Below are positions 1 through 55,064 of a DNA stretch of 55,064 bases, piece by piece. The position numbers and the translations under genes were made by a program. Origin of the DNA: Oceanospirillum multiglobuliferum (lineage in GTDB: Bacteria > Pseudomonadota > Gammaproteobacteria > Pseudomonadales > Halomonadaceae); the NCBI RefSeq assembly GCF_900167095.1, contig NZ_FUXG01000020.1:1-55064 (forward strand), given 5' to 3'. How positions within the stretch are numbered: position 1 is the first letter of the stretch; each line of letters starts with the position of its first letter. The notes below the pieces were generated by a model. That model ran no database searches. It was not told where the DNA came from and was given only the letters and a program-made list of their open reading frames with translations.

Positions 1-226
1 TCATGTTCACCTGCTGATAGCTTATCCGCCGAAGCTGGCGATCAGCGTCATGGTGAACAACCTGAAATCGGTTTCATCACGCCGGATACGCATACTCAAT
101 ACCCATATCCCCCGGCAAAGCAAAAGTGCAGCGCTCTGGTCACGTTCTTACTTTGCCTGCAGTGCAGGCGGGGCAACGATCAAAACACTGAAAGAGTATG
201 TGCAAAGTCAGGCGACACCTGATTAG
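1..226 (+). mobile_element. tnpA: IS200/IS605-family transposase TnpA, C-terminal part (truncated by window edge)
   Basis: The frame beginning at base 2 is open to a TAG at 224-226 and gives 74 residues of a Y1 (HUH) transposase. It opens with the metal-binding HVH motif followed by LLIAYPPK, continues through VNNLKSVSSRR and ALWSRSYFACSAGG, and ends with the segment KTLKEYVQSQ, which contains the catalytic tyrosine region. These are the usual blocks of small IS200/IS605 TnpA proteins, which cut and join single-stranded DNA. The N-terminus lies outside the window. The gene is antisense to the last codons of glnD. No frameshift or stop is seen in the visible part. A REP-associated (RAYT) transposase is less likely because of the IS200-like C-terminal block and the IS-like hairpin that follows. 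Confidence 0.85.
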
Positions 227-2963
227 AACCGCTGCGCGGTTCCCGCTTGTATCCCCGCCCGATTGGGCGAGGGTTTACGCGGAGTTTTGCTAACTCACTG
301 CAAATACGTTGTTGCAGCTTACGGCACAGCTCTGGGTCGCTGATGGGCCCTAGCTTACGATCCGTAATGACAAAAATATCTTCAACCCGCTCGCCGAGGG
401 TGACAATTTTAGCGCTGAGCAGGTTGATGTCCATTTCCACGAAGATACGACCAATACGCGCCAATAAACCAGGGCGATCAGGGGCGATGACTTCTAGCGT
501 GGTGCGAAGTGTTGCAGGGTCGTTACTGATGATCACCTGTGTAGGCATGGTGAAATGCTTCAGCTGACGCGCCACTCGACGCTGTACGATGTCGCTATAA
601 TCTGCGGGATCGTCGAGTTCTTCGATGAGTACTTCTTTGATTTGCTTGATGCGCTCTGGGTCTCGAATAGGCTCATCATCGTGCTCTAAGACGATGTAGG
701 TATCTAAGCTGTAGCCTGAGCTTGAAGTACTGATTCGGGCATCATGAATATTGAGGTTAAGCTGTTGCATAGCGGCAACAGTAGCCGCAAACAGGTGCGG
801 CTCCTCTTGGGTATAAACAAAGATTTTGGTGCCACCCACTTGGTCTACTTTATTTGGGTTGGTCACGAGCACCAGCGGCAGCTCTGGTGTTTTATGCTGA
901 AGAATCTGTTCCGTCTGGAATGCGATCTCACGGGCACTGTCTTGTAAGAAGTAATCTTCGCCTAGGGTATTCCACAGCGGCCAAATTTTGGTTTCATCCA
1001 CCCCCCATTTTTTCAGCAGGGCCAGCGCATCTTGTTGAGTCTCGTCAATCCATTCCTGACGGTCGATAGGATTCTCTAAGCCGCGGCGTAGTGCGCGCTT
1101 GGTTTCGACATAAAGCTGTTGCAATAAAGTGGCCCGCCAGCTGTTCCATAGATTGGGGTTGGTGGCGTTAATGTCGGCAACGGTCAGCACGTAAAGGTAA
1201 TCTAGGCGCACCTCATCGCGGACGGTCATGGCGAACTCTTGGATGATATCGGGATCAGAGATGTCTTTTTTCTGAGCCGTCATCGACATCAAAAGATGGT
1301 GCTCTACCAGCCAACTGACCAAACGGGCATCGTGTTTGCTGATGTGATGTTTTTCACAGAAATGCAGCGCATCACGAGCACCCAATTCTGAATGGTCGCC
1401 GCCTCTGCCTTTACCGATGTCGTGAAATAAACCAGCAATATACGCCAACTCGCGTTTGGGCAGGCGGTGAATCAGTTGTGCGGCAAAGGGGAAGGTTTTG
1501 CGGGCGTCTTCTTTTTGGAAGTTATGCAAAAACTTCAGCAACAGCAAGGTATGAGCATCGACGGTGTAAATGTGGAACAGGTCATGTTGCATCAAACCGA
1601 TGGCGTAGCCAAACTCCGGCAAATATTTGCCTAAAATGCCGTAGCGGCTCATGCGTCGGAGCTGACGGGCAACATTGCCTGAACTGCGTAGCAGCTCCAT
1701 AAACAGTGAGGAGTGGCGAATGTCTCGACGGAAACTCTCATCAATCAGATGGCGGTGATCACGCAACAGACGAATGGTTGAGGCTCTTACGCTTTCGATC
1801 TGAGGGTTTTGCGCCATCAGTAGGAATATTTCCAGCAGCGCAAAAGGCGCCTGTTCGAATACCCTTGGGTGGGTGGCTTCGATCTTGCGATTGACCATCT
1901 GGAAGCGACGATTCAGCGGGGTAATTTTAGCTTCATGCTGAGACTGTAGTATGGCGTCATCAAAGTGCTGCATGAGCACATCGTTCAGCTCGGTCAGCGA
2001 CATCACCACTCTGTAATAACGGCGCATAAACTGTTCAACGGCTAAACGTTCGTCGTTGTCAGCATAACCAAATAGCTCTGCCAGTGTGCGCTGGTGGTCA
2101 AAAAGCAATCGGTCTTCGGCGCGCTTGGCCGTCATGTGCAAGGCATAGCGTACTTGCCAAAGAAAAGCTTGTCCTTGCTCCATGATGCGCACTTCTGACT
2201 CCGTCAAAAAGCCTTCTCGCATCAAGCCCTCTAGGGTGTTGGTCCCGAAATGACGCTTGGCAACCCAGCCGATCATCTGAATGTCTCTTAAACCACCGGG
2301 AGAGGACTTGATGTTGGGTTCAAGATTGTATTCGTTGTTGTTGTACTTGTAGTGGCGTGTGATCTGCTCTTGCCATTTGGCCTCAAAAAATTCGCTGCTG
2401 GACCACATATATTCTGTGCCCAAGCGTTTGACCATCTCTTCACGCAGACTATCTGGCCCCACAATGGTGCGATTTTCCAGCAGGTTGGTGGCAACTGTGA
2501 TGTCAGCTTTTGCTTCACGCTCACAATCAGTCAGAGATCGGACGCTATGGCCGATGTCTAGACTGATATCCCATAGGAAAGTCACAAAGCGCTCAAGGCT
2601 GTCGCGGTAGGGGCTGTCATCATCGTTGCGTAGCAGGATCAGCAGATCGATATCTGAGCCGGGGTGCAATTCGCCTCGACCATAGCCTCCTACGGCTAAT
2701 AAGCTGATCTGGCTATCCGGCCAGTCAAATTGCTCCCACGCAACACTGAGCAGTTGATCGATAAACCAAGCGCGCCCATGCACCAAATCCCGAATATCTG
2801 CACCTTCAAGAAAGCGTTGATCAAGCAAACCTTGTACTGATCTGATGCATTGCTTGAACAGACTGATCTTAGATTTGGCTTCGTTAAGCTGTTGTCTAAA
2901 GGCGTGTTTGTTAAACAGCGATGGATCAGGTGCAAACTCATAGGGTGTTAGCGGCATGGGCAT
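180..2963 (-). CDS. glnD: bifunctional [protein-PII] uridylyltransferase / uridylyl-removing enzyme GlnD
   Basis: GlnD senses glutamine and adds UMP to, or removes it from, PII proteins, controlling the nitrogen response. The 927-residue product has the nucleotidyltransferase motif GGYGRGELHPGSDIDLL near residue 92, an HD phosphohydrolase domain (GLFHDIGKGRGGDHSELG, about 510-530) and two C-terminal ACT domains (PHLFAATVAAMQQLNLNI and the later APDRPGLLARIGRIF). The native protein appears to stop being glnD-like at about residue 895. The last roughly 32 residues (from VNPRPIGRG to the end) are read from the tip of the adjacent IS element, which supplies the stop codon at 180. Activity is probably retained because both ACT domains are complete. 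It starts 8 bases after map and may be cotranscribed with it. Confidence 0.95.
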   Translation of the reverse strand: MPMPLTPYEFAPDPSLFNKHAFRQQLNEAKSKISLFKQCIRSVQGLLDQRFLEGADIRDLVHGRAWFIDQLLSVAWEQFDWPDSQISLLAVGGYGRGELHPGSDIDLLILLRNDDDSPYRDSLERFVTFLWDISLDIGHSVRSLTDCEREAKADITVATNLLENRTIVGPDSLREEMVKRLGTEYMWSSSEFFEAKWQEQITRHYKYNNNEYNLEPNIKSSPGGLRDIQMIGWVAKRHFGTNTLEGLMREGFLTESEVRIMEQGQAFLWQVRYALHMTAKRAEDRLLFDHQRTLAELFGYADNDERLAVEQFMRRYYRVVMSLTELNDVLMQHFDDAILQSQHEAKITPLNRRFQMVNRKIEATHPRVFEQAPFALLEIFLLMAQNPQIESVRASTIRLLRDHRHLIDESFRRDIRHSSLFMELLRSSGNVARQLRRMSRYGILGKYLPEFGYAIGLMQHDLFHIYTVDAHTLLLLKFLHNFQKEDARKTFPFAAQLIHRLPKRELAYIAGLFHDIGKGRGGDHSELGARDALHFCEKHHISKHDARLVSWLVEHHLLMSMTAQKKDISDPDIIQEFAMTVRDEVRLDYLYVLTVADINATNPNLWNSWRATLLQQLYVETKRALRRGLENPIDRQEWIDETQQDALALLKKWGVDETKIWPLWNTLGEDYFLQDSAREIAFQTEQILQHKTPELPLVLVTNPNKVDQVGGTKIFVYTQEEPHLFAATVAAMQQLNLNIHDARISTSSSGYSLDTYIVLEHDDEPIRDPERIKQIKEVLIEELDDPADYSDIVQRRVARQLKHFTMPTQVIISNDPATLRTTLEVIAPDRPGLLARIGRIFVEMDINLLSAKIVTLGERVEDIFVITDRKLGPISDPELCRKLQQRICSELAKLRVNPRPIGRGYKREPRSGSNQVSPDFAHTLSVF
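227..278 (-). mobile_element. subterminal hairpins and tip of the IS605-type element next to glnD
   Basis: Directly after tnpA are two hairpins. GAACCGC-TGC-GCGGTTC lies at 226-242. A second at 253-272 reads on the minus strand CCTCGCCC-AATC-GGGCGGGG, fully paired if one T-G wobble is allowed. On the plus strand the same stem has a C-A mismatch, so minus is probably the functional top strand. The same hairpin with a different loop occurs at the right window edge. The element tip is placed near the TTTAC ending at 278; the exact base is uncertain. Confidence 0.65.
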
Positions 2964-2971
2964 TCAGTCCA

Positions 2972-3745
2972 TTAGAATATGGTTTCTTCTTTACGTAAGG
3001 TCAGTATTTCACAACCCTCTGCGGTTACCAGCAGCGTGTGTTCATACTGCGCGGATAGACTGCGATCTTTTGTGACCACTGTCCATTCATCATTTAGGGT
3101 CTTACTATGACGCTTTCCGGCATTGATCATTGGTTCTATAGTGAAGGTCATGCCCTCTTGTAAAGCAAGTCCTGTACCAGCTTTGCCATAATGTACCACC
3201 TGAGGGTCTTCATGAAAGCCCGCGCCAATCCCGTGCCCGCAGTACTCTCGTACAACAGAGAATCCGTTTGACTCCGCATGCTTTTGAATAATCTCGCCTA
3301 TATCACCTAGAGTTGTGCCTGGACGGACAATTTTGATCGCTTTGTACAAGCACTCTTGCGCAATTTGACACAAACGCTTGGGTTGAATTCTGGTTTCACC
3401 AATCAGAAACATCATACTGGTATCACCGTGATAGCCATCTTTAATCACGGTGATGTCAACGTTGACGATGTCGCCATTTTTCAGAATTTTGCTGTCACTG
3501 GGAATGCCATGGCAAATCACATGATTCACAGAGGTACAGATGGACTTAGGAAAGCCATGATAATTCAGCGGCGCAGGAATCGCGTTTTGCACATTAACGA
3601 TATAATCATGGCAGATGCGGTCTAGTTCGCCAGTGCTAACACCCGCCTTTACATGCGGAGCGATCATATCTAGCACTTCTGCGGCAAGACGGCCCGCTAC
3701 GCGCATTTTTTCAATTTCTTCGGGTGTTTTGATAATTACAGTCAT
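2972..3745 (-). CDS. map: type I methionine aminopeptidase
   Basis: Removes the initiator methionine from nascent proteins in the cytosol. The 257-residue product is of usual length for the short bacterial type I enzyme. The metal ligands are visible: the two Asp in VNVDITVIKDGYHGDTS, the His in CGHGIGAGFHEDP, and the Glu in TIEPMIN and in the final YEHTLLV stretch. I start it at the ATG at 3745 (MTVIIKTPEEIEKMR); a longer frame would need a TTG at 3781 and adds 12 unrelated residues. It is divergent from rpsB, the common gammaproteobacterial arrangement, and lies just upstream of glnD. Confidence 0.96.
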   Translation of the reverse strand: MTVIIKTPEEIEKMRVAGRLAAEVLDMIAPHVKAGVSTGELDRICHDYIVNVQNAIPAPLNYHGFPKSICTSVNHVICHGIPSDSKILKNGDIVNVDITVIKDGYHGDTSMMFLIGETRIQPKRLCQIAQECLYKAIKIVRPGTTLGDIGEIIQKHAESNGFSVVREYCGHGIGAGFHEDPQVVHYGKAGTGLALQEGMTFTIEPMINAGKRHSKTLNDEWTVVTKDRSLSAQYEHTLLVTAEGCEILTLRKEETIF

Positions 3746-4144
3746 GTCTAAATAGTAAAATCTTTTCAGCAGTGAATTCAAAGTGAGCTTGGATGTTACC
3801 GCTTATTGCACTGCGGTGGGAGATGTAGAAGAGGATAAAAGCAAGAAAGAGACTAAAATAGTCGGAAATAAATTCATCCAGCGTGCATTTTGGGATGTTT
3901 TTTTTCAGAAACCCCCGACAAACTTTATATTATATTGGTCTTGTGGTATAAAGCCGCGCGCTTCTACGCAAATGTTAATCAGAAGGCTTTGCCACTGATG
4001 GCATTGTGTTTGAGCCATATCAATTAAATCCAAAACGACACACATATACCGACACGTAGCTCTGGGTGCCTAAGACAAACTTGGTTTGTGATTAGGTTGG
4101 GTTATGGGGTGTATGGAGGTTTAACCCTAATTTTAGGAGTCAAA
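3746..4144 (+). promoter_or_regulatory. intergenic region between map and rpsB with a probable rpsB promoter
   Basis: This 399-base gap has no credible gene. A candidate sigma-70 promoter is TTTATA (3924-3929), a 17-base spacer, and TATAAA (3947-3952), followed by a very GC-rich stretch (GCCGCGCGC). A GC-rich discriminator is typical of stringently controlled ribosomal promoters. That would give an mRNA leader of about 185 bases before rpsB. The divergent map promoter must also lie here but I cannot place it. The promoter call is by eye. Confidence 0.45.
4075..4131 (+). promoter_or_regulatory. structured rpsB leader, candidate S2 autoregulatory element
   Basis: Two hairpins precede the rpsB Shine-Dalgarno. 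One is ACAAAC-TTG-GTTTGT (4075-4089). The other pairs ATTA plus GGGTTA (4091-4104) with TAACCC plus TAAT (4122-4131), with a four-base bulge. The AGGAG ribosome-binding site at 4135-4139 follows at once. In Enterobacteria and other gammaproteobacteria the rpsB leader is bound by free S2 to repress rpsB-tsf; the position and two-stem layout fit, but sequence identity to the known element was not tested. Confidence 0.5.
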
Positions 4145-4873
4145 ATGTCTCAAGTTTCTATGCGTGATCTGCTTAAAGCAGGTGCTCACTTCGGTCACCA
4201 AACTCGTTACTGGAACCCAAAAATGGGCAAGTACATTTTTGGTGCGCGTAACAACATTCACATCATCAACCTAGAGCACACTGTGCCTGCGTTGAACGAT
4301 GCATTGTCTTTTGTTGAAAAGCTAGCTGCTGGTAAGAACAAGGTTCTACTGGTAGGTACTAAGCGCGCAGCAAGCAAAGTGATCAAAGAAGAAGCGATCC
4401 GCGCTGGCATGCCATACGTTAACCACCGCTGGTTAGGTGGTATGTTGACTAACTACAAAACGATCCGTCAATCAATTCGCCGCTTCCGCGATCTAGAAGC
4501 GATGCAGAATGATGGTACGTTCGACAAGCTGACCAAGAAAGAAGTGCTGATGAACCAGCGCGAAATGGCTAAGCTAGAGCGTTCTATCGGCGGTATCAAA
4601 GATATGGGCGGCCTGCCTGATGCATTGTTCGTAATCGACGTTGATCACGAGCGTATTGCAATCAACGAAGCTAACAAACTGGGCATTCCTGTTATCGGTA
4701 TCGTTGATACTAACAGCAATCCAGACGGCGTTGATTTCATTGTTCCTGGTAACGATGATGCGATCCGTGCAATTCAGATCTACACCCAAGGCATTGCAAA
4801 CGCTTGCCTAAAAGGTAAAGACGGTCTGGGTTCTGATGAATTCGTAGAAGTTAGCGAAGCTGCAGCAGAGTAA
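4145..4873 (+). CDS. rpsB: 30S ribosomal protein S2
   Basis: Component of the small ribosomal subunit needed for S1 binding. The 242-residue product begins [19 protein letters not shown] and has the family segments [28 protein letters not shown] and [12 protein letters not shown]. The ATG at 4145 is chosen because AGGAG lies 5 bases upstream and family members start here; an upstream in-frame start at 4088 would add 19 leader-encoded residues. It is followed by a perfect inverted repeat and then tsf, as in most bacteria. Codon use is strongly biased, as expected for a highly expressed gene. Confidence 0.98.
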
Positions 4874-4926
4874 TACTCTGTTGTCACACGCTGCTGTTAT
4901 TTTTAATAGCCGCGACAGTTAACTCT

Positions 4927-4955
4927 GCAAAAGGGGGCCTAAAGCCCCCTTTTGC
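4927..4955 (+). terminator. perfect inverted repeat between rpsB and tsf (terminator or attenuator)
   Basis: GCAAAAGGGGGC (4927-4938) and GCCCCCTTTTGC (4944-4955) form a 12-bp perfect stem with loop CTAAA; the 3' arm carries four T. It could terminate part of the rpsB transcripts while letting some read into tsf. Confidence 0.75.
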
Positions 4956-4994
4956 AAATCCGTTTTTTTATATCTGATCAAAGAGGTTGTAATC

Positions 4995-5861
4995 ATGGCT
5001 GCAATTAGCGCATCTATGGTAAAAGAGCTGCGTGACCGTACTGGTCTAGGCATGCTTGAGTGCAAAACTGCACTTCGTGAAGCTGAAGGCGATATCGAGC
5101 TAGCAATTGAAAACCTACGCAAATCAAGCGGCATGAAAGCAGCTAAGAAAGCTGGTCGTGTTGCTGCTGATGGTGCAATTGTTACTAAAGTAGCAGCAGA
5201 TGGCAGCTACGGTATCGTTCTGGAAGTGAACTCTGAAACTGACTTCGTTGCCCGTGACGAAGGTTTCAAAGCTTTTGCTGAGCTGGTTGTGAACAAAGCT
5301 TTCGAAACCAAAGAGACTGATATTGCTGCTCTGATGGCTGGCGAATTAGAAGCAGCGCGTGAAGCGTTGGTTCAAAAGATCGGCGAAAACATCTCTGTAC
5401 GTCGCGCAGCTATTCTAGAAGCACCAGCTGGCGGTCTAATTGGTGAATACGTACACGGCGGTCGTATCGGTGTACTTTCTGCACTAGTTGGCGGTAACGC
5501 TGATGTGGCTAAAGACGTTGCAATGCACGTTGCTGCGGCTAACCCTCGTGTTGCACGTCCAGAAGAGATGCCAGAAGAAGAACTGCAGAAAGAGAAAGAG
5601 ATCATCATGGCGCAACCTGATATGGAAGGTAAGCCACAAGAGATCAAAGAGAAAATGGCAGTTGGCCGCGTGAAGAAATTCTTGGCGGAAAACAGCTTAG
5701 TAGAACAAGCTTTCATCAAAGATCCTTCTGTAACTGTTGGCGCATTTGCTAAAGCTAACGGTGGCGAAGTTCAATCTTTCATCCGCATTGAAGTAGGTGA
5801 AGGTATTGAAGTTGTGAAAGAAGATTTTGCTGAGGAAGTGCGTAAGCAGGCTGGCCTGTAA
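4995..5861 (+). CDS. tsf: elongation factor Ts
   Basis: Guanine-nucleotide exchange factor for EF-Tu. The 288-residue product starts [20 protein letters not shown], the N-terminal UBA-like domain with the LECKTAL segment, and carries the EF-Tu-contacting motif [13 protein letters not shown] near residue 80. An AAAGAGG site lies just before the ATG. Second gene of the rpsB-tsf unit, separated from rpsB by a terminator-like hairpin. Strong codon bias like rpsB. Confidence 0.98.
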
Positions 5862-5881
5862 TACCACTCCCCCGAAGTCTG

Positions 5882-5920
5882 ACAATGGCGTGTGTGGCTT
5901 TAAGTTACACGCGCCATTGT
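5882..5920 (+). terminator. hairpin after tsf
   Basis: ACAATGGCGTGTG (5882-5894) pairs with CACGCGCCATTGT (5908-5920), 13 bp with one G-T wobble and a 13-base loop. There is no clear T run after it, so it may be a stability or attenuation hairpin rather than a full terminator. Confidence 0.5.
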
Positions 5921-5960
5921 GCAATATAATCCCTGATTTTTACCGCCGGAGATTGCTGAG

Positions 5961-6692
5961 ATGCCAAATAAAGAAAAAACCTCACCTTACAAACGTATTT
6001 TGCTAAAACTGAGCGGCGAAGCTCTAATGGGCGAGCAAAACTTTGGTATTGACCCTGCAGTCTTAAACCGTATGGCACTAGAAATTGGCCAATTAGTTGG
6101 CATTGGTGTGCAGGTTGGTTTAGTGATTGGTGGTGGTAATTTGTTCAGGGGCGCAGCACTGAGTCAAGCTGGCTTGGATCGCGTAACGGGCGATCACATG
6201 GGTATGCTGGCAACAGTGATGAACGGTTTGGCAATGCGTGATGCTTTAGAGCGCGCCAATATTCGCACTCGTGTAATGTCTGCGATTCCAATGAGCGGTG
6301 TAGTTGAACACTACGACCGTCGTACTGCGATACGTTATCTGACTTCTGGAGATGTGGTAATCTTCAGTGCGGGTACGGGTAATCCATTCTTTACCACAGA
6401 CTCTGCTGCTTGTTTACGCGGTATTGAAGTGGATGCAGATGTGGTGATTAAAGCCACAAAAGTAGACGGGGTTTATGATAAAGATCCGGTTAAATACGCA
6501 GATGCCGTTAAATATAGTTGTTTAAGTTATGACAGCGCCTTAGACCAGAAGCTAGAAGTAATGGATCTAACTGCAATCTGCCTAGTACGCGATCATAATA
6601 TGCCTGTACGGGTATTTGATATGAATAAGCCCGGTGCGCTGCTGAATTTAGTGGTAGGCGGTGACGAAGGCACACTAATTTACAGAGGATAA
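5961..6692 (+). CDS. pyrH: UMP kinase (uridylate kinase)
   Basis: Phosphorylates UMP to UDP in pyrimidine nucleotide synthesis; allosterically activated by GTP. The 243-residue product has the amino-acid-kinase-fold motifs [13 protein letters not shown] at the start, [10 protein letters not shown] near residue 55, and [16 protein letters not shown] near 137. Usual length for bacterial PyrH. It precedes frr by 4 bases, the standard pyrH-frr pairing, so they are almost certainly cotranscribed. Confidence 0.97.
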
Positions 6693-6696
6693 TTCC

Positions 6697-7254
6697 GTGA
6701 TCAACGAAATTAAAACCGACGCCGAAAAACGGATGAAGAAAAGCATTGAGTCGCTGGGTGTTGCATTTGCAAAAATCCGCACTGGCCGTGCTCACCCAAG
6801 TATCTTAGACAGCGTAACTGTTGATTATTACGGCTCCACAACCCCTCTAAGCCAAGTGGCTAACGTGGGTGTTGAAGATGCGCGTACCTTAAGCATTCAG
6901 CCTTGGGAACGCAACATGGTAGGTGCCATTGAGAAAGCTATTATGGCCTCTGATTTGGGTCTAAACCCAAGCTCAAACGGTAACACCATTCGTGTACCGA
7001 TGCCTGCGCTGACAGAAGAGACGCGCAAGAACTATATCCGTCAGGCTCGTGCCGAAGCGGAAGGTGGTAAAGTGGCAATTCGCAATATCCGCCGTGATGC
7101 GAATGGTTCAATCAAAGACCTTTTGAAAGAGAAAGAGATTTCTGAAGATGATGAGCGTCGTGCAGAAGACGCCATTCAGAAACTTACCGACAAATATGTT
7201 GCTGAAGTTGATGCGTTGCTGGCAACTAAAGAGCGCGACTTAATGCAAGTTTAA
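6697..7254 (+). CDS. frr: ribosome recycling factor
   Basis: Splits post-termination ribosomes together with EF-G. The 185-residue protein is the standard length and shows the family patterns [19 protein letters not shown] and [11 protein letters not shown]. It begins with GTG at 6697, with AGAGGA at 6684-6689 as ribosome-binding site; no ATG gives a full-length product. It directly follows pyrH. Confidence 0.97.
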
Positions 7255-7262
7255 TTCTCTTT

Positions 7263-7285
7263 GCGCCCATCTTTTTGATGGGCGC
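7263..7285 (+). terminator. hairpin between frr and uppS
   Basis: GCGCCCATC (7263-7271) and GATGGGCGC (7277-7285) form a perfect 9-bp stem with a TTTTT loop. No T run follows directly, although CTTTTT occurs 12 bases later; possible weak terminator at the end of pyrH-frr. Confidence 0.45.
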
Positions 7286-7302
7286 CACTGTGCTGCCTTT
7301 TT

Positions 7303-8076
7303 ATGCATTCTGATAAAAAAATAACCAATGTTCCACGTCATATCGCCATCATCATGGATGGCAATAACCGCTGGGCAAAGAAACGATTTTTACCCGGCAT
7401 TGCGGGTCATAAAGCAGGTGCTAATGCCGTACGTGCGGTAATTAGAGCTTGTGTTCAACATCAAGTAGAAGCTTTAACTTTATTTGCTTTTAGCAGTGAA
7501 AATTGGCAACGACCTATTACAGAGGTCAATGCCTTAATGGAGCTTTTTCTGTTCTCGCTACGGCGTGAAATCAAACAACTGCACAAACACAACATTCGGT
7601 TACGTATTATTGGCGATAAAACCGCGTTCAGCGCGGATATTCAGCAAGGTATCGCTGATGCAGAAGCTTTAACCGCTAACAATCGTGGTTTACAGCTTAA
7701 TATCGCCGCCAATTACGGAGGCCGCTGGGATATTGTCAATGCAGCTAAGACACTGGCTCAACAAGTGGCTAGCGGCCTGTTACAGCCGGAGCAAATTGAT
7801 GAAACCTGCTTCAATCAGGTGGTTTCGCTGAGCGATTTACCTGCCCCTGATCTTTGTATCCGTACCGCAGGCGAACAACGTATTAGCAACTTCTTGTTAT
7901 GGCAGTTTGCCTATACCGAATTCTATTACAGCTCGTTGCTATGGCCGGACTTCCGAGAAGATGCACTAACAGAGGCCATCATTGATTACAGTGGCCGTCA
8001 GCGTCGTTTTGGTAAAACCAGCGAGCAGGTTGAAGGACAAACTGATGGGCAAATAGAAGGACTATCGGATGCTTAA
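7303..8076 (+). CDS. uppS: undecaprenyl diphosphate synthase
   Basis: Cis-prenyltransferase that builds the C55 lipid carrier for peptidoglycan and O-antigen by adding IPP units to FPP. The 257-residue product has the catalytic motif HIAIIMDGNNRWA (Asp19), the HKAGA and FAFSSENWQRP segments, and RTAGEQRISNFLLWQ in the C-terminal half. The C-terminus has a low-complexity acidic tail ([17 protein letters not shown]), longer than is common. No strong ribosome-binding site is seen before the ATG at 7303. It overlaps cdsA by 8 bases. Confidence 0.96.
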   Translation: MHSDKKITNVPRHIAIIMDGNNRWAKKRFLPGIAGHKAGANAVRAVIRACVQHQVEALTLFAFSSENWQRPITEVNALMELFLFSLRREIKQLHKHNIRLRIIGDKTAFSADIQQGIADAEALTANNRGLQLNIAANYGGRWDIVNAAKTLAQQVASGLLQPEQIDETCFNQVVSLSDLPAPDLCIRTAGEQRISNFLLWQFAYTEFYYSSLLWPDFREDALTEAIIDYSGRQRRFGKTSEQVEGQTDGQIEGLSDA

Positions 8077-8884
8077 ACAACGAGTGATAACTGCCCTAAT
8101 TTTGGCACCTTTGACTTTGTGGGGCTTATTTGGCCTGAGTGCGGAACACTTTATCTGGTTTATCTCGGCGGTAGTTTTAATTGCCAGTTGGGAATGGGCA
8201 GACCTTTCAGGTAGCTCCACATTAGGGCGTGTACTTTATCCCGCTGCGATGGGGCTCATGCTTTATGGTTTAGAACAAGTCCGCACCCCTGAATTAGATC
8301 TGAATATTCTAATTTTTGCAGCATTGGGCTGGGCTGCGGCGCTGTACGCTGTCAGCTGTTATCCCAAAACCCCTTTTTGGTCGAGTACTTCTGCCCGACT
8401 TCTAATGGGGCTGGCGGTATTAATCCCTTGCTGGGTTGGGTTTGTCGAGTTAAGAACCAGTTTCTGGTTAGGTAAAGATGAGCTGCTTTATGTGTTGCTG
8501 CTGGTCTGGACTGCGGATGTGGGGGCTTATTTCTTTGGCCGCCGATACGGTAATAAGAAGCTAGCACCGAAGGTTAGCCCTGGTAAGTCATGGGCAGGTG
8601 TATACGGTGGTTTATTTGCAACCTCTGTATTGGCACTCTTTGCTTCGTTGTATTGGCAGTTAAGCGTTTTGAACACCCTGACACTGATTCTTATCACATT
8701 AGTTGTAACAGCTGTTTCTGTTTTGGGCGATCTGTTAGAAAGCATGGTGAAACGTCACCGTGGTTTAAAAGACAGTAGCCATTTACTGCCAGGACATGGC
8801 GGCGTGATGGATCGCATTGACAGTTTAACCGCAGCTGCTCCAATTTTTGTTTTAAGCCTTAAATTAACAGGTTTAACTTTATGA
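8069..8884 (+). CDS. cdsA: phosphatidate cytidylyltransferase (CDP-diacylglycerol synthase)
   Basis: Inner-membrane enzyme making CDP-diacylglycerol, the precursor of all phospholipids, from phosphatidate and CTP. The 271-residue product is very hydrophobic, with about seven to eight predicted membrane segments. It has the CDS signature region near the C-terminus: [20 protein letters not shown] followed by [14 protein letters not shown]. Overlaps uppS upstream and dxr (4 bases) downstream, so these are translationally coupled. Confidence 0.96.
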
Positions 8885-10101
8885 GTTTGATGCGCCAGAA
8901 AAATATCACCTTATTAGGCGGTACTGGTTCGATAGGACAAAGCACTCTAAGTCTGATTGCTCAGCATCCCGAACGTTATCGTTTGTTTGCGGTGAGTGGT
9001 TTCAGTCGTGTCGAACTTTTGGCGCAGATTTGCCAACAATTCCGGCCCAAGGTTGTAGTCGTGCCCACAGCTGAAGCTGCTGCTGCACTGAGAGCTTTGC
9101 TACCCCAACTGGAGAGTGAGCTGCTAGTTGGTGCTGAGGCGCTAGAGCTGGTTGCCTCTGCCCAAGAAGTTGATATTGTTGTTGCCGCTATTGTGGGCGC
9201 AGCAGGTTTACTACCCGCTTTGGCGGCAGTAAAAGCAGGCAAACGAATTTTACTGGCGAATAAAGAAGCCCTGGTGATGTCTGGCCAGCTTTTTATGGAT
9301 GCGGTAAAGGCTTATGGTGCGGAGCTGTTGCCTGTAGACAGTGAGCACAATGCGATATTCCAGTGCTTGCCTGATCTTGGTACTCAGTTTGATGCGGATA
9401 CTCTGCCTAATCGAGGCGTACGCCAAATATTGCTGACAGCTTCAGGCGGTCCTTTTCGTGAGTTCAGCGCTGAGCAATTGGCTCAAGTCACACCTGAACA
9501 AGCGGTGGCGCACCCGAACTGGTCAATGGGACAGAAAATTTCCGTTGATTCTGCAACGTTAATGAACAAAGGCTTAGAGTTAATTGAAGCTTGCTGGCTT
9601 TTCGCTGTACAGCCTGAGCAGATTCAAGTGGTGGTACACCCCCAGAGTATTATTCACTCTATGGTGTCCTATGCCGATGGCTCAGTGATTGCTCAAATGG
9701 GCAACCCTGATATGCGAACTCCCATCGCTTATGGTTTAGCTTGGCCAGAACGCATTGAAGCTGGCGTAAAACCTTTAGACCTATTTCAGGTTGCAAAACT
9801 TAACTTTGAACCTGCGGATGAAACCCGTTTCCCATGCCTAGCGCTCGCCAAGGCTGCTTTCAAATTAGGTGGAACCGCACCTGCTATTTTAAATGCAGCC
9901 AATGAAATGGCTGTCGCCGCTTTCTTAGCGCGCAAAATTCGCATGATTGATATACCAGAGCTTTGCTCCCGTGCCTTATCACAAGTACCTGCACACTCTG
10001 CTGATAGCCTAGAGCAAATTTTGCAGGACGATCAACAAAGCCGAGCCTTCTGTTTACCTGAACTTGAACGTTTAGCCGCCGAGTGCGTCAAAACGCATTA
10101 A
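8881..10101 (+). CDS. dxr: 1-deoxy-D-xylulose 5-phosphate reductoisomerase
   Basis: Second enzyme of the MEP isoprenoid pathway, converting DXP to MEP with NADPH. The 406-residue product has the nucleotide-binding loop [12 protein letters not shown] (GGTGSIG rather than the more common GSTGSIG), the ANKEALVM segment, [12 protein letters not shown] (metal site) and the flexible-loop area [21 protein letters not shown]. It supplies precursors for UppS two genes upstream; ispD and ispF of the same pathway are about 20 kb downstream. Confidence 0.97.
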
Positions 10102-10122
10102 CTGATGTTAAGGGTTTAAGTA

Positions 10123-11478
10123 ATGAGTTTTCTGCATACCGTATTATCGTTGATCGTTACCCTAGGTATTTTGGTGACCGTACACGAGTTTGGTCATTTT
10201 TGGGTGGCGCGCCGTTGCGGTGTTAAAGTGCTGCGCTTCTCTGTTGGTTTTGGTAAGCCGTTATTTCGCTGGCGTGATAAGCACAATACCGAGTATGCCA
10301 TTGCTTGGATTCCCCTTGGCGGCTACGTCAGTATGCTGGATGAAAGAGAGGCTGTAGTTGCAGAGCACGAGCGGTCATTAGCATTTAACCGTCAGTCCGT
10401 TTGGAAACGTATTGCTATTGTGGCCGCAGGACCTATCGCCAATTTTATTCTGGCAGTGATCACTTATTGGTTAGTTTTCGTATCTGGTAGCTCCGCACTT
10501 GCACCTGTAATCGGCGCGGTTACGCCCAACTCTTTAGCAGAGCAGGCGGGATTACAAGCTAACTATGAAATTGTCGCTATTGAAGGTGAGCCAGTACGCT
10601 CATGGCAAGAGGTGGCGCTAGCGCTGTTGGCTAAAGCGGGTGATAGCGGAGAAATCACTCTACAAAGTCGTGAATGGCAGGGCTACAACGAAGTGCAACA
10701 CTTCGTGACTCTTGACCGTTGGTTAGCAGGGCAGTCTACGCCAGACCCTTTAAAAAGTTTGGGTATTACGCCATTCTCACCCGCTTTTCCAGCTGTTGTT
10801 GGACAAGTAATAGAAGGTGGTGCTGCTAAGGCTGCTGGCTTACTTGTTGATGACCAAATACTGTCTGTTGATGCGGTTGCAATACAAGACTGGATGCAGT
10901 GGGTTGCAGTGATTCAAAGCTCGGCTCAGAAAACATTATCAGTTGAAGTACAGCGTGCAGGAGAGCTTGTAACACTCAGGTTAACACCAAACAGCAAAAA
11001 TCTATCCGACGGTAGAGCCATTGGTTATATCGGGGCAGCTCCACAGTCAGTAAGCTGGCCTGAAGGTATGATTCGAGAAGTGCAGTACGGTATGTTTGAG
11101 TCCATCGGACAGGCCGCTATTAAAACCTTCGATATGACGCTGCTGACATTAGATTCTATTCGCAAAATGGTGGTGGGTTTAATATCGGTTGAAAACCTAA
11201 GCGGCCCAATCACTATCGCTAAAGTGGCTAGCGATTCGGCCAAAGGTGGCTTAGAAAGCTTTTTAACCTTTCTGGCCTATATCAGTATCAGTTTAGGCGT
11301 GTTAAACCTGCTACCTATTCCTGTACTCGATGGCGGACATCTACTGTTTTATTTTATTGAAGCGGTAACTGGGCGACCAGTACCAGAAAAAGCTCAACAA
11401 TTGGGATTACGGATTGGTATGATGCTGCTCGGCAGTTTAATGCTGATCGCCTTTTATAACGATTTAATGCGGCTATGA
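10123..11478 (+). CDS. rseP: site-2 zinc metalloprotease RseP
   Basis: Intramembrane protease that cleaves anti-sigma factor RseA in the sigma-E envelope stress response and clears signal peptides. The 451-residue product has the zinc motif HEFGH at residues 21-25 inside the first membrane segment, two PDZ domains (about 125-290), and the second active-site motif LPIPVLDGGHLLFY in the C-terminal membrane part. Immediately upstream of bamA (ATGA overlap), the normal setting. Confidence 0.97.
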   Translation: MSFLHTVLSLIVTLGILVTVHEFGHFWVARRCGVKVLRFSVGFGKPLFRWRDKHNTEYAIAWIPLGGYVSMLDEREAVVAEHERSLAFNRQSVWKRIAIVAAGPIANFILAVITYWLVFVSGSSALAPVIGAVTPNSLAEQAGLQANYEIVAIEGEPVRSWQEVALALLAKAGDSGEITLQSREWQGYNEVQHFVTLDRWLAGQSTPDPLKSLGITPFSPAFPAVVGQVIEGGAAKAAGLLVDDQILSVDAVAIQDWMQWVAVIQSSAQKTLSVEVQRAGELVTLRLTPNSKNLSDGRAIGYIGAAPQSVSWPEGMIREVQYGMFESIGQAAIKTFDMTLLTLDSIRKMVVGLISVENLSGPITIAKVASDSAKGGLESFLTFLAYISISLGVLNLLPIPVLDGGHLLFYFIEAVTGRPVPEKAQQLGLRIGMMLLGSLMLIAFYNDLMRL

Positions 11479-13841
11479 ATCTGCCGCCTTCTTGGAACAG
11501 CGTCTCAATGGCATCTTGGATCAAAGTAATAGTTACAGCGGGTTTACTGCTTTCATCAAGCTTAAAAGTTTCTATGGCACAAGCCGCAGGTCTTGTGTTT
11601 GAAGACCTGCGCGTAGAAGGTTTACAGCGTGTTTCTGCCACTCGTGTATTCAGCGCTTTCCCTGTGCAATTACATCAAGAAATTTCACAGGCTGAGCTGG
11701 TACAGGCCAGTAAAACCCTTTTTGAAACAGGGCTTTTTGATGACATCAAACTAGAGCAAGATAATGGCTTGTTATTGGTTGTGGTGAAAGAGCGCCCTTC
11801 AATTGACAGTATTAAAATTACGGGCAACGACAAAATCAAGAAAGAGGAGCTAGAGAAGGGACTTGCTCAGTCGGGCTTAAAAGCCGGACAGATTTTTCAA
11901 CGAGTTGCCCTTGAGCAAATTGAGCTTGAGCTTGAGCGTATGTATCACGGCTTAGGTCGTTATAGTGCCAATATTGTTACTGAAGTTGAGCCTATTTCTG
12001 AAAACCGAGTGATCCTGAAAGTTAAAATCAATGAAGGTGAAGTGGCGACCATTCGTCATATCAACTTCACAGGTAATGATCGTTTCGATAATAAAACGCT
12101 ACAAAAGCGCTTTGAGCTAGAAGCCAAACAACACTGGTCATTATTCAACTCTGCCAGCCAATACTCTAGACCAAAATTACAAGGTGATCTTGAGCGCTTA
12201 CGTAACTGGTATTTGGACCGTGGTTATCTGAAGTTTTCTGTAGACTCAACACAAGTGTCCATCAGTGCAGATCATTTAGATGTCTTTGTCACCATCAATG
12301 TCACAGAAGGTGATGCTTACAAAGTTAAAGAGATCAAACTCAGTGGTGACCTTGTTGTCGACCCAGAGGAGATTCTAGACAAAGTTGCTCTGACGCCTGG
12401 CGAGACCTTTTCTCGTACCAAGCTTGTCAATTCAACTGAAGCGATTCGTAAGCGTTTGGGTGAAGAAGGTTTTACCTTTGCCAATGTCAACGCTGTACCT
12501 GAGTTGCATGATGACAAAACAGTGTCAATCACCTTGTATGTTGCACCTGGTAAACGAACTTATGTACGCCGTATTAACTTTACCGGTAACGTCACCACTA
12601 AAGATGCTGTGTTACGTCGAGAGATTACTCAGATGGAGGCTGCATCTGCCTCTACAGATTCAATAAAAACCTCTAAAGAACGTTTAGAGCGTTTGGGCTA
12701 TTTCAAATCTGTTCAGGTTGAAACGCCACGAGTTGCAGGTACAGATGACCAAATCGACGTTAACTTTTCTGTTGAAGAGCAAGCGTCGGGTAGTTTGAAT
12801 GCCAGCGTGGGTTTCTCTCAGAACAGCGGTGTTATTTTTGGGGCAGGCGTAAAACAAAATAACTTTTTAGGCTCAGGAAATGATGTCTCCTTCTCGGTAA
12901 ATAAAAGTGATACCACACAAAAACTTGATATCTCTGTATTTGATCCTTACTACACCCTAGACGGTGTAAGCCGAGGGATCAGCATGTTCTACCAAGAGAG
13001 TAACTTAGCCTCATCAGATATTAGTGGTTTTGCAACAGATGCTTATGGTGTGAAGGTGACTTTTGGTTACCCTATCACTGAAACAACAAGAGTGGGGGCA
13101 ACCATTGCGGCAGATAATACGCGAGTGTATACAGGGGATGATCCTGTTGCCGAGGTGCTCAACTTTATCAGTACCGAAGGCGATACTCATCGCGCTTATA
13201 AACTTGGGGTATTCATCACAGATAACAAACTGAACCGTGGCATTATGGCAACGGCAGGTAGTTATCAGAAACTCTCAGCAGAAGTGGCAGTACCCGGCAG
13301 CGATGATACTTTTTACAAAGTAGAGTACAAAAACCGCTACTTCGTACCGCTCAATGATGACTACTCTATTAAGCTACGTACCGATTTGGCTTATGCTGAT
13401 GGCTATGGCGATAATCCGCTATTACCTTTCTATGAGCATTACTTCTCAGGTGGTTTAGGTTCTGTGAGGGGTTATCGCGGTAACTCTTTAGGCCCCAAAA
13501 GTACGCCAACAGGCACAGCAGAAGCAACCGCATTTGGTGGTAATGCGTTGATAGAAACAGGCGCTGAATTAATTTACCCATTGTGGTTTATTGAAGACCG
13601 TAGTTCGTTACAAACTACTGTGTTTATTGATGCAGGCAATGTGTTTTCCACACAATGTGCCTCAGTATCAACCAACTGTACATCAGGCATTGATTTAAGT
13701 GAGCTAAGAATGTCTGTTGGTGCAGGTTTAACTTGGTTAGCTCCAATTGGTCCGTTGGATTTTAGTATTGCACGTGCTTTAAATGCTAAAGCAGATGATG
13801 ATACTGAGTTCTTCCAATTCTCAATTGGACAAACTTTCTAA
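11475..13841 (+). CDS. bamA: outer-membrane protein assembly factor BamA
   Basis: Central beta-barrel of the BAM complex, which inserts outer-membrane proteins. The 788-residue product has an N-terminal signal peptide ending around SMAQA, five POTRA domains (about 35-435) and a C-terminal 16-strand barrel. The barrel contains the conserved lid motif VRGYRGNSLGP and ends in FQFSIGQTF with a terminal Phe. The ATG at 11475 overlaps the rseP stop; an internal ATG at 11508 would give a shorter and more typical signal peptide and is an alternative start. Followed by its periplasmic partner skp. Confidence 0.96.
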   Translation: MNLPPSWNSVSMASWIKVIVTAGLLLSSSLKVSMAQAAGLVFEDLRVEGLQRVSATRVFSAFPVQLHQEISQAELVQASKTLFETGLFDDIKLEQDNGLLLVVVKERPSIDSIKITGNDKIKKEELEKGLAQSGLKAGQIFQRVALEQIELELERMYHGLGRYSANIVTEVEPISENRVILKVKINEGEVATIRHINFTGNDRFDNKTLQKRFELEAKQHWSLFNSASQYSRPKLQGDLERLRNWYLDRGYLKFSVDSTQVSISADHLDVFVTINVTEGDAYKVKEIKLSGDLVVDPEEILDKVALTPGETFSRTKLVNSTEAIRKRLGEEGFTFANVNAVPELHDDKTVSITLYVAPGKRTYVRRINFTGNVTTKDAVLRREITQMEAASASTDSIKTSKERLERLGYFKSVQVETPRVAGTDDQIDVNFSVEEQASGSLNASVGFSQNSGVIFGAGVKQNNFLGSGNDVSFSVNKSDTTQKLDISVFDPYYTLDGVSRGISMFYQESNLASSDISGFATDAYGVKVTFGYPITETTRVGATIAADNTRVYTGDDPVAEVLNFISTEGDTHRAYKLGVFITDNKLNRGIMATAGSYQKLSAEVAVPGSDDTFYKVEYKNRYFVPLNDDYSIKLRTDLAYADGYGDNPLLPFYEHYFSGGLGSVRGYRGNSLGPKSTPTGTAEATAFGGNALIETGAELIYPLWFIEDRSSLQTTVFIDAGNVFSTQCASVSTNCTSGIDLSELRMSVGAGLTWLAPIGPLDFSIARALNAKADDDTEFFQFSIGQTF

Positions 13842-13899
13842 GGCTTTCGAACTGATTAGTTTAAGCCTGAAAGCACTCGAAAAAAGGAGCGTCCTTAGA

Positions 13900-14454
13900 A
13901 TGAAGCCATTGAAGAGATTCAGCTTTATTGTTGCCTTAAGCCTATTGATTGGACAAGGTTTAACCGCCCAAGTATTTGCAGATACCAAAATTGCAGTTCT
14001 AGATTGGCGTACCGCTTTATTGGGCACAGAACAAGCTAGCGCAGAGTTTAAAATGATCAATGAAGCATTAAGCGCTGACGAGAAAGAGGTGAAAGACCTT
14101 GCTGAACAGGCTAAAAAGCTACAAGACAAACTGAAAAAGCAAGCGTCTAATCTGAGTGATGATGAAAAGCGTCAACTAAGCAAGCAAATTCAAGAGAAAG
14201 CTGAAGAGTTCCAGTTCCTAGGGCAGCGCTTAAAGAAAGAGCAGCGTGAACGTCAAGAAACCTATGTTCGTGGTGTGCGACCTCTGCTAGATGACGCAGT
14301 TAAAACCGTTATTACTGATCAGAAAATTGACATCTTACTGGATCGTCAAGCGGTGACCTATGTGAAGCCTGAACTAGATATTACTGCGCTAGTGATTGCA
14401 GAGCTAAATAAGCTGCAAGCCCCAACTAAAAAGCAGAGTAAAGGTAGTCAATAG
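13900..14454 (+). CDS. skp: periplasmic chaperone Skp/OmpH
   Basis: Holdase that carries unfolded outer-membrane proteins across the periplasm to BamA. The 184-residue product has a signal peptide (ending near QVFA) and a mature part with the family start TKIAVLDWRTALLGTEQA, a long Lys/Glu-rich coiled coil (about 60-135) and a short C-terminal body domain. The start at 13900 is set by AAGGAG at 13884-13889; upstream ATGs in frame lie inside the bamA end. C-terminal tail is Lys/Gln-rich. Confidence 0.93.
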   Translation: MKPLKRFSFIVALSLLIGQGLTAQVFADTKIAVLDWRTALLGTEQASAEFKMINEALSADEKEVKDLAEQAKKLQDKLKKQASNLSDDEKRQLSKQIQEKAEEFQFLGQRLKKEQRERQETYVRGVRPLLDDAVKTVITDQKIDILLDRQAVTYVKPELDITALVIAELNKLQAPTKKQSKGSQ

Positions 14455-14456
14455 TC

Positions 14457-15491
14457 GTGGCGCAATATCGCTTACAGCAACTGGCAGAGCTACTTGATGC
14501 TCAGCTGATTGGTGACCCTGAAATCTTGATCACAGGAATTGCCACATTAGAATCAGCACAGCCTGAGCAGATCAGTTTTTTGGCTAACCCAGCGTATCAG
14601 AAGTACTTACCTCACACTCAAGCGGGTGCAGTATTACTGAAAGATGCTTTTTCTGAGCACTGCCCTTGTGCCGCTTTGGTGTTATCAAACCCTTATGTGG
14701 CCTACGCACGTTTGAGCCAACTGTTTGACCCTATGGCTAATGGTGTAGCAGGGATTCACCCAAGTGCGACCGTCAGCGATCAAGCCCAAGTACAGCCTAG
14801 TGCCCAAGTAGGTCCCCATGCTGTTATTGAGGCAGGCGCTGAAATTGGTGCTAACAGTTACATTGGCGCCAATAGCTATATTGGTGCAAACACAATCATT
14901 GGAGAAAACTGCCGGATTTACCCTAACGTCACAATTTATCATGGCGTTTCACTGGGTCGGCAGGTGACAATTCATAGTGGCTGCGTCATTGGTGGTGACG
15001 GCTTTGGCTTTGCCAATGAGCGCGGACAGTGGATCAAAATTGCCCAACTTGGCGGCGTTATCATTGGTAATCAGGTAGAGATTGGTGCCAATACAAATAT
15101 CGACCGTGGTGCTTTAGAAGATACACAAATCGCCAACAACGTGATTATTGATAGCCAAGTTCAAATCGCCCACAACGTCAAAATTGGTGAGGGCACGGCC
15201 ATAGCGGGCTGCGTTGGTATTGCTGGCAGTGCTGAAATTGGCCGTAACTGTCTAATTGGTGGTTCCAGTAATATCTCTGGTCATCTTAAGATTTGTGATG
15301 GCGTAACGTTGAATATGACCACTAATGTCACCAGCTCTATTACGCAGCCAGGGGCTTACTCTTCTGGTACTGGCATGATGGATGTAAAAGTTTGGCGGAA
15401 AAACGCAGTGCGTTTTAGTCAACTAGATCAGTTGGCAAAAAGAATCAAAAACCTTGAGCAAACCCTTGCCCGTCAGCGTGATGAGCAATAA
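14457..15491 (+). CDS. lpxD: UDP-3-O-acylglucosamine N-acyltransferase
   Basis: Third step of lipid A synthesis: adds the N-linked 3-hydroxyacyl chain from acyl-ACP. The 344-residue product has an N-terminal uridine-binding domain (QISFLANPAYQKYL), a left-handed beta-helix of hexapeptide repeats (about 100-300; note the repeated GANSYI units near residue 130), and the catalytic His region VQIAHNVKIGEG. It begins with GTG at 14457, two bases after the skp stop. A terminator-like hairpin follows before fabZ. Confidence 0.97.
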   Translation: MAQYRLQQLAELLDAQLIGDPEILITGIATLESAQPEQISFLANPAYQKYLPHTQAGAVLLKDAFSEHCPCAALVLSNPYVAYARLSQLFDPMANGVAGIHPSATVSDQAQVQPSAQVGPHAVIEAGAEIGANSYIGANSYIGANTIIGENCRIYPNVTIYHGVSLGRQVTIHSGCVIGGDGFGFANERGQWIKIAQLGGVIIGNQVEIGANTNIDRGALEDTQIANNVIIDSQVQIAHNVKIGEGTAIAGCVGIAGSAEIGRNCLIGGSSNISGHLKICDGVTLNMTTNVTSSITQPGAYSSGTGMMDVKVWRKNAVRFSQLDQLAKRIKNLEQTLARQRDEQ

Positions 15492-15579
15492 GAAAGTAAA
15501 GCTTGCTCAAGGATGTAAGACTAAAAGCGTTTATCAAAACGCTTAATATAAATAAAGAAGCAAAAAGCGCCCAAGGCGC

Positions 15580-15616
15580 ACCTGAGCACTTACAGTACAA
15601 CCGCTCAGGTTTTTTT
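15580..15616 (+). terminator. intrinsic terminator-like hairpin between lpxD and fabZ
   Basis: ACCTGAGC (15580-15587) pairs with GCTCAGGT (15603-15610), followed by seven T (15610-15616). It lies only 11 bases before the fabZ start and just before its GAGG site, so it would split or attenuate the envelope operon here. Confidence 0.7.
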
Positions 15617-15627
15617 GAGGTTGAATC

Positions 15628-16071
15628 ATGGTTTTGGACGTTAACGAAATTAAAGAATATCTACCACATCGCTACCCGTTTTTATTGGTAGATCGTGTGG
15701 TCGAAATAGAACTGGGTGAGTCGATTGTTGCGTATAAAAATGTGACCGTAAATGAGCCATTTTTCAACGGTCACTTCCCAAACCATCCGGTTATGCCAGG
15801 CGTACTGATTATTGAAGCAATGGCACAAGCAGCGGGTATCTTAGGTTTTAAAACCATGGAGAAAAAACCTGCGGATGGCCATATCTATTACTTCGTAGGA
15901 AGTGACAAAGTGCGCTTTAAGCGTCCAGTTGTACCCGGTGATCAACTGATTCTAGAAGCCAAAGTAATAGGCAAACCTCGTCGTGGAATCTGGCGTTTTG
16001 AGTGCCGTGCTACAGTAGACGGAGAGTTGGCCTGCGAAGGCAATATTCTGTGTGCAGAGAGAGAACTGTGA
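15628..16071 (+). CDS. fabZ: (3R)-hydroxyacyl-ACP dehydratase FabZ
   Basis: Dehydrates 3-hydroxyacyl-ACP in fatty-acid elongation and competes with LpxA/LpxD for the same substrate pool. The 147-residue hot-dog-fold protein has the catalytic His49 in [14 protein letters not shown] and Glu63 in [13 protein letters not shown] at 15628 with GAGG 8 bases upstream. Its TGA stop overlaps the GTG start of lpxA. Confidence 0.97.
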
Positions 16072-16841
16072 GCCAGATACATCCTACTGCAATTATTGAT
16101 CCGTCAGCAGTGCTGGCGGATGACGTTGAAGTTGGCCCGTACTCTATTATTGGCCCAGAGGTCGAGATCGGTGCGGGTACTTGGATTGGCCCTCACGTGG
16201 TCATTACCAAACTGACCAAGATTGGTACAGGGAACAAGATCTACCAATTTGCCTCTGTAGGTGAAGACTGCCAAGACAAAAAATACGCAGGCGAACCTAC
16301 ACGCCTAGTGATTGGCAACAACAACGTCATTCGAGAAGGCTGCGCCATTCATCGTGGCACCGTACAAGATCAAGGCGTCACAATTATTGGCGACAATAAC
16401 CTATTGATGACTTGCGTACATATTGCCCATGATTGTGTTATTGGTAATCACACAATTATTGCCTCTGATGCAGCCATTGCAGGTCACGTGAAGATTGATG
16501 ATTTTGCCATTGTAGGCGGTGCTTCAGCAGTACATCAGTTCTGCCACATTGGTGCGCATGCCATGTGTGGTGGCGCAACCTATTTGGCAAAAGATGTTCC
16601 CGCTTATTTGATGGTGAACGGTAATCCTGCCGAATCTCACGGCCTGAACCTTGAAGGTTTAAAACGTCGAGGTTTCAGTGATGAAGTGCTGCGTGAGCTG
16701 CGCCAAGCCTATAAAACGGTTTATCGCAAAGGTTTGCGCCTGCAAGATGCACTTACTGAACTGGAGCAGCAAACCGCTTCACCAGAGTTACAGCTGTTTA
16801 TTGACTCAATCAAGAATTCGACCCGAGGCATTGTACGTTAA
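16068..16841 (+). CDS. lpxA: UDP-N-acetylglucosamine acyltransferase
   Basis: First step of lipid A synthesis: O-acylation of UDP-GlcNAc. The 257-residue product is a left-handed beta-helix protein with hexapeptide repeats from the start ([20 protein letters not shown]) and the active-site His segment [15 protein letters not shown] start it at GTG 16068, which overlaps the fabZ stop (GTGA) and gives the usual length; a longer frame starts inside fabZ. The helical C-terminal domain ([15 protein letters not shown]) is complete. Confidence 0.96.
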
Positions 16842-18031
16842 TGTCTGAACAAGCCCCAACACCTAAGGCTAACCCCTTGCGTATTGCCATTGTTGCAGGT
16901 GAGCTATCAGGTGACATCTTAGGTTCGGGCTTGATTAAAGCATTTAAACAACGCCACCCTGATGCCGAGTTTTTTGGTATTGGTGGGCCAAGAATGCAAG
17001 CAGAAGGCTTTGTCAGCCACTGGCCGATGGATAGATTGTCGGTGATGGGGTTTGTTGAGGTGATTGGCCGATTAAAAGAATTGCTAGGTATTCGCAAGCA
17101 AGTGCGTGACCTCTGCATAGCTGAAAAGCCTGATCTTTTTATCGGTATTGATGCACCCGACTTTAACTTAACCTTAGAGGGTTGGGTTAAAGAGGCGGGT
17201 ATTCCTGTTGTGCATTATGTTTCGCCTTCAGTCTGGGCTTGGAAGCAGGGGCGCTTAAAAAAGATCGCCCGCTCTGTTGATCACATGCTGACCTTACTGC
17301 CGTTTGAAGCGCCTTTTTATCAGCGCTTTAATATCCCAGTGACTTTTGTAGGTCATCCACTTGCAGATGAACTTCCCCTAGAGGTTGATCAAATAGGGGC
17401 ACGTCAACAGCTTGGTTTGGCTGTAGAGCAACCTGTGTTAGCCGTCTTACCGGGCAGCCGTAGCAGCGAAGTGAAGTATTTAGGCCGTACATTTTTAGAC
17501 GCTGCACTGTTGTGCTGCCAGCAGATGGCCGATCTGCAAGTGGTGATTCCCTGCGCCACACCATTACGACATCAGCAGATTGAAACGGAGCTTGAACAGC
17601 AGCCAGAAGCATTGCGAGCACGTATTATGCTGGTGGATGGCCAATCCCGAGAGGTGATGAGTGCAGCCAATGCTGTGCTACTGGCCTCAGGTACAGCAGC
17701 ACTAGAGGCGATGTTGCTGAAAAAACCGATGGTAGTGGCCTATAAAATGGCTTGGCTCAGTCATGCTATTATTAGCCGCATGATTAAAGTTGATCATATC
17801 TCGCTACCGAACTTAATTGCAGGCGAAACACTGGTGCCTGAGTTAATTCAAGAACAGGCAAGCGCAGAAAATCTCGGTCACGCCTTGCTGGATCGCTTAC
17901 AGCATCCTGAACAATATCAAGCTTTAGTTGAGCGTTTTTATCAGCTACACCTCAACTTAAAGCAAAATGCCAGTCAAACTGCCGCGGCAACCATTGAACA
18001 AGTAATCGAGAACTGTCATGGCAAAAGTTGA
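16841..18031 (+). CDS. lpxB: lipid-A-disaccharide synthase
   Basis: Membrane-associated glycosyltransferase (GT19) that joins lipid X and UDP-diacylglucosamine. The 396-residue product has the N-terminal motif [28 protein letters not shown] and [12 protein letters not shown]; the C-terminal half has [14 protein letters not shown] and [19 protein letters not shown]. Its A base is shared with the lpxA stop and it overlaps rnhB by 14 bases. Confidence 0.97.
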
Positions 18032-18623
18032 GTTTCCTCCCCTAGAGATTCCTTATCAGGGCCTGTATTTGGCAGGTGTTGATGAAGTAGGGCGCGGCCC
18101 GTTGGTGGGTGCAGTAGTAACTGCTGCGGTAATTTTAGACCCAGCGCAACCGATCATCGGTTTAGCAGACTCTAAAAAGCTGACTGAAAAAAAACGTGAA
18201 GCTTTATTTGATGAGATTAAAAGTAAAGCGTTGGCTTGGTCAGTAGCGGAAGCCAGTGTTGAAGAGATCGACCGTTTAAATATTCTACACGCCACTATGT
18301 TAGCCATGCAGCGTGCTGTGGCAGGATTAAAACCTGCTGCTGAATTTGTTTTGGTGGATGGTAACCGTTGCCCTGAACTACCTTGTCCATCTCAAGCTGT
18401 AGTAAAAGGCGATGCGCGCCATGCCGCTATTAGTGCCGCGTCGATCTTGGCCAAAGTGACCCGTGATCGACAAATGCAGCAGTTGGATCAAGCCTACCCT
18501 GACTACGGCTTTGCACAACATAAAGGCTATCCAACACCTCAACATCTCGCTGCACTTGAGCGTTTTGGCATCACGCCACAACATCGACGCTCATTTAAGC
18601 CGGTACAGTTGAAACTGCTTTAG
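18018..18623 (+). CDS. rnhB: ribonuclease HII
   Basis: Removes ribonucleotides misincorporated in DNA and RNA of RNA-DNA hybrids. The 201-residue product has the active-site motifs [13 protein letters not shown] (Asp-Glu pair near residue 21), VDGNRCPEL and [21 protein letters not shown], and the tail HRRSFKPV. Overlaps lpxB by 14 bases and precedes dnaE, the standard lpxB-rnhB-dnaE order. Confidence 0.96.
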
Positions 18624-18706
18624 GTTTAACTGCTAGGCTTCAGTTTTACGGCTACTCTATCTGCTTGACCCTTTTGTTTTAGTGCTCTTACAAGCTGGAC
18701 TCCAAT

Positions 18707-21700
18707 ATGCTGCCCTCTTTTGTACATTTACGCGTACATACTGAATATTCGATTGTGGATGGTTTGGTTCGCATCAAAAAGCTGCCTGAAAAGCTGATTG
18801 AGATGCAGATGCCCGCGATTGCCATCACCGACGAATCCAACATGTTCGCCTTGGTGAAATTCTATAAGAATATGCAAGGCGCAGGCATCAAACCGATTGT
18901 GGGCGCGGATGTCTGGCTTGAAAACCCCATTGATACTGAAAAACCCTTTCGCATGACTTTGATTGCGATGAACAATGAGGGCTATCGCAACTTAACCGAG
19001 CTGGTGTCTCAAGGGTATTTAGAAGGCCAACATCTTGGCCGTAATATTTTAAAAGAGTCATGGATTGTGGCACGCTCTGAAGGGCTTCTCGCATTGTCGG
19101 GCGCCAAAGAGGGCGAAGTGGGGCGCTGGCTATTGAGCGAGCGTTATCCTGAAGCGCGCCAAGCTCTTGAAAAATGGATGCAAATCTTCCCTCAACGATT
19201 TTATCTAGAATTGCATCGCACATCTCGCCCAGGGGATGAGCACTGCGTGCATCAGTCGGTCAAACTGGCGCACAGTTGTCAGTGTCCGGTGGTGGCCACA
19301 AACGATGTTCGCTTTATTAATAAAGAAGACTTCTGGAGCCATGAAACGCGCGTTTGTATTGGCGAAGGACGTGCGTTGGATGACCCTCATCGTAATAAAA
19401 GCTATTCAGAAGAACAGTATCTAAAATCGCCTGAAGAGATGGCAAAGCTGTTCGCTGACTTGCCTGAAGCGCTGCAAAACAGTGTAGAAATTGCCAAACG
19501 TTGCACCATTGATATTACCCTCGGCGAATACTTTCTACCTGACTACCCAATACCAGAAGGTATGGGCATGGACGACTTTTTCCGCAAAGTGTCCCACGAC
19601 GGTTTAACTGAGCGACTGCATAAGCTGTTTGATGTCAACTCACCTGAATTCCCAGAAAAAGAGCGCATTTATCGAGAGCGCCTAGATTTTGAGTTGAACA
19701 CGATTTTAACCATGGGATTCCCCGGTTACTTTCTAATCGTGATGGACTTTATCCAGTGGGCGAAAAACAACGGTGTACCTGTTGGCCCCGGAAGGGGGTC
19801 GGGCGCAGGTTCTCTAGTGGCTTATGCCCAGAAAATCACAGATCTTGACCCTTTAGAATACGACTTGCTGTTTGAGCGATTCTTGAACCCTGAGCGGGTG
19901 TCTATGCCCGACTTTGACGTCGATTTCTGCATGGATGGCCGAGATCGAGTCATTGATTATGTGGCCGAGACCTATGGCCGTAATGCGGTTTCGCAGATCG
20001 CCACCTTTGGTACTATGGCCGCTAAAGCGGTAGTGCGTGATGTGGCGCGTGCTCAAGGCAAGCCCTATGGCTTAGCCGACAAACTTTCAAAGATGATCCC
20101 CTTTGAAGTGGGCATGACCTTGGCAAAAGCCTTTGAGCAGGAAGAACCGCTGCGCGAATTCTTAGCCAGTGATGACGACGCCGCTGAAATCTGGGAGATG
20201 GCGATCAAGCTAGAAGGTACAGTTAGAGGAACGGGTAAACACGCTGGGGGCGTTGTAATTGCGCCCACTAAACTGACCGATTTTTCGCCTATTTTTTGTG
20301 AAGAAGGCGGCACCAGCTTGGTGGCGCAGTTTGATAAAGACGACGTTGAATCCGCAGGATTGGTGAAATTCGACTTTTTGGGCTTGCGTACTTTAACCAT
20401 TATCGACTGGGCCATTAAAACCATTCACCAGCAAATGGGCAATAACCAGTTTGATATTGAAAGTATTCCTTTAGACGACGACCCTACTTTTGCTTTGTTG
20501 CAACGGGCAGAAACCACCGCCGTATTCCAGCTGGAATCACGGGGTATGAAAGATCTGATCAAACGCTTATTACCGAGTTGCTTCGAAGATATCATCGCAT
20601 TGGTGGCACTGTTCCGTCCTGGCCCCTTGCAATCGGGCATGGTAGACGACTTTATCAGCCGTAAGCATGGTCGTTCTGAGTTATCTTATCCACACCCTGA
20701 TTACCAACTACAATCTCTGAAGCCCGTATTAGAGCCAACCTACGGCATTATTCTGTATCAAGAACAGGTGATGCAGATTGCACAGGTGATGGGCGGTTAT
20801 ACCCTAGGGGGCGCAGACTTACTACGCCGTGCAATGGGTAAGAAGAAACCTGAGGAGATGGCCAAGCAGCGTTCGGTCTTTCTGGAAGGTTGTGCTAAAG
20901 GGGGAATCGACCTTGATCTGGCGGGCAACATCTTTGATCTGGTAGAAAAATTCGCAGGTTACGGCTTTAACAAGTCACACTCAGCGGCCTATGCCCTAGT
21001 GTCGTACCAAACCGCTTATCTAAAGTGCCACTATCCCGCACCCTTTATGGCTGCTGTGTTATCCACCGAGATGCAGAACACCGATAAGGTGGTCACACTG
21101 GTGGAAGAGTGCCGCACCATGAAACTGCCACTGACACCGCCTGATGTGAATAGCGGTGCCTTCCGTTTCACCGTCAACGCGGCAGGTGAAATTGTCTATG
21201 GTTTAGGGGCAATCAAGGGCGTAGGTGAAGGGCCAATTGAAGCGATTGTCGCCGCGCGTAATGAAGGTGGCCCCTACACTGACCTGTTTGATTTTTGTGC
21301 ACGCAACGACTCACGCAAAGTGAACAAACGTACCGTTGAAGCACTGATCCGTAGTGGCGCATTAGACAAAATTGGTCCAAGTCGGTCTGTTATGCTGGCC
21401 TCTGTTGAAGACGCCTTTAAAGCCGCCGAACAATCTAGCCGTAATGCCGACATTGGTATGATGGATATGTTTGGTGAGTTGGCCGCAGAAGAAACCTTAG
21501 ACCCCTACGCTGACCATCGTAAAGTGCGTGATTGGACAGATAAAGAACGCTTAAAAGGTGAACGAGATACCTTAGGCTTGTATCTGACAGGCCACCCCTT
21601 TGATGAATATGAAGTAGAGATTCGCCGTTTTGTGCGCAATAAACTCAGTGATCTGCAAGCCAGTAAAGAAACACAAAAGCTATCTGGACTGATCATTGAT

Positions 21701-22192
21701 ATTCGCACCATGAAAAGCAAAAAAGGCGATACCATTGCTTTTATTACGCTAGATGATCGCAGTGGTCGTACTGAAGTATCAGTTTTTGGTATTTTGTATG
21801 AAGCCCATCGCAGCTTATTACAAAAAGACCAGTTGGTGATTATCGAAGGTGATGTCAGCTTTGACGACTACTCTGGTAGTCTACGTGTAAGAGCAAAACA
21901 GGTAACAGGCCTGTTAGATGCCCGCATACGCTATAGCCAAAACTTAGAGCTGACGTTAAAACAATCTGAAACCAACGGCAAAAAAATAGATTTACTGAAG
22001 CAAAAGCTCAAACCTTTTGTCGTGAGTGACCCATGCCTAGGCGTGCCTGTTGAAGTGCACTACTTGCGTCCAGATTTATCGGGACGCTTGCGGCTAGGGA
22101 GCACATGGTATGTGCAACCCAGCGATGAACTGATCTATAGCCTGTATGATGGTTTTGGTGTACCAAACGTGCGTCTAAATTACGGCGACTAG
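18707..22192 (+). CDS. dnaE: DNA polymerase III alpha subunit
   Basis: Replicative polymerase. The 1161-residue product is of usual DnaE1 length. It has an N-terminal PHP domain (FVHLRVHTEYSIVDG, His7 and His11), the palm with PVGPGRGSGAGSLVAY and the catalytic aspartates in MPDFDVDFCMDGRDRV, the FVLDPL-like fingers region KFDFLGLRTLTII, GYGFNKSHSAAYALVSYQ, and a C-terminal OB fold (KLSGLIIDIRTMKSKKGD). TTGACC at 18665 could be a -35 for its own promoter but no convincing -10 follows. Confidence 0.98.
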   Translation: MLPSFVHLRVHTEYSIVDGLVRIKKLPEKLIEMQMPAIAITDESNMFALVKFYKNMQGAGIKPIVGADVWLENPIDTEKPFRMTLIAMNNEGYRNLTELVSQGYLEGQHLGRNILKESWIVARSEGLLALSGAKEGEVGRWLLSERYPEARQALEKWMQIFPQRFYLELHRTSRPGDEHCVHQSVKLAHSCQCPVVATNDVRFINKEDFWSHETRVCIGEGRALDDPHRNKSYSEEQYLKSPEEMAKLFADLPEALQNSVEIAKRCTIDITLGEYFLPDYPIPEGMGMDDFFRKVSHDGLTERLHKLFDVNSPEFPEKERIYRERLDFELNTILTMGFPGYFLIVMDFIQWAKNNGVPVGPGRGSGAGSLVAYAQKITDLDPLEYDLLFERFLNPERVSMPDFDVDFCMDGRDRVIDYVAETYGRNAVSQIATFGTMAAKAVVRDVARAQGKPYGLADKLSKMIPFEVGMTLAKAFEQEEPLREFLASDDDAAEIWEMAIKLEGTVRGTGKHAGGVVIAPTKLTDFSPIFCEEGGTSLVAQFDKDDVESAGLVKFDFLGLRTLTIIDWAIKTIHQQMGNNQFDIESIPLDDDPTFALLQRAETTAVFQLESRGMKDLIKRLLPSCFEDIIALVALFRPGPLQSGMVDDFISRKHGRSELSYPHPDYQLQSLKPVLEPTYGIILYQEQVMQIAQVMGGYTLGGADLLRRAMGKKKPEEMAKQRSVFLEGCAKGGIDLDLAGNIFDLVEKFAGYGFNKSHSAAYALVSYQTAYLKCHYPAPFMAAVLSTEMQNTDKVVTLVEECRTMKLPLTPPDVNSGAFRFTVNAAGEIVYGLGAIKGVGEGPIEAIVAARNEGGPYTDLFDFCARNDSRKVNKRTVEALIRSGALDKIGPSRSVMLASVEDAFKAAEQSSRNADIGMMDMFGELAAEETLDPYADHRKVRDWTDKERLKGERDTLGLYLTGHPFDEYEVEIRRFVRNKLSDLQASKETQKLSGLIIDIRTMKSKKGDTIAFITLDDRSGRTEVSVFGILYEAHRSLLQKDQLVIIEGDVSFDDYSGSLRVRAKQVTGLLDARIRYSQNLELTLKQSETNGKKIDLLKQKLKPFVVSDPCLGVPVEVHYLRPDLSGRLRLGSTWYVQPSDELIYSLYDGFGVPNVRLNYGD

Positions 22193-22372
22193 GTTAACAG
22201 TTTAATACCGCTATCAAATTGGCTACCACGCTTGTGGTTAGCGGGTTTATCAAACAGCAAAGGTTTTTTTTAAAGCGCCTTTGCCGTAGTATTACGGCCA
22301 ATCATATTCATGTCGTCATGTGGATATCGTCGGTATTATAGATATTGTAGATATTTTAAATAGTGTGGATCT

Positions 22373-23344
22373 ATGAACCCCAATTATCTGGACTTTGAAC
22401 AACCCATTGCAGAACTAGAAGCAAAGATTAACGAGCTGCGCCTAGTCGGTAATGATAACCAACTGAACATCACAGATGAAATTGCCAAATTACAGGAAAA
22501 AAGCCTGAAGTTGATGGCAGATATTTTTTCTAACCTAACACCTGCGCAAGTGGTTCAGCTGTCTCGTCACCCACAGCGTCCTTATACGCTGGATTACATA
22601 CAGCACATCTTCACTGATTTTGATGAGTTGCATGGTGATCGTAACTTCTCTGATGATCCTGCCATTGTCAGTGGTATTGCCCGTTTAGAGGATAGGCCTG
22701 TGATGGTAATCGGCCATCAGAAAGGTCGTACCGTAAAAGAGAAAGTACGCCGCAACTTTGGTATGCCTCGTCCAGAAGGCTACCGTAAAGCCTGCCGTAT
22801 GATGGAAATGGCAGAGCGTTTTAAAATGCCAATTCTAACTTTTATTGATACACCGGGTGCTTATCCTGGCATTGATGCTGAAGAGCGTGGTCAGAGTGAA
22901 GCGATCGCTTATAACCTAGCCGTTATGTCGCGCTTAAAAACCCCAATCATCTCAACCGTTATCGGCGAGGGTGGTTCAGGTGGTGCGCTGGCAATTGGTG
23001 TTTGTGATGAGCTGATCATGTTAGAAAACTCAATCTACTCGGTGATTTCACCAGAAGGTTGTGCTTCTATTTTGTGGAAAAGCGCAGACCGTGCAAGTGA
23101 TGCTGCCGCTGCAATGGGCGTTACCGCAGGCCGCTTAAAACAGCTGGGCTTAGTAGATCGCTTAGTGGATGAGCCGCTAGGTGGCGCGCACCAGAATCCA
23201 GAAAAAGTCGCCGCAGACTTGAAACAGGCTTTGCTGGAAACTCTAGAAAAGCTGGATGAGATGTCTGACGAACAATTAATAGACCGTCGCTACGAGCGTC
23301 TTATGTCTTACTATGCTGGCAACACCGAACTTGGTGAATGGTAG
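22373..23344 (+). CDS. accA: acetyl-CoA carboxylase carboxyltransferase subunit alpha
   Basis: With AccD transfers carboxyl from biotin to acetyl-CoA, the committed step of fatty-acid synthesis. The 323-residue product has [20 protein letters not shown], the oxyanion region [22 protein letters not shown] and [15 protein letters not shown]. No frameshift. It has its own strong terminator downstream and 180 bases upstream with no other gene. Confidence 0.97.
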
Positions 23345-23384
23345 ACGCTAGGCGACTGCTTTCGAGTCCTTGTTTGCTTTGATC

Positions 23385-23422
23385 AATACCCCCGATAATA
23401 GGCTTATCGAGGGTATTTTTTT
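23385..23422 (+). terminator. rho-independent terminator of accA
   Basis: AATACCCCCGATAA (23385-23398) pairs with TTATCGAGGGTATT (23404-23417) with one internal mismatch, followed by a run of T to 23422. Confidence 0.85.
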
Positions 23423-23465
23423 GTCTTCTTCTAACTGAACATTCTAACCTTACGGCTACTTTCTA

Positions 23466-24878
23466 ATGGCTTCTGTCTCCCTATCCAAGGTCAACGACAT
23501 CCAGTTATCATTACCCGCTCATCAGCAACTATGGTTGGCGCTGAGTGGTGGTTTAGATTCCATTGTGTTACTCGATCTAGCGGTGCGTTGGTGTCAGGCG
23601 GAGTCCAAAAGCCTGAAGGTTTTACATGTTCACCATGGTTTAAGCCCCAATGCCGATCAGTGGGCCGACCACTGCCAACAGCTTTGCAAACAATACCAAC
23701 AGCAATTCAGTATCAAAATATCCTGCCAAGTACATCAGGTGCAGCTGAACCAACAGCTCAGCAGTTTGGAAGCACAAGCGCGCAAAGCCCGTTACCATAT
23801 TTTTGAACAACAGCTACAAAAAGATGACCTGCTCTTGATGGCACACCATGCTGATGATCAGGCTGAAACTCTGTTGTTACGCTTATTGCGGGGCGCAGGC
23901 AGCCAAGGTCTATCGGCCATGCCTGCTTTCCGAACACTGGGCAGAGGTCAGCTATATCGCCCCCTGCTCAGTTATAACCGCGCACAATTAGAGCAATATG
24001 CCCAACAGCAGCAATTACGCTGGGTTGAGGATGAATCCAATCAATGCACTGACTTTGATCGTAACTACCTGCGTCATGAAATATTACCGCGCTTAAAACA
24101 ACGCTGGCCAGCCAGTAGCGAGCTGTTTAGCCGTGCCGCTCAAAACCTAGCTGAAAGTGCTGCATTGAATGAAGACTTGGCTGAGCTAGATCTGCAACAA
24201 ACACTGATGTCAACAAAGTTTGGCGAAGCAATTAACTGTGCTCGGTTACAAGGTTTATCTCGACCAAGACAGATCAATTTATTGCGCTTTTGGTTTAAAG
24301 CACAGGCTATGCCCGAGCTGGAACGCAAGCAGTGGCAAATAATTTTTAATGAGGTAGTAGAAGCAAAAATAGACGCAGAGCCTTGCTTCAATTGGCAGGG
24401 TTATCAGCTGAGGCGCTTTAGAGGGCTACTCTATCTACTTCTACCTACAACAAAATTTGACGCGGGTGAAAGCCATCTCCTAGCAACGCTACCCTTATCT
24501 TCTGAGCAAACACCAATCAGCCTTTCTATCAATACAGGTGTGCTAACGCTCAACTCAGCCGCAGGCTTTCCGCAGAAGATAAATCAAGACCTACCCATAA
24601 TGCAGTTACCTGACAGTGGAACCTTATGGGTTCGCTATAGACAAGGAGGAGAAACGATTCAGCTGGTCAAACGGGGGCGAAAACAGCTAAAAAAACTATT
24701 ACAAGAAAGTGATATTCCACCTTGGTTACGTCAACGTCTCCCATTAATCTGGTGGCAACCAGAAACAGGCGATGCCCAGCTGATTGCTGTTGCAGACTTA
24801 TGGCTATCTGAATCTGTTCTATCTCAGTCTATTCACCAAGCTTGGTTGATAAGATGGAATAACGAAGGCCACAGCTAA
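23466..24878 (+). CDS. tilS: tRNA(Ile)-lysidine synthase
   Basis: Modifies C34 of the CAU anticodon of a minor tRNA-Ile to lysidine so that it reads AUA. The 470-residue product has the PP-loop ATP-binding motif LALSGGLDSIVLL (residues 27-32), HHGLSPNADQW, and MAHHADDQAETLLLRLLRGAG, followed by TilS-type middle and C-terminal domains (the latter with VKRGRKQLKKLLQE and PWLRQRLPLIW). Sits after accA as in many gammaproteobacteria. About 258 bases with no gene follow; they hold a small GTACC-TTTT-GGTAC hairpin near 25070 and a run of TAGTACC repeats but nothing I can name. Confidence 0.95.
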   Translation: MASVSLSKVNDIQLSLPAHQQLWLALSGGLDSIVLLDLAVRWCQAESKSLKVLHVHHGLSPNADQWADHCQQLCKQYQQQFSIKISCQVHQVQLNQQLSSLEAQARKARYHIFEQQLQKDDLLLMAHHADDQAETLLLRLLRGAGSQGLSAMPAFRTLGRGQLYRPLLSYNRAQLEQYAQQQQLRWVEDESNQCTDFDRNYLRHEILPRLKQRWPASSELFSRAAQNLAESAALNEDLAELDLQQTLMSTKFGEAINCARLQGLSRPRQINLLRFWFKAQAMPELERKQWQIIFNEVVEAKIDAEPCFNWQGYQLRRFRGLLYLLLPTTKFDAGESHLLATLPLSSEQTPISLSINTGVLTLNSAAGFPQKINQDLPIMQLPDSGTLWVRYRQGGETIQLVKRGRKQLKKLLQESDIPPWLRQRLPLIWWQPETGDAQLIAVADLWLSESVLSQSIHQAWLIRWNNEGHS

Positions 24879-25091
24879 CTATCTGATATATAAAAACTAG
24901 TGATAAACCGCACACCCTAAGAAATTTAAATACCCAAACAATGGCATAGATTCATATGCTTTTGCTGCTCATATAGGCATAATGCGCGCTTGATTTTTTC
25001 CAGCTGAAATACGCTGGTTGAATTGTGATGGTGAAATGGTTCTGGTATCCTGCACTCCCATCTATTTAGTACCTTTTGGTACCTGTATTAG

Positions 25092-27688
<2,597 letters not shown>

Positions 27689-27728
27689 TAGCGGGCTATC
27701 CGAAACAATTTTGCGCGATTTGATTTAA

Positions 27729-29066
<1,338 letters not shown>

Positions 29067-29095
29067 TACCGCCTATCGGCTTTGACTGAAGATCT

Positions 29096-29126
29096 AAAAG
29101 GGGGAGCCAACAGGTTCCCCCTTTTT
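29096..29126 (+). terminator. rho-independent terminator of eno
   Basis: AAAAGGGGGAGCC (29096-29108) pairs with GGTTCCCCCTTTTT (29113-29126) around a short loop, with one T-G pair; the 3' arm ends in five T. Confidence 0.85.
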
Positions 29127-29206
29127 GTCTGTCGTTGTTAAACCTTGTTCTTGCTGGTAAACATGGGTGATTAGTGCCTGTTGTGAATAAATAGAGTGCT
29201 CAGGTT

Positions 29207-29611
29207 ATGTTTCGTTTTTTGAATTTACTGCTGCTATTGATCATTGTTTTATTACAAGTGCGCTTGTGGTGGGGCGATAATAGCTTGCCTGAAAGCTGGC
29301 AACTTGAAGCTCGTATTGAAGAGCAGCAGAAAGTAACCGAGGCATTAGCCGCACGCAACGCTCAGCTAGCAGCCGAAGTACGAGACCTACGTAGCGGCCT
29401 AGATGCGATTGAAGAGCGCGCCCGTTATGAACTCGGCATGGTGCGTAAAAATGAAACTTTTTACCTGCTGATTAACAGTACTGTGCCTGAAAATGCATCA
29501 ACAGACTCAACATCGAGTACTAATGCCAGCAATACAAATACAAATACAAATACCAACACAGACTCAGTTTCCAGCATCAAACCCAGCCTAGAGATCACCC
29601 ATGAGCAATAA
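29207..29611 (+). CDS. ftsB: cell division protein FtsB
   Basis: Small bitopic divisome protein that forms a coiled-coil complex with FtsL and FtsQ. The 134-residue product has a short N-terminus, one membrane helix (about residues 3-20), a periplasmic coiled coil (LEARIEEQQKVTEALAARNAQ and on) and the family motif EERARYELGMVRKNETFY. The final 40 residues are an extra Ser/Thr/Asn-rich tail with five consecutive Asn-Thr pairs, longer than the roughly 95-105 residues usual for the family. Overlaps ispD by 11 bases, the normal ftsB-ispD coupling. Confidence 0.93.
   Translation: MFRFLNLLLLLIIVLLQVRLWWGDNSLPESWQLEARIEEQQKVTEALAARNAQLAAEVRDLRSGLDAIEERARYELGMVRKNETFYLLINSTVPENASTDSTSSTNASNTNTNTNTNTDSVSSIKPSLEITHEQ
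29531..29560 (+). repeat. hexanucleotide repeat tract in the ftsB tail
   Basis: Three exact AATACA units (29531-29548) followed by two variant units, AATACC and AACACA, encode (Asn-Thr)5. Because the unit is six bases, copy-number changes keep the reading frame. Confidence 0.8.
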
Positions 29612-30326
29612 ACTTTGGTGGTTAGTACCTGCCGCAGGTGTTGGCTCTAGAATGCAAGCCGATCGCCCCAAGCAATACTTGCCTCTGATGGGCAAAACCA
29701 TTTTAGAACAGACCTTGCAGCGACTCAGTCAGGCTTGCCCAGAAGCTGGGCGAGTCATCTGTTTGAACCCAGATGATCCCTATTGGCCAGAGGTTGAACA
29801 CTATGGTTTTCAGCCCGTTGTAGGTGGACAAGAGCGCTGTGATTCTGTCTTAAACGGTTTAAAAGCGATTGCTGATCAGGCGCAACCCGATGATTGGATC
29901 TTGGTACATGATGTGGCACGACCATGTGTCAGAAGTTCAGATATTCACAACCTCATTCAACAACTTAAGAGTGATGCTGTGGGTGGTATTTTAGCGCTGC
30001 CTGTTGCCGACACAATGAAACGCGCAACCCCCATTAAAAATGGTTTAGCAGAAATTGACCATACGGTAGACCGCCAACAGCTTTGGCATGCACTAACCCC
30101 CCAGATGTTTCGTTATCACAAACTACGGGACAGCCTAGAGCGCGCACTAGCCGCACAAGCCACCATAACGGATGAAGCCTCAGCATTAGAATGGGCAGGT
30201 TTTACACCTAAACTAGTTGCAGGTCAGCGTGACAATATCAAAGTAACACAGCCTGATGACCTTTATTTTGCTGCGCTTTTTCTGAGCCACCAACATTCAA
30301 CTGACCCGCACAACGGTAACGATTAA
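29601..30326 (+). CDS. ispD: 2-C-methyl-D-erythritol 4-phosphate cytidylyltransferase
   Basis: Third MEP-pathway step: transfers CMP from CTP to MEP. The 241-residue product has the nucleotidyltransferase loop VPAAGVGSRMQADRPKQY, the motif VHDVARPCVR near residue 105 and a C-terminal NIKVTQPDDLYFA. Adjacent to ispF (12 bases between stop and start), as usual. Confidence 0.97.
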   Translation: MSNKLWWLVPAAGVGSRMQADRPKQYLPLMGKTILEQTLQRLSQACPEAGRVICLNPDDPYWPEVEHYGFQPVVGGQERCDSVLNGLKAIADQAQPDDWILVHDVARPCVRSSDIHNLIQQLKSDAVGGILALPVADTMKRATPIKNGLAEIDHTVDRQQLWHALTPQMFRYHKLRDSLERALAAQATITDEASALEWAGFTPKLVAGQRDNIKVTQPDDLYFAALFLSHQHSTDPHNGND

Positions 30327-30338
30327 AGAGAGGGATTG

Positions 30339-30821
30339 ATGCGTATTGGACATGGTTTTGACGTACACAAATTTGGCGAAGGCGACCATATCGTGATAGG
30401 GGGCGTATCTATCCCCTACACACAAGGATTAGTGGCACACTCTGATGGTGATGTACTGATTCATGCCCTTTGCGATGCACTGTTGGGCGCCGCTGCTTTG
30501 GGAGATATTGGTAAACATTTTCCCGATACAGATCCTGCCTATGCAGGCGCAGATAGCCGTGAATTATTACGTAAGGTGGTACAGCTTCTAGGCAGAAACG
30601 GTTGGCAAGTCGTCAACATTGACAGCACCATTGTGGCGCAAGCCCCTAAAATGGCACCGCATATTGAGCAGATGTGCCAAAACCTTGCACAAGACCTACG
30701 GATTAATTATAGAGCGGTGAATGTTAAAGCCACCACCACGGAACAACTGGGCTACACCGGACGCAAAGAGGGTATCGCTGCTCACGCAGTGGTGTTATTG
30801 CAGTCTGCTGACACTAAATAA
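30339..30821 (+). CDS. ispF: 2-C-methyl-D-erythritol 2,4-cyclodiphosphate synthase
   Basis: Trimeric zinc enzyme of the MEP pathway forming the cyclodiphosphate. The 160-residue product has the metal site GHGFDVH (Asp8, His10), [28 protein letters not shown] and the terminal [22 protein letters not shown]. The ATG at 30339 is preferred over a TTG one codon earlier; AGAGGGA is just upstream. Confidence 0.97.
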
Positions 30822-30841
30822 AATTGAATATTGAGACTCGT

Positions 30842-31966
30842 ATGACCAGTCAAACTGATGTGACCGATGTGAATGCAGCTTCTGATACAGCATCAGAAAT
30901 ACCGCCCTGCCCATTGTCTTTAGACTTTCCTTACGCCTGGGGTGGGCCTGCGGGCACTGCACAGCTACGAGCCAAACCTGAAGACTTTCAAGTTGAAGAA
31001 CTATTAGGTTTTGAACCTGAAGGTGAGGGCGAACATCACTTTTTATGGATTCGAAAAGTGGGCAACAACACCGATTGGGTGGCACGTCATTTGGCACGCT
31101 TTACCAATGTCAGCTATTCCGCTGTGGCTTATTCCGGCCTGAAAGACCGACATGCGGTGACGGAGCAATGGTTCAGCGTACACATACCCGGCTTAATCAC
31201 ACCAGACTGGTCACAGTTTTGTGTTGAAGGCGTTGAGATTTTAAAAGCGATTCGTCACCGCAAAAAGCTGAAACGGGGCGTACATCGCGCCAATAAATTC
31301 CGCATCTGTCTCCGTAACTTCCAAGGGGATCGTGACGCTGCCGAACAGCGTTTAGATCATATCGCCACTCAAGGTGTTCCGAACTATTTTGGCGAACAAC
31401 GTTTTGGCCGCAATGGTAACAATCTAAACAAAGCGTGGCAGCGAGTGGCCACGGGTCAAAGTTTAAAGCTGAGCAAGCGTGATAAAGACAACAAAGCGAT
31501 GCTGCTATCCTCATTACGTAGCTGGCTGTTTAACCGTGTGCTAGCGGAACGTATTGAGCAAAAAAATTGGAACCAATGGTTAGCAGGCGACATAGCGACT
31601 TTCTCAGGCAGCCGCAGCCAGTTCAATGTAGAGTCAGGTGATCAAGAGCTACAAACCCGATTACAAGAAGGCAGTGTACACCCTACTGGCCCAATGTGGG
31701 GGGCAGGTGAAGCTCGGATCACGGAAGAGGTTTTAACCTTAGAGCAGCAAGTGGCTTCGGCTTACCCAGAAGTTATTGAGGGTATTGCCAGCGCAGGCTT
31801 AAATCATGAGCGCCGTGGTTTACGACTGATTCCAGAACATCTGCACTGGGATTGGCAAGAGCAAGATCTAACCTTGTCATTTGTACTACCGGCAGGTGCA
31901 TTTGCAACTTCAGTACTACGCGAACTTGTTGACTGGCAGGGCGTTGAAATCGAGCTAAGCGAATAA
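30842..31966 (+). CDS. truD: tRNA pseudouridine(13) synthase TruD
   Basis: Makes pseudouridine at position 13 of tRNA-Glu. The 374-residue product has the catalytic Asp in YSGLKDRHAVTEQWFS, the RHRKKLKRGVHRANKFRI segment, and the TRUD insert domain. The ATG at 30842 is chosen; a TTG at 30824 would add six residues. The first 35 residues before the conserved core are low in conservation. Order ispF-truD-surE-pcm is the conserved gammaproteobacterial order. Confidence 0.95.
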   Translation: MTSQTDVTDVNAASDTASEIPPCPLSLDFPYAWGGPAGTAQLRAKPEDFQVEELLGFEPEGEGEHHFLWIRKVGNNTDWVARHLARFTNVSYSAVAYSGLKDRHAVTEQWFSVHIPGLITPDWSQFCVEGVEILKAIRHRKKLKRGVHRANKFRICLRNFQGDRDAAEQRLDHIATQGVPNYFGEQRFGRNGNNLNKAWQRVATGQSLKLSKRDKDNKAMLLSSLRSWLFNRVLAERIEQKNWNQWLAGDIATFSGSRSQFNVESGDQELQTRLQEGSVHPTGPMWGAGEARITEEVLTLEQQVASAYPEVIEGIASAGLNHERRGLRLIPEHLHWDWQEQDLTLSFVLPAGAFATSVLRELVDWQGVEIELSE

Positions 31967-32011
31967 TCCCCTTTTGTAATGGATTCAGCTGTAATTTAGG
32001 ACAGAGCGACA

Positions 32012-32776
32012 ATGAAACTTTTGTTATCCAATGACGATGGTGTAAGGGCTGAGGGGCTAAAAGTGTTGGCGCAACGTTTAGCCGAAGAAATTGAGGTTGA
32101 ACGTATTACGGTTGTAGCACCTGACCGTGATCGCAGTGGTGCCAGCAACTCTCTGACGCTGAGTCGACCGCTTTGCCCTGAGCAGATGGAAAACGGTTTT
32201 TACAGCATTGATGGCACACCCACTGATTGCGTCTATATGGGTTTGTCTAAGCTGTTTAACTCACAAGCAGACCTAGTGATCGCAGGCATTAATCATGGCG
32301 GTAACTTAGGGGATGATGTGCTGTATTCCGGTACGGTTGCCGCTGCTACAGAAGGGCGCTTCTTAGGAGTCCCCTCCATTGCGGTTTCTTTGGTAGGCAA
32401 GCAGCATTTTGCTACAGCGGCTGAAGTAGTGGTTAAAGTGCTACGCCGTTACCAAAATTTAGCATTACCCACAGGTACTATTTTAAATATCAATGTACCT
32501 GACTTGCCCTTTAATCAGTTAAAAGGGATTCGCCTGACACAGCTAGGACATCGTCATCAAGCAGGCGAGCCTGAAGCAGTCAAAGACCCTAGAGGCAAAC
32601 TACGTTATTGGATTCCAGCGGCAGGCTCCATACGAGATGCAGGCCCAGAAACTGACTTTTATGCGATAGAGCAAGGTTACGTCAGCATTACCCCCTTGCA
32701 TGTGGACTTAACCCATCAAGCTGCGGTAAAACCCCTCGCGCAATGGTTAGACGGCTTGATTGGAGAGATTGGATGA
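32012..32776 (+). CDS. surE: 5'/3'-nucleotidase SurE
   Basis: Stationary-phase survival phosphatase acting on nucleoside monophosphates. The 254-residue product has the metal-binding start LLLSNDDGVRAEGL (Asp8, Asp9), APDRDRSGASNSLTL, and SGINHGG-type motif AGINHGGNLGDDVLYSGTVAAATEG. Its TGA overlaps the ATG of pcm. Confidence 0.97.
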   Translation: MKLLLSNDDGVRAEGLKVLAQRLAEEIEVERITVVAPDRDRSGASNSLTLSRPLCPEQMENGFYSIDGTPTDCVYMGLSKLFNSQADLVIAGINHGGNLGDDVLYSGTVAAATEGRFLGVPSIAVSLVGKQHFATAAEVVVKVLRRYQNLALPTGTILNINVPDLPFNQLKGIRLTQLGHRHQAGEPEAVKDPRGKLRYWIPAAGSIRDAGPETDFYAIEQGYVSITPLHVDLTHQAAVKPLAQWLDGLIGEIG

Positions 32777-33438
32777 GAGACAAGTGGAACCTACAAGGCA
32801 TAGGGATGACCTCTCAACGTACACGAGATCGCATGGTGGCACGTTTACGAGAGCAAGGTATTACCCATGCTGAGTTACTACAAGTAATGATACGCTTACC
32901 CCGACATATCTTTATTGATGATGCCTTGTCCCATCGCGCCTATGAAGATGTCTCTCTGCCAATTGGTTTTCAGCAAACCATCTCCCAACCTTGGATCGTG
33001 GCTAAAATGACGGAATTACTGCTGGAACAGCCCGAGCGCCCAAAGCGAGTACTTGAGCTGGGTACTGGCTCAGGTTATCAAACCGCTGTACTAGCGAGCT
33101 TATTTGCACAAGTGTTCAGCATTGAGCGTATCGGCTCATTCCAAGATAAAGCCCGCGCACGCTTTAGCGCCCTAAAACTAAATAACATCACCCTGAGGCA
33201 TGGTGACGGCTATCAAGGTTGGCCTGCAAAGGGTGAGTTTGATGCCATTTTAATTACGGCAGCTCCTGAATTTGTACCTGAAGCCTTGCTAGAGCAGTTA
33301 GCCCCTAATGGCTGCATCATTCTGCCGCTAGGGGCTGAACAACAAAAGCTTGTGCGAGTTACTAAAACAGAATCGGGCAGCCAAATCGAAACTATTACCG
33401 ATGTGAAATTCGTACCTTTAGTGGCAGGAGTCGCTTAA
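32773..33438 (+). CDS. pcm: protein-L-isoaspartate O-methyltransferase
   Basis: SAM-dependent repair of isoaspartyl residues in aged proteins. The 221-residue product has QTISQPWIVAKMTELL, the SAM-binding VLELGTGSGYQTAVLA and the post-motif GCIILPLG. Start taken at ATG 32773 in the ATGA overlap with surE (product begins MRDKWNLQGIGM); an internal ATG at residue 12 is a possible alternative. Confidence 0.96.
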   Translation: MRDKWNLQGIGMTSQRTRDRMVARLREQGITHAELLQVMIRLPRHIFIDDALSHRAYEDVSLPIGFQQTISQPWIVAKMTELLLEQPERPKRVLELGTGSGYQTAVLASLFAQVFSIERIGSFQDKARARFSALKLNNITLRHGDGYQGWPAKGEFDAILITAAPEFVPEALLEQLAPNGCIILPLGAEQQKLVRVTKTESGSQIETITDVKFVPLVAGVA

Positions 33439-33440
33439 CT

Positions 33441-34367
33441 GTGAATGCGCAACAACAGATCCAAATATTCTTTAAAGGCATGGCCATGGGAGCCGCAGAT
33501 GCAGTACCCGGTGTCTCAGGCGGCACAGTTGCCTTTATTACGGGGATTTATGAACAACTACTGGCCTCAATTCGCAGTATCAACCCTACTTTAATTTCAG
33601 TATGGCATCGTGAAGGCTTTAAAGCCGTTTGGCGCAAAATTGATGGGCAATTTTTAAGTACCTTATTAGCGGGTATCTTAAGTAGCATTTTGCTACTGGC
33701 GCATTTGATTAGTTATTTACTACTGAATCATCCCGTGCTGCTCTCGGCCTTCTTTTTTGGTTTAGTGCTGGCATCCGTAATTTTAATTTATCGGCAAATA
33801 GAAGGCCGTACTTTACTCACCTCTATTGGTTTAATCCTAGGTGTAATACTGATGAGTCTCATTAATCAGCTTATGCCGAGCCTAAGCGTTGATCAGCCTT
33901 GGCAAGTTGTGTTGGCGGGCGCTATCGCTATCTGCGCCATGATTCTTCCCGGTATTTCAGGCAGTTTTTTACTTTTAGTGATGGGTATCTATGGTGGCAT
34001 TATTCAGGCGGTTAAGAGCTTTGATTTCTTGGTGTTAGGTCTATTCGCAACGGGCTGTGTGCTGGGTATTTTAAGTTTTTCACACTTGCTAGGCTGGCTA
34101 TTCAATCGCTTCAGAGCGATGACGCTAGCAGTCTTGACGGGGGTATTAATCGGCTCTCTACAACAGATCTGGCCTTGGAAACAAATGGTGTCTTATAAGC
34201 TAGGACGTCATGGTGAGGCCGTGCCCATTGCTCAAACGAATATCTTTCCATCAGAGTTTACTCTATTAACAGGGGCAGATGCCCAATTACTGCCAGCATT
34301 GCTGATTATGCTGCTAGGATTTGCTCTGGTTTTAGCATTTGAATTGAAATCTGACAGAAAAAACTAA
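33441..34367 (+). CDS. DUF368 family polyprenyl-phosphate translocase-like membrane protein
   Basis: A 308-residue inner-membrane protein with about eight hydrophobic segments. It carries the DUF368 hallmark near the N-terminus, MGAADAVPGVSGGTVAFITGIYE, and a second internal copy, CAMILPGISGSFLLLVMGIYGGI, around residue 175. DUF368 proteins (PopT type) have been linked to recycling of undecaprenyl phosphate across the membrane; a role here is by family only. It starts with GTG at 33441, two bases after pcm. It occupies the place where nlpD normally sits between pcm and rpoS. Confidence 0.88.
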   Translation: MNAQQQIQIFFKGMAMGAADAVPGVSGGTVAFITGIYEQLLASIRSINPTLISVWHREGFKAVWRKIDGQFLSTLLAGILSSILLLAHLISYLLLNHPVLLSAFFFGLVLASVILIYRQIEGRTLLTSIGLILGVILMSLINQLMPSLSVDQPWQVVLAGAIAICAMILPGISGSFLLLVMGIYGGIIQAVKSFDFLVLGLFATGCVLGILSFSHLLGWLFNRFRAMTLAVLTGVLIGSLQQIWPWKQMVSYKLGRHGEAVPIAQTNIFPSEFTLLTGADAQLLPALLIMLLGFALVLAFELKSDRKN

Positions 34368-34837
34368 TCTATTGATTATTTTTTCCATACCTCCTATCCC
34401 TATGATCTTTCAGATTAATTACCCTATATTAGAGTAGATAGTCTGGAAGACTCATTATCTTAATCATATCTTTTTTTAACTCCTTACAAAAAAGTGTTTG
34501 CTAAAGTTCATACCTTGGTAGTAGCTTATTAGTCAGTTAGACGCATTGGTCACAATGTAATAGCTACTGTGAAGCATCCCTTTTTTCGGCCATTAGGCTT
34601 AGACTTTAAGCCCTTCAGCCCAGAAGCTTCGCAAAAGACCTCATAAAAAAATAGTGTGTAAATGTCTGACCTTAAAGGTCAAACAAGGCCAGTCATTGGT
34701 CGGTTGTGACATTGTTTTCTACACCGGACGTGGCGCTCACAACACCCAGTTTAGGGCCTGATAAATAACAACAAAGCCAGTATTTTGTTTTCAAACCTTG
34801 AAACAGTATATATGGCTCAGGACGTGGGAATGCAGCT
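34368..34837 (+). promoter_or_regulatory. 470-base non-coding region and leader upstream of rpoS
   Basis: No protein gene is visible. Structured elements include GGCTTA-GACTT-TAAGCC near 34590-34605, a 13-base palindrome GACCTTAAAGGTC (34668-34680), and GTTGTGA (34703-34709) pairing with TCACAAC (34737-34743). In Enterobacteria the rpoS promoter lies in nlpD and gives a long structured leader bound by Hfq and small RNAs; this region may serve the same role without nlpD. No convincing promoter was assigned. Confidence 0.45.
34818..34830 (+). promoter_or_regulatory. two GGA motifs at the rpoS Shine-Dalgarno, candidate CsrA/RsmA sites
   Basis: The sequence just before the rpoS ATG (34838) reads CTCAGGACGTGGGAATG, with GGA at 34820-34822 and 34827-34829. 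The first, CAGGACGT, is one base from the CsrA core CAGGAUGU. The second overlaps the only plausible ribosome-binding purines. Confidence 0.4.
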
Positions 34838-35833
34838 ATGACTACTTTAGAGAAAGACTTCATCACCGATGAAATAGATTCAGAACTAGAACTTGACCTA
34901 GTAGATGATTGCGACGATATAGATGACGAGCAAATGTCTGCCTCAGAAGCCGAAGAGGCTTTCGAACGTGCTCTCGAACGCGAAGACAAAACAGAGAAAA
35001 GCCTTGATGCCACTCAGCTTTATTTGAATGAGATCGGGTTTTCCCCTTTGTTATCACCTGAAGAAGAGGTGTTCTACGGTCGTCTGGCTCGTAAGGGTGA
35101 TGCCGCTGGCCGCCGCCGTATGATCGAAAGCAATCTACGTTTGGTGGTTAAAATTGCCCGCCGCTATTTGAATCGAGGACTAACCCTACTAGATCTTATT
35201 GAAGAAGGTAATCTTGGTCTTATTCGTGCCGTTGAGAAATTCGATCCAGAGCGTGGTTTTCGCTTCTCAACCTACGCTACTTGGTGGATTCGTCAAACCA
35301 TAGAACGCGCACTAATGAACCAAACTCGCACCATTCGCTTACCCATTCATGTCGTAAAAGAACTGAATGTCTACTTGCGGGCAGCGAGAGAGCTGACTCA
35401 AAAGCTAGACCATGAAGCAACCCCAGAAGAGATCGCAGAAGCACTAGATCGCCCCGTTGAAACTGTGAAAAAAATGCTGGGTTTGAATGAACGCGTCACT
35501 TCTGTTGATTATCCAGCAGGTAGCGATGTTGATCGCCCTCTGATAGAGACCATCGCTGACTCAGAAGATATGGACCCCGCCCAGACACTGCAACGTAATG
35601 ATTTCAGTGAACATATTGATATGTGGTTAGGTGAGCTCAGCGAAAAACAATCAGAAGTAGTAGTACGTCGTTTTGGTCTGCATGGTTATGAACCATCAAC
35701 GCTAGAGGAAGTAGGCGATGAAATAGGTCTAACTCGCGAGCGTGTGCGCCAAATCCAAGTAGAAGCACTACGTCGTTTACGCCGAATTATGGAAAAGCAA
35801 GGTCTATCCATTGACTCAGTATTTGATAACTGA
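34838..35833 (+). CDS. rpoS: RNA polymerase sigma factor RpoS (sigma-38)
   Basis: General stress and stationary-phase sigma factor. The 331-residue product has an acidic N-terminus, region 1.2 ([17 protein letters not shown]), region 2 ([19 protein letters not shown], then [17 protein letters not shown] and [16 protein letters not shown]), region 3 and region 4 with the helix-turn-helix [20 protein letters not shown]. The lack of a long RpoD-type non-conserved insert, the RpoS-like length and the surE-pcm linkage support RpoS rather than RpoD. It ends in [10 protein letters not shown]. nlpD is absent upstream; a terminator and a CsrB-like RNA follow. Confidence 0.96.
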
Positions 35834-35863
35834 AGCAATACACTTAGCTTCCAACCTCTAAAA

Positions 35864-35890
35864 CCACGCTAATCTGAGCGTGGTTTTTTT
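35864..35890 (+). terminator. rho-independent terminator of rpoS
   Basis: CCACGCT (35864-35870) and AGCGTGG (35877-35883) form a perfect stem with loop AATCTG, followed by seven T. Confidence 0.9.
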
Positions 35891-35949
35891 ATGCATGCTA
35901 CCCAGAGTTCTTGCCCCAAAATCATCTAATGGCAGTTTAGCCTATGCTT

Positions 35950-35967
35950 TGTAAGAGATTGCCTACA
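35950..35967 (+). promoter_or_regulatory. GacA-box-like upstream activating sequence
   Basis: TGTAAG-AGATTG-CCTACA matches the Pseudomonas GacA upstream activating sequence TGTAAG-N6-CTTACA with one mismatch. Its centre is about 180 bases before the predicted start of the small RNA, the distance reported for rsmY/rsmZ-type genes. Confidence 0.65.
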
Positions 35968-36125
35968 AAAGCTTACGACAATGTCAGTTATTTCAGTTGT
36001 TATTATGCCTTCCTCTATAAGATAAAAATATTAAATGCTTAAAATTCAAACAGTTATAAGAGCAAAGGCTTTCTACCGTTGTTCAACAAGTAGAAACTAA
36101 TGGTTTTAGACTGATTTTTAATTTT

Positions 36126-36131
36126 TAGAAT
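36126..36131 (+). promoter_or_regulatory. predicted -10 element of the CsrB-like RNA
   Basis: TAGAAT lies in an AT-rich stretch, 24 bases before the first GGA motif of the RNA and about 180 bases from the GacA-like box. No good -35 is present, as expected for an activator-dependent promoter. The transcript would start near 36138. Confidence 0.45.
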
Positions 36132-36137
36132 TTGTTA

Positions 36138-36492
36138 AAGTGACTGGGCGCTAAGGAAAACAGTGCAGCCGGACAAGATGTTCGGTAATGGAGATAACAC
36201 GGGATTATGGATCTAGAGTGACAGACAGGGATGCTAGGAAGCAATGTCATAGGAGTGTCACAGGGAAAGCTTAGGATAAGCTAGCAGTCAGGATAGATTG
36301 CAATGGAAAGGAGTTACGACGGATCGTAATTCAGGTGGGCTAGGATGCTTACTAAGGATCAATGGATAGGAACGGCCGACAAGGAACGCAGGAGCAACAG
36401 TCAACAGGATGCCGAAGGAGTCAACTCAGGATGAGTTGTGATCAAGGAATAGGTCACAAAGGGATTATAGGGCGGCTAGGCCGCCCTTCTCA
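36138..36492 (+). ncRNA. csrB: CsrB/RsmZ-type CsrA-sequestering small RNA
   Basis: A roughly 355-base RNA with no open reading frame and 25 GGA triplets between 36155 and 36464. Several sit in the loop of short perfect hairpins: GCTTA-GGA-TAAGC (36269-36281), TTACGA-CGGA-TCGTAA (36314-36329) and CAACTCA-GGA-TGAGTTG (36422-36438). Copies of the CsrB-type core AGGATG occur at 36342, 36406 and 36428. This GGA-in-loop design is the hallmark of RNAs that bind many CsrA/RsmA dimers and so relieve translational repression. It ends at a GC-rich terminator. The place directly after rpoS is that of rsmZ in Pseudomonas, while the length and GGA number resemble enteric CsrB. A GacA-like box lies about 180 bases upstream. 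The exact 5' end is inferred. Confidence 0.88.
36470..36490 (+). terminator. terminator of the CsrB-like RNA
   Basis: GGGCGGC (36470-36476), loop TAG, GCCGCCC (36480-36486), then TTCTCATTTCTC. A strong stem with a mixed T-rich tail. Confidence 0.8.
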
Positions 36493-36565
36493 TTTCTCAA
36501 GTGTATAACGCTCTACCTACCTTTATGCCTTCATACCAACTATTACTCACACTCACAACCTGCGT

Positions 36566-37393
36566 CTAGTACTTCACTCCAAGTGCCTTTGCCTTGTTAG
36601 CAATGTTATCAGTCAACAAGTTCTCTGCTATTTGTGCCTTTGAGTAATAGCGTTCCAATATCTCATAATAAGTGCCATTCGCTAGAATAGTGTCCAAACC
36701 TTGATTAAATTTTTCGATTAGCCCTGTTTGGTTTTTGTGAAAAACCAAACCAATGGGTACCGTCAAGATTGGTTTTTTCACCGTGGTAAACTTATTTACA
36801 CTGTCAGGAAAGAGCTTGCCAATCAAAGCCCAACCAGCAGTTTCACCACCAATAGCAAAGTCTATACGATCCGCATTAAGCATTCTAAAGTTGAGTTCTA
36901 GCTTGCTGACCCACTGAATATTTAACCCCGCATCAGTTACCACTGGCGTAGTTGAACTGCCACGAACATTGCCAATATTATAAATCTGAAGCTCACTCAA
37001 GGCTTGATAAGCAATGTCTTTCTTGAAGGTGCTTTTTTTATAAAACAGCATAAAGTGAATATTAAACAGATTCACCACCTCAACAAGATCATCAGCTTTA
37101 TCTTTAATAAACCAATTAATGGAACCAAGATTAGCAGGATGCCTTTCAGTGACTACGGACTCGACACTGCGAATCATTGGAATATAGTCAAATTCTATTG
37201 TCACACCTGCAGCCTTAAATGCTGCCTCGGTCAGATCACTAGCTACACCATAGCCTTTGCCCGGTATTTTTTCAGACTGAAAAAGAGGCGGGTACTCTAT
37301 GGTAGAAAGGCGAATGGCGCTATTGGCAAAAGTTGTCGCACTGTAGCTCAACAACAGCAGCAAAACTAAGTGCGCTTTTTTTATTAAGGACAT
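36566..37393 (-). CDS. periplasmic solute-binding protein, family 3 (amino-acid type)
   Basis: A 275-residue secreted protein: signal peptide MSLIKKAHLVLLLLLSYS and on to about residue 23 (TTFA), then a SBP_bac_3-type fold (LSTIEYPPLF, GYGVASDLTEAAFKAAG, and later LGLVFHKN-like PIGLVFHKNQTGLIEKFNQGLDTILANGTY). Such proteins bind polar amino acids or similar small ligands. No ABC permease or ATPase gene is near, so it may not serve transport. It lies 90 bases downstream of a histidine kinase on the same strand, with AGGG five bases before its ATG. Ligand unknown. Confidence 0.8.
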   Translation of the reverse strand: MSLIKKAHLVLLLLLSYSATTFANSAIRLSTIEYPPLFQSEKIPGKGYGVASDLTEAAFKAAGVTIEFDYIPMIRSVESVVTERHPANLGSINWFIKDKADDLVEVVNLFNIHFMLFYKKSTFKKDIAYQALSELQIYNIGNVRGSSTTPVVTDAGLNIQWVSKLELNFRMLNADRIDFAIGGETAGWALIGKLFPDSVNKFTTVKKPILTVPIGLVFHKNQTGLIEKFNQGLDTILANGTYYEILERYYSKAQIAENLLTDNIANKAKALGVKY

Positions 37394-37482
37394 TGTTACC
37401 CTAGTATTTAGAGGTTTTCTTATTTTTTCACCTAAATCAAGATAGCACAGTCATGCGCTAAAGTGCCCAAGTTTAACCGACA

Positions 37483-38448
37483 TCACAACGCAAGTGGAAT
37501 ATGCAGACTGAATGTTGTGCCTTTGTCCAGCTCACTTGAAACCTCTACATGGCCGCCAACGCCTTGTACCAATCCATGTACAATGGATAAACCAAGGCCT
37601 GTGCCTTCGCCAACGGCCTTAGTGGTATAAAAAGGTTCAAATAATCGCTCTATTTGATGAGCAGCTATACCGCTACCTTGATCTGTCACGCTAAGCAGTG
37701 CCATCTTGCCCTTTTGCTCTAATCGAACTTGAATCACTCCCCCTTGGCTATTGTAACTATCCTCTGCATTGGTAATAAGCGCCAATGTTATATCAGCAAT
37801 TTGACTTGAACTTAATGCGACTGGGCAAGGTTGATCTGTAAGATCAAAGCTAAGTTTACTCTGCATAGAAAGAGCTGCGCGATAAAGCAACTGGTGTTGA
37901 TCTAGCTCTTTTTGCAGGTCATATACTTCTGTTTCAGCAAGCGGCTCCTGTCGACTAAACCTTAATAGCTCACCTAACACATTGTGGGCATTATTAGCTG
38001 CCAGTAATATTTTCTCCATAAAGGGCTGTAACGGGCTGTCTGATGGTAACTGTTTTTGCGCTAAGCGAGACAATGTCATGATGGGCTGCAAATAGTTATT
38101 TGCTGAATGTGCAACACCTCCAGCTAACGTTCCCAGTGATTGGATTTTTTGTGCATGCGCCAACTCACGTTCCAATTTCAGACGGTAGGTCATCTCTTTT
38201 TTGAGCGCTTGTGCTTGATAGTACGCATTGAAGGCAAAAGTGAACGCACTCGTGATTAAAGCTGACAGGGCTGCCATGATCAGTTCATCTAACTCCCAGT
38301 CTTCGTGGGTACGAGAGAACTCATATACAGTTTCAAACGTTTCTATTTCGATCAATACAACACTTAAAAAGATGAAAACGCCGACTGCAATAATGAATTG
38401 TTTCCGATTACTAAGACCCGATACTGGGTGTTCCGTTTGCGATGACAT
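37483..38448 (-). CDS. membrane sensor histidine kinase
   Basis: A 321-residue kinase with two membrane helices (about 17-35 and 57-76) around a short acidic periplasmic loop. A phospho-acceptor region follows (LGTLAGGVAHSANNYLQP, His near residue 113), then the ATPase domain with N box TLALITNAEDS, G1 VTDQGSGI, F box RLFEPFYTTK and G2 GTGLGLSIVHG. The H-box has SANN where relatives usually have DFNN. No receiver domain and no response-regulator gene nearby. AAGGAG precedes the ATG. The solute-binding protein downstream could be its periplasmic input; this is inference. Confidence 0.85.
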   Translation of the reverse strand: MSSQTEHPVSGLSNRKQFIIAVGVFIFLSVVLIEIETFETVYEFSRTHEDWELDELIMAALSALITSAFTFAFNAYYQAQALKKEMTYRLKLERELAHAQKIQSLGTLAGGVAHSANNYLQPIMTLSRLAQKQLPSDSPLQPFMEKILLAANNAHNVLGELLRFSRQEPLAETEVYDLQKELDQHQLLYRAALSMQSKLSFDLTDQPCPVALSSSQIADITLALITNAEDSYNSQGGVIQVRLEQKGKMALLSVTDQGSGIAAHQIERLFEPFYTTKAVGEGTGLGLSIVHGLVQGVGGHVEVSSELDKGTTFSLHIPLAL

Positions 38449-38503
38449 AGGGCTAGCTCCTTGAAGTCAACGAGGGAAATAAATAGGGTAATTTTATTTT
38501 TAC

Positions 38504-38535
38504 GTAAAAAAAGCGACCAGAGTCGCTTTTTTTAC
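38504..38535. terminator. bidirectional terminator between trpS and the histidine kinase
   Basis: GTAAAAAAAGCGAC (38504-38517) and GTCGCTTTTTTTAC (38522-38535) form a perfect 14-bp stem with loop CAGA and T runs on either strand. It ends trpS on the minus strand. Confidence 0.85.
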
Positions 38536-38553
38536 AGGTAATTAGAGAACCCG

Positions 38554-39597
38554 CTAAACAAAAGCACCAAAACCAACCGCTTTGCGCAATTGTGCCATCA
38601 GTGGAGAAGCATGATCACGGGCTTTTTCAGCACCTTTTTTCATAACCTCTTCAACATAGCCCATATCATTCATCAATTCGACATAACGAGCGCGCGGCGC
38701 TTGAATCTGACTATTCACCAGTTCAAACAGCTCATTTTTCATCTCGCCCCAGCCAATTCCATTTTCATAACGTAAACGCATATCTGCCACTTGTCCCTCA
38801 TCCGCAAATGCCTGCCAGATTTGGAACAATGTGCAACCTTCCGTTTCTTTTGGCTCACCTGGTTCTAATGAATTGGTTTTGATTTTACGAATCAGCTTCA
38901 ACAGTTTTTTCTCTGGCTCAAACAACGGAATGGTGTTGTTATAGCTTTTACTCATTTTACGACCATCTAAGCCGTTCAGCACTGCAACACTTTCTTCTAT
39001 GCGTGCCTCTGGCAGTTTGAAGAATTGGCCTTGATAGATATGGTTAAAGCGCTGCGCCACATCTCGTGCCATCTCAATATGCTGAATTTGATCACGACCT
39101 ACAGGTACATCTGTTGCATTAAACATCAAAATGTCAGCTGCCATTAATATTGGGTAGCTGAACAGTCCCATCGTGATGCCTTTATCAGGATCTGCACTGC
39201 TATCAGCTTCATTTTCTTGCACTGCTGCTTTATAGGCGTGGGCACGATTCATTAAGCCTTTGGCACAGACGCAAGTTAGCAGCCAAGTCAGCTCTGTAAT
39301 TTCAGGCACATCAGACTGACGGTAAAACACGGCATTGTCTGTGTCTAAGCCTAGGGCAAGCCAAGTCGCTGCGATCTCACGACGAGACTCTTGTACACGC
39401 TGAGGCTCATGGCATTTAATCAGCGCGTGTAAATCTGCCAAGAAATAAAACGATTCATTATTGGCATCACGGCTGGCTTCAATCGCAGGGCGAATCGCGC
39501 CCACGTAGTTGCCCAAGTGAGGGGTGCCAGTGGTGGTGATACCGGTTAGAACGCGACGCTTTTCAGCAGATTGTGTTGTTGTAGTGTCCATGCTCAT
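38554..39597 (-). CDS. trpS: tryptophanyl-tRNA synthetase
   Basis: Class I synthetase charging tRNA-Trp. The 347-residue product has the HIGH-like motif GTPHLGNYVGAI near residue 25, the KMSKS loop LDGRKMSKSYNNTIPLF near 215, and FSYPILMAADILMF and VGRDQIQHIEMARD for substrate binding. The family core runs the full length. Two close ATGs (39597 and 39591) are possible starts; no strong ribosome-binding site separates them. Confidence 0.96.
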   Translation of the reverse strand: MSMDTTTTQSAEKRRVLTGITTTGTPHLGNYVGAIRPAIEASRDANNESFYFLADLHALIKCHEPQRVQESRREIAATWLALGLDTDNAVFYRQSDVPEITELTWLLTCVCAKGLMNRAHAYKAAVQENEADSSADPDKGITMGLFSYPILMAADILMFNATDVPVGRDQIQHIEMARDVAQRFNHIYQGQFFKLPEARIEESVAVLNGLDGRKMSKSYNNTIPLFEPEKKLLKLIRKIKTNSLEPGEPKETEGCTLFQIWQAFADEGQVADMRLRYENGIGWGEMKNELFELVNSQIQAPRARYVELMNDMGYVEEVMKKGAEKARDHASPLMAQLRKAVGFGAFV

Positions 39598-39633
39598 ATC
39601 TTGTATTAAATAAGTAAAATCAATCAGTAACGA

Positions 39634-40815
39634 TTAAAGCGTTATGCTAACAGCGTTTGCGGCACGCTTGGCTTTTTCAATGGCAAGCTCAATGCTGTTA
39701 TCCAGTGCAAGTGCCACACCCATACGGCGCTCGCCTTGTACTTCAGGCTTGCCAAATAGGCGCAGCTGAGTATCAGGCTCGGCCAAGGCCGCTGATAAAT
39801 TACCAAAACAGGTTTGTGTTGAATGCCCTTCAACCAAAATCACAGCAGAGGCCGATGGGCCAAATTGACGAATACTTGGAATCGGCAAACCCAAAATAGC
39901 ACGTGCGTGTAGTGCAAACTCTGACAAATCTTGTGAAATCAATGTCACCATCCCTGTGTCATGCGGACGTGGTGAAACTTCACTGAAATACACTTGATCC
40001 CCTTTCACAAAGAGTTCAACACCAAATAAGCCTCTACCGCCTAGAGCATCCGTAATGGCTTGGCCGATACGCTGTGACTCTGCCAGTGCGGCTTCAGACA
40101 TCACCTGTGGCTGCCAAGACTCTCGATAGTCACCTTTTTCTTGGCGATGACCAATTGGCGCACAAAAACTAGTGCCGCCTGCATGACGAATGGTGAGTAG
40201 GGTAATTTCATAGTCAAAATCAACAAAGCCTTCAACGATGACTTTACCTGCACCTGCTCGACCACCCGCTTGAGCATACTCCCAAGCCTGATCAGCATCA
40301 GCAGGGGTTTTAACTACGCTTTGCCCCTTACCTGAGCTAGACATAATCGGTTTAACAACACAAGGCGTACCCACCTGTTCAATGGCGGCCAAATATTCAG
40401 CTTTTGTGCTGGCAAAACGATAAGGTGACGTGCTTAAACCTAGAGTTTCTGCCGCTAAACGACGGATACCTTCACGGTTCATCGTTAACTGTGTAGCACG
40501 AGCGGTAGGCACTACCGTGAAACCCTCTTGCTCTAAGGCCGCCAAAGTATCGGTGGCAATTGCTTCAATTTCAGGCACGATCAAATGAGGCTGCTCTTGC
40601 TCAATCACCGCCCTTAAAGCATCTCCATCTAACATAGAGATCACATGACTACGGTGAGCCACTTGCATGGCAGGCGCATTGGCATAGCGGTCAACCGCGA
40701 TGACTTCACAGCCCAAGCGCTGAAGCTCTATCACCACTTCTTTACCTAACTCTCCAGATCCGCACATTAAAACACGGGTGGCAGTTGGACTAAGTGGTGT
40801 ACCAATGCTGGTCAT
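39634..40815 (-). CDS. purT: formate-dependent phosphoribosylglycinamide formyltransferase (GAR transformylase 2)
   Basis: ATP-grasp enzyme that uses formate and ATP for the third purine step. The 393-residue product has [30 protein letters not shown], the ATP-grasp core [15 protein letters not shown], and [19 protein letters not shown] start at ATG 40815 ([13 protein letters not shown]), which has AAAGGAA 7 bases upstream; a longer frame adds 23 residues without family support. Confidence 0.96.
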
Positions 40816-40901
40816 AACAGATTCCTTTATCGTTAGTGCTTTTGGCTGTATATCAAGGGGAGGTTGTACAACCGTTTGGATCAAAAATTAGGTATCACAT
40901 A

Positions 40902-41126
40902 TTACAGAAAGGCTTTATCCAGTTCTGCACGACGTTGGCAGCTATTTAAGACCTGCTGCTTTTGTTCCTCTGTATAACGATTCCACTCACGAATTTCGTT
41001 ACCATCACGATAACAGCCAATGCAAAAACCCTTTTCATTTAGCGCACAAATACTAACGCAAGGTGAGGCGACAGAACGTGGCTTCACAAGCTTTGTGGGC
41101 TCTGGTTGGACGTTATTCAAACTCAC
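40902..41126 (-). CDS. DUF1289 family protein
   Basis: A 74-residue cytosolic protein with four cysteines in the DUF1289 pattern: SPCVSICALNEKGFCIGCYR followed by the family-typical NEIREWNRYTEEQK. The cysteines suggest metal or Fe-S binding; function is not established. The start is GTG at 41126 with GGAG five bases upstream. Often found near oxidoreductase or purine genes; here between purT and a gamma-carbonic-anhydrase-like gene. Confidence 0.85.
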   Translation of the reverse strand: MSLNNVQPEPTKLVKPRSVASPCVSICALNEKGFCIGCYRDGNEIREWNRYTEEQKQQVLNSCQRRAELDKAFL

Positions 41127-41196
41127 AGTAACTCCAGCGAAGCGATGAATGCTTCAACCTATTAAATCAATTCCTTAGAGGATACTTGTCCACAAA

Positions 41197-41721
41197 TTAA
41201 GATCGAGCCTTAAGCTGCTGACGGTATCGGGCGCTATTATGCACATAATGGGCTGCGCTGGCTTCTAACATAGCGTATTGGCTGTCATTGATTTGACGTT
41301 TGATCATTGCGGGTGCACCTACAACCAGTGAGCCATCTGGAATCACCATACCCTCTTTTACGACAGCCCCAGCACCAATAATGCAGTACTTGCCAATTTT
41401 AGCGCCGTTTAATACCACTGCATTCATGCCAATTAGGCTGTAATCACCCACCTCACAGCTGTGCAGCATGACCTTATGGCCAATGGTGACACCTTTGCCT
41501 AATATCAGAGGTTGATTATCGTCAACATGCAACACAGAGTTGTCTTGAATATTCGTTTGTTCGCCAATAACGATCTGATCATTATCAGCCCGAATTGTGA
41601 CGTTAAACCAAACGCTGGCTTGATGGCCTACTTTGACTGAGCCGATCAGGTCTGCGCTGGGCGCAATAAAGTATTCATCGGTATCAAATTGAACGCTACG
41701 TTCACCTAAGTCATAAATCAT
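41197..41721 (-). CDS. gamma-carbonic-anhydrase-like hexapeptide-repeat protein (YrdA/PaaY type)
   Basis: A 174-residue left-handed beta-helix protein. The metal-binding histidines occur in DNSVLHVD and [15 protein letters not shown], and the N-terminal WFNVTIRAD and the NIQDN motif are those of the gamma-CA family. Enzymatic activity in this subfamily is not certain. ATG at 41721 with AAGGA upstream; a TTG two codons earlier is less likely. Confidence 0.88.
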
Positions 41722-41781
41722 GAGCAATCCTTGGGTTGTATTGGGTTGTTATTGCCTGTTTTTTATTTTTCGTTAGTTAGC

Positions 41782-42420
41782 CTAGTCACTGACACGGCGA
41801 TGTTTACTAGGCTCTAAGTGACGCAATTTACTGCCTTTAGGTGGTGCTTGATGTAGAGATATTGAGCTGTTAAACCCTACTCGTAGTAAATCGACCAACA
41901 TCATGGCTGACAATCCCCAAATCACATATTCGCCAAATAGGTAACTCGGCACATAAATAGCAGAATTCCCTATTGGAATTACGTCTGTATGCTCGCGCTG
42001 ATCGGCCAGAAAAAATGAGAGCGGCACACGGAAAATAGCATCAAGCTCATCAGGGTTAGGTGTTAATTCAACCGTTTTTGGTACTATACCAATCCAAGGT
42101 GTAACCCGTACCCCCATATGAGAAACAACTTGATTCAAACGCCCAACAATCTGCACTTGATCTGCTTCTAGGCCAACCTCTTCATGGCTTTCACGCAGTG
42201 CCGTCGCCATTAAATTAACATCTGTCTTATCTTTCATACCACCAGGGAAAGCCACTTGGCCCGAGTGACTGGAAAGGTGAGAAGCACGACGGGTTAGAAT
42301 GATCTCAGGATCATGCTCATTGTCGGTGAGTGCGATAAGCACTGCGGCATCTGGGTGAGCCCCTTTGATGTTAATGGGTTTGTAGCGGTCAATATTTTCT
42401 TTAAGTTGTTGTAATTTCAC
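41782..42420 (-). CDS. Nudix CoA pyrophosphatase (NudL/YeaB type)
   Basis: A 212-residue Nudix hydrolase likely to cleave CoA and derivatives. It has the subfamily motif SSHSGQVAFPGGMKDKTD followed by a complete Nudix box ending RESHEEVGL. The start is GTG at 42420 with AAGGA 7 bases upstream. Divergent from a second, unrelated Nudix gene at 42658. Confidence 0.88.
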   Translation of the reverse strand: MKLQQLKENIDRYKPINIKGAHPDAAVLIALTDNEHDPEIILTRRASHLSSHSGQVAFPGGMKDKTDVNLMATALRESHEEVGLEADQVQIVGRLNQVVSHMGVRVTPWIGIVPKTVELTPNPDELDAIFRVPLSFFLADQREHTDVIPIGNSAIYVPSYLFGEYVIWGLSAMMLVDLLRVGFNSSISLHQAPPKGSKLRHLEPSKHRRVSD

Positions 42421-42657
42421 GGTGAATCCTTGGGCTTATATCTGATACTTGAGCGCAGTTTGCGCAGTGTTCACCTAACTGACTTAAATGCATCATATTG
42501 ATATCTTAAGCAATAAACGAGAGGGGTAAAAGTTTGACACTAGTCAATGGTGATATTCTGCCGTATTCTTTTGCTTGAGCACTTACACTATTACACTATA
42601 GCTTGCCAATTACGCACTTCTAAGCGCTTCAACTGAGGCCATTTAAAGGATGTCTGG

Positions 42658-43239
42658 ATGAATTTTTGTAGTGACTGTGGCCAACCCGTTCGAGTTGGTA
42701 TCCCTGATGACGACAACCGCCCGCGCCATATTTGTGACCACTGCAATACCATTCACTATCAAAACCCAAAAATTGTTGCCGGCACGATCCCCGTTTATGG
42801 CGATAAAATTTTGCTCTGTAAACGTGCCATTGAACCCCGTCACGGTTACTGGACATTACCCGCAGGTTTTATGGAAAACCATGAAACCACTGCCGATGCA
42901 GCATGGCGTGAAACTTGGGAGGAAGCCCAAGCCAAAGTGAATATTCAACAGCTTTATATGCTGATTGATACCACTGTGATCAGTCAGGTTTACATGATCT
43001 TTTTAGCTGAGCTACCTGAGCCTATTTTCAGCTCTGGCCCTGAGAGTTTAGAAGTAGAGCTGTTTAGTGAAGACGAAATACCTTGGTCTGAGCTGGCCTT
43101 TCCCACCATAGAAAAAACCCTACGCTGTTATTTTGAGGATCGCAAAAAAGGCCAATTTCCGCTGCATCAATGTGATATTAGCAAAGAAGATCGCGACCGT
43201 TTTTATGCTGCGGAGAAACAAGCGCAACATTTGTCATAA
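42658..43239 (+). CDS. Nudix hydrolase with N-terminal zinc ribbon
   Basis: A 193-residue protein. Two CxxC pairs at the N-terminus (FCSDCGQP and ICDHCNTIHYQNPK) form a Nudix-type zinc ribbon, followed by a Nudix box (LPAGFMENHETTADAAWRET and EEA). Substrate unknown; relatives act on ADP-ribose or NADH-like compounds. AAGGA lies 8 bases before the ATG. Confidence 0.86.
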   Translation: MNFCSDCGQPVRVGIPDDDNRPRHICDHCNTIHYQNPKIVAGTIPVYGDKILLCKRAIEPRHGYWTLPAGFMENHETTADAAWRETWEEAQAKVNIQQLYMLIDTTVISQVYMIFLAELPEPIFSSGPESLEVELFSEDEIPWSELAFPTIEKTLRCYFEDRKKGQFPLHQCDISKEDRDRFYAAEKQAQHLS

Positions 43240-43364
43240 TCCAGCAACTGATCAACAACCTGCATTTATGCTGCGTGGTGCTAATGAAAATTAGCGCCAG
43301 CTGTGATACAGATAGAACTCACATTTTATGTGCACAATAACAATAAAATAGATAAGAGTTCCAA

Positions 43365-45083
43365 ATGCAGCAGCCAACCCAACACCTGACCTTGCCTAGT
43401 CGTCAAGATCTGCTTGATCAACTAAGATTCGACCCTGAGAACGGTAAAATCTGGCTCGCAGAGCACCGCTCATTATTGCTGGGTATCTCCGCAATGGGCA
43501 GCTTCCGCAAAGAGATTATCTCAACCATGGGGCAAGCCCGAGCGAAAGGCTTTTTTATGCGCTTGGGCTATTATTCCGGTCTGAAAGACGCAGAGCTTGC
43601 GTTACAAGTACGCCCCAATAGCACCCCAGAAGAAGCTTTTTTAACTGGCCCCCAACTGCATTGTTTACGGGGCATGGTGAAAGCTATTCCGATCTGTTTG
43701 GAAATGGACGTCGCGAACCAACACTTCTATGCAGAGTTTGACTGGGAAGATTCATTCGAGGTCGAAATCTGCCAAACAGTACTGGGCCAATTAGAAGAAC
43801 CCGCCTGTTGGATTTTACTGGGCTACGCCTGCAGCTACTCCAGCCAATTTCTAGGCCAAGAGATTCAATTCCGAGAAGTTGAGTGTCGAGGCAAAGGTGA
43901 TCACCGCTGCCATATCATCGGCAAACCAGCCCATGAATGGGAGGATCATGAATCCTTTCGAGAGCTATTTAGAGAAGCCCCTTTAATTGATGAACTCTAT
44001 GCACTGCAATCACAAATTGCCGCATTAGAAGAGCGCCTTCCTCCTAGCCCTGACACGCCTACAACTATCGGCTCTGCCCCACCTTTTACCAGCGCCTTAC
44101 AAATGATAGACAAAGGCTCTGATTCTGATGTCACCATGCTGCTTTTAGGTGAAACAGGTACAGGTAAAGAGGTATTAGCACGTCGTATTCATAGCATGAG
44201 CCCAAGGCGTGACCAGCCATTTATCGCTGTAAACTGCGCTGCAATTCCACCAGAATTAATCGAGTCTGAACTTTTTGGCGTGCAAAAAGGCGCGTTTACT
44301 GGGGCGACACAAAATCGTATTGGTCGTTTTGAGCGCGCACATCAAGGTACTATTTTCTTAGATGAAGTGATTGAACTGACCCCAAGGGCACAAGCAGCCT
44401 TGTTACGTGTATTACAAGAGGGTGAACTAGAACGTGTCGGTGATAGCGTTCTACGTAAAATTGATGTGCGAGTGGTGGCCGCAACCAATGAAAACTTAGC
44501 GCAAGCCGTTGCAGAAGGGCGTTTCCGCGCCGATCTGTTTTATCGTATCAATGCTTACACGGTAATCATCCCGCCTCTACGAGAGCGCAAAAACGACATC
44601 CCCTTATTGGCAGAGCATTTTCGTAAACGTTATGAAGCCCGTTATAAGAAAAAGAGTCTCGGTTTAACTGATCGCGCAATGGCTGCATTAGTTGCTTACG
44701 ATTGGCCGGGTAATATTCGCGAATTAGAAAACACCATCGAACGGGGCGTCATATTAACCGACAACCATCAGTCAATCAGTGAGCAAAGCCTGTTTCATTA
44801 CCACTCACCTTTTAAACAAGCGATACCTGAGACCAGTCAGCAGCAACTGAATGATCAAAGTGGACGCCTAGAGTCGGTACAAAGCGCCCTACCTTCTGCG
44901 ACAGAGCTGATAGCACAACAAGTGTTAAACCAAGAGATCGACTTAAACCAGCTTGAAGAAGCTATTTTGCGCGCGGCAATGTCCCAACACGACAATAATG
45001 TCTCGAAGGCTGCTCGTGCTCTAGGGTTAACCAGACCTGCGTTAGCGTATCGTTTGAAAAACAGGCTATCAGATAAAACTTAA
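43365..45083 (+). CDS. XylR/DmpR-type sigma-54-dependent activator with V4R ligand domain
   Basis: A 572-residue activator. The N-terminal sensor (XylR_N, about 15-130) is followed by a V4R domain (about 135-195) with the family zinc residues near Glu171, Cys174 and Cys182 (REVECRGKGDHRC). The AAA+ sigma-54 domain has Walker A LGETGTGKEV (261-270), GAFTGA (309-314), and Walker B IFLDEV. The Fis-type helix-turn-helix is at the end (NVSKAARALGLTRPALAYRL). Relatives (DmpR, XylR, PoxR) sense phenols or other aromatics and switch on catabolic operons. No aromatic-degradation gene and no clear -24/-12 promoter is in the window, so its target is elsewhere. Confidence 0.88.
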   Translation: MQQPTQHLTLPSRQDLLDQLRFDPENGKIWLAEHRSLLLGISAMGSFRKEIISTMGQARAKGFFMRLGYYSGLKDAELALQVRPNSTPEEAFLTGPQLHCLRGMVKAIPICLEMDVANQHFYAEFDWEDSFEVEICQTVLGQLEEPACWILLGYACSYSSQFLGQEIQFREVECRGKGDHRCHIIGKPAHEWEDHESFRELFREAPLIDELYALQSQIAALEERLPPSPDTPTTIGSAPPFTSALQMIDKGSDSDVTMLLLGETGTGKEVLARRIHSMSPRRDQPFIAVNCAAIPPELIESELFGVQKGAFTGATQNRIGRFERAHQGTIFLDEVIELTPRAQAALLRVLQEGELERVGDSVLRKIDVRVVAATNENLAQAVAEGRFRADLFYRINAYTVIIPPLRERKNDIPLLAEHFRKRYEARYKKKSLGLTDRAMAALVAYDWPGNIRELENTIERGVILTDNHQSISEQSLFHYHSPFKQAIPETSQQQLNDQSGRLESVQSALPSATELIAQQVLNQEIDLNQLEEAILRAAMSQHDNNVSKAARALGLTRPALAYRLKNRLSDKT

Positions 45084-45524
45084 CCACAATTGCTAGCTTA
45101 AAGATAAACCAAGAATTAACCGTTCAATATTTTCGGCAAATTCAATGTGCTTTCACCCAAAACCACGAACAAAATAAGAACAAAGTGTTTTAAACGTATC
45201 AATATGAATATCACACATGCGGATTATCATAAATTTCACTGTGCATTCGGTCGGGCGAATCGTTACAATTGTCGATTAATTTTAGCTCTATACATTACGC
45301 TATCATTTACGACTACTGCACTGAGTACGTAATTTCACGTAAGCGTAGACTGAACTGAGCATTGTTAGACTTGTTTTGACCGTCAATTTTTACATTTCAG
45401 GTTAAGAATTGGCTATTTAAGTAGGCATAGTGCGTCCTGCTTTCAGGGGTCGAGCGGGTTATCGGAATAACCTGCCTGCTTGGCCAATCTCCTATCTAAA
45501 AATCCCCTGAGGGTAAAAAGAACC
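45084..45524 (+). promoter_or_regulatory. 441-base gap before metK with a structured metK leader
   Basis: No gene is supported. Just upstream of metK, TCAGGGG (45443-45449) pairs perfectly with CCCCTGA (45504-45510), enclosing a strong hairpin GCGGGTTAT-CGGA-ATAACCTGC (45454-45475). The 3' arm CCCCTGA overlaps the metK ribosome-binding site GAGGG (45509-45513). An alternative pairing AGGCA (45423-45427) with TGCCT (45473-45477) would compete with the hairpin. TTGACC at 45376 may be a -35 but no -10 fits well. It does not match SAM-I, SAM-II or SAM/SAH riboswitch patterns I know. Could be a regulatory leader or chance folding. Confidence 0.45.
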
Positions 45525-46715
45525 ATGAGCGAATACTCATTATTTACTTCTGAATCTGTTTCTGAAGGCCATCCAGATAAAATTGCTGACCAGATCTCTG
45601 ATGCGGTACTTGATGCAATTATTGCAGAAGATAAATACGCCCGTGTTGCCTGTGAAACTATGGTGAAGACGGGTGTGGCGATTGTATCGGGTGAAATCAG
45701 CACTTCCGCTTGGATCGATTTAGAAGACCTAGTGCGTGGCGTGATCAACGACATCGGTTACACCTCTTCTAATGTTGGTTTTGACGGCAGCACTTGCGGC
45801 ATCATCAACCTGATTGGTAAGCAGTCTGTTGACATCGCACAAGGTGTTGACCGTCAGAAGCCTGAAGATCAAGGTGCAGGCGACCAAGGTTTGATGTTCG
45901 GCTATGCATCTAACGAAACTGAAGTACTGATGCCAGCACCAATCACTTTTGCCCACCGCTTGGTTGAGCGTCAGGCTGAAGTGCGTAAAAACGGTCAGCT
46001 GCCTTGGTTGCGTCCAGATGCTAAATCTCAGGTCACTTGCCGTTATGAAAATGGCCGTGTATCTGCCATTGACGCTATCGTGTTGTCGACTCAGCACAAC
46101 CCAGAAGTCAGCCAGAAAGACCTGCGTGAAGCGGTAATGGAACTGATCGTTAAGCAAGAGATTCCTGCTGAACTGCTGACCAAAGACACTCAGTTCCACA
46201 TCAACCCAACAGGTAACTTCGTGATTGGTGGCCCAGTGGGTGACTGTGGTCTGACCGGTCGTAAGATCATTGTGGACACTTATGGCGGTATGGCGCGTCA
46301 TGGTGGTGGTGCATTCTCTGGTAAAGACCCATCAAAAGTAGACCGTTCAGCTGCTTACGCAGGCCGTTATGTGGCGAAGAACATCGTTGCAGCAGGTCTT
46401 GCCGACCGTTGTGAGATCCAAGTGTCTTATGCTATTGGTGTTGCGCTGCCTACTTCTGTGTCAATCAACACTTTTGGCACGGGCAAAATCTCTGACGAGA
46501 AGATCATTGCGTTGGTGAACCAACACTTCGACCTACGTCCATACGCCATCACACGTATGCTAGATCTATTGCACCCAATGTACCGTGCTACCGCAGCTTA
46601 CGGTCACTTTGGTCGTAACCCATTTGAAATGACGGTAGGTGATGACACCTTTACTGCATTCCCATGGGAGAAAACGGATAAAGCTGAAGCACTACGCGCG
46701 GATGCTGGCTTGTAA
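45525..46715 (+). CDS. metK: S-adenosylmethionine synthetase
   Basis: Makes SAM from methionine and ATP. The 396-residue product has [33 protein letters not shown], and [19 protein letters not shown]. Start is ATG 45525 ([17 protein letters not shown]); the open frame runs 15 codons further up without family support. Strong codon bias indicates high expression. A terminator and then the SAH-riboswitch-controlled ahcY follow, so the two SAM-cycle genes are neighbours but separately controlled. Confidence 0.97.
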
Positions 46716-46749
46716 TTCCTTCGAATTACAACGTTAAAAGCTAAACCCC

Positions 46750-46776
46750 AAAGCAGGAGCCAACCTCCTGCTTTGT
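46750..46776 (+). terminator. terminator-like hairpin of metK
   Basis: AAAGCAGGAG (46750-46759) pairs with CTCCTGCTTT (46765-46774), a perfect 10-bp stem with loop CCAAC; only a short T run follows. Confidence 0.7.
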
Positions 46777-46832
46777 CGTATCTGATTATTCATGAAAGTT
46801 GGCTACACTGTTGATCAGTTCACCTACTTTCA

Positions 46833-46912
46833 CATCCTGTTGAGGGGCGCTGCAACGGAGTTTTCTCCGCTACGCTCAACAAGATGCCAACTTCATTTGC
46901 AAGGGCGCCCAT
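46833..46912 (+). promoter_or_regulatory. S-adenosylhomocysteine (SAH) riboswitch
   Basis: All parts of the known SAH riboswitch are present. P1 is CATC-x-TGTTGAG (46833-46844) with CTCAACA-x-GATG (46875-46886). P2 is CGGAG-TTTT-CTCCG (46856-46869). The conserved core GCGCTGCAACGG follows P1. The pseudoknot GGGCGC (46845-46850) pairs with GCGCCC (46905-46910). It ends 20 bases before the ahcY start and covers the long in-frame extension upstream of it, showing that extension is leader, not protein. Known elements switch on ahcY when SAH accumulates. Confidence 0.92.
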
Positions 46913-46932
46913 TCTTCCGAATGGAGAATCTG

Positions 46933-48327
46933 ATGAGCTTCACAGACTATAAAGTTGCTGACATCACACTTGCAGACTATGGCCGTAACGAAATTCGTAT
47001 TGCTGAATCTGAAATGCCTGCGTTGATGGCAATTCGTAAAAAATACCAAGCCGAACAGCCTTTAGCGGGTGCTAAAATCATCGGCTGCATTCACATGACG
47101 ATTCAAACCGCCGTGTTGATTGAAACGCTAGTGGCATTGGGTGCAGAAGTCCGTTGGTCATCGTGCAACATCTTCTCAACACAAGATCACGCTGCTGCTG
47201 CAATTGCGGCCAGCAATATTCCTGTCTTCGCTTGGAAAGGCGAAACAGAGGAAGAGTATGAGTGGTGCCTAGAGCAAACCATCAACAAAGATGGCGCACC
47301 TTGGGACGCTAACATTCTGCTAGACGACGGTGGTGATTTAACCGCACTGATTCACGAAAAATACCCAGAGATGCTCAATAGCATCCACGGTGTATCAGAA
47401 GAGACCACAACTGGTGTTCACCGTCTGATCGAGATGATGAAAAAAGGTACGCTTAAAGTGCCTGCGATCAACGTGAACGATGCTGTGACCAAATCTAAAA
47501 ATGACAACAAATACGGCTGCCGCCACTCGCTAAACGATGCGATTAAACGTGGTACTGACCACCTGTTGTCAGGCAAAAAAGCCCTCGTGATCGGTTACGG
47601 CGATGTGGGTAAAGGTTCTGCGGCGTCTCTGCGTCAAGAAGGCATGATCGTTTCGGTTACAGAAGTTGATCCTATCTGTGCAATGCAAGCCTGCATGGAC
47701 GGTTTTGAAGTGGTATCTCCGTTTAACAACGGCGTATACGACGGTACTGATGCGTCAATCAACAGCGCACTGTTACAGAAAACTGACCTGATCGTGACCA
47801 CAACAGGTAACTACAACGTCTGTAACGCCAACATGCTGAAAGCCCTGAAAAAAGGTGCTGTGGTGTGCAACATCGGTCACTTCGATAACGAAATCGACAC
47901 CGCATTTATGCGCAAAAACTGGGCTTGGGATGAAGTTAAACCGCAAGTACACCGTGTATTCCGTGACACCAAGCCGGGCGAAGCGATCAACCTAGACAGC
48001 AATGATTATCTGATCCTGCTATCTGAAGGTCGTCTGGTTAACCTAGGTAACGCAACAGGCCACCCATCACGCATTATGGACGGTTCTTTTGCTAACCAAG
48101 TATTGGCGCAGATCCACCTGTACAAAGCAGGTTTTGCGAATCTACCTGCGGCAGAAAAAGCAGCTCACATCACCGTTGAAGTGCTGCCTAAGCAACTAGA
48201 CGAAGAAGTGGCTCGTTACATGGTTGAAGGTTTCTGCGGTGTAATCACCAAACTGTCGGCTGAACAAGCTGACTATATTGGTGTACCTGTTGAAGGCCCA
48301 TTCAAGCCAGAAAGCTACAAGTACTAA
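46933..48327 (+). CDS. ahcY: adenosylhomocysteinase (S-adenosylhomocysteine hydrolase)
   Basis: Hydrolyses SAH to adenosine and homocysteine, removing a methyltransferase inhibitor. The 464-residue product has the NAD-binding motif [34 protein letters not shown], and the C-terminal PFKPESYKY ending in KY, as in the family. ATG 46933 with GGAG upstream is chosen; an open frame reaching 46792 passes through the riboswitch. Strong codon bias. Confidence 0.97.
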
Positions 48328-48363
48328 TCAGCGTTTTAATGTGCTGATACCACACTGAAGACC

Positions 48364-48393
48364 ACAGCCCCGCCTAAAAACGGGGCTGTTTTT
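48364..48393 (+). terminator. rho-independent terminator of ahcY
   Basis: ACAGCCCCG (48364-48372) pairs with CGGGGCTGT (48381-48389), loop CCTAAAAA, followed by five T. Confidence 0.9.
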
Positions 48394-48417
48394 CTATCTG
48401 CCACTCAAACGCAACAC

Positions 48418-49452
48418 TCAAAAATCGGCCAGTTGTTTGGTCAACTCAAAGGCCGATATGGCTTGGCAGCCACTACAGTTTTGACCTGCCCATAAAGGCG
48501 AGAAATCACTGCTGCCGTTCGCCTCTGCCGCTTGTCTGAGTGCGGTAATAGCCGCTCCTGCCAATGGGAAAGCGGGCACCTTAGAATTGAGGCAACCCAG
48601 TTCGCGCATCACTCGATTGACAATGCCCCGTGCGGGGCGGCCTGAGAATAGGTTGGTCAATGCCGTGTGTCGTGCTTGCTCACTTTTCAAAGCTTGTCGA
48701 TGTAACGCAGTGGTTTTGGCTTCGGTACATAATAGATAAGCCGTTCCAATTTGCACGGCACTGGCACCTAAGGCTAAAGCCGCTTTAACACCTTTGGCAT
48801 CTGCGATGCCGCCCGCCGCAATCACCGGAGCGTCCAAGGCTTGAACCAACTGCGCCACCAACGCAAAGGAGCCCATTTGTGTGCTGATTTGATCGGTTAG
48901 AAACATACCCCGATGCCCACCAGCCTCTAAACCTTGGGCGATTACGGCATCTGCACCATTGGCTTGCAGCCAAAGCCCCTCTTCCACCGTCGTGGCGCTA
49001 GACAATATGAAACAGCCTGCGGCTTTTACTTGTGCAAGTAAATCAGGGGCAGGTAAACCAAAATGAAAACTGACCACCTCAGGCTTAAACGCTGAGACCA
49101 AGTCGGCAGTGTGTTGATTAAAGGGTTGGCGATTGGCGGCAGCTAGTGGGCTGCGAGGGTCTAAGCCAAGTTCAGAAAAGTAGGGCGTTAATAGTTGCAG
49201 CCACTGCTGTTCAGCCTCTGCATTTGGCTCTGGCGGGGTATGACAAAAAAAGTTGAGATTGATGGGTTGTTTCGCTGCCTGAATCTGCAACAGCTCAGCC
49301 TCAATTTGCTCTGCGCTTAACATCGCACAAGGTAACGCACCCAAGCCACCCGCGCGGCTGACGGCAATGGCTAACTCACTGCCTTGTACGCCCGCCATCG
49401 GTGCCTGAAAAATAGGACTTCTGACGGCCAGCCATTCCGGTAATAACGCCAT
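48418..49452 (-). CDS. nitronate monooxygenase family protein
   Basis: FMN-dependent enzyme of the 2-nitropropane dioxygenase fold that oxidises alkyl nitronates, probably for detoxification. The 344-residue product has PIFQAPMAGVQGSELAIAVS, the catalytic-site motif AQGLEAGGHRGMF and VIAAGGIADAKGVKAALALGASAVQIGTAYL. ATG 49452 has GAGG upstream; a TTG five codons earlier is less likely. Divergent from a LysR regulator gene 98 bases away, which may control it. Confidence 0.9.
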   Translation of the reverse strand: MALLPEWLAVRSPIFQAPMAGVQGSELAIAVSRAGGLGALPCAMLSAEQIEAELLQIQAAKQPINLNFFCHTPPEPNAEAEQQWLQLLTPYFSELGLDPRSPLAAANRQPFNQHTADLVSAFKPEVVSFHFGLPAPDLLAQVKAAGCFILSSATTVEEGLWLQANGADAVIAQGLEAGGHRGMFLTDQISTQMGSFALVAQLVQALDAPVIAAGGIADAKGVKAALALGASAVQIGTAYLLCTEAKTTALHRQALKSEQARHTALTNLFSGRPARGIVNRVMRELGCLNSKVPAFPLAGAAITALRQAAEANGSSDFSPLWAGQNCSGCQAISAFELTKQLADF

Positions 49453-49550
49453 TGTGATATGCCTCAAGTGAATGTATTGAAAGGTGCAGACTATGCTAGG
49501 CTAACCTTCATGAAAAATGAATTATCAAGAATATTGCATCAGGAATTGAG

Positions 49551-50468
49551 ATGGCGTTAAACAATTTAGATTTGGATGCGTTAGAGATCTTTCGTACCGT
49601 GGCCGTTGAAGGCGGCATCACCAAGGCGGCGGAAAAGCTGCATCGAGTGCAGTCCAATATCAGCACCCGCATCATGCAACTTGAGCAGCGTTTGAATACC
49701 ACGCTATTTCACCGCATCAATCGCAAACTGGAGCTGACCACAGAAGGTCGCCAACTCTTAATCTATACTGACCGTTTATTGCAATTAGCTGAAGAAACCG
49801 AAGCCAGTTTTCGCACTGATCAGATCAGCGGTATTTTTCGGCTCGGCACAATGGAAAGCACCGCTGCCGCGCGCCTACCTGAACTGTTATCACAATATCA
49901 TCGGCAACACGCACAAGTGCGGATAGAACTGGTCACAGACACCACCGCAGGCTTAATTGAACAAGTTCAAAATTACGGCCTAGATGCGGCTTTTGTGGGC
50001 GAACCAGTCAATTCTGAACAGCTGGACAGCCTAGTGGCTTTTGAAGAAACCTTGGTACTGATTACGGCTAAAGAAAAAGGCTTTCAACAAGCCAAAGATG
50101 CCATTCAAGAAAACCTGATCACCTTTAGAAGCGGCTGCGCTTATCGCATGTATTTTGAAAACTGGCTAGCAGACGAAGGCATGAGCGCCCGCAACTCAAT
50201 GGAGATGAGCTCTTACCACGCCATCACCGCCTGTGTTGCCGCAGGCACAGGCATTGCCGTAGTGCCAGAATCGGTACTCAGCGTATTGCCCGCCAGCACC
50301 AATATTGACCGCTTTGCCCTGCCGCCACAGTTTGCCAAAGTGCGCACCTTGCTTATCTGGCGCAAGGATTATCAATCTGGCAAATTAGAGAGCCTGAAAC
50401 AGTTGGTGCGAGGGCTGTCACTAAAACGTTGCCATGACAAGAGAGCTGTAAACCATGAACAATATTAA
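49551..50468 (+). CDS. LysR-family transcriptional regulator
   Basis: A 305-residue regulator with an N-terminal winged helix-turn-helix (DALEIFRTVAVEGGITKAAE and VQSNISTRIMQLEQRL, about residues 8-65) and a LysR substrate-binding domain (about 90-290). Transcribed away from the nitronate monooxygenase gene, the usual layout when a LysR protein controls its neighbour. Its last 14 bases overlap a membrane protein gene in the same direction. Effector unknown. Confidence 0.9.
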   Translation: MALNNLDLDALEIFRTVAVEGGITKAAEKLHRVQSNISTRIMQLEQRLNTTLFHRINRKLELTTEGRQLLIYTDRLLQLAEETEASFRTDQISGIFRLGTMESTAAARLPELLSQYHRQHAQVRIELVTDTTAGLIEQVQNYGLDAAFVGEPVNSEQLDSLVAFEETLVLITAKEKGFQQAKDAIQENLITFRSGCAYRMYFENWLADEGMSARNSMEMSSYHAITACVAAGTGIAVVPESVLSVLPASTNIDRFALPPQFAKVRTLLIWRKDYQSGKLESLKQLVRGLSLKRCHDKRAVNHEQY

Positions 50469-51000
50469 AATGCCAGAAGCGCTGCATGAAGTGTTTGGTG
50501 AAACCCAGTCTGTCGTCGAAATTGCAGGCACAGCACTCTTTGCCACAATAGGTACGTTGCTGATTTATTTCCAACTGTACCGCCCAATTGCTCAAGACAG
50601 CCTCTGGATGATTATCTTAGGCTTTATTTTAATCGCCGATGTACTCGCAGGTTGCATTGCCAACTTCAGCCGAGGCACCAATCAATTTTATGCCACAAGA
50701 CCCAAAGCGCGATTGGTGTTTATCGCAATCCACCTGCATCTGTTAGCAATCGCTTGGCTGCTTTCGGCTCCACTTGAATATGCGCTGATGATTTGGGCTT
50801 ACACCATAGTCTCTGCCCTAATCGTGAACACCTTAAAGGGTCATCCTCTACAGCTGTTTATGGCCGCAAGCCTGATGTGTAGTGGATTGTTCTTGCTGAT
50901 GTTGTTACCTCTGCCCACTTGGTTTCTAGTCACCAGTGTGTTTTTTATGATCAAAGTGATGTTCAGCTTTGCAGTGGATCATTATCAAACGGAGGTTTAG
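50455..51000 (+). CDS. unrecognised membrane protein, six predicted helices
   Basis: A 181-residue protein that I do not recognise. Hydrophobic segments are predicted at about 20-42, 49-69, 83-105, 107-127, 131-150 and 153-173, with a hydrophilic loop near 70-82 (SRGTNQFYATRPKA). No signal peptide and no catalytic motif seen. The ATG at 50455 overlaps the LysR gene and has GAGAG upstream, so the two are probably cotranscribed. Not a repeat of any neighbour. Confidence 0.7.
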   Translation: MNNIKMPEALHEVFGETQSVVEIAGTALFATIGTLLIYFQLYRPIAQDSLWMIILGFILIADVLAGCIANFSRGTNQFYATRPKARLVFIAIHLHLLAIAWLLSAPLEYALMIWAYTIVSALIVNTLKGHPLQLFMAASLMCSGLFLLMLLPLPTWFLVTSVFFMIKVMFSFAVDHYQTEV

Positions 51001-51072
51001 AGGCGAAATGCAATCAGCGACCTATTCAGGCCGCTGATTGATCAAGTGTGTTATGACAACAACACTACCCGT

Positions 51073-53922
51073 TTAGTTAGTCACGATCACTCGAATCCCT
51101 TCGATATACACCCGAGCATTTTCAATCGCTTGAGCAACCGCTAGATATTCTAGTTCTAGAGCGCGCACTTCAATTTCACGAATCGAAGGGTTCACTTCTT
51201 TCAGGGCTTTGATGCGTTCCAGCTCTGGATAAAGCAGCGATTGCATTTTCAGTTGTGCGGCTTCAACCACGGTTGGCAGGTGGTCGTTGGCCAGCTCTTC
51301 GGCTTTGTCGACAAGGCTGCGAATCTGCTCTTGGCGCAGTTTCACCACGTCACGGGCGATGGCGCGTTTCAGTTTGCTCAGTTTTGGCGACAAGCTTTCA
51401 AAACTGACTTTTGCCCCTAGATCATTACCGCGAACATCCAACAAGAAACGTAGAGTGGTCGGCGGTAGATAGCGGCCAATGTGCAGGTGTTTAGGTGCGG
51501 AACAGCGAATGCTGGCTAGCACTTCTAACAGCAAAGTGCCTTCTGGTAGTGCTTTGGTTTTAAACAGACTCACCGCGTTGTTGCCTAGACCACCTGCGAT
51601 AATTTGATCTTGCAGGGCGCGTACAAAGGGATGTTCCCATGTGAAGAATTGCAGGTCTTCACGCACTAGGGCAACGGGGCGCTGAGTGGTCATGGAAAAC
51701 CCTTCTTCGTCATCCAACCCCGGTAGGTCGCTGTTCATCATGTGCTCGCCAGGAGTTAGGTGCCAACTGCTTGAACTGGTTTCGTCAATGTTGACACCGA
51801 ACATATCCAAGGCGCTTTCTAGCCAGTTTTGTAGCGGTTCGGGCTGGTCTTGTTCTGCAATGGCAGCAACGAGCTGTTGTGCTTCATAAGGGCGGCAAGC
51901 GTTGCGCTCTAACAAACGGTCACGACCTGCGTGCATGGCGGCATTCAGCACTTCGCGACGCTCTGTGGTGGCCTGCATCAAACCTTGCAGGGCATCGATG
52001 TCTGCGCTGCTGATTTGAGATTTCAGCAGATCTCCAAACTCGGCAAATAGGGCTGAGGCAGCAGGACAAGGCGCGGTAAAGGCGGCTAAGCCTTGATCGT
52101 ACCAATCCAGTAACACTTGCTGACCTGTACCTTCAAAATAAGGCACATGAATTTGAATATCATGCTGCTGACCAATTCGATCTAAACGACCAATCCGCTG
52201 TTCTAGCAGATCAGGGTTAGCAGGCAGGTCGAAGAGTACAAGGTGGCGTGCAAACTGGAAGTTACGGCCTTCACTGCCGATCTCAGAGCAGATCAATACT
52301 GGTGGGCCTGCCTCATGGTCAGCAAACCAAGCCGCAGCACGGTCACGCTCTAAGATGCTGAGACCTTCATGGAAAGCGGGAGCATGAATCCCTGTGTCCA
52401 CTTTTAAAGCTTCAGACAATGCCATTGCGCTGGTCGCACTGTGGCAGATCAATAGGGTTTTATCGCCTTTGTTTTGCTCTAAATGATCTAACAGCCAGTG
52501 GAAGCGCGGGTCATGGTCGCACCAATCATTTTGATACTCATACTGTTCAGGTGTCAGCTGAGTGGCCAGCTCTGGCACACTGAACGCCACTTCGTAAACC
52601 TCAGGGACTTCTAAGGCATGGCGGTGCAGTTGGCGCGCTTTAAAGCCTTTAACGGTGTCACGTGTGTTGCGGAACAAAACGCGTCCTGTTCCATGACGGT
52701 CGAGCAATTGGCTTTGTAACTGGCTGCGGGCGGAGAGTTTTTGCGCCTCATCAGCGTCAGATTGCTGTAATAAAGCCAGCAGGGCTTGAGCATCAGTTTC
52801 AGGCAATAGGGCGCTAATGGCTTTGGTTTGCTTAGCGCTGAGCGTGTCTTGATCCAGCGCCTCTAAAGCTTCAGCAATCGGTTGATATTGCTGTTCTTCT
52901 TGCTCGAACTGGGCAAAGTCGTTGTAACGCTCAGGGTCTAACAAACGCAGGCGGGCAAAATGGCTGCTTTTGCCGAGTTGCTCTGGCGTTGCGGTTAACA
53001 GCAACAAGCCTCCGGTTTCCGCCGCAAGGGCTTCAATGCATTGGTAGGCCGCACTTGGGGCGGTTTCGCTCCACTCTAAATGGTGTGCCTCATCCACCAC
53101 CAGCATATCCCATTGGGCGGCTACGGCTTGTTGGTGTAATTCTGGGTGGTCGGTCAGCAGTTCAAGACTACAAATAATCAGCTGTGCTTGTTCAAAGGCA
53201 TTTTGGCCGGGATATTGTGCGGCACGCTCGTAGTCGTACAGACTGAACTGTAGGTTAAAGCGGCGCAGCATCTCCACCAGCCATTGGTTTTGTAGCGACT
53301 CTGGCACCACAATCAGCACACGCTCGGCTCGGCCACTGAGCAGTTGTTGGTGCAATATTAAGCCTGCCTCTACGGTTTTGCCCAAACCCACTTCATCAGC
53401 CAATAACACCCGTGGCGCATAACGACTGGCAACGGTGTTGGCGATATAAAGCTGGTGCGGAATCAATGCCATACGCGCACCGCTCAAGCCCTGAATCGGT
53501 GCGGTGGCTTGTTGACCTGCGTTCAGTAAAGTCTGATAACGCAGGTTAAACCAGTCATTGCGGTCAATTTGTCCCGTTAATAAACGGTCTTTCGCTTTTT
53601 GGAAACGAATGTGATTGCTCAGATGAGACTCAGGCAGTTCTGCCAAGCGGCCATCTGAGTGTAGGCCGATATAGGTTAATAAACCTTGCTGCTCTTCTAC
53701 TTCGCTGACGGTTAACAGCCAACCTTCGTGACTTTCAACCTGATCACCCGCACCAAACGCGACCCGAGTTAAAGGGGCTGATTTGGTGGAATAAACGCGA
53801 GTTTCGCCGGGGGCAGGAAACAGAACCGTTACACTGCGCATATCGCAGGTCAGAATAGTACCTAAACCTAGGTCATTTTCTGCGTCACTGATCCAACGTT
53901 GACCGGGAATATAAGGCAGCAT
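51073..53922 (-). CDS. rapA: RNA polymerase-associated helicase RapA
   Basis: Swi2/Snf2 ATPase that recycles RNA polymerase during transcription. The 949-residue product begins PYIPGQRWISDAENDLGLG (after ML), the RapA N-terminal Tudor-like region. The Snf2 core has Walker A LLADEVGLGKTVEAGLIL near residue 175 and VVDEAHHLEW, with motifs V/VI in GSEGRNFQFARHLVLFDL and LLEQRIGRLDRIGQ. A RapA C-terminal domain follows. ATG 53922 is chosen (GAGG 5 bases upstream); a GTG two codons earlier is too close to that site. Confidence 0.94.
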   Translation of the reverse strand: MLPYIPGQRWISDAENDLGLGTILTCDMRSVTVLFPAPGETRVYSTKSAPLTRVAFGAGDQVESHEGWLLTVSEVEEQQGLLTYIGLHSDGRLAELPESHLSNHIRFQKAKDRLLTGQIDRNDWFNLRYQTLLNAGQQATAPIQGLSGARMALIPHQLYIANTVASRYAPRVLLADEVGLGKTVEAGLILHQQLLSGRAERVLIVVPESLQNQWLVEMLRRFNLQFSLYDYERAAQYPGQNAFEQAQLIICSLELLTDHPELHQQAVAAQWDMLVVDEAHHLEWSETAPSAAYQCIEALAAETGGLLLLTATPEQLGKSSHFARLRLLDPERYNDFAQFEQEEQQYQPIAEALEALDQDTLSAKQTKAISALLPETDAQALLALLQQSDADEAQKLSARSQLQSQLLDRHGTGRVLFRNTRDTVKGFKARQLHRHALEVPEVYEVAFSVPELATQLTPEQYEYQNDWCDHDPRFHWLLDHLEQNKGDKTLLICHSATSAMALSEALKVDTGIHAPAFHEGLSILERDRAAAWFADHEAGPPVLICSEIGSEGRNFQFARHLVLFDLPANPDLLEQRIGRLDRIGQQHDIQIHVPYFEGTGQQVLLDWYDQGLAAFTAPCPAASALFAEFGDLLKSQISSADIDALQGLMQATTERREVLNAAMHAGRDRLLERNACRPYEAQQLVAAIAEQDQPEPLQNWLESALDMFGVNIDETSSSSWHLTPGEHMMNSDLPGLDDEEGFSMTTQRPVALVREDLQFFTWEHPFVRALQDQIIAGGLGNNAVSLFKTKALPEGTLLLEVLASIRCSAPKHLHIGRYLPPTTLRFLLDVRGNDLGAKVSFESLSPKLSKLKRAIARDVVKLRQEQIRSLVDKAEELANDHLPTVVEAAQLKMQSLLYPELERIKALKEVNPSIREIEVRALELEYLAVAQAIENARVYIEGIRVIVTN

Positions 53923-54226
53923 GCACACCTCTTAAAATGGCTAATGGCTATAGGGCTAAACACATCACAGAATTAGACTGCGGGGGCAAAAAAAGGGCGC
54001 TATGGTAACAGGATTTGCCCCTGAATCCCTAAGTATAAAGCGGATTAATCGTAAGCCTGTATTGATCTATTTTACCCTGTGGATAAATTAGCCGCGTCAA
54101 AGTCAAGCAAGGCACAATAGATCAATTTACAATGCCAAGTGTAGAACGAGTCGTTTAGTATTCAACTCTTAAATTCTAAGTTTCAACACTGACAAATATG
54201 GCTGCAAAGATCGGGGTGCTTAACTG
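53923..54226. promoter_or_regulatory. 304-base divergent gap between rapA and the lipoprotein gene
   Basis: Holds no gene. A hairpin GGGGCAAA (53983-53990) with TTTGCCCC (54014-54021) is visible. TTGATC at 54062 with GATAAAT some 15 bases later is a weak promoter-like pair for the lipoprotein gene. Nothing else recognised. Confidence 0.3.
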
Positions 54227-54958
54227 ATGGCAAAATCTCACTCAACAACTGGTGCTATGATTGCATTCTCAACACTGTTTGCACTGTCAGGCTGTACCAG
54301 TATGGGTACGATTACAGAGCAGCAGTTAAGTGATGCTCAGCTAATGCAAGATGTATTAGTGCAAGACGCCATTTTGCGCCAAGTCAGCCAAGAGTGTATG
54401 CGAGTTCAACCCACCACCATGCCACTGGCTTATGAAACACAGGCATATTGGTGGCAAAAAAATGGCGACTGGGTGATTCTGGCCGATCAGAGTATCAACA
54501 AACTGGTCTTGGATTCGGTTGAAAGAGTACAAGCACCCGAGGAAACAACCTTAGGCTTATCCGTGACATTGCAAGTTTCATTGCTGGCTCAACAGCAGCG
54601 TGATCAGTTGATTACAGAGCAGACCAGTGCTGAAACCTGTACCAGCCTGCTCAACGGCTATCGTAATGGCGACCACGACCTTGCACAAAACAGCTTGTTG
54701 TCTGAACATCTACCCCGCTTGAAAGCATTGGCGCAAGAGTATTATCCACCTAGTTTTTCTGATGCAAGTGAACTACTGCAAAGCCATGACCGCTCGCAGT
54801 TTATTGCCGAGCGCTTAGCACAAAAGACCCTGTGCGAGCAGGTGCGTGTTACTGCACTGGTACGCCAATGGCCAAGAGAAGTGTACAACGCAGACTGCGG
54901 TGCGGGACGGCAATACTTATTGAGCTGCCAATGGGGCGAGTGCCGGATAACATTGTGA
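54227..54958 (+). CDS. unrecognised lipoprotein, 3' end at an IS tip
   Basis: A 243-residue protein with a lipoprotein signal (FSTLFALSGC, lipobox LSGC near residue 23, Thr at +2, which favours the outer membrane). The mature part is mostly helical by composition, with Cys residues at the end (LCEQVRV, NADCGAG, LSCQWGEC) and no motif I know. Its stop codon TGA (54956-54958) falls in the first bases of the neighbouring IS right end (GTGAC starts at 54955), so the native C-terminus may have been longer. Confidence 0.7.
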   Translation: MAKSHSTTGAMIAFSTLFALSGCTSMGTITEQQLSDAQLMQDVLVQDAILRQVSQECMRVQPTTMPLAYETQAYWWQKNGDWVILADQSINKLVLDSVERVQAPEETTLGLSVTLQVSLLAQQQRDQLITEQTSAETCTSLLNGYRNGDHDLAQNSLLSEHLPRLKALAQEYYPPSFSDASELLQSHDRSQFIAERLAQKTLCEQVRVTALVRQWPREVYNADCGAGRQYLLSCQWGECRITL

Positions 54959-54994
54959 CTGCTCCCCGCCCTTTCGGGCGAGGCTTCCAACTTC
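54955..54994 (-). mobile_element. right end of an IS605-type element with RE hairpin and possible omega-RNA 3' part
   Basis: On the minus strand, after the tnpB stop, GAAGTTGGAAG is followed by CCTCGCCC-GAAA-GGGCGGGG and then AGCAGTCAC. A stem and a terminal TCAC of this kind are common at right ends of tnpB-bearing IS605 elements, where the region doubles as the 3' part of the omega RNA guide scaffold. The hairpin matches that at 253-272 except for the loop. Confidence 0.65.
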
Positions 54995-55064
54995 TCAGGC
55001 AGCAACCGGCGCGTGGCCGGATTTACGCAAGCCTCCATTGGCAGGAACCGACAGTCCTTCGGCC
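54995..55064 (-). mobile_element. tnpB: TnpB C-terminus (truncated by window edge)
   Basis: The minus-strand frame beginning at 55063 reads 22 residues (AEGLSVPANGGLRKSG and on to HAPVAA) and stops at TGA 54995-54997. Short low-complexity tails of this kind ending just before the RE hairpin are typical of IS605-family TnpB. Only the tail is visible, so the call rests mainly on the right-end context. Confidence 0.55.

Follow-up and report, generated by a model that had tools for sequence, protein, structure and literature searches.

The stretch of DNA analyzed here (the window) comprises 55,064 nucleotides of the Oceanospirillum multiglobuliferum genome and carries rpoS on its plus strand. Between the end of rpoS at 35833 and the next gene lies a gap of 732 bases without any open reading frame of at least 50 amino acids, in agreement with an earlier sequence-only reading that had described a gene-free region of about 730 bases. 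This reading had also reported 25 GGA triplets in about 310 bases, and the count proved exact for the plus strand of 36155-36464 (310 bases), where TCC does not occur (n = 0). The richest 310-base span elsewhere in the window holds 8 GGA on the plus strand and 7 on the minus strand, and 2000 mononucleotide shuffles of 36141-36491 gave a mean of 11.8 GGA and a maximum of 20. The RNA predicted from this interval (Table 1) measures 341 nt including the terminator stem, its 5' end being placed to within several bases. Fourteen of its sites match ANGGAN, which PMC7652899 gives as the RsmE hexaloop, and neighboring GGA starts are spaced by a median of 12.5 nt. Three GGA-loop hairpins named in the sequence-only reading are exact in the sequence: GCTTA-GGA-TAAGC at 36269-36281, TTACGA-CGGA-TCGTAA at 36314-36329 and CAACTCA-GGA-TGAGTTG at 36422-36438. 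The GC-rich terminator that it placed at the end of the RNA is likewise present, albeit with an imperfect T tail.

Table 1. Position and support of the features in and around the predicted sponge RNA of the window
Feature	Position	Strand	Support
rpoS (syntenic neighbor)	34838-35833	+	NF004207, 497 bits vs cut-off 394
GacA-box-like upstream activating sequence TGTAAG-AGATTG-CCTACA	35950-35967	.	1 mismatch to TGTAAGN6CTTACA
Extended -10 element TTTGTTAAAGT	36131-36141	+	TTTGnTAA(A/T)(G/A)T in 7/7 genus copies
Csr/Rsm sponge RNA (predicted)	36147-36491	+	25 GGA, fold, conserved control region
5' hairpin, loop AAGGAAAAC	36148-36166	+	MFE
Sponge module A, 7 GGA	36216-36311	+	Model R2, 61.5 bits, E 1.2e-14
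Hairpin H1 of module A	36268-36282	+	MFE, 6 bp, loop GGA; covariation
Hairpin H2 of module A	36284-36301	+	MFE, 6 bp, loop AGGATA
Inter-module GGA-loop hairpin	36311-36332	+	MFE, 9 bp, loop CGGA
Inter-module GGA-loop hairpin	36334-36353	+	MFE, 7 bp, loop TAGGAT
Sponge module B, 7 GGA	36370-36467	+	Model R2, 40.9 bits, E 3.1e-9
Hairpin H1 of module B	36424-36436	+	MFE, GGA loop; covariation; perfect stem possible 36422-36438
Hairpin H2 of module B	36437-36458	+	MFE, 7 bp, loop AAGGAATA; covariation
Intrinsic terminator stem-loop	36469-36487	+	8 bp, 7 G-C
Next gene downstream of the RNA interval	36566-37393	-	ORF listing

Seven copies of the RNA, sharing the box, the -10 element, the GGA hairpins and the terminator, were extracted by means of the terminator motif from six Oceanospirillum genomes, one of which (G002) is assigned to the same genus as the window by kinship. 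This comparison among relatives, of the kind that the sequence-only reading had proposed, revealed a control region, GGA hairpins and a terminator that are kept in every genus copy. With this conservation, chance GGA richness was rejected. As far as sequence alone can tell, all seven copies have a -10 element and terminator of their own, and the interval in the window is non-coding; the -10 pattern was derived from those same copies, and the terminator motif AGGGCGGC..GGCCGCCCT, present in 7/7, is the one that had served to locate them. The T tail in the window, TCTCATTTCT, is weaker than that of most relatives. By itself the GacA box is within chance, 2.97 sites with up to two mismatches being expected in the window; at one mismatch the whole genome has 9 sites versus 4 for the reversed control. 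Its weight derives from its fixed position, since a box with at most one mismatch lies 156-168 nt upstream of the -10 element in all seven copies. Together with the presence of a GacA gene, the kept box position leads us to predict control by GacA/UvrY.

The copies fall into short forms of 178-208 nt with 10-16 GGA and long forms of 341-373 nt with 25-27 GGA, so that a single locus shows an approximately two-fold range in size and GGA number inside one genus. Besides the window RNA (341 nt, 25 GGA), the long forms are those of G002 (372 nt, 26 GGA) and O. sediminis (373 nt, 27 GGA). Short forms are found in O. linum (202 nt, 16 GGA), O. maris (178 nt, 10 GGA) and O. sanctuarii, which has two tandem genes (204 nt with 16 GGA and 208 nt with 14 GGA). 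A pattern of 25 fixed bases from the 3' end of the RNA matches four contigs in the genome collection, all from Oceanospirillum (O. maris, O. linum, O. sediminis and O. sanctuarii). In a DNA similarity search with the RNA, pieces of just 27-97 bases were recovered from the five other genomes of the genus and nothing was recovered outside it. In a tree of RpoS proteins the three short-form species cluster and the long forms branch outside this cluster; the long form may hence be ancestral in Oceanospirillum.

The MFE of the RNA from the interval is lower than expected (z -4.45; 0/100 shuffles equally low), and the trimmed 341-nt RNA gave z -5.4. The MFE structure of the latter leaves 15 of the 25 GGA unpaired and places 9 entirely inside hairpin loops, as compared with means of 5.0 (maximum 11) and 1.8 (maximum 7), respectively, in 100 dinucleotide shuffles. 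When the closing pair is counted, nine of the twelve MFE hairpins present GGA in the loop. Two stems, H1 and H2, were chosen by eye for analysis of covariation. Compensatory changes on both sides affect three pairs in H1 and two in H2, as opposed to at most one in slid controls, and the number of doubly changed pairs was matched by 48/500 (H1) and 16/500 (H2) shuffles. These counts omit G002 in both stems (an extra base in H1; a loop one base longer and a mismatch in H2); the H1 count has separate entries for both window modules, A and B, and a single entry for the identical stems of O. sanctuarii, and for H2 module A of the window was left out. RNAalifold on the module alignment returned a covariation term of +0.31, which amounts to no support, with 3/31 pairs changed on both sides. 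All in all, covariation in the H1 and H2 stems provides modest support for a conserved RNA structure. A lack of covariation together with loss of the GGA loops in close relatives, named beforehand as counter-evidence, is not what the alignment shows.

The window RNA was then compared with covariance models from which the window itself had been left out. Model R1 describes the 3' module of the relatives including its terminator; since this inclusion affects R1, a second model, R2, was built from six modules of relatives without the terminator. R1 matched the window over 36370-36487 (66.1 bits, E 4.5e-17), its second match covering 36216-36331 (53.8 bits, E 1.2e-13); the third, at 14.8 bits, is the terminator read backwards. 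R2 recovered modules A and B (Table 1) and nothing beyond them in the 55 kb. GGA richness can be ruled out as the cause of these matches, because R2 reached at best 16.2 bits on 13 sources outside the genus, all of which have Csr/Rsm-type stretches, and because the two window segments stand out from triplet-preserving shuffles with z 12.5 and 5.9. Each short form contains a single module, and of a second copy G002 and O. sediminis show no more than a trace (15.7 bits, E 0.019, and 8.5 bits, E 1.5, respectively). Direct alignment of the window RNA's two halves gave a likeness that was not significant, 97 of 1000 triplet-preserving shuffles reaching the score. The case for a duplication is therefore made by the separate match of each half to the module of the relatives, and a duplication, if it is the real origin, would have to be old. 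Neither the 5' part (36147-36215) nor the middle (36303-36369) significantly resembles the modules of the relatives or the 5' parts of the short forms. Judged by these model matches, a sponge module is present twice within one predicted transcript, and the CsrB-like size of the window RNA appears to go with the doubled module, near relatives being about half as long. This arrangement differs from rsmX-1 and rsmX-2 of P. brassicacearum, described in PMC7911923 as a tandem amplification, which are distinct genes, each of about 110 nt.

Searches with Rfam models, proposed in the sequence-only reading as a check, yielded weak matches and no family assignment, be it at gathering or at permissive thresholds. 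On the window RNA all scores stayed below gathering, with 21.3 bits for CsrC (gathering 61), 19.9 for PrrB_RsmZ (44) and 19.2 for RsmY (57), and CsrB (RF00018, gathering 71) was not among the matches listed, which do not include two further, lower-scoring ones from that clan. No match was obtained in the O. multiglobuliferum genome for CsrB with strict filters or for RsmZ (RF00166) with stricter filters. Among 20 loci of relatives, none reached gathering with RF00018, RF00084, RF00166 or RF00195 and most have GGA-rich RNA-like stretches, so the Csr/Rsm family looks under-annotated in the order outside the one family with recognized rsmZ. Elsewhere in the window, an SAH riboswitch (46836-46917) and a t44 RNA (4021-4125) exceed their Rfam thresholds, both being ordinary. 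A stretch of 462 nt with 33 GGA in another genome of the collection (G043; L044:1257-1718) scored 55 bits with CsrB (threshold 71) and is located upstream of a tRNA gene, away from rpoS and fdxA.

Position and promoter tie the window RNA to rsmZ. Of the 293 genomes representing the order, 12 contain RsmZ genes above the Rfam threshold; these genomes come from one family, and 12 of the 13 places above threshold were looked at. At every one of these 12 loci a GacA box precedes the RNA match by 160-172 nt, and the RNAs measure 118-137 nt with 6-9 GGA. Within the 3 kb fetched around them, rpoS was found at eight, fdxA at nine, both at six and neither at one (L114). A table in PMC3349714 places rsmZ of P. 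aeruginosa between rpoS and fdxA, and a figure legend in PMC4353343 names fdxA, mutS, nlpD and rpoS for the rsmZ regions of Pseudomonas. In Oceanospirillum, the RNA follows rpoS in the window and in G002. O. linum, O. maris, O. sediminis and O. sanctuarii have it next to fdxA and convergent with that gene, on a contig separate from that of rpoS. An RNA with the same -10 element is located between rpoS and fdxA in G052 and G057, genomes from two further families of the order: that of G052 (L092) is 506 nt long with 27 GGA and a GacA box with two mismatches, and that of G057 is 120 nt long with 7 GGA and no GacA box within two mismatches. The window thus keeps the rpoS side of the rsmZ position alone, with a fitting box distance; neither of the two fdxA-like genes of its genome (L071, L085) has such an RNA beside it.

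The fdxA side was surveyed at 48 of the 60 fdxA places found. Nineteen stretches combined at least 8 GGA per 150 nt with a one-mismatch box; four belong to Oceanospirillum and 15 are spread over ten further genera of its family. The remaining 29 failed, among them three (L084, L092 and L096) that are GGA-rich and have no one-mismatch box. A Csr-related RNA adjoining a ferredoxin gene, CsrR2, was detected by dRNA-seq in Alcanivorax dieselolei; according to PMC9788540, it has six unpaired GGA and its other named neighbor is an Hpt-domain gene. The ferredoxin neighbor is thus shared with the RNAs described here, whereas the second neighbor is not rpoS.

The components with which such an RNA would act are encoded in the same genome. 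CsrA (63 aa) scored 121 bits against a cut-off of 73 and has L4 and R44, the residues named in a figure legend of PMC7652899. GacA is encoded upstream of uvrC (294 bits, cut-off 280), and a GacS-like kinase of 980 aa carries a sCache_4 domain (49 bits vs 22). A second sponge was sought in this genome with R1 and one-mismatch GacA boxes. The next separate R1 place has 16.5 bits, an E of 0.2 and one GGA, and none of the places inspected, the window's own box excepted, has more than 7 GGA per 150 bases or counts as GGA-rich, although a sponge of differing sequence could escape this search. The window RNA is likely to be the main CsrA antagonist of this Oceanospirillum. Of the weak R1 matches in relatives, those in G011 and G019 look like the terminator alone (2 and 1 GGA in the matched region), that in G020 is a short stretch with 6 GGA, and that in G026 is a genuine GGA-rich pair after rpoS. 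On contig 41 of G000, a 93-aa ORF on the minus strand (L042:1480-1761) matches the CsrA domain in two pieces in a neighborhood that, by eye, resembles a Mu-type prophage, and is possibly a mobile-element CsrA.

Taking these findings together, the best reading of the window RNA is that of a Csr/Rsm sponge which is an rsmZ orthologue by locus and not a member of RF00166 as modelled, the orthology following from the shared rpoS/fdxA synteny and GacA box distance. We consider it very probable that the gene encodes a small RNA orthologous to rsmZ by position and promoter and serves as a GacA-driven CsrA sponge. The GGA hairpins, the layout of box, promoter and terminator, some covariation, the synteny, the two module matches and the circuit genes can be read from the DNA directly. 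By homology, we infer transcription, GacA control, CsrA binding, dimer number and targets as follows. Phosphorylated GacA of the GacS/GacA pair would bind the box at 35950-35967 and activate transcription from the weak extended -10 promoter, yielding an RNA of about 341-345 nt that ends at 36487-36491; its GGA-loop hairpins, in two module copies and linkers, would hold several CsrA dimers, and CsrA would thereby be drawn off mRNA leaders, so that CsrA-repressed genes are switched on. The architecture of a CsrA-sequestering RNA and the rsmZ position directly after rpoS, both recognized in the sequence-only reading, are supported by the seven copies, the modest covariation, the synteny in genus and order, and the presence of CsrA, GacA and GacS-like kinase genes. 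Its suggestion of an intermediate or unnamed family member can be sharpened to an rsmZ orthologue by position and promoter, whose CsrB-like size goes with the module being present twice.

CsrB and CsrC of enterobacteria (RF00018, RF00084) act as sponges through many GGA-loop hairpins and occupy another locus than rpoS/fdxA. The window RNA resembles them in size class and GGA number, and CsrC is its best permissive Rfam match, so a CsrB-type sponge could have been placed after rpoS independently. We regard this as improbable: the box distance is the same as at rsmZ, the rpoS/fdxA neighbors recur both within Oceanospirillum and in further families of the order, close relatives have at this locus short forms that come near rsmZ in size, and the genome has no CsrB match with strict filters. 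With RsmZ of Pseudomonas (RF00166) the RNA shares the rpoS-fdxA locus, the rpoS strand, a box about 160-170 nt upstream, GGA-loop hairpins and a G+C-rich terminator, whereas it is longer and richer in GGA than the RNAs at the 12 rsmZ loci, and its module is matched twice. A 3' UTR extension of the rpoS mRNA, whose GGA hairpins would recruit CsrA to the rpoS message, is suggested by the common strand, the distance of about 300 bases and a pattern scan that gave no terminator between rpoS and the RNA. This is very hard to reconcile with the RNA's own conserved promoter element and box and with its place beside fdxA, on another contig than rpoS, in four of the six genus members, and was rejected; moreover, a hairpin AAACCACGCT/AGCGTGGTTT followed by a T run, unlisted in the scan, is visible by eye at about 35860-35890. 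Equally remote is a functionless GGA-rich stretch or unrecognized coding sequence, to which the missing Rfam match and a 156-codon stop-free frame in the RNA region of one relative (G033, where coding remains conceivable for this reason) could point, since stems and control region are conserved in seven copies and stop-free runs in the window RNA never exceed 45 codons in six frames, on which ground coding was rejected.

Genome-wide predictions of CsrA-regulating RNAs have been made before. In a machine-learning prediction paper (PMC5568370), a word search of the main text did not find Oceanospirillum, Halomonas, Chromohalobacter or Marinobacter named. In the open-licence literature we found no paper on a Csr/Rsm sponge RNA of Oceanospirillum, PMC8262984 dealing with a different topic to judge from its title, or on a CsrA small RNA with GGA motifs in Halomonas, and for CsrB/RsmZ in Oceanospirillales just the Alcanivorax report (PMC9788540). 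The window RNA represents a predicted CsrA antagonist that is invisible to Rfam calls and to protein-gene annotation. Size and GGA number, often used for telling RsmZ from CsrB, vary here at one locus.

Across the order, the RNA of this locus ranges from about 118 to 726 nt, approximately six-fold. There is in our view an even chance that rsmZ and the CsrB-size sponges are two ends of one elastic locus, in which the rpoS-rsmZ-fdxA RNA has been repeatedly lengthened and shortened, from about 118 to more than 700 nt in one order, by duplication and loss of a CsrA-binding module of about 100 nt, either fused as in the window or as tandem genes as in O. sanctuarii, G026 and G057. If so, module number would tune the capacity of the sponge. 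Whether a longer sponge sequesters more CsrA is testable because the natural length variants share a promoter type. Tandem pairs of sponge-like RNAs that form separate units were seen beside fdxA in O. sanctuarii (L108) and after rpoS in G026 (L141), and by eye G057 (L101) has tandem, unfused sponge-like RNAs between rpoS and fdxA. Two very long GGA-rich stretches on the minus strand beside fdxA, both of which have a GacA box and a terminator and gave no Rfam hit, are possibly the largest sponges of this locus: with the RNA start placed 165 nt after the box, that of G033 (L091) would measure about 726 nt with 40 GGA and that of G010 (L077) about 710 nt with 34 GGA.
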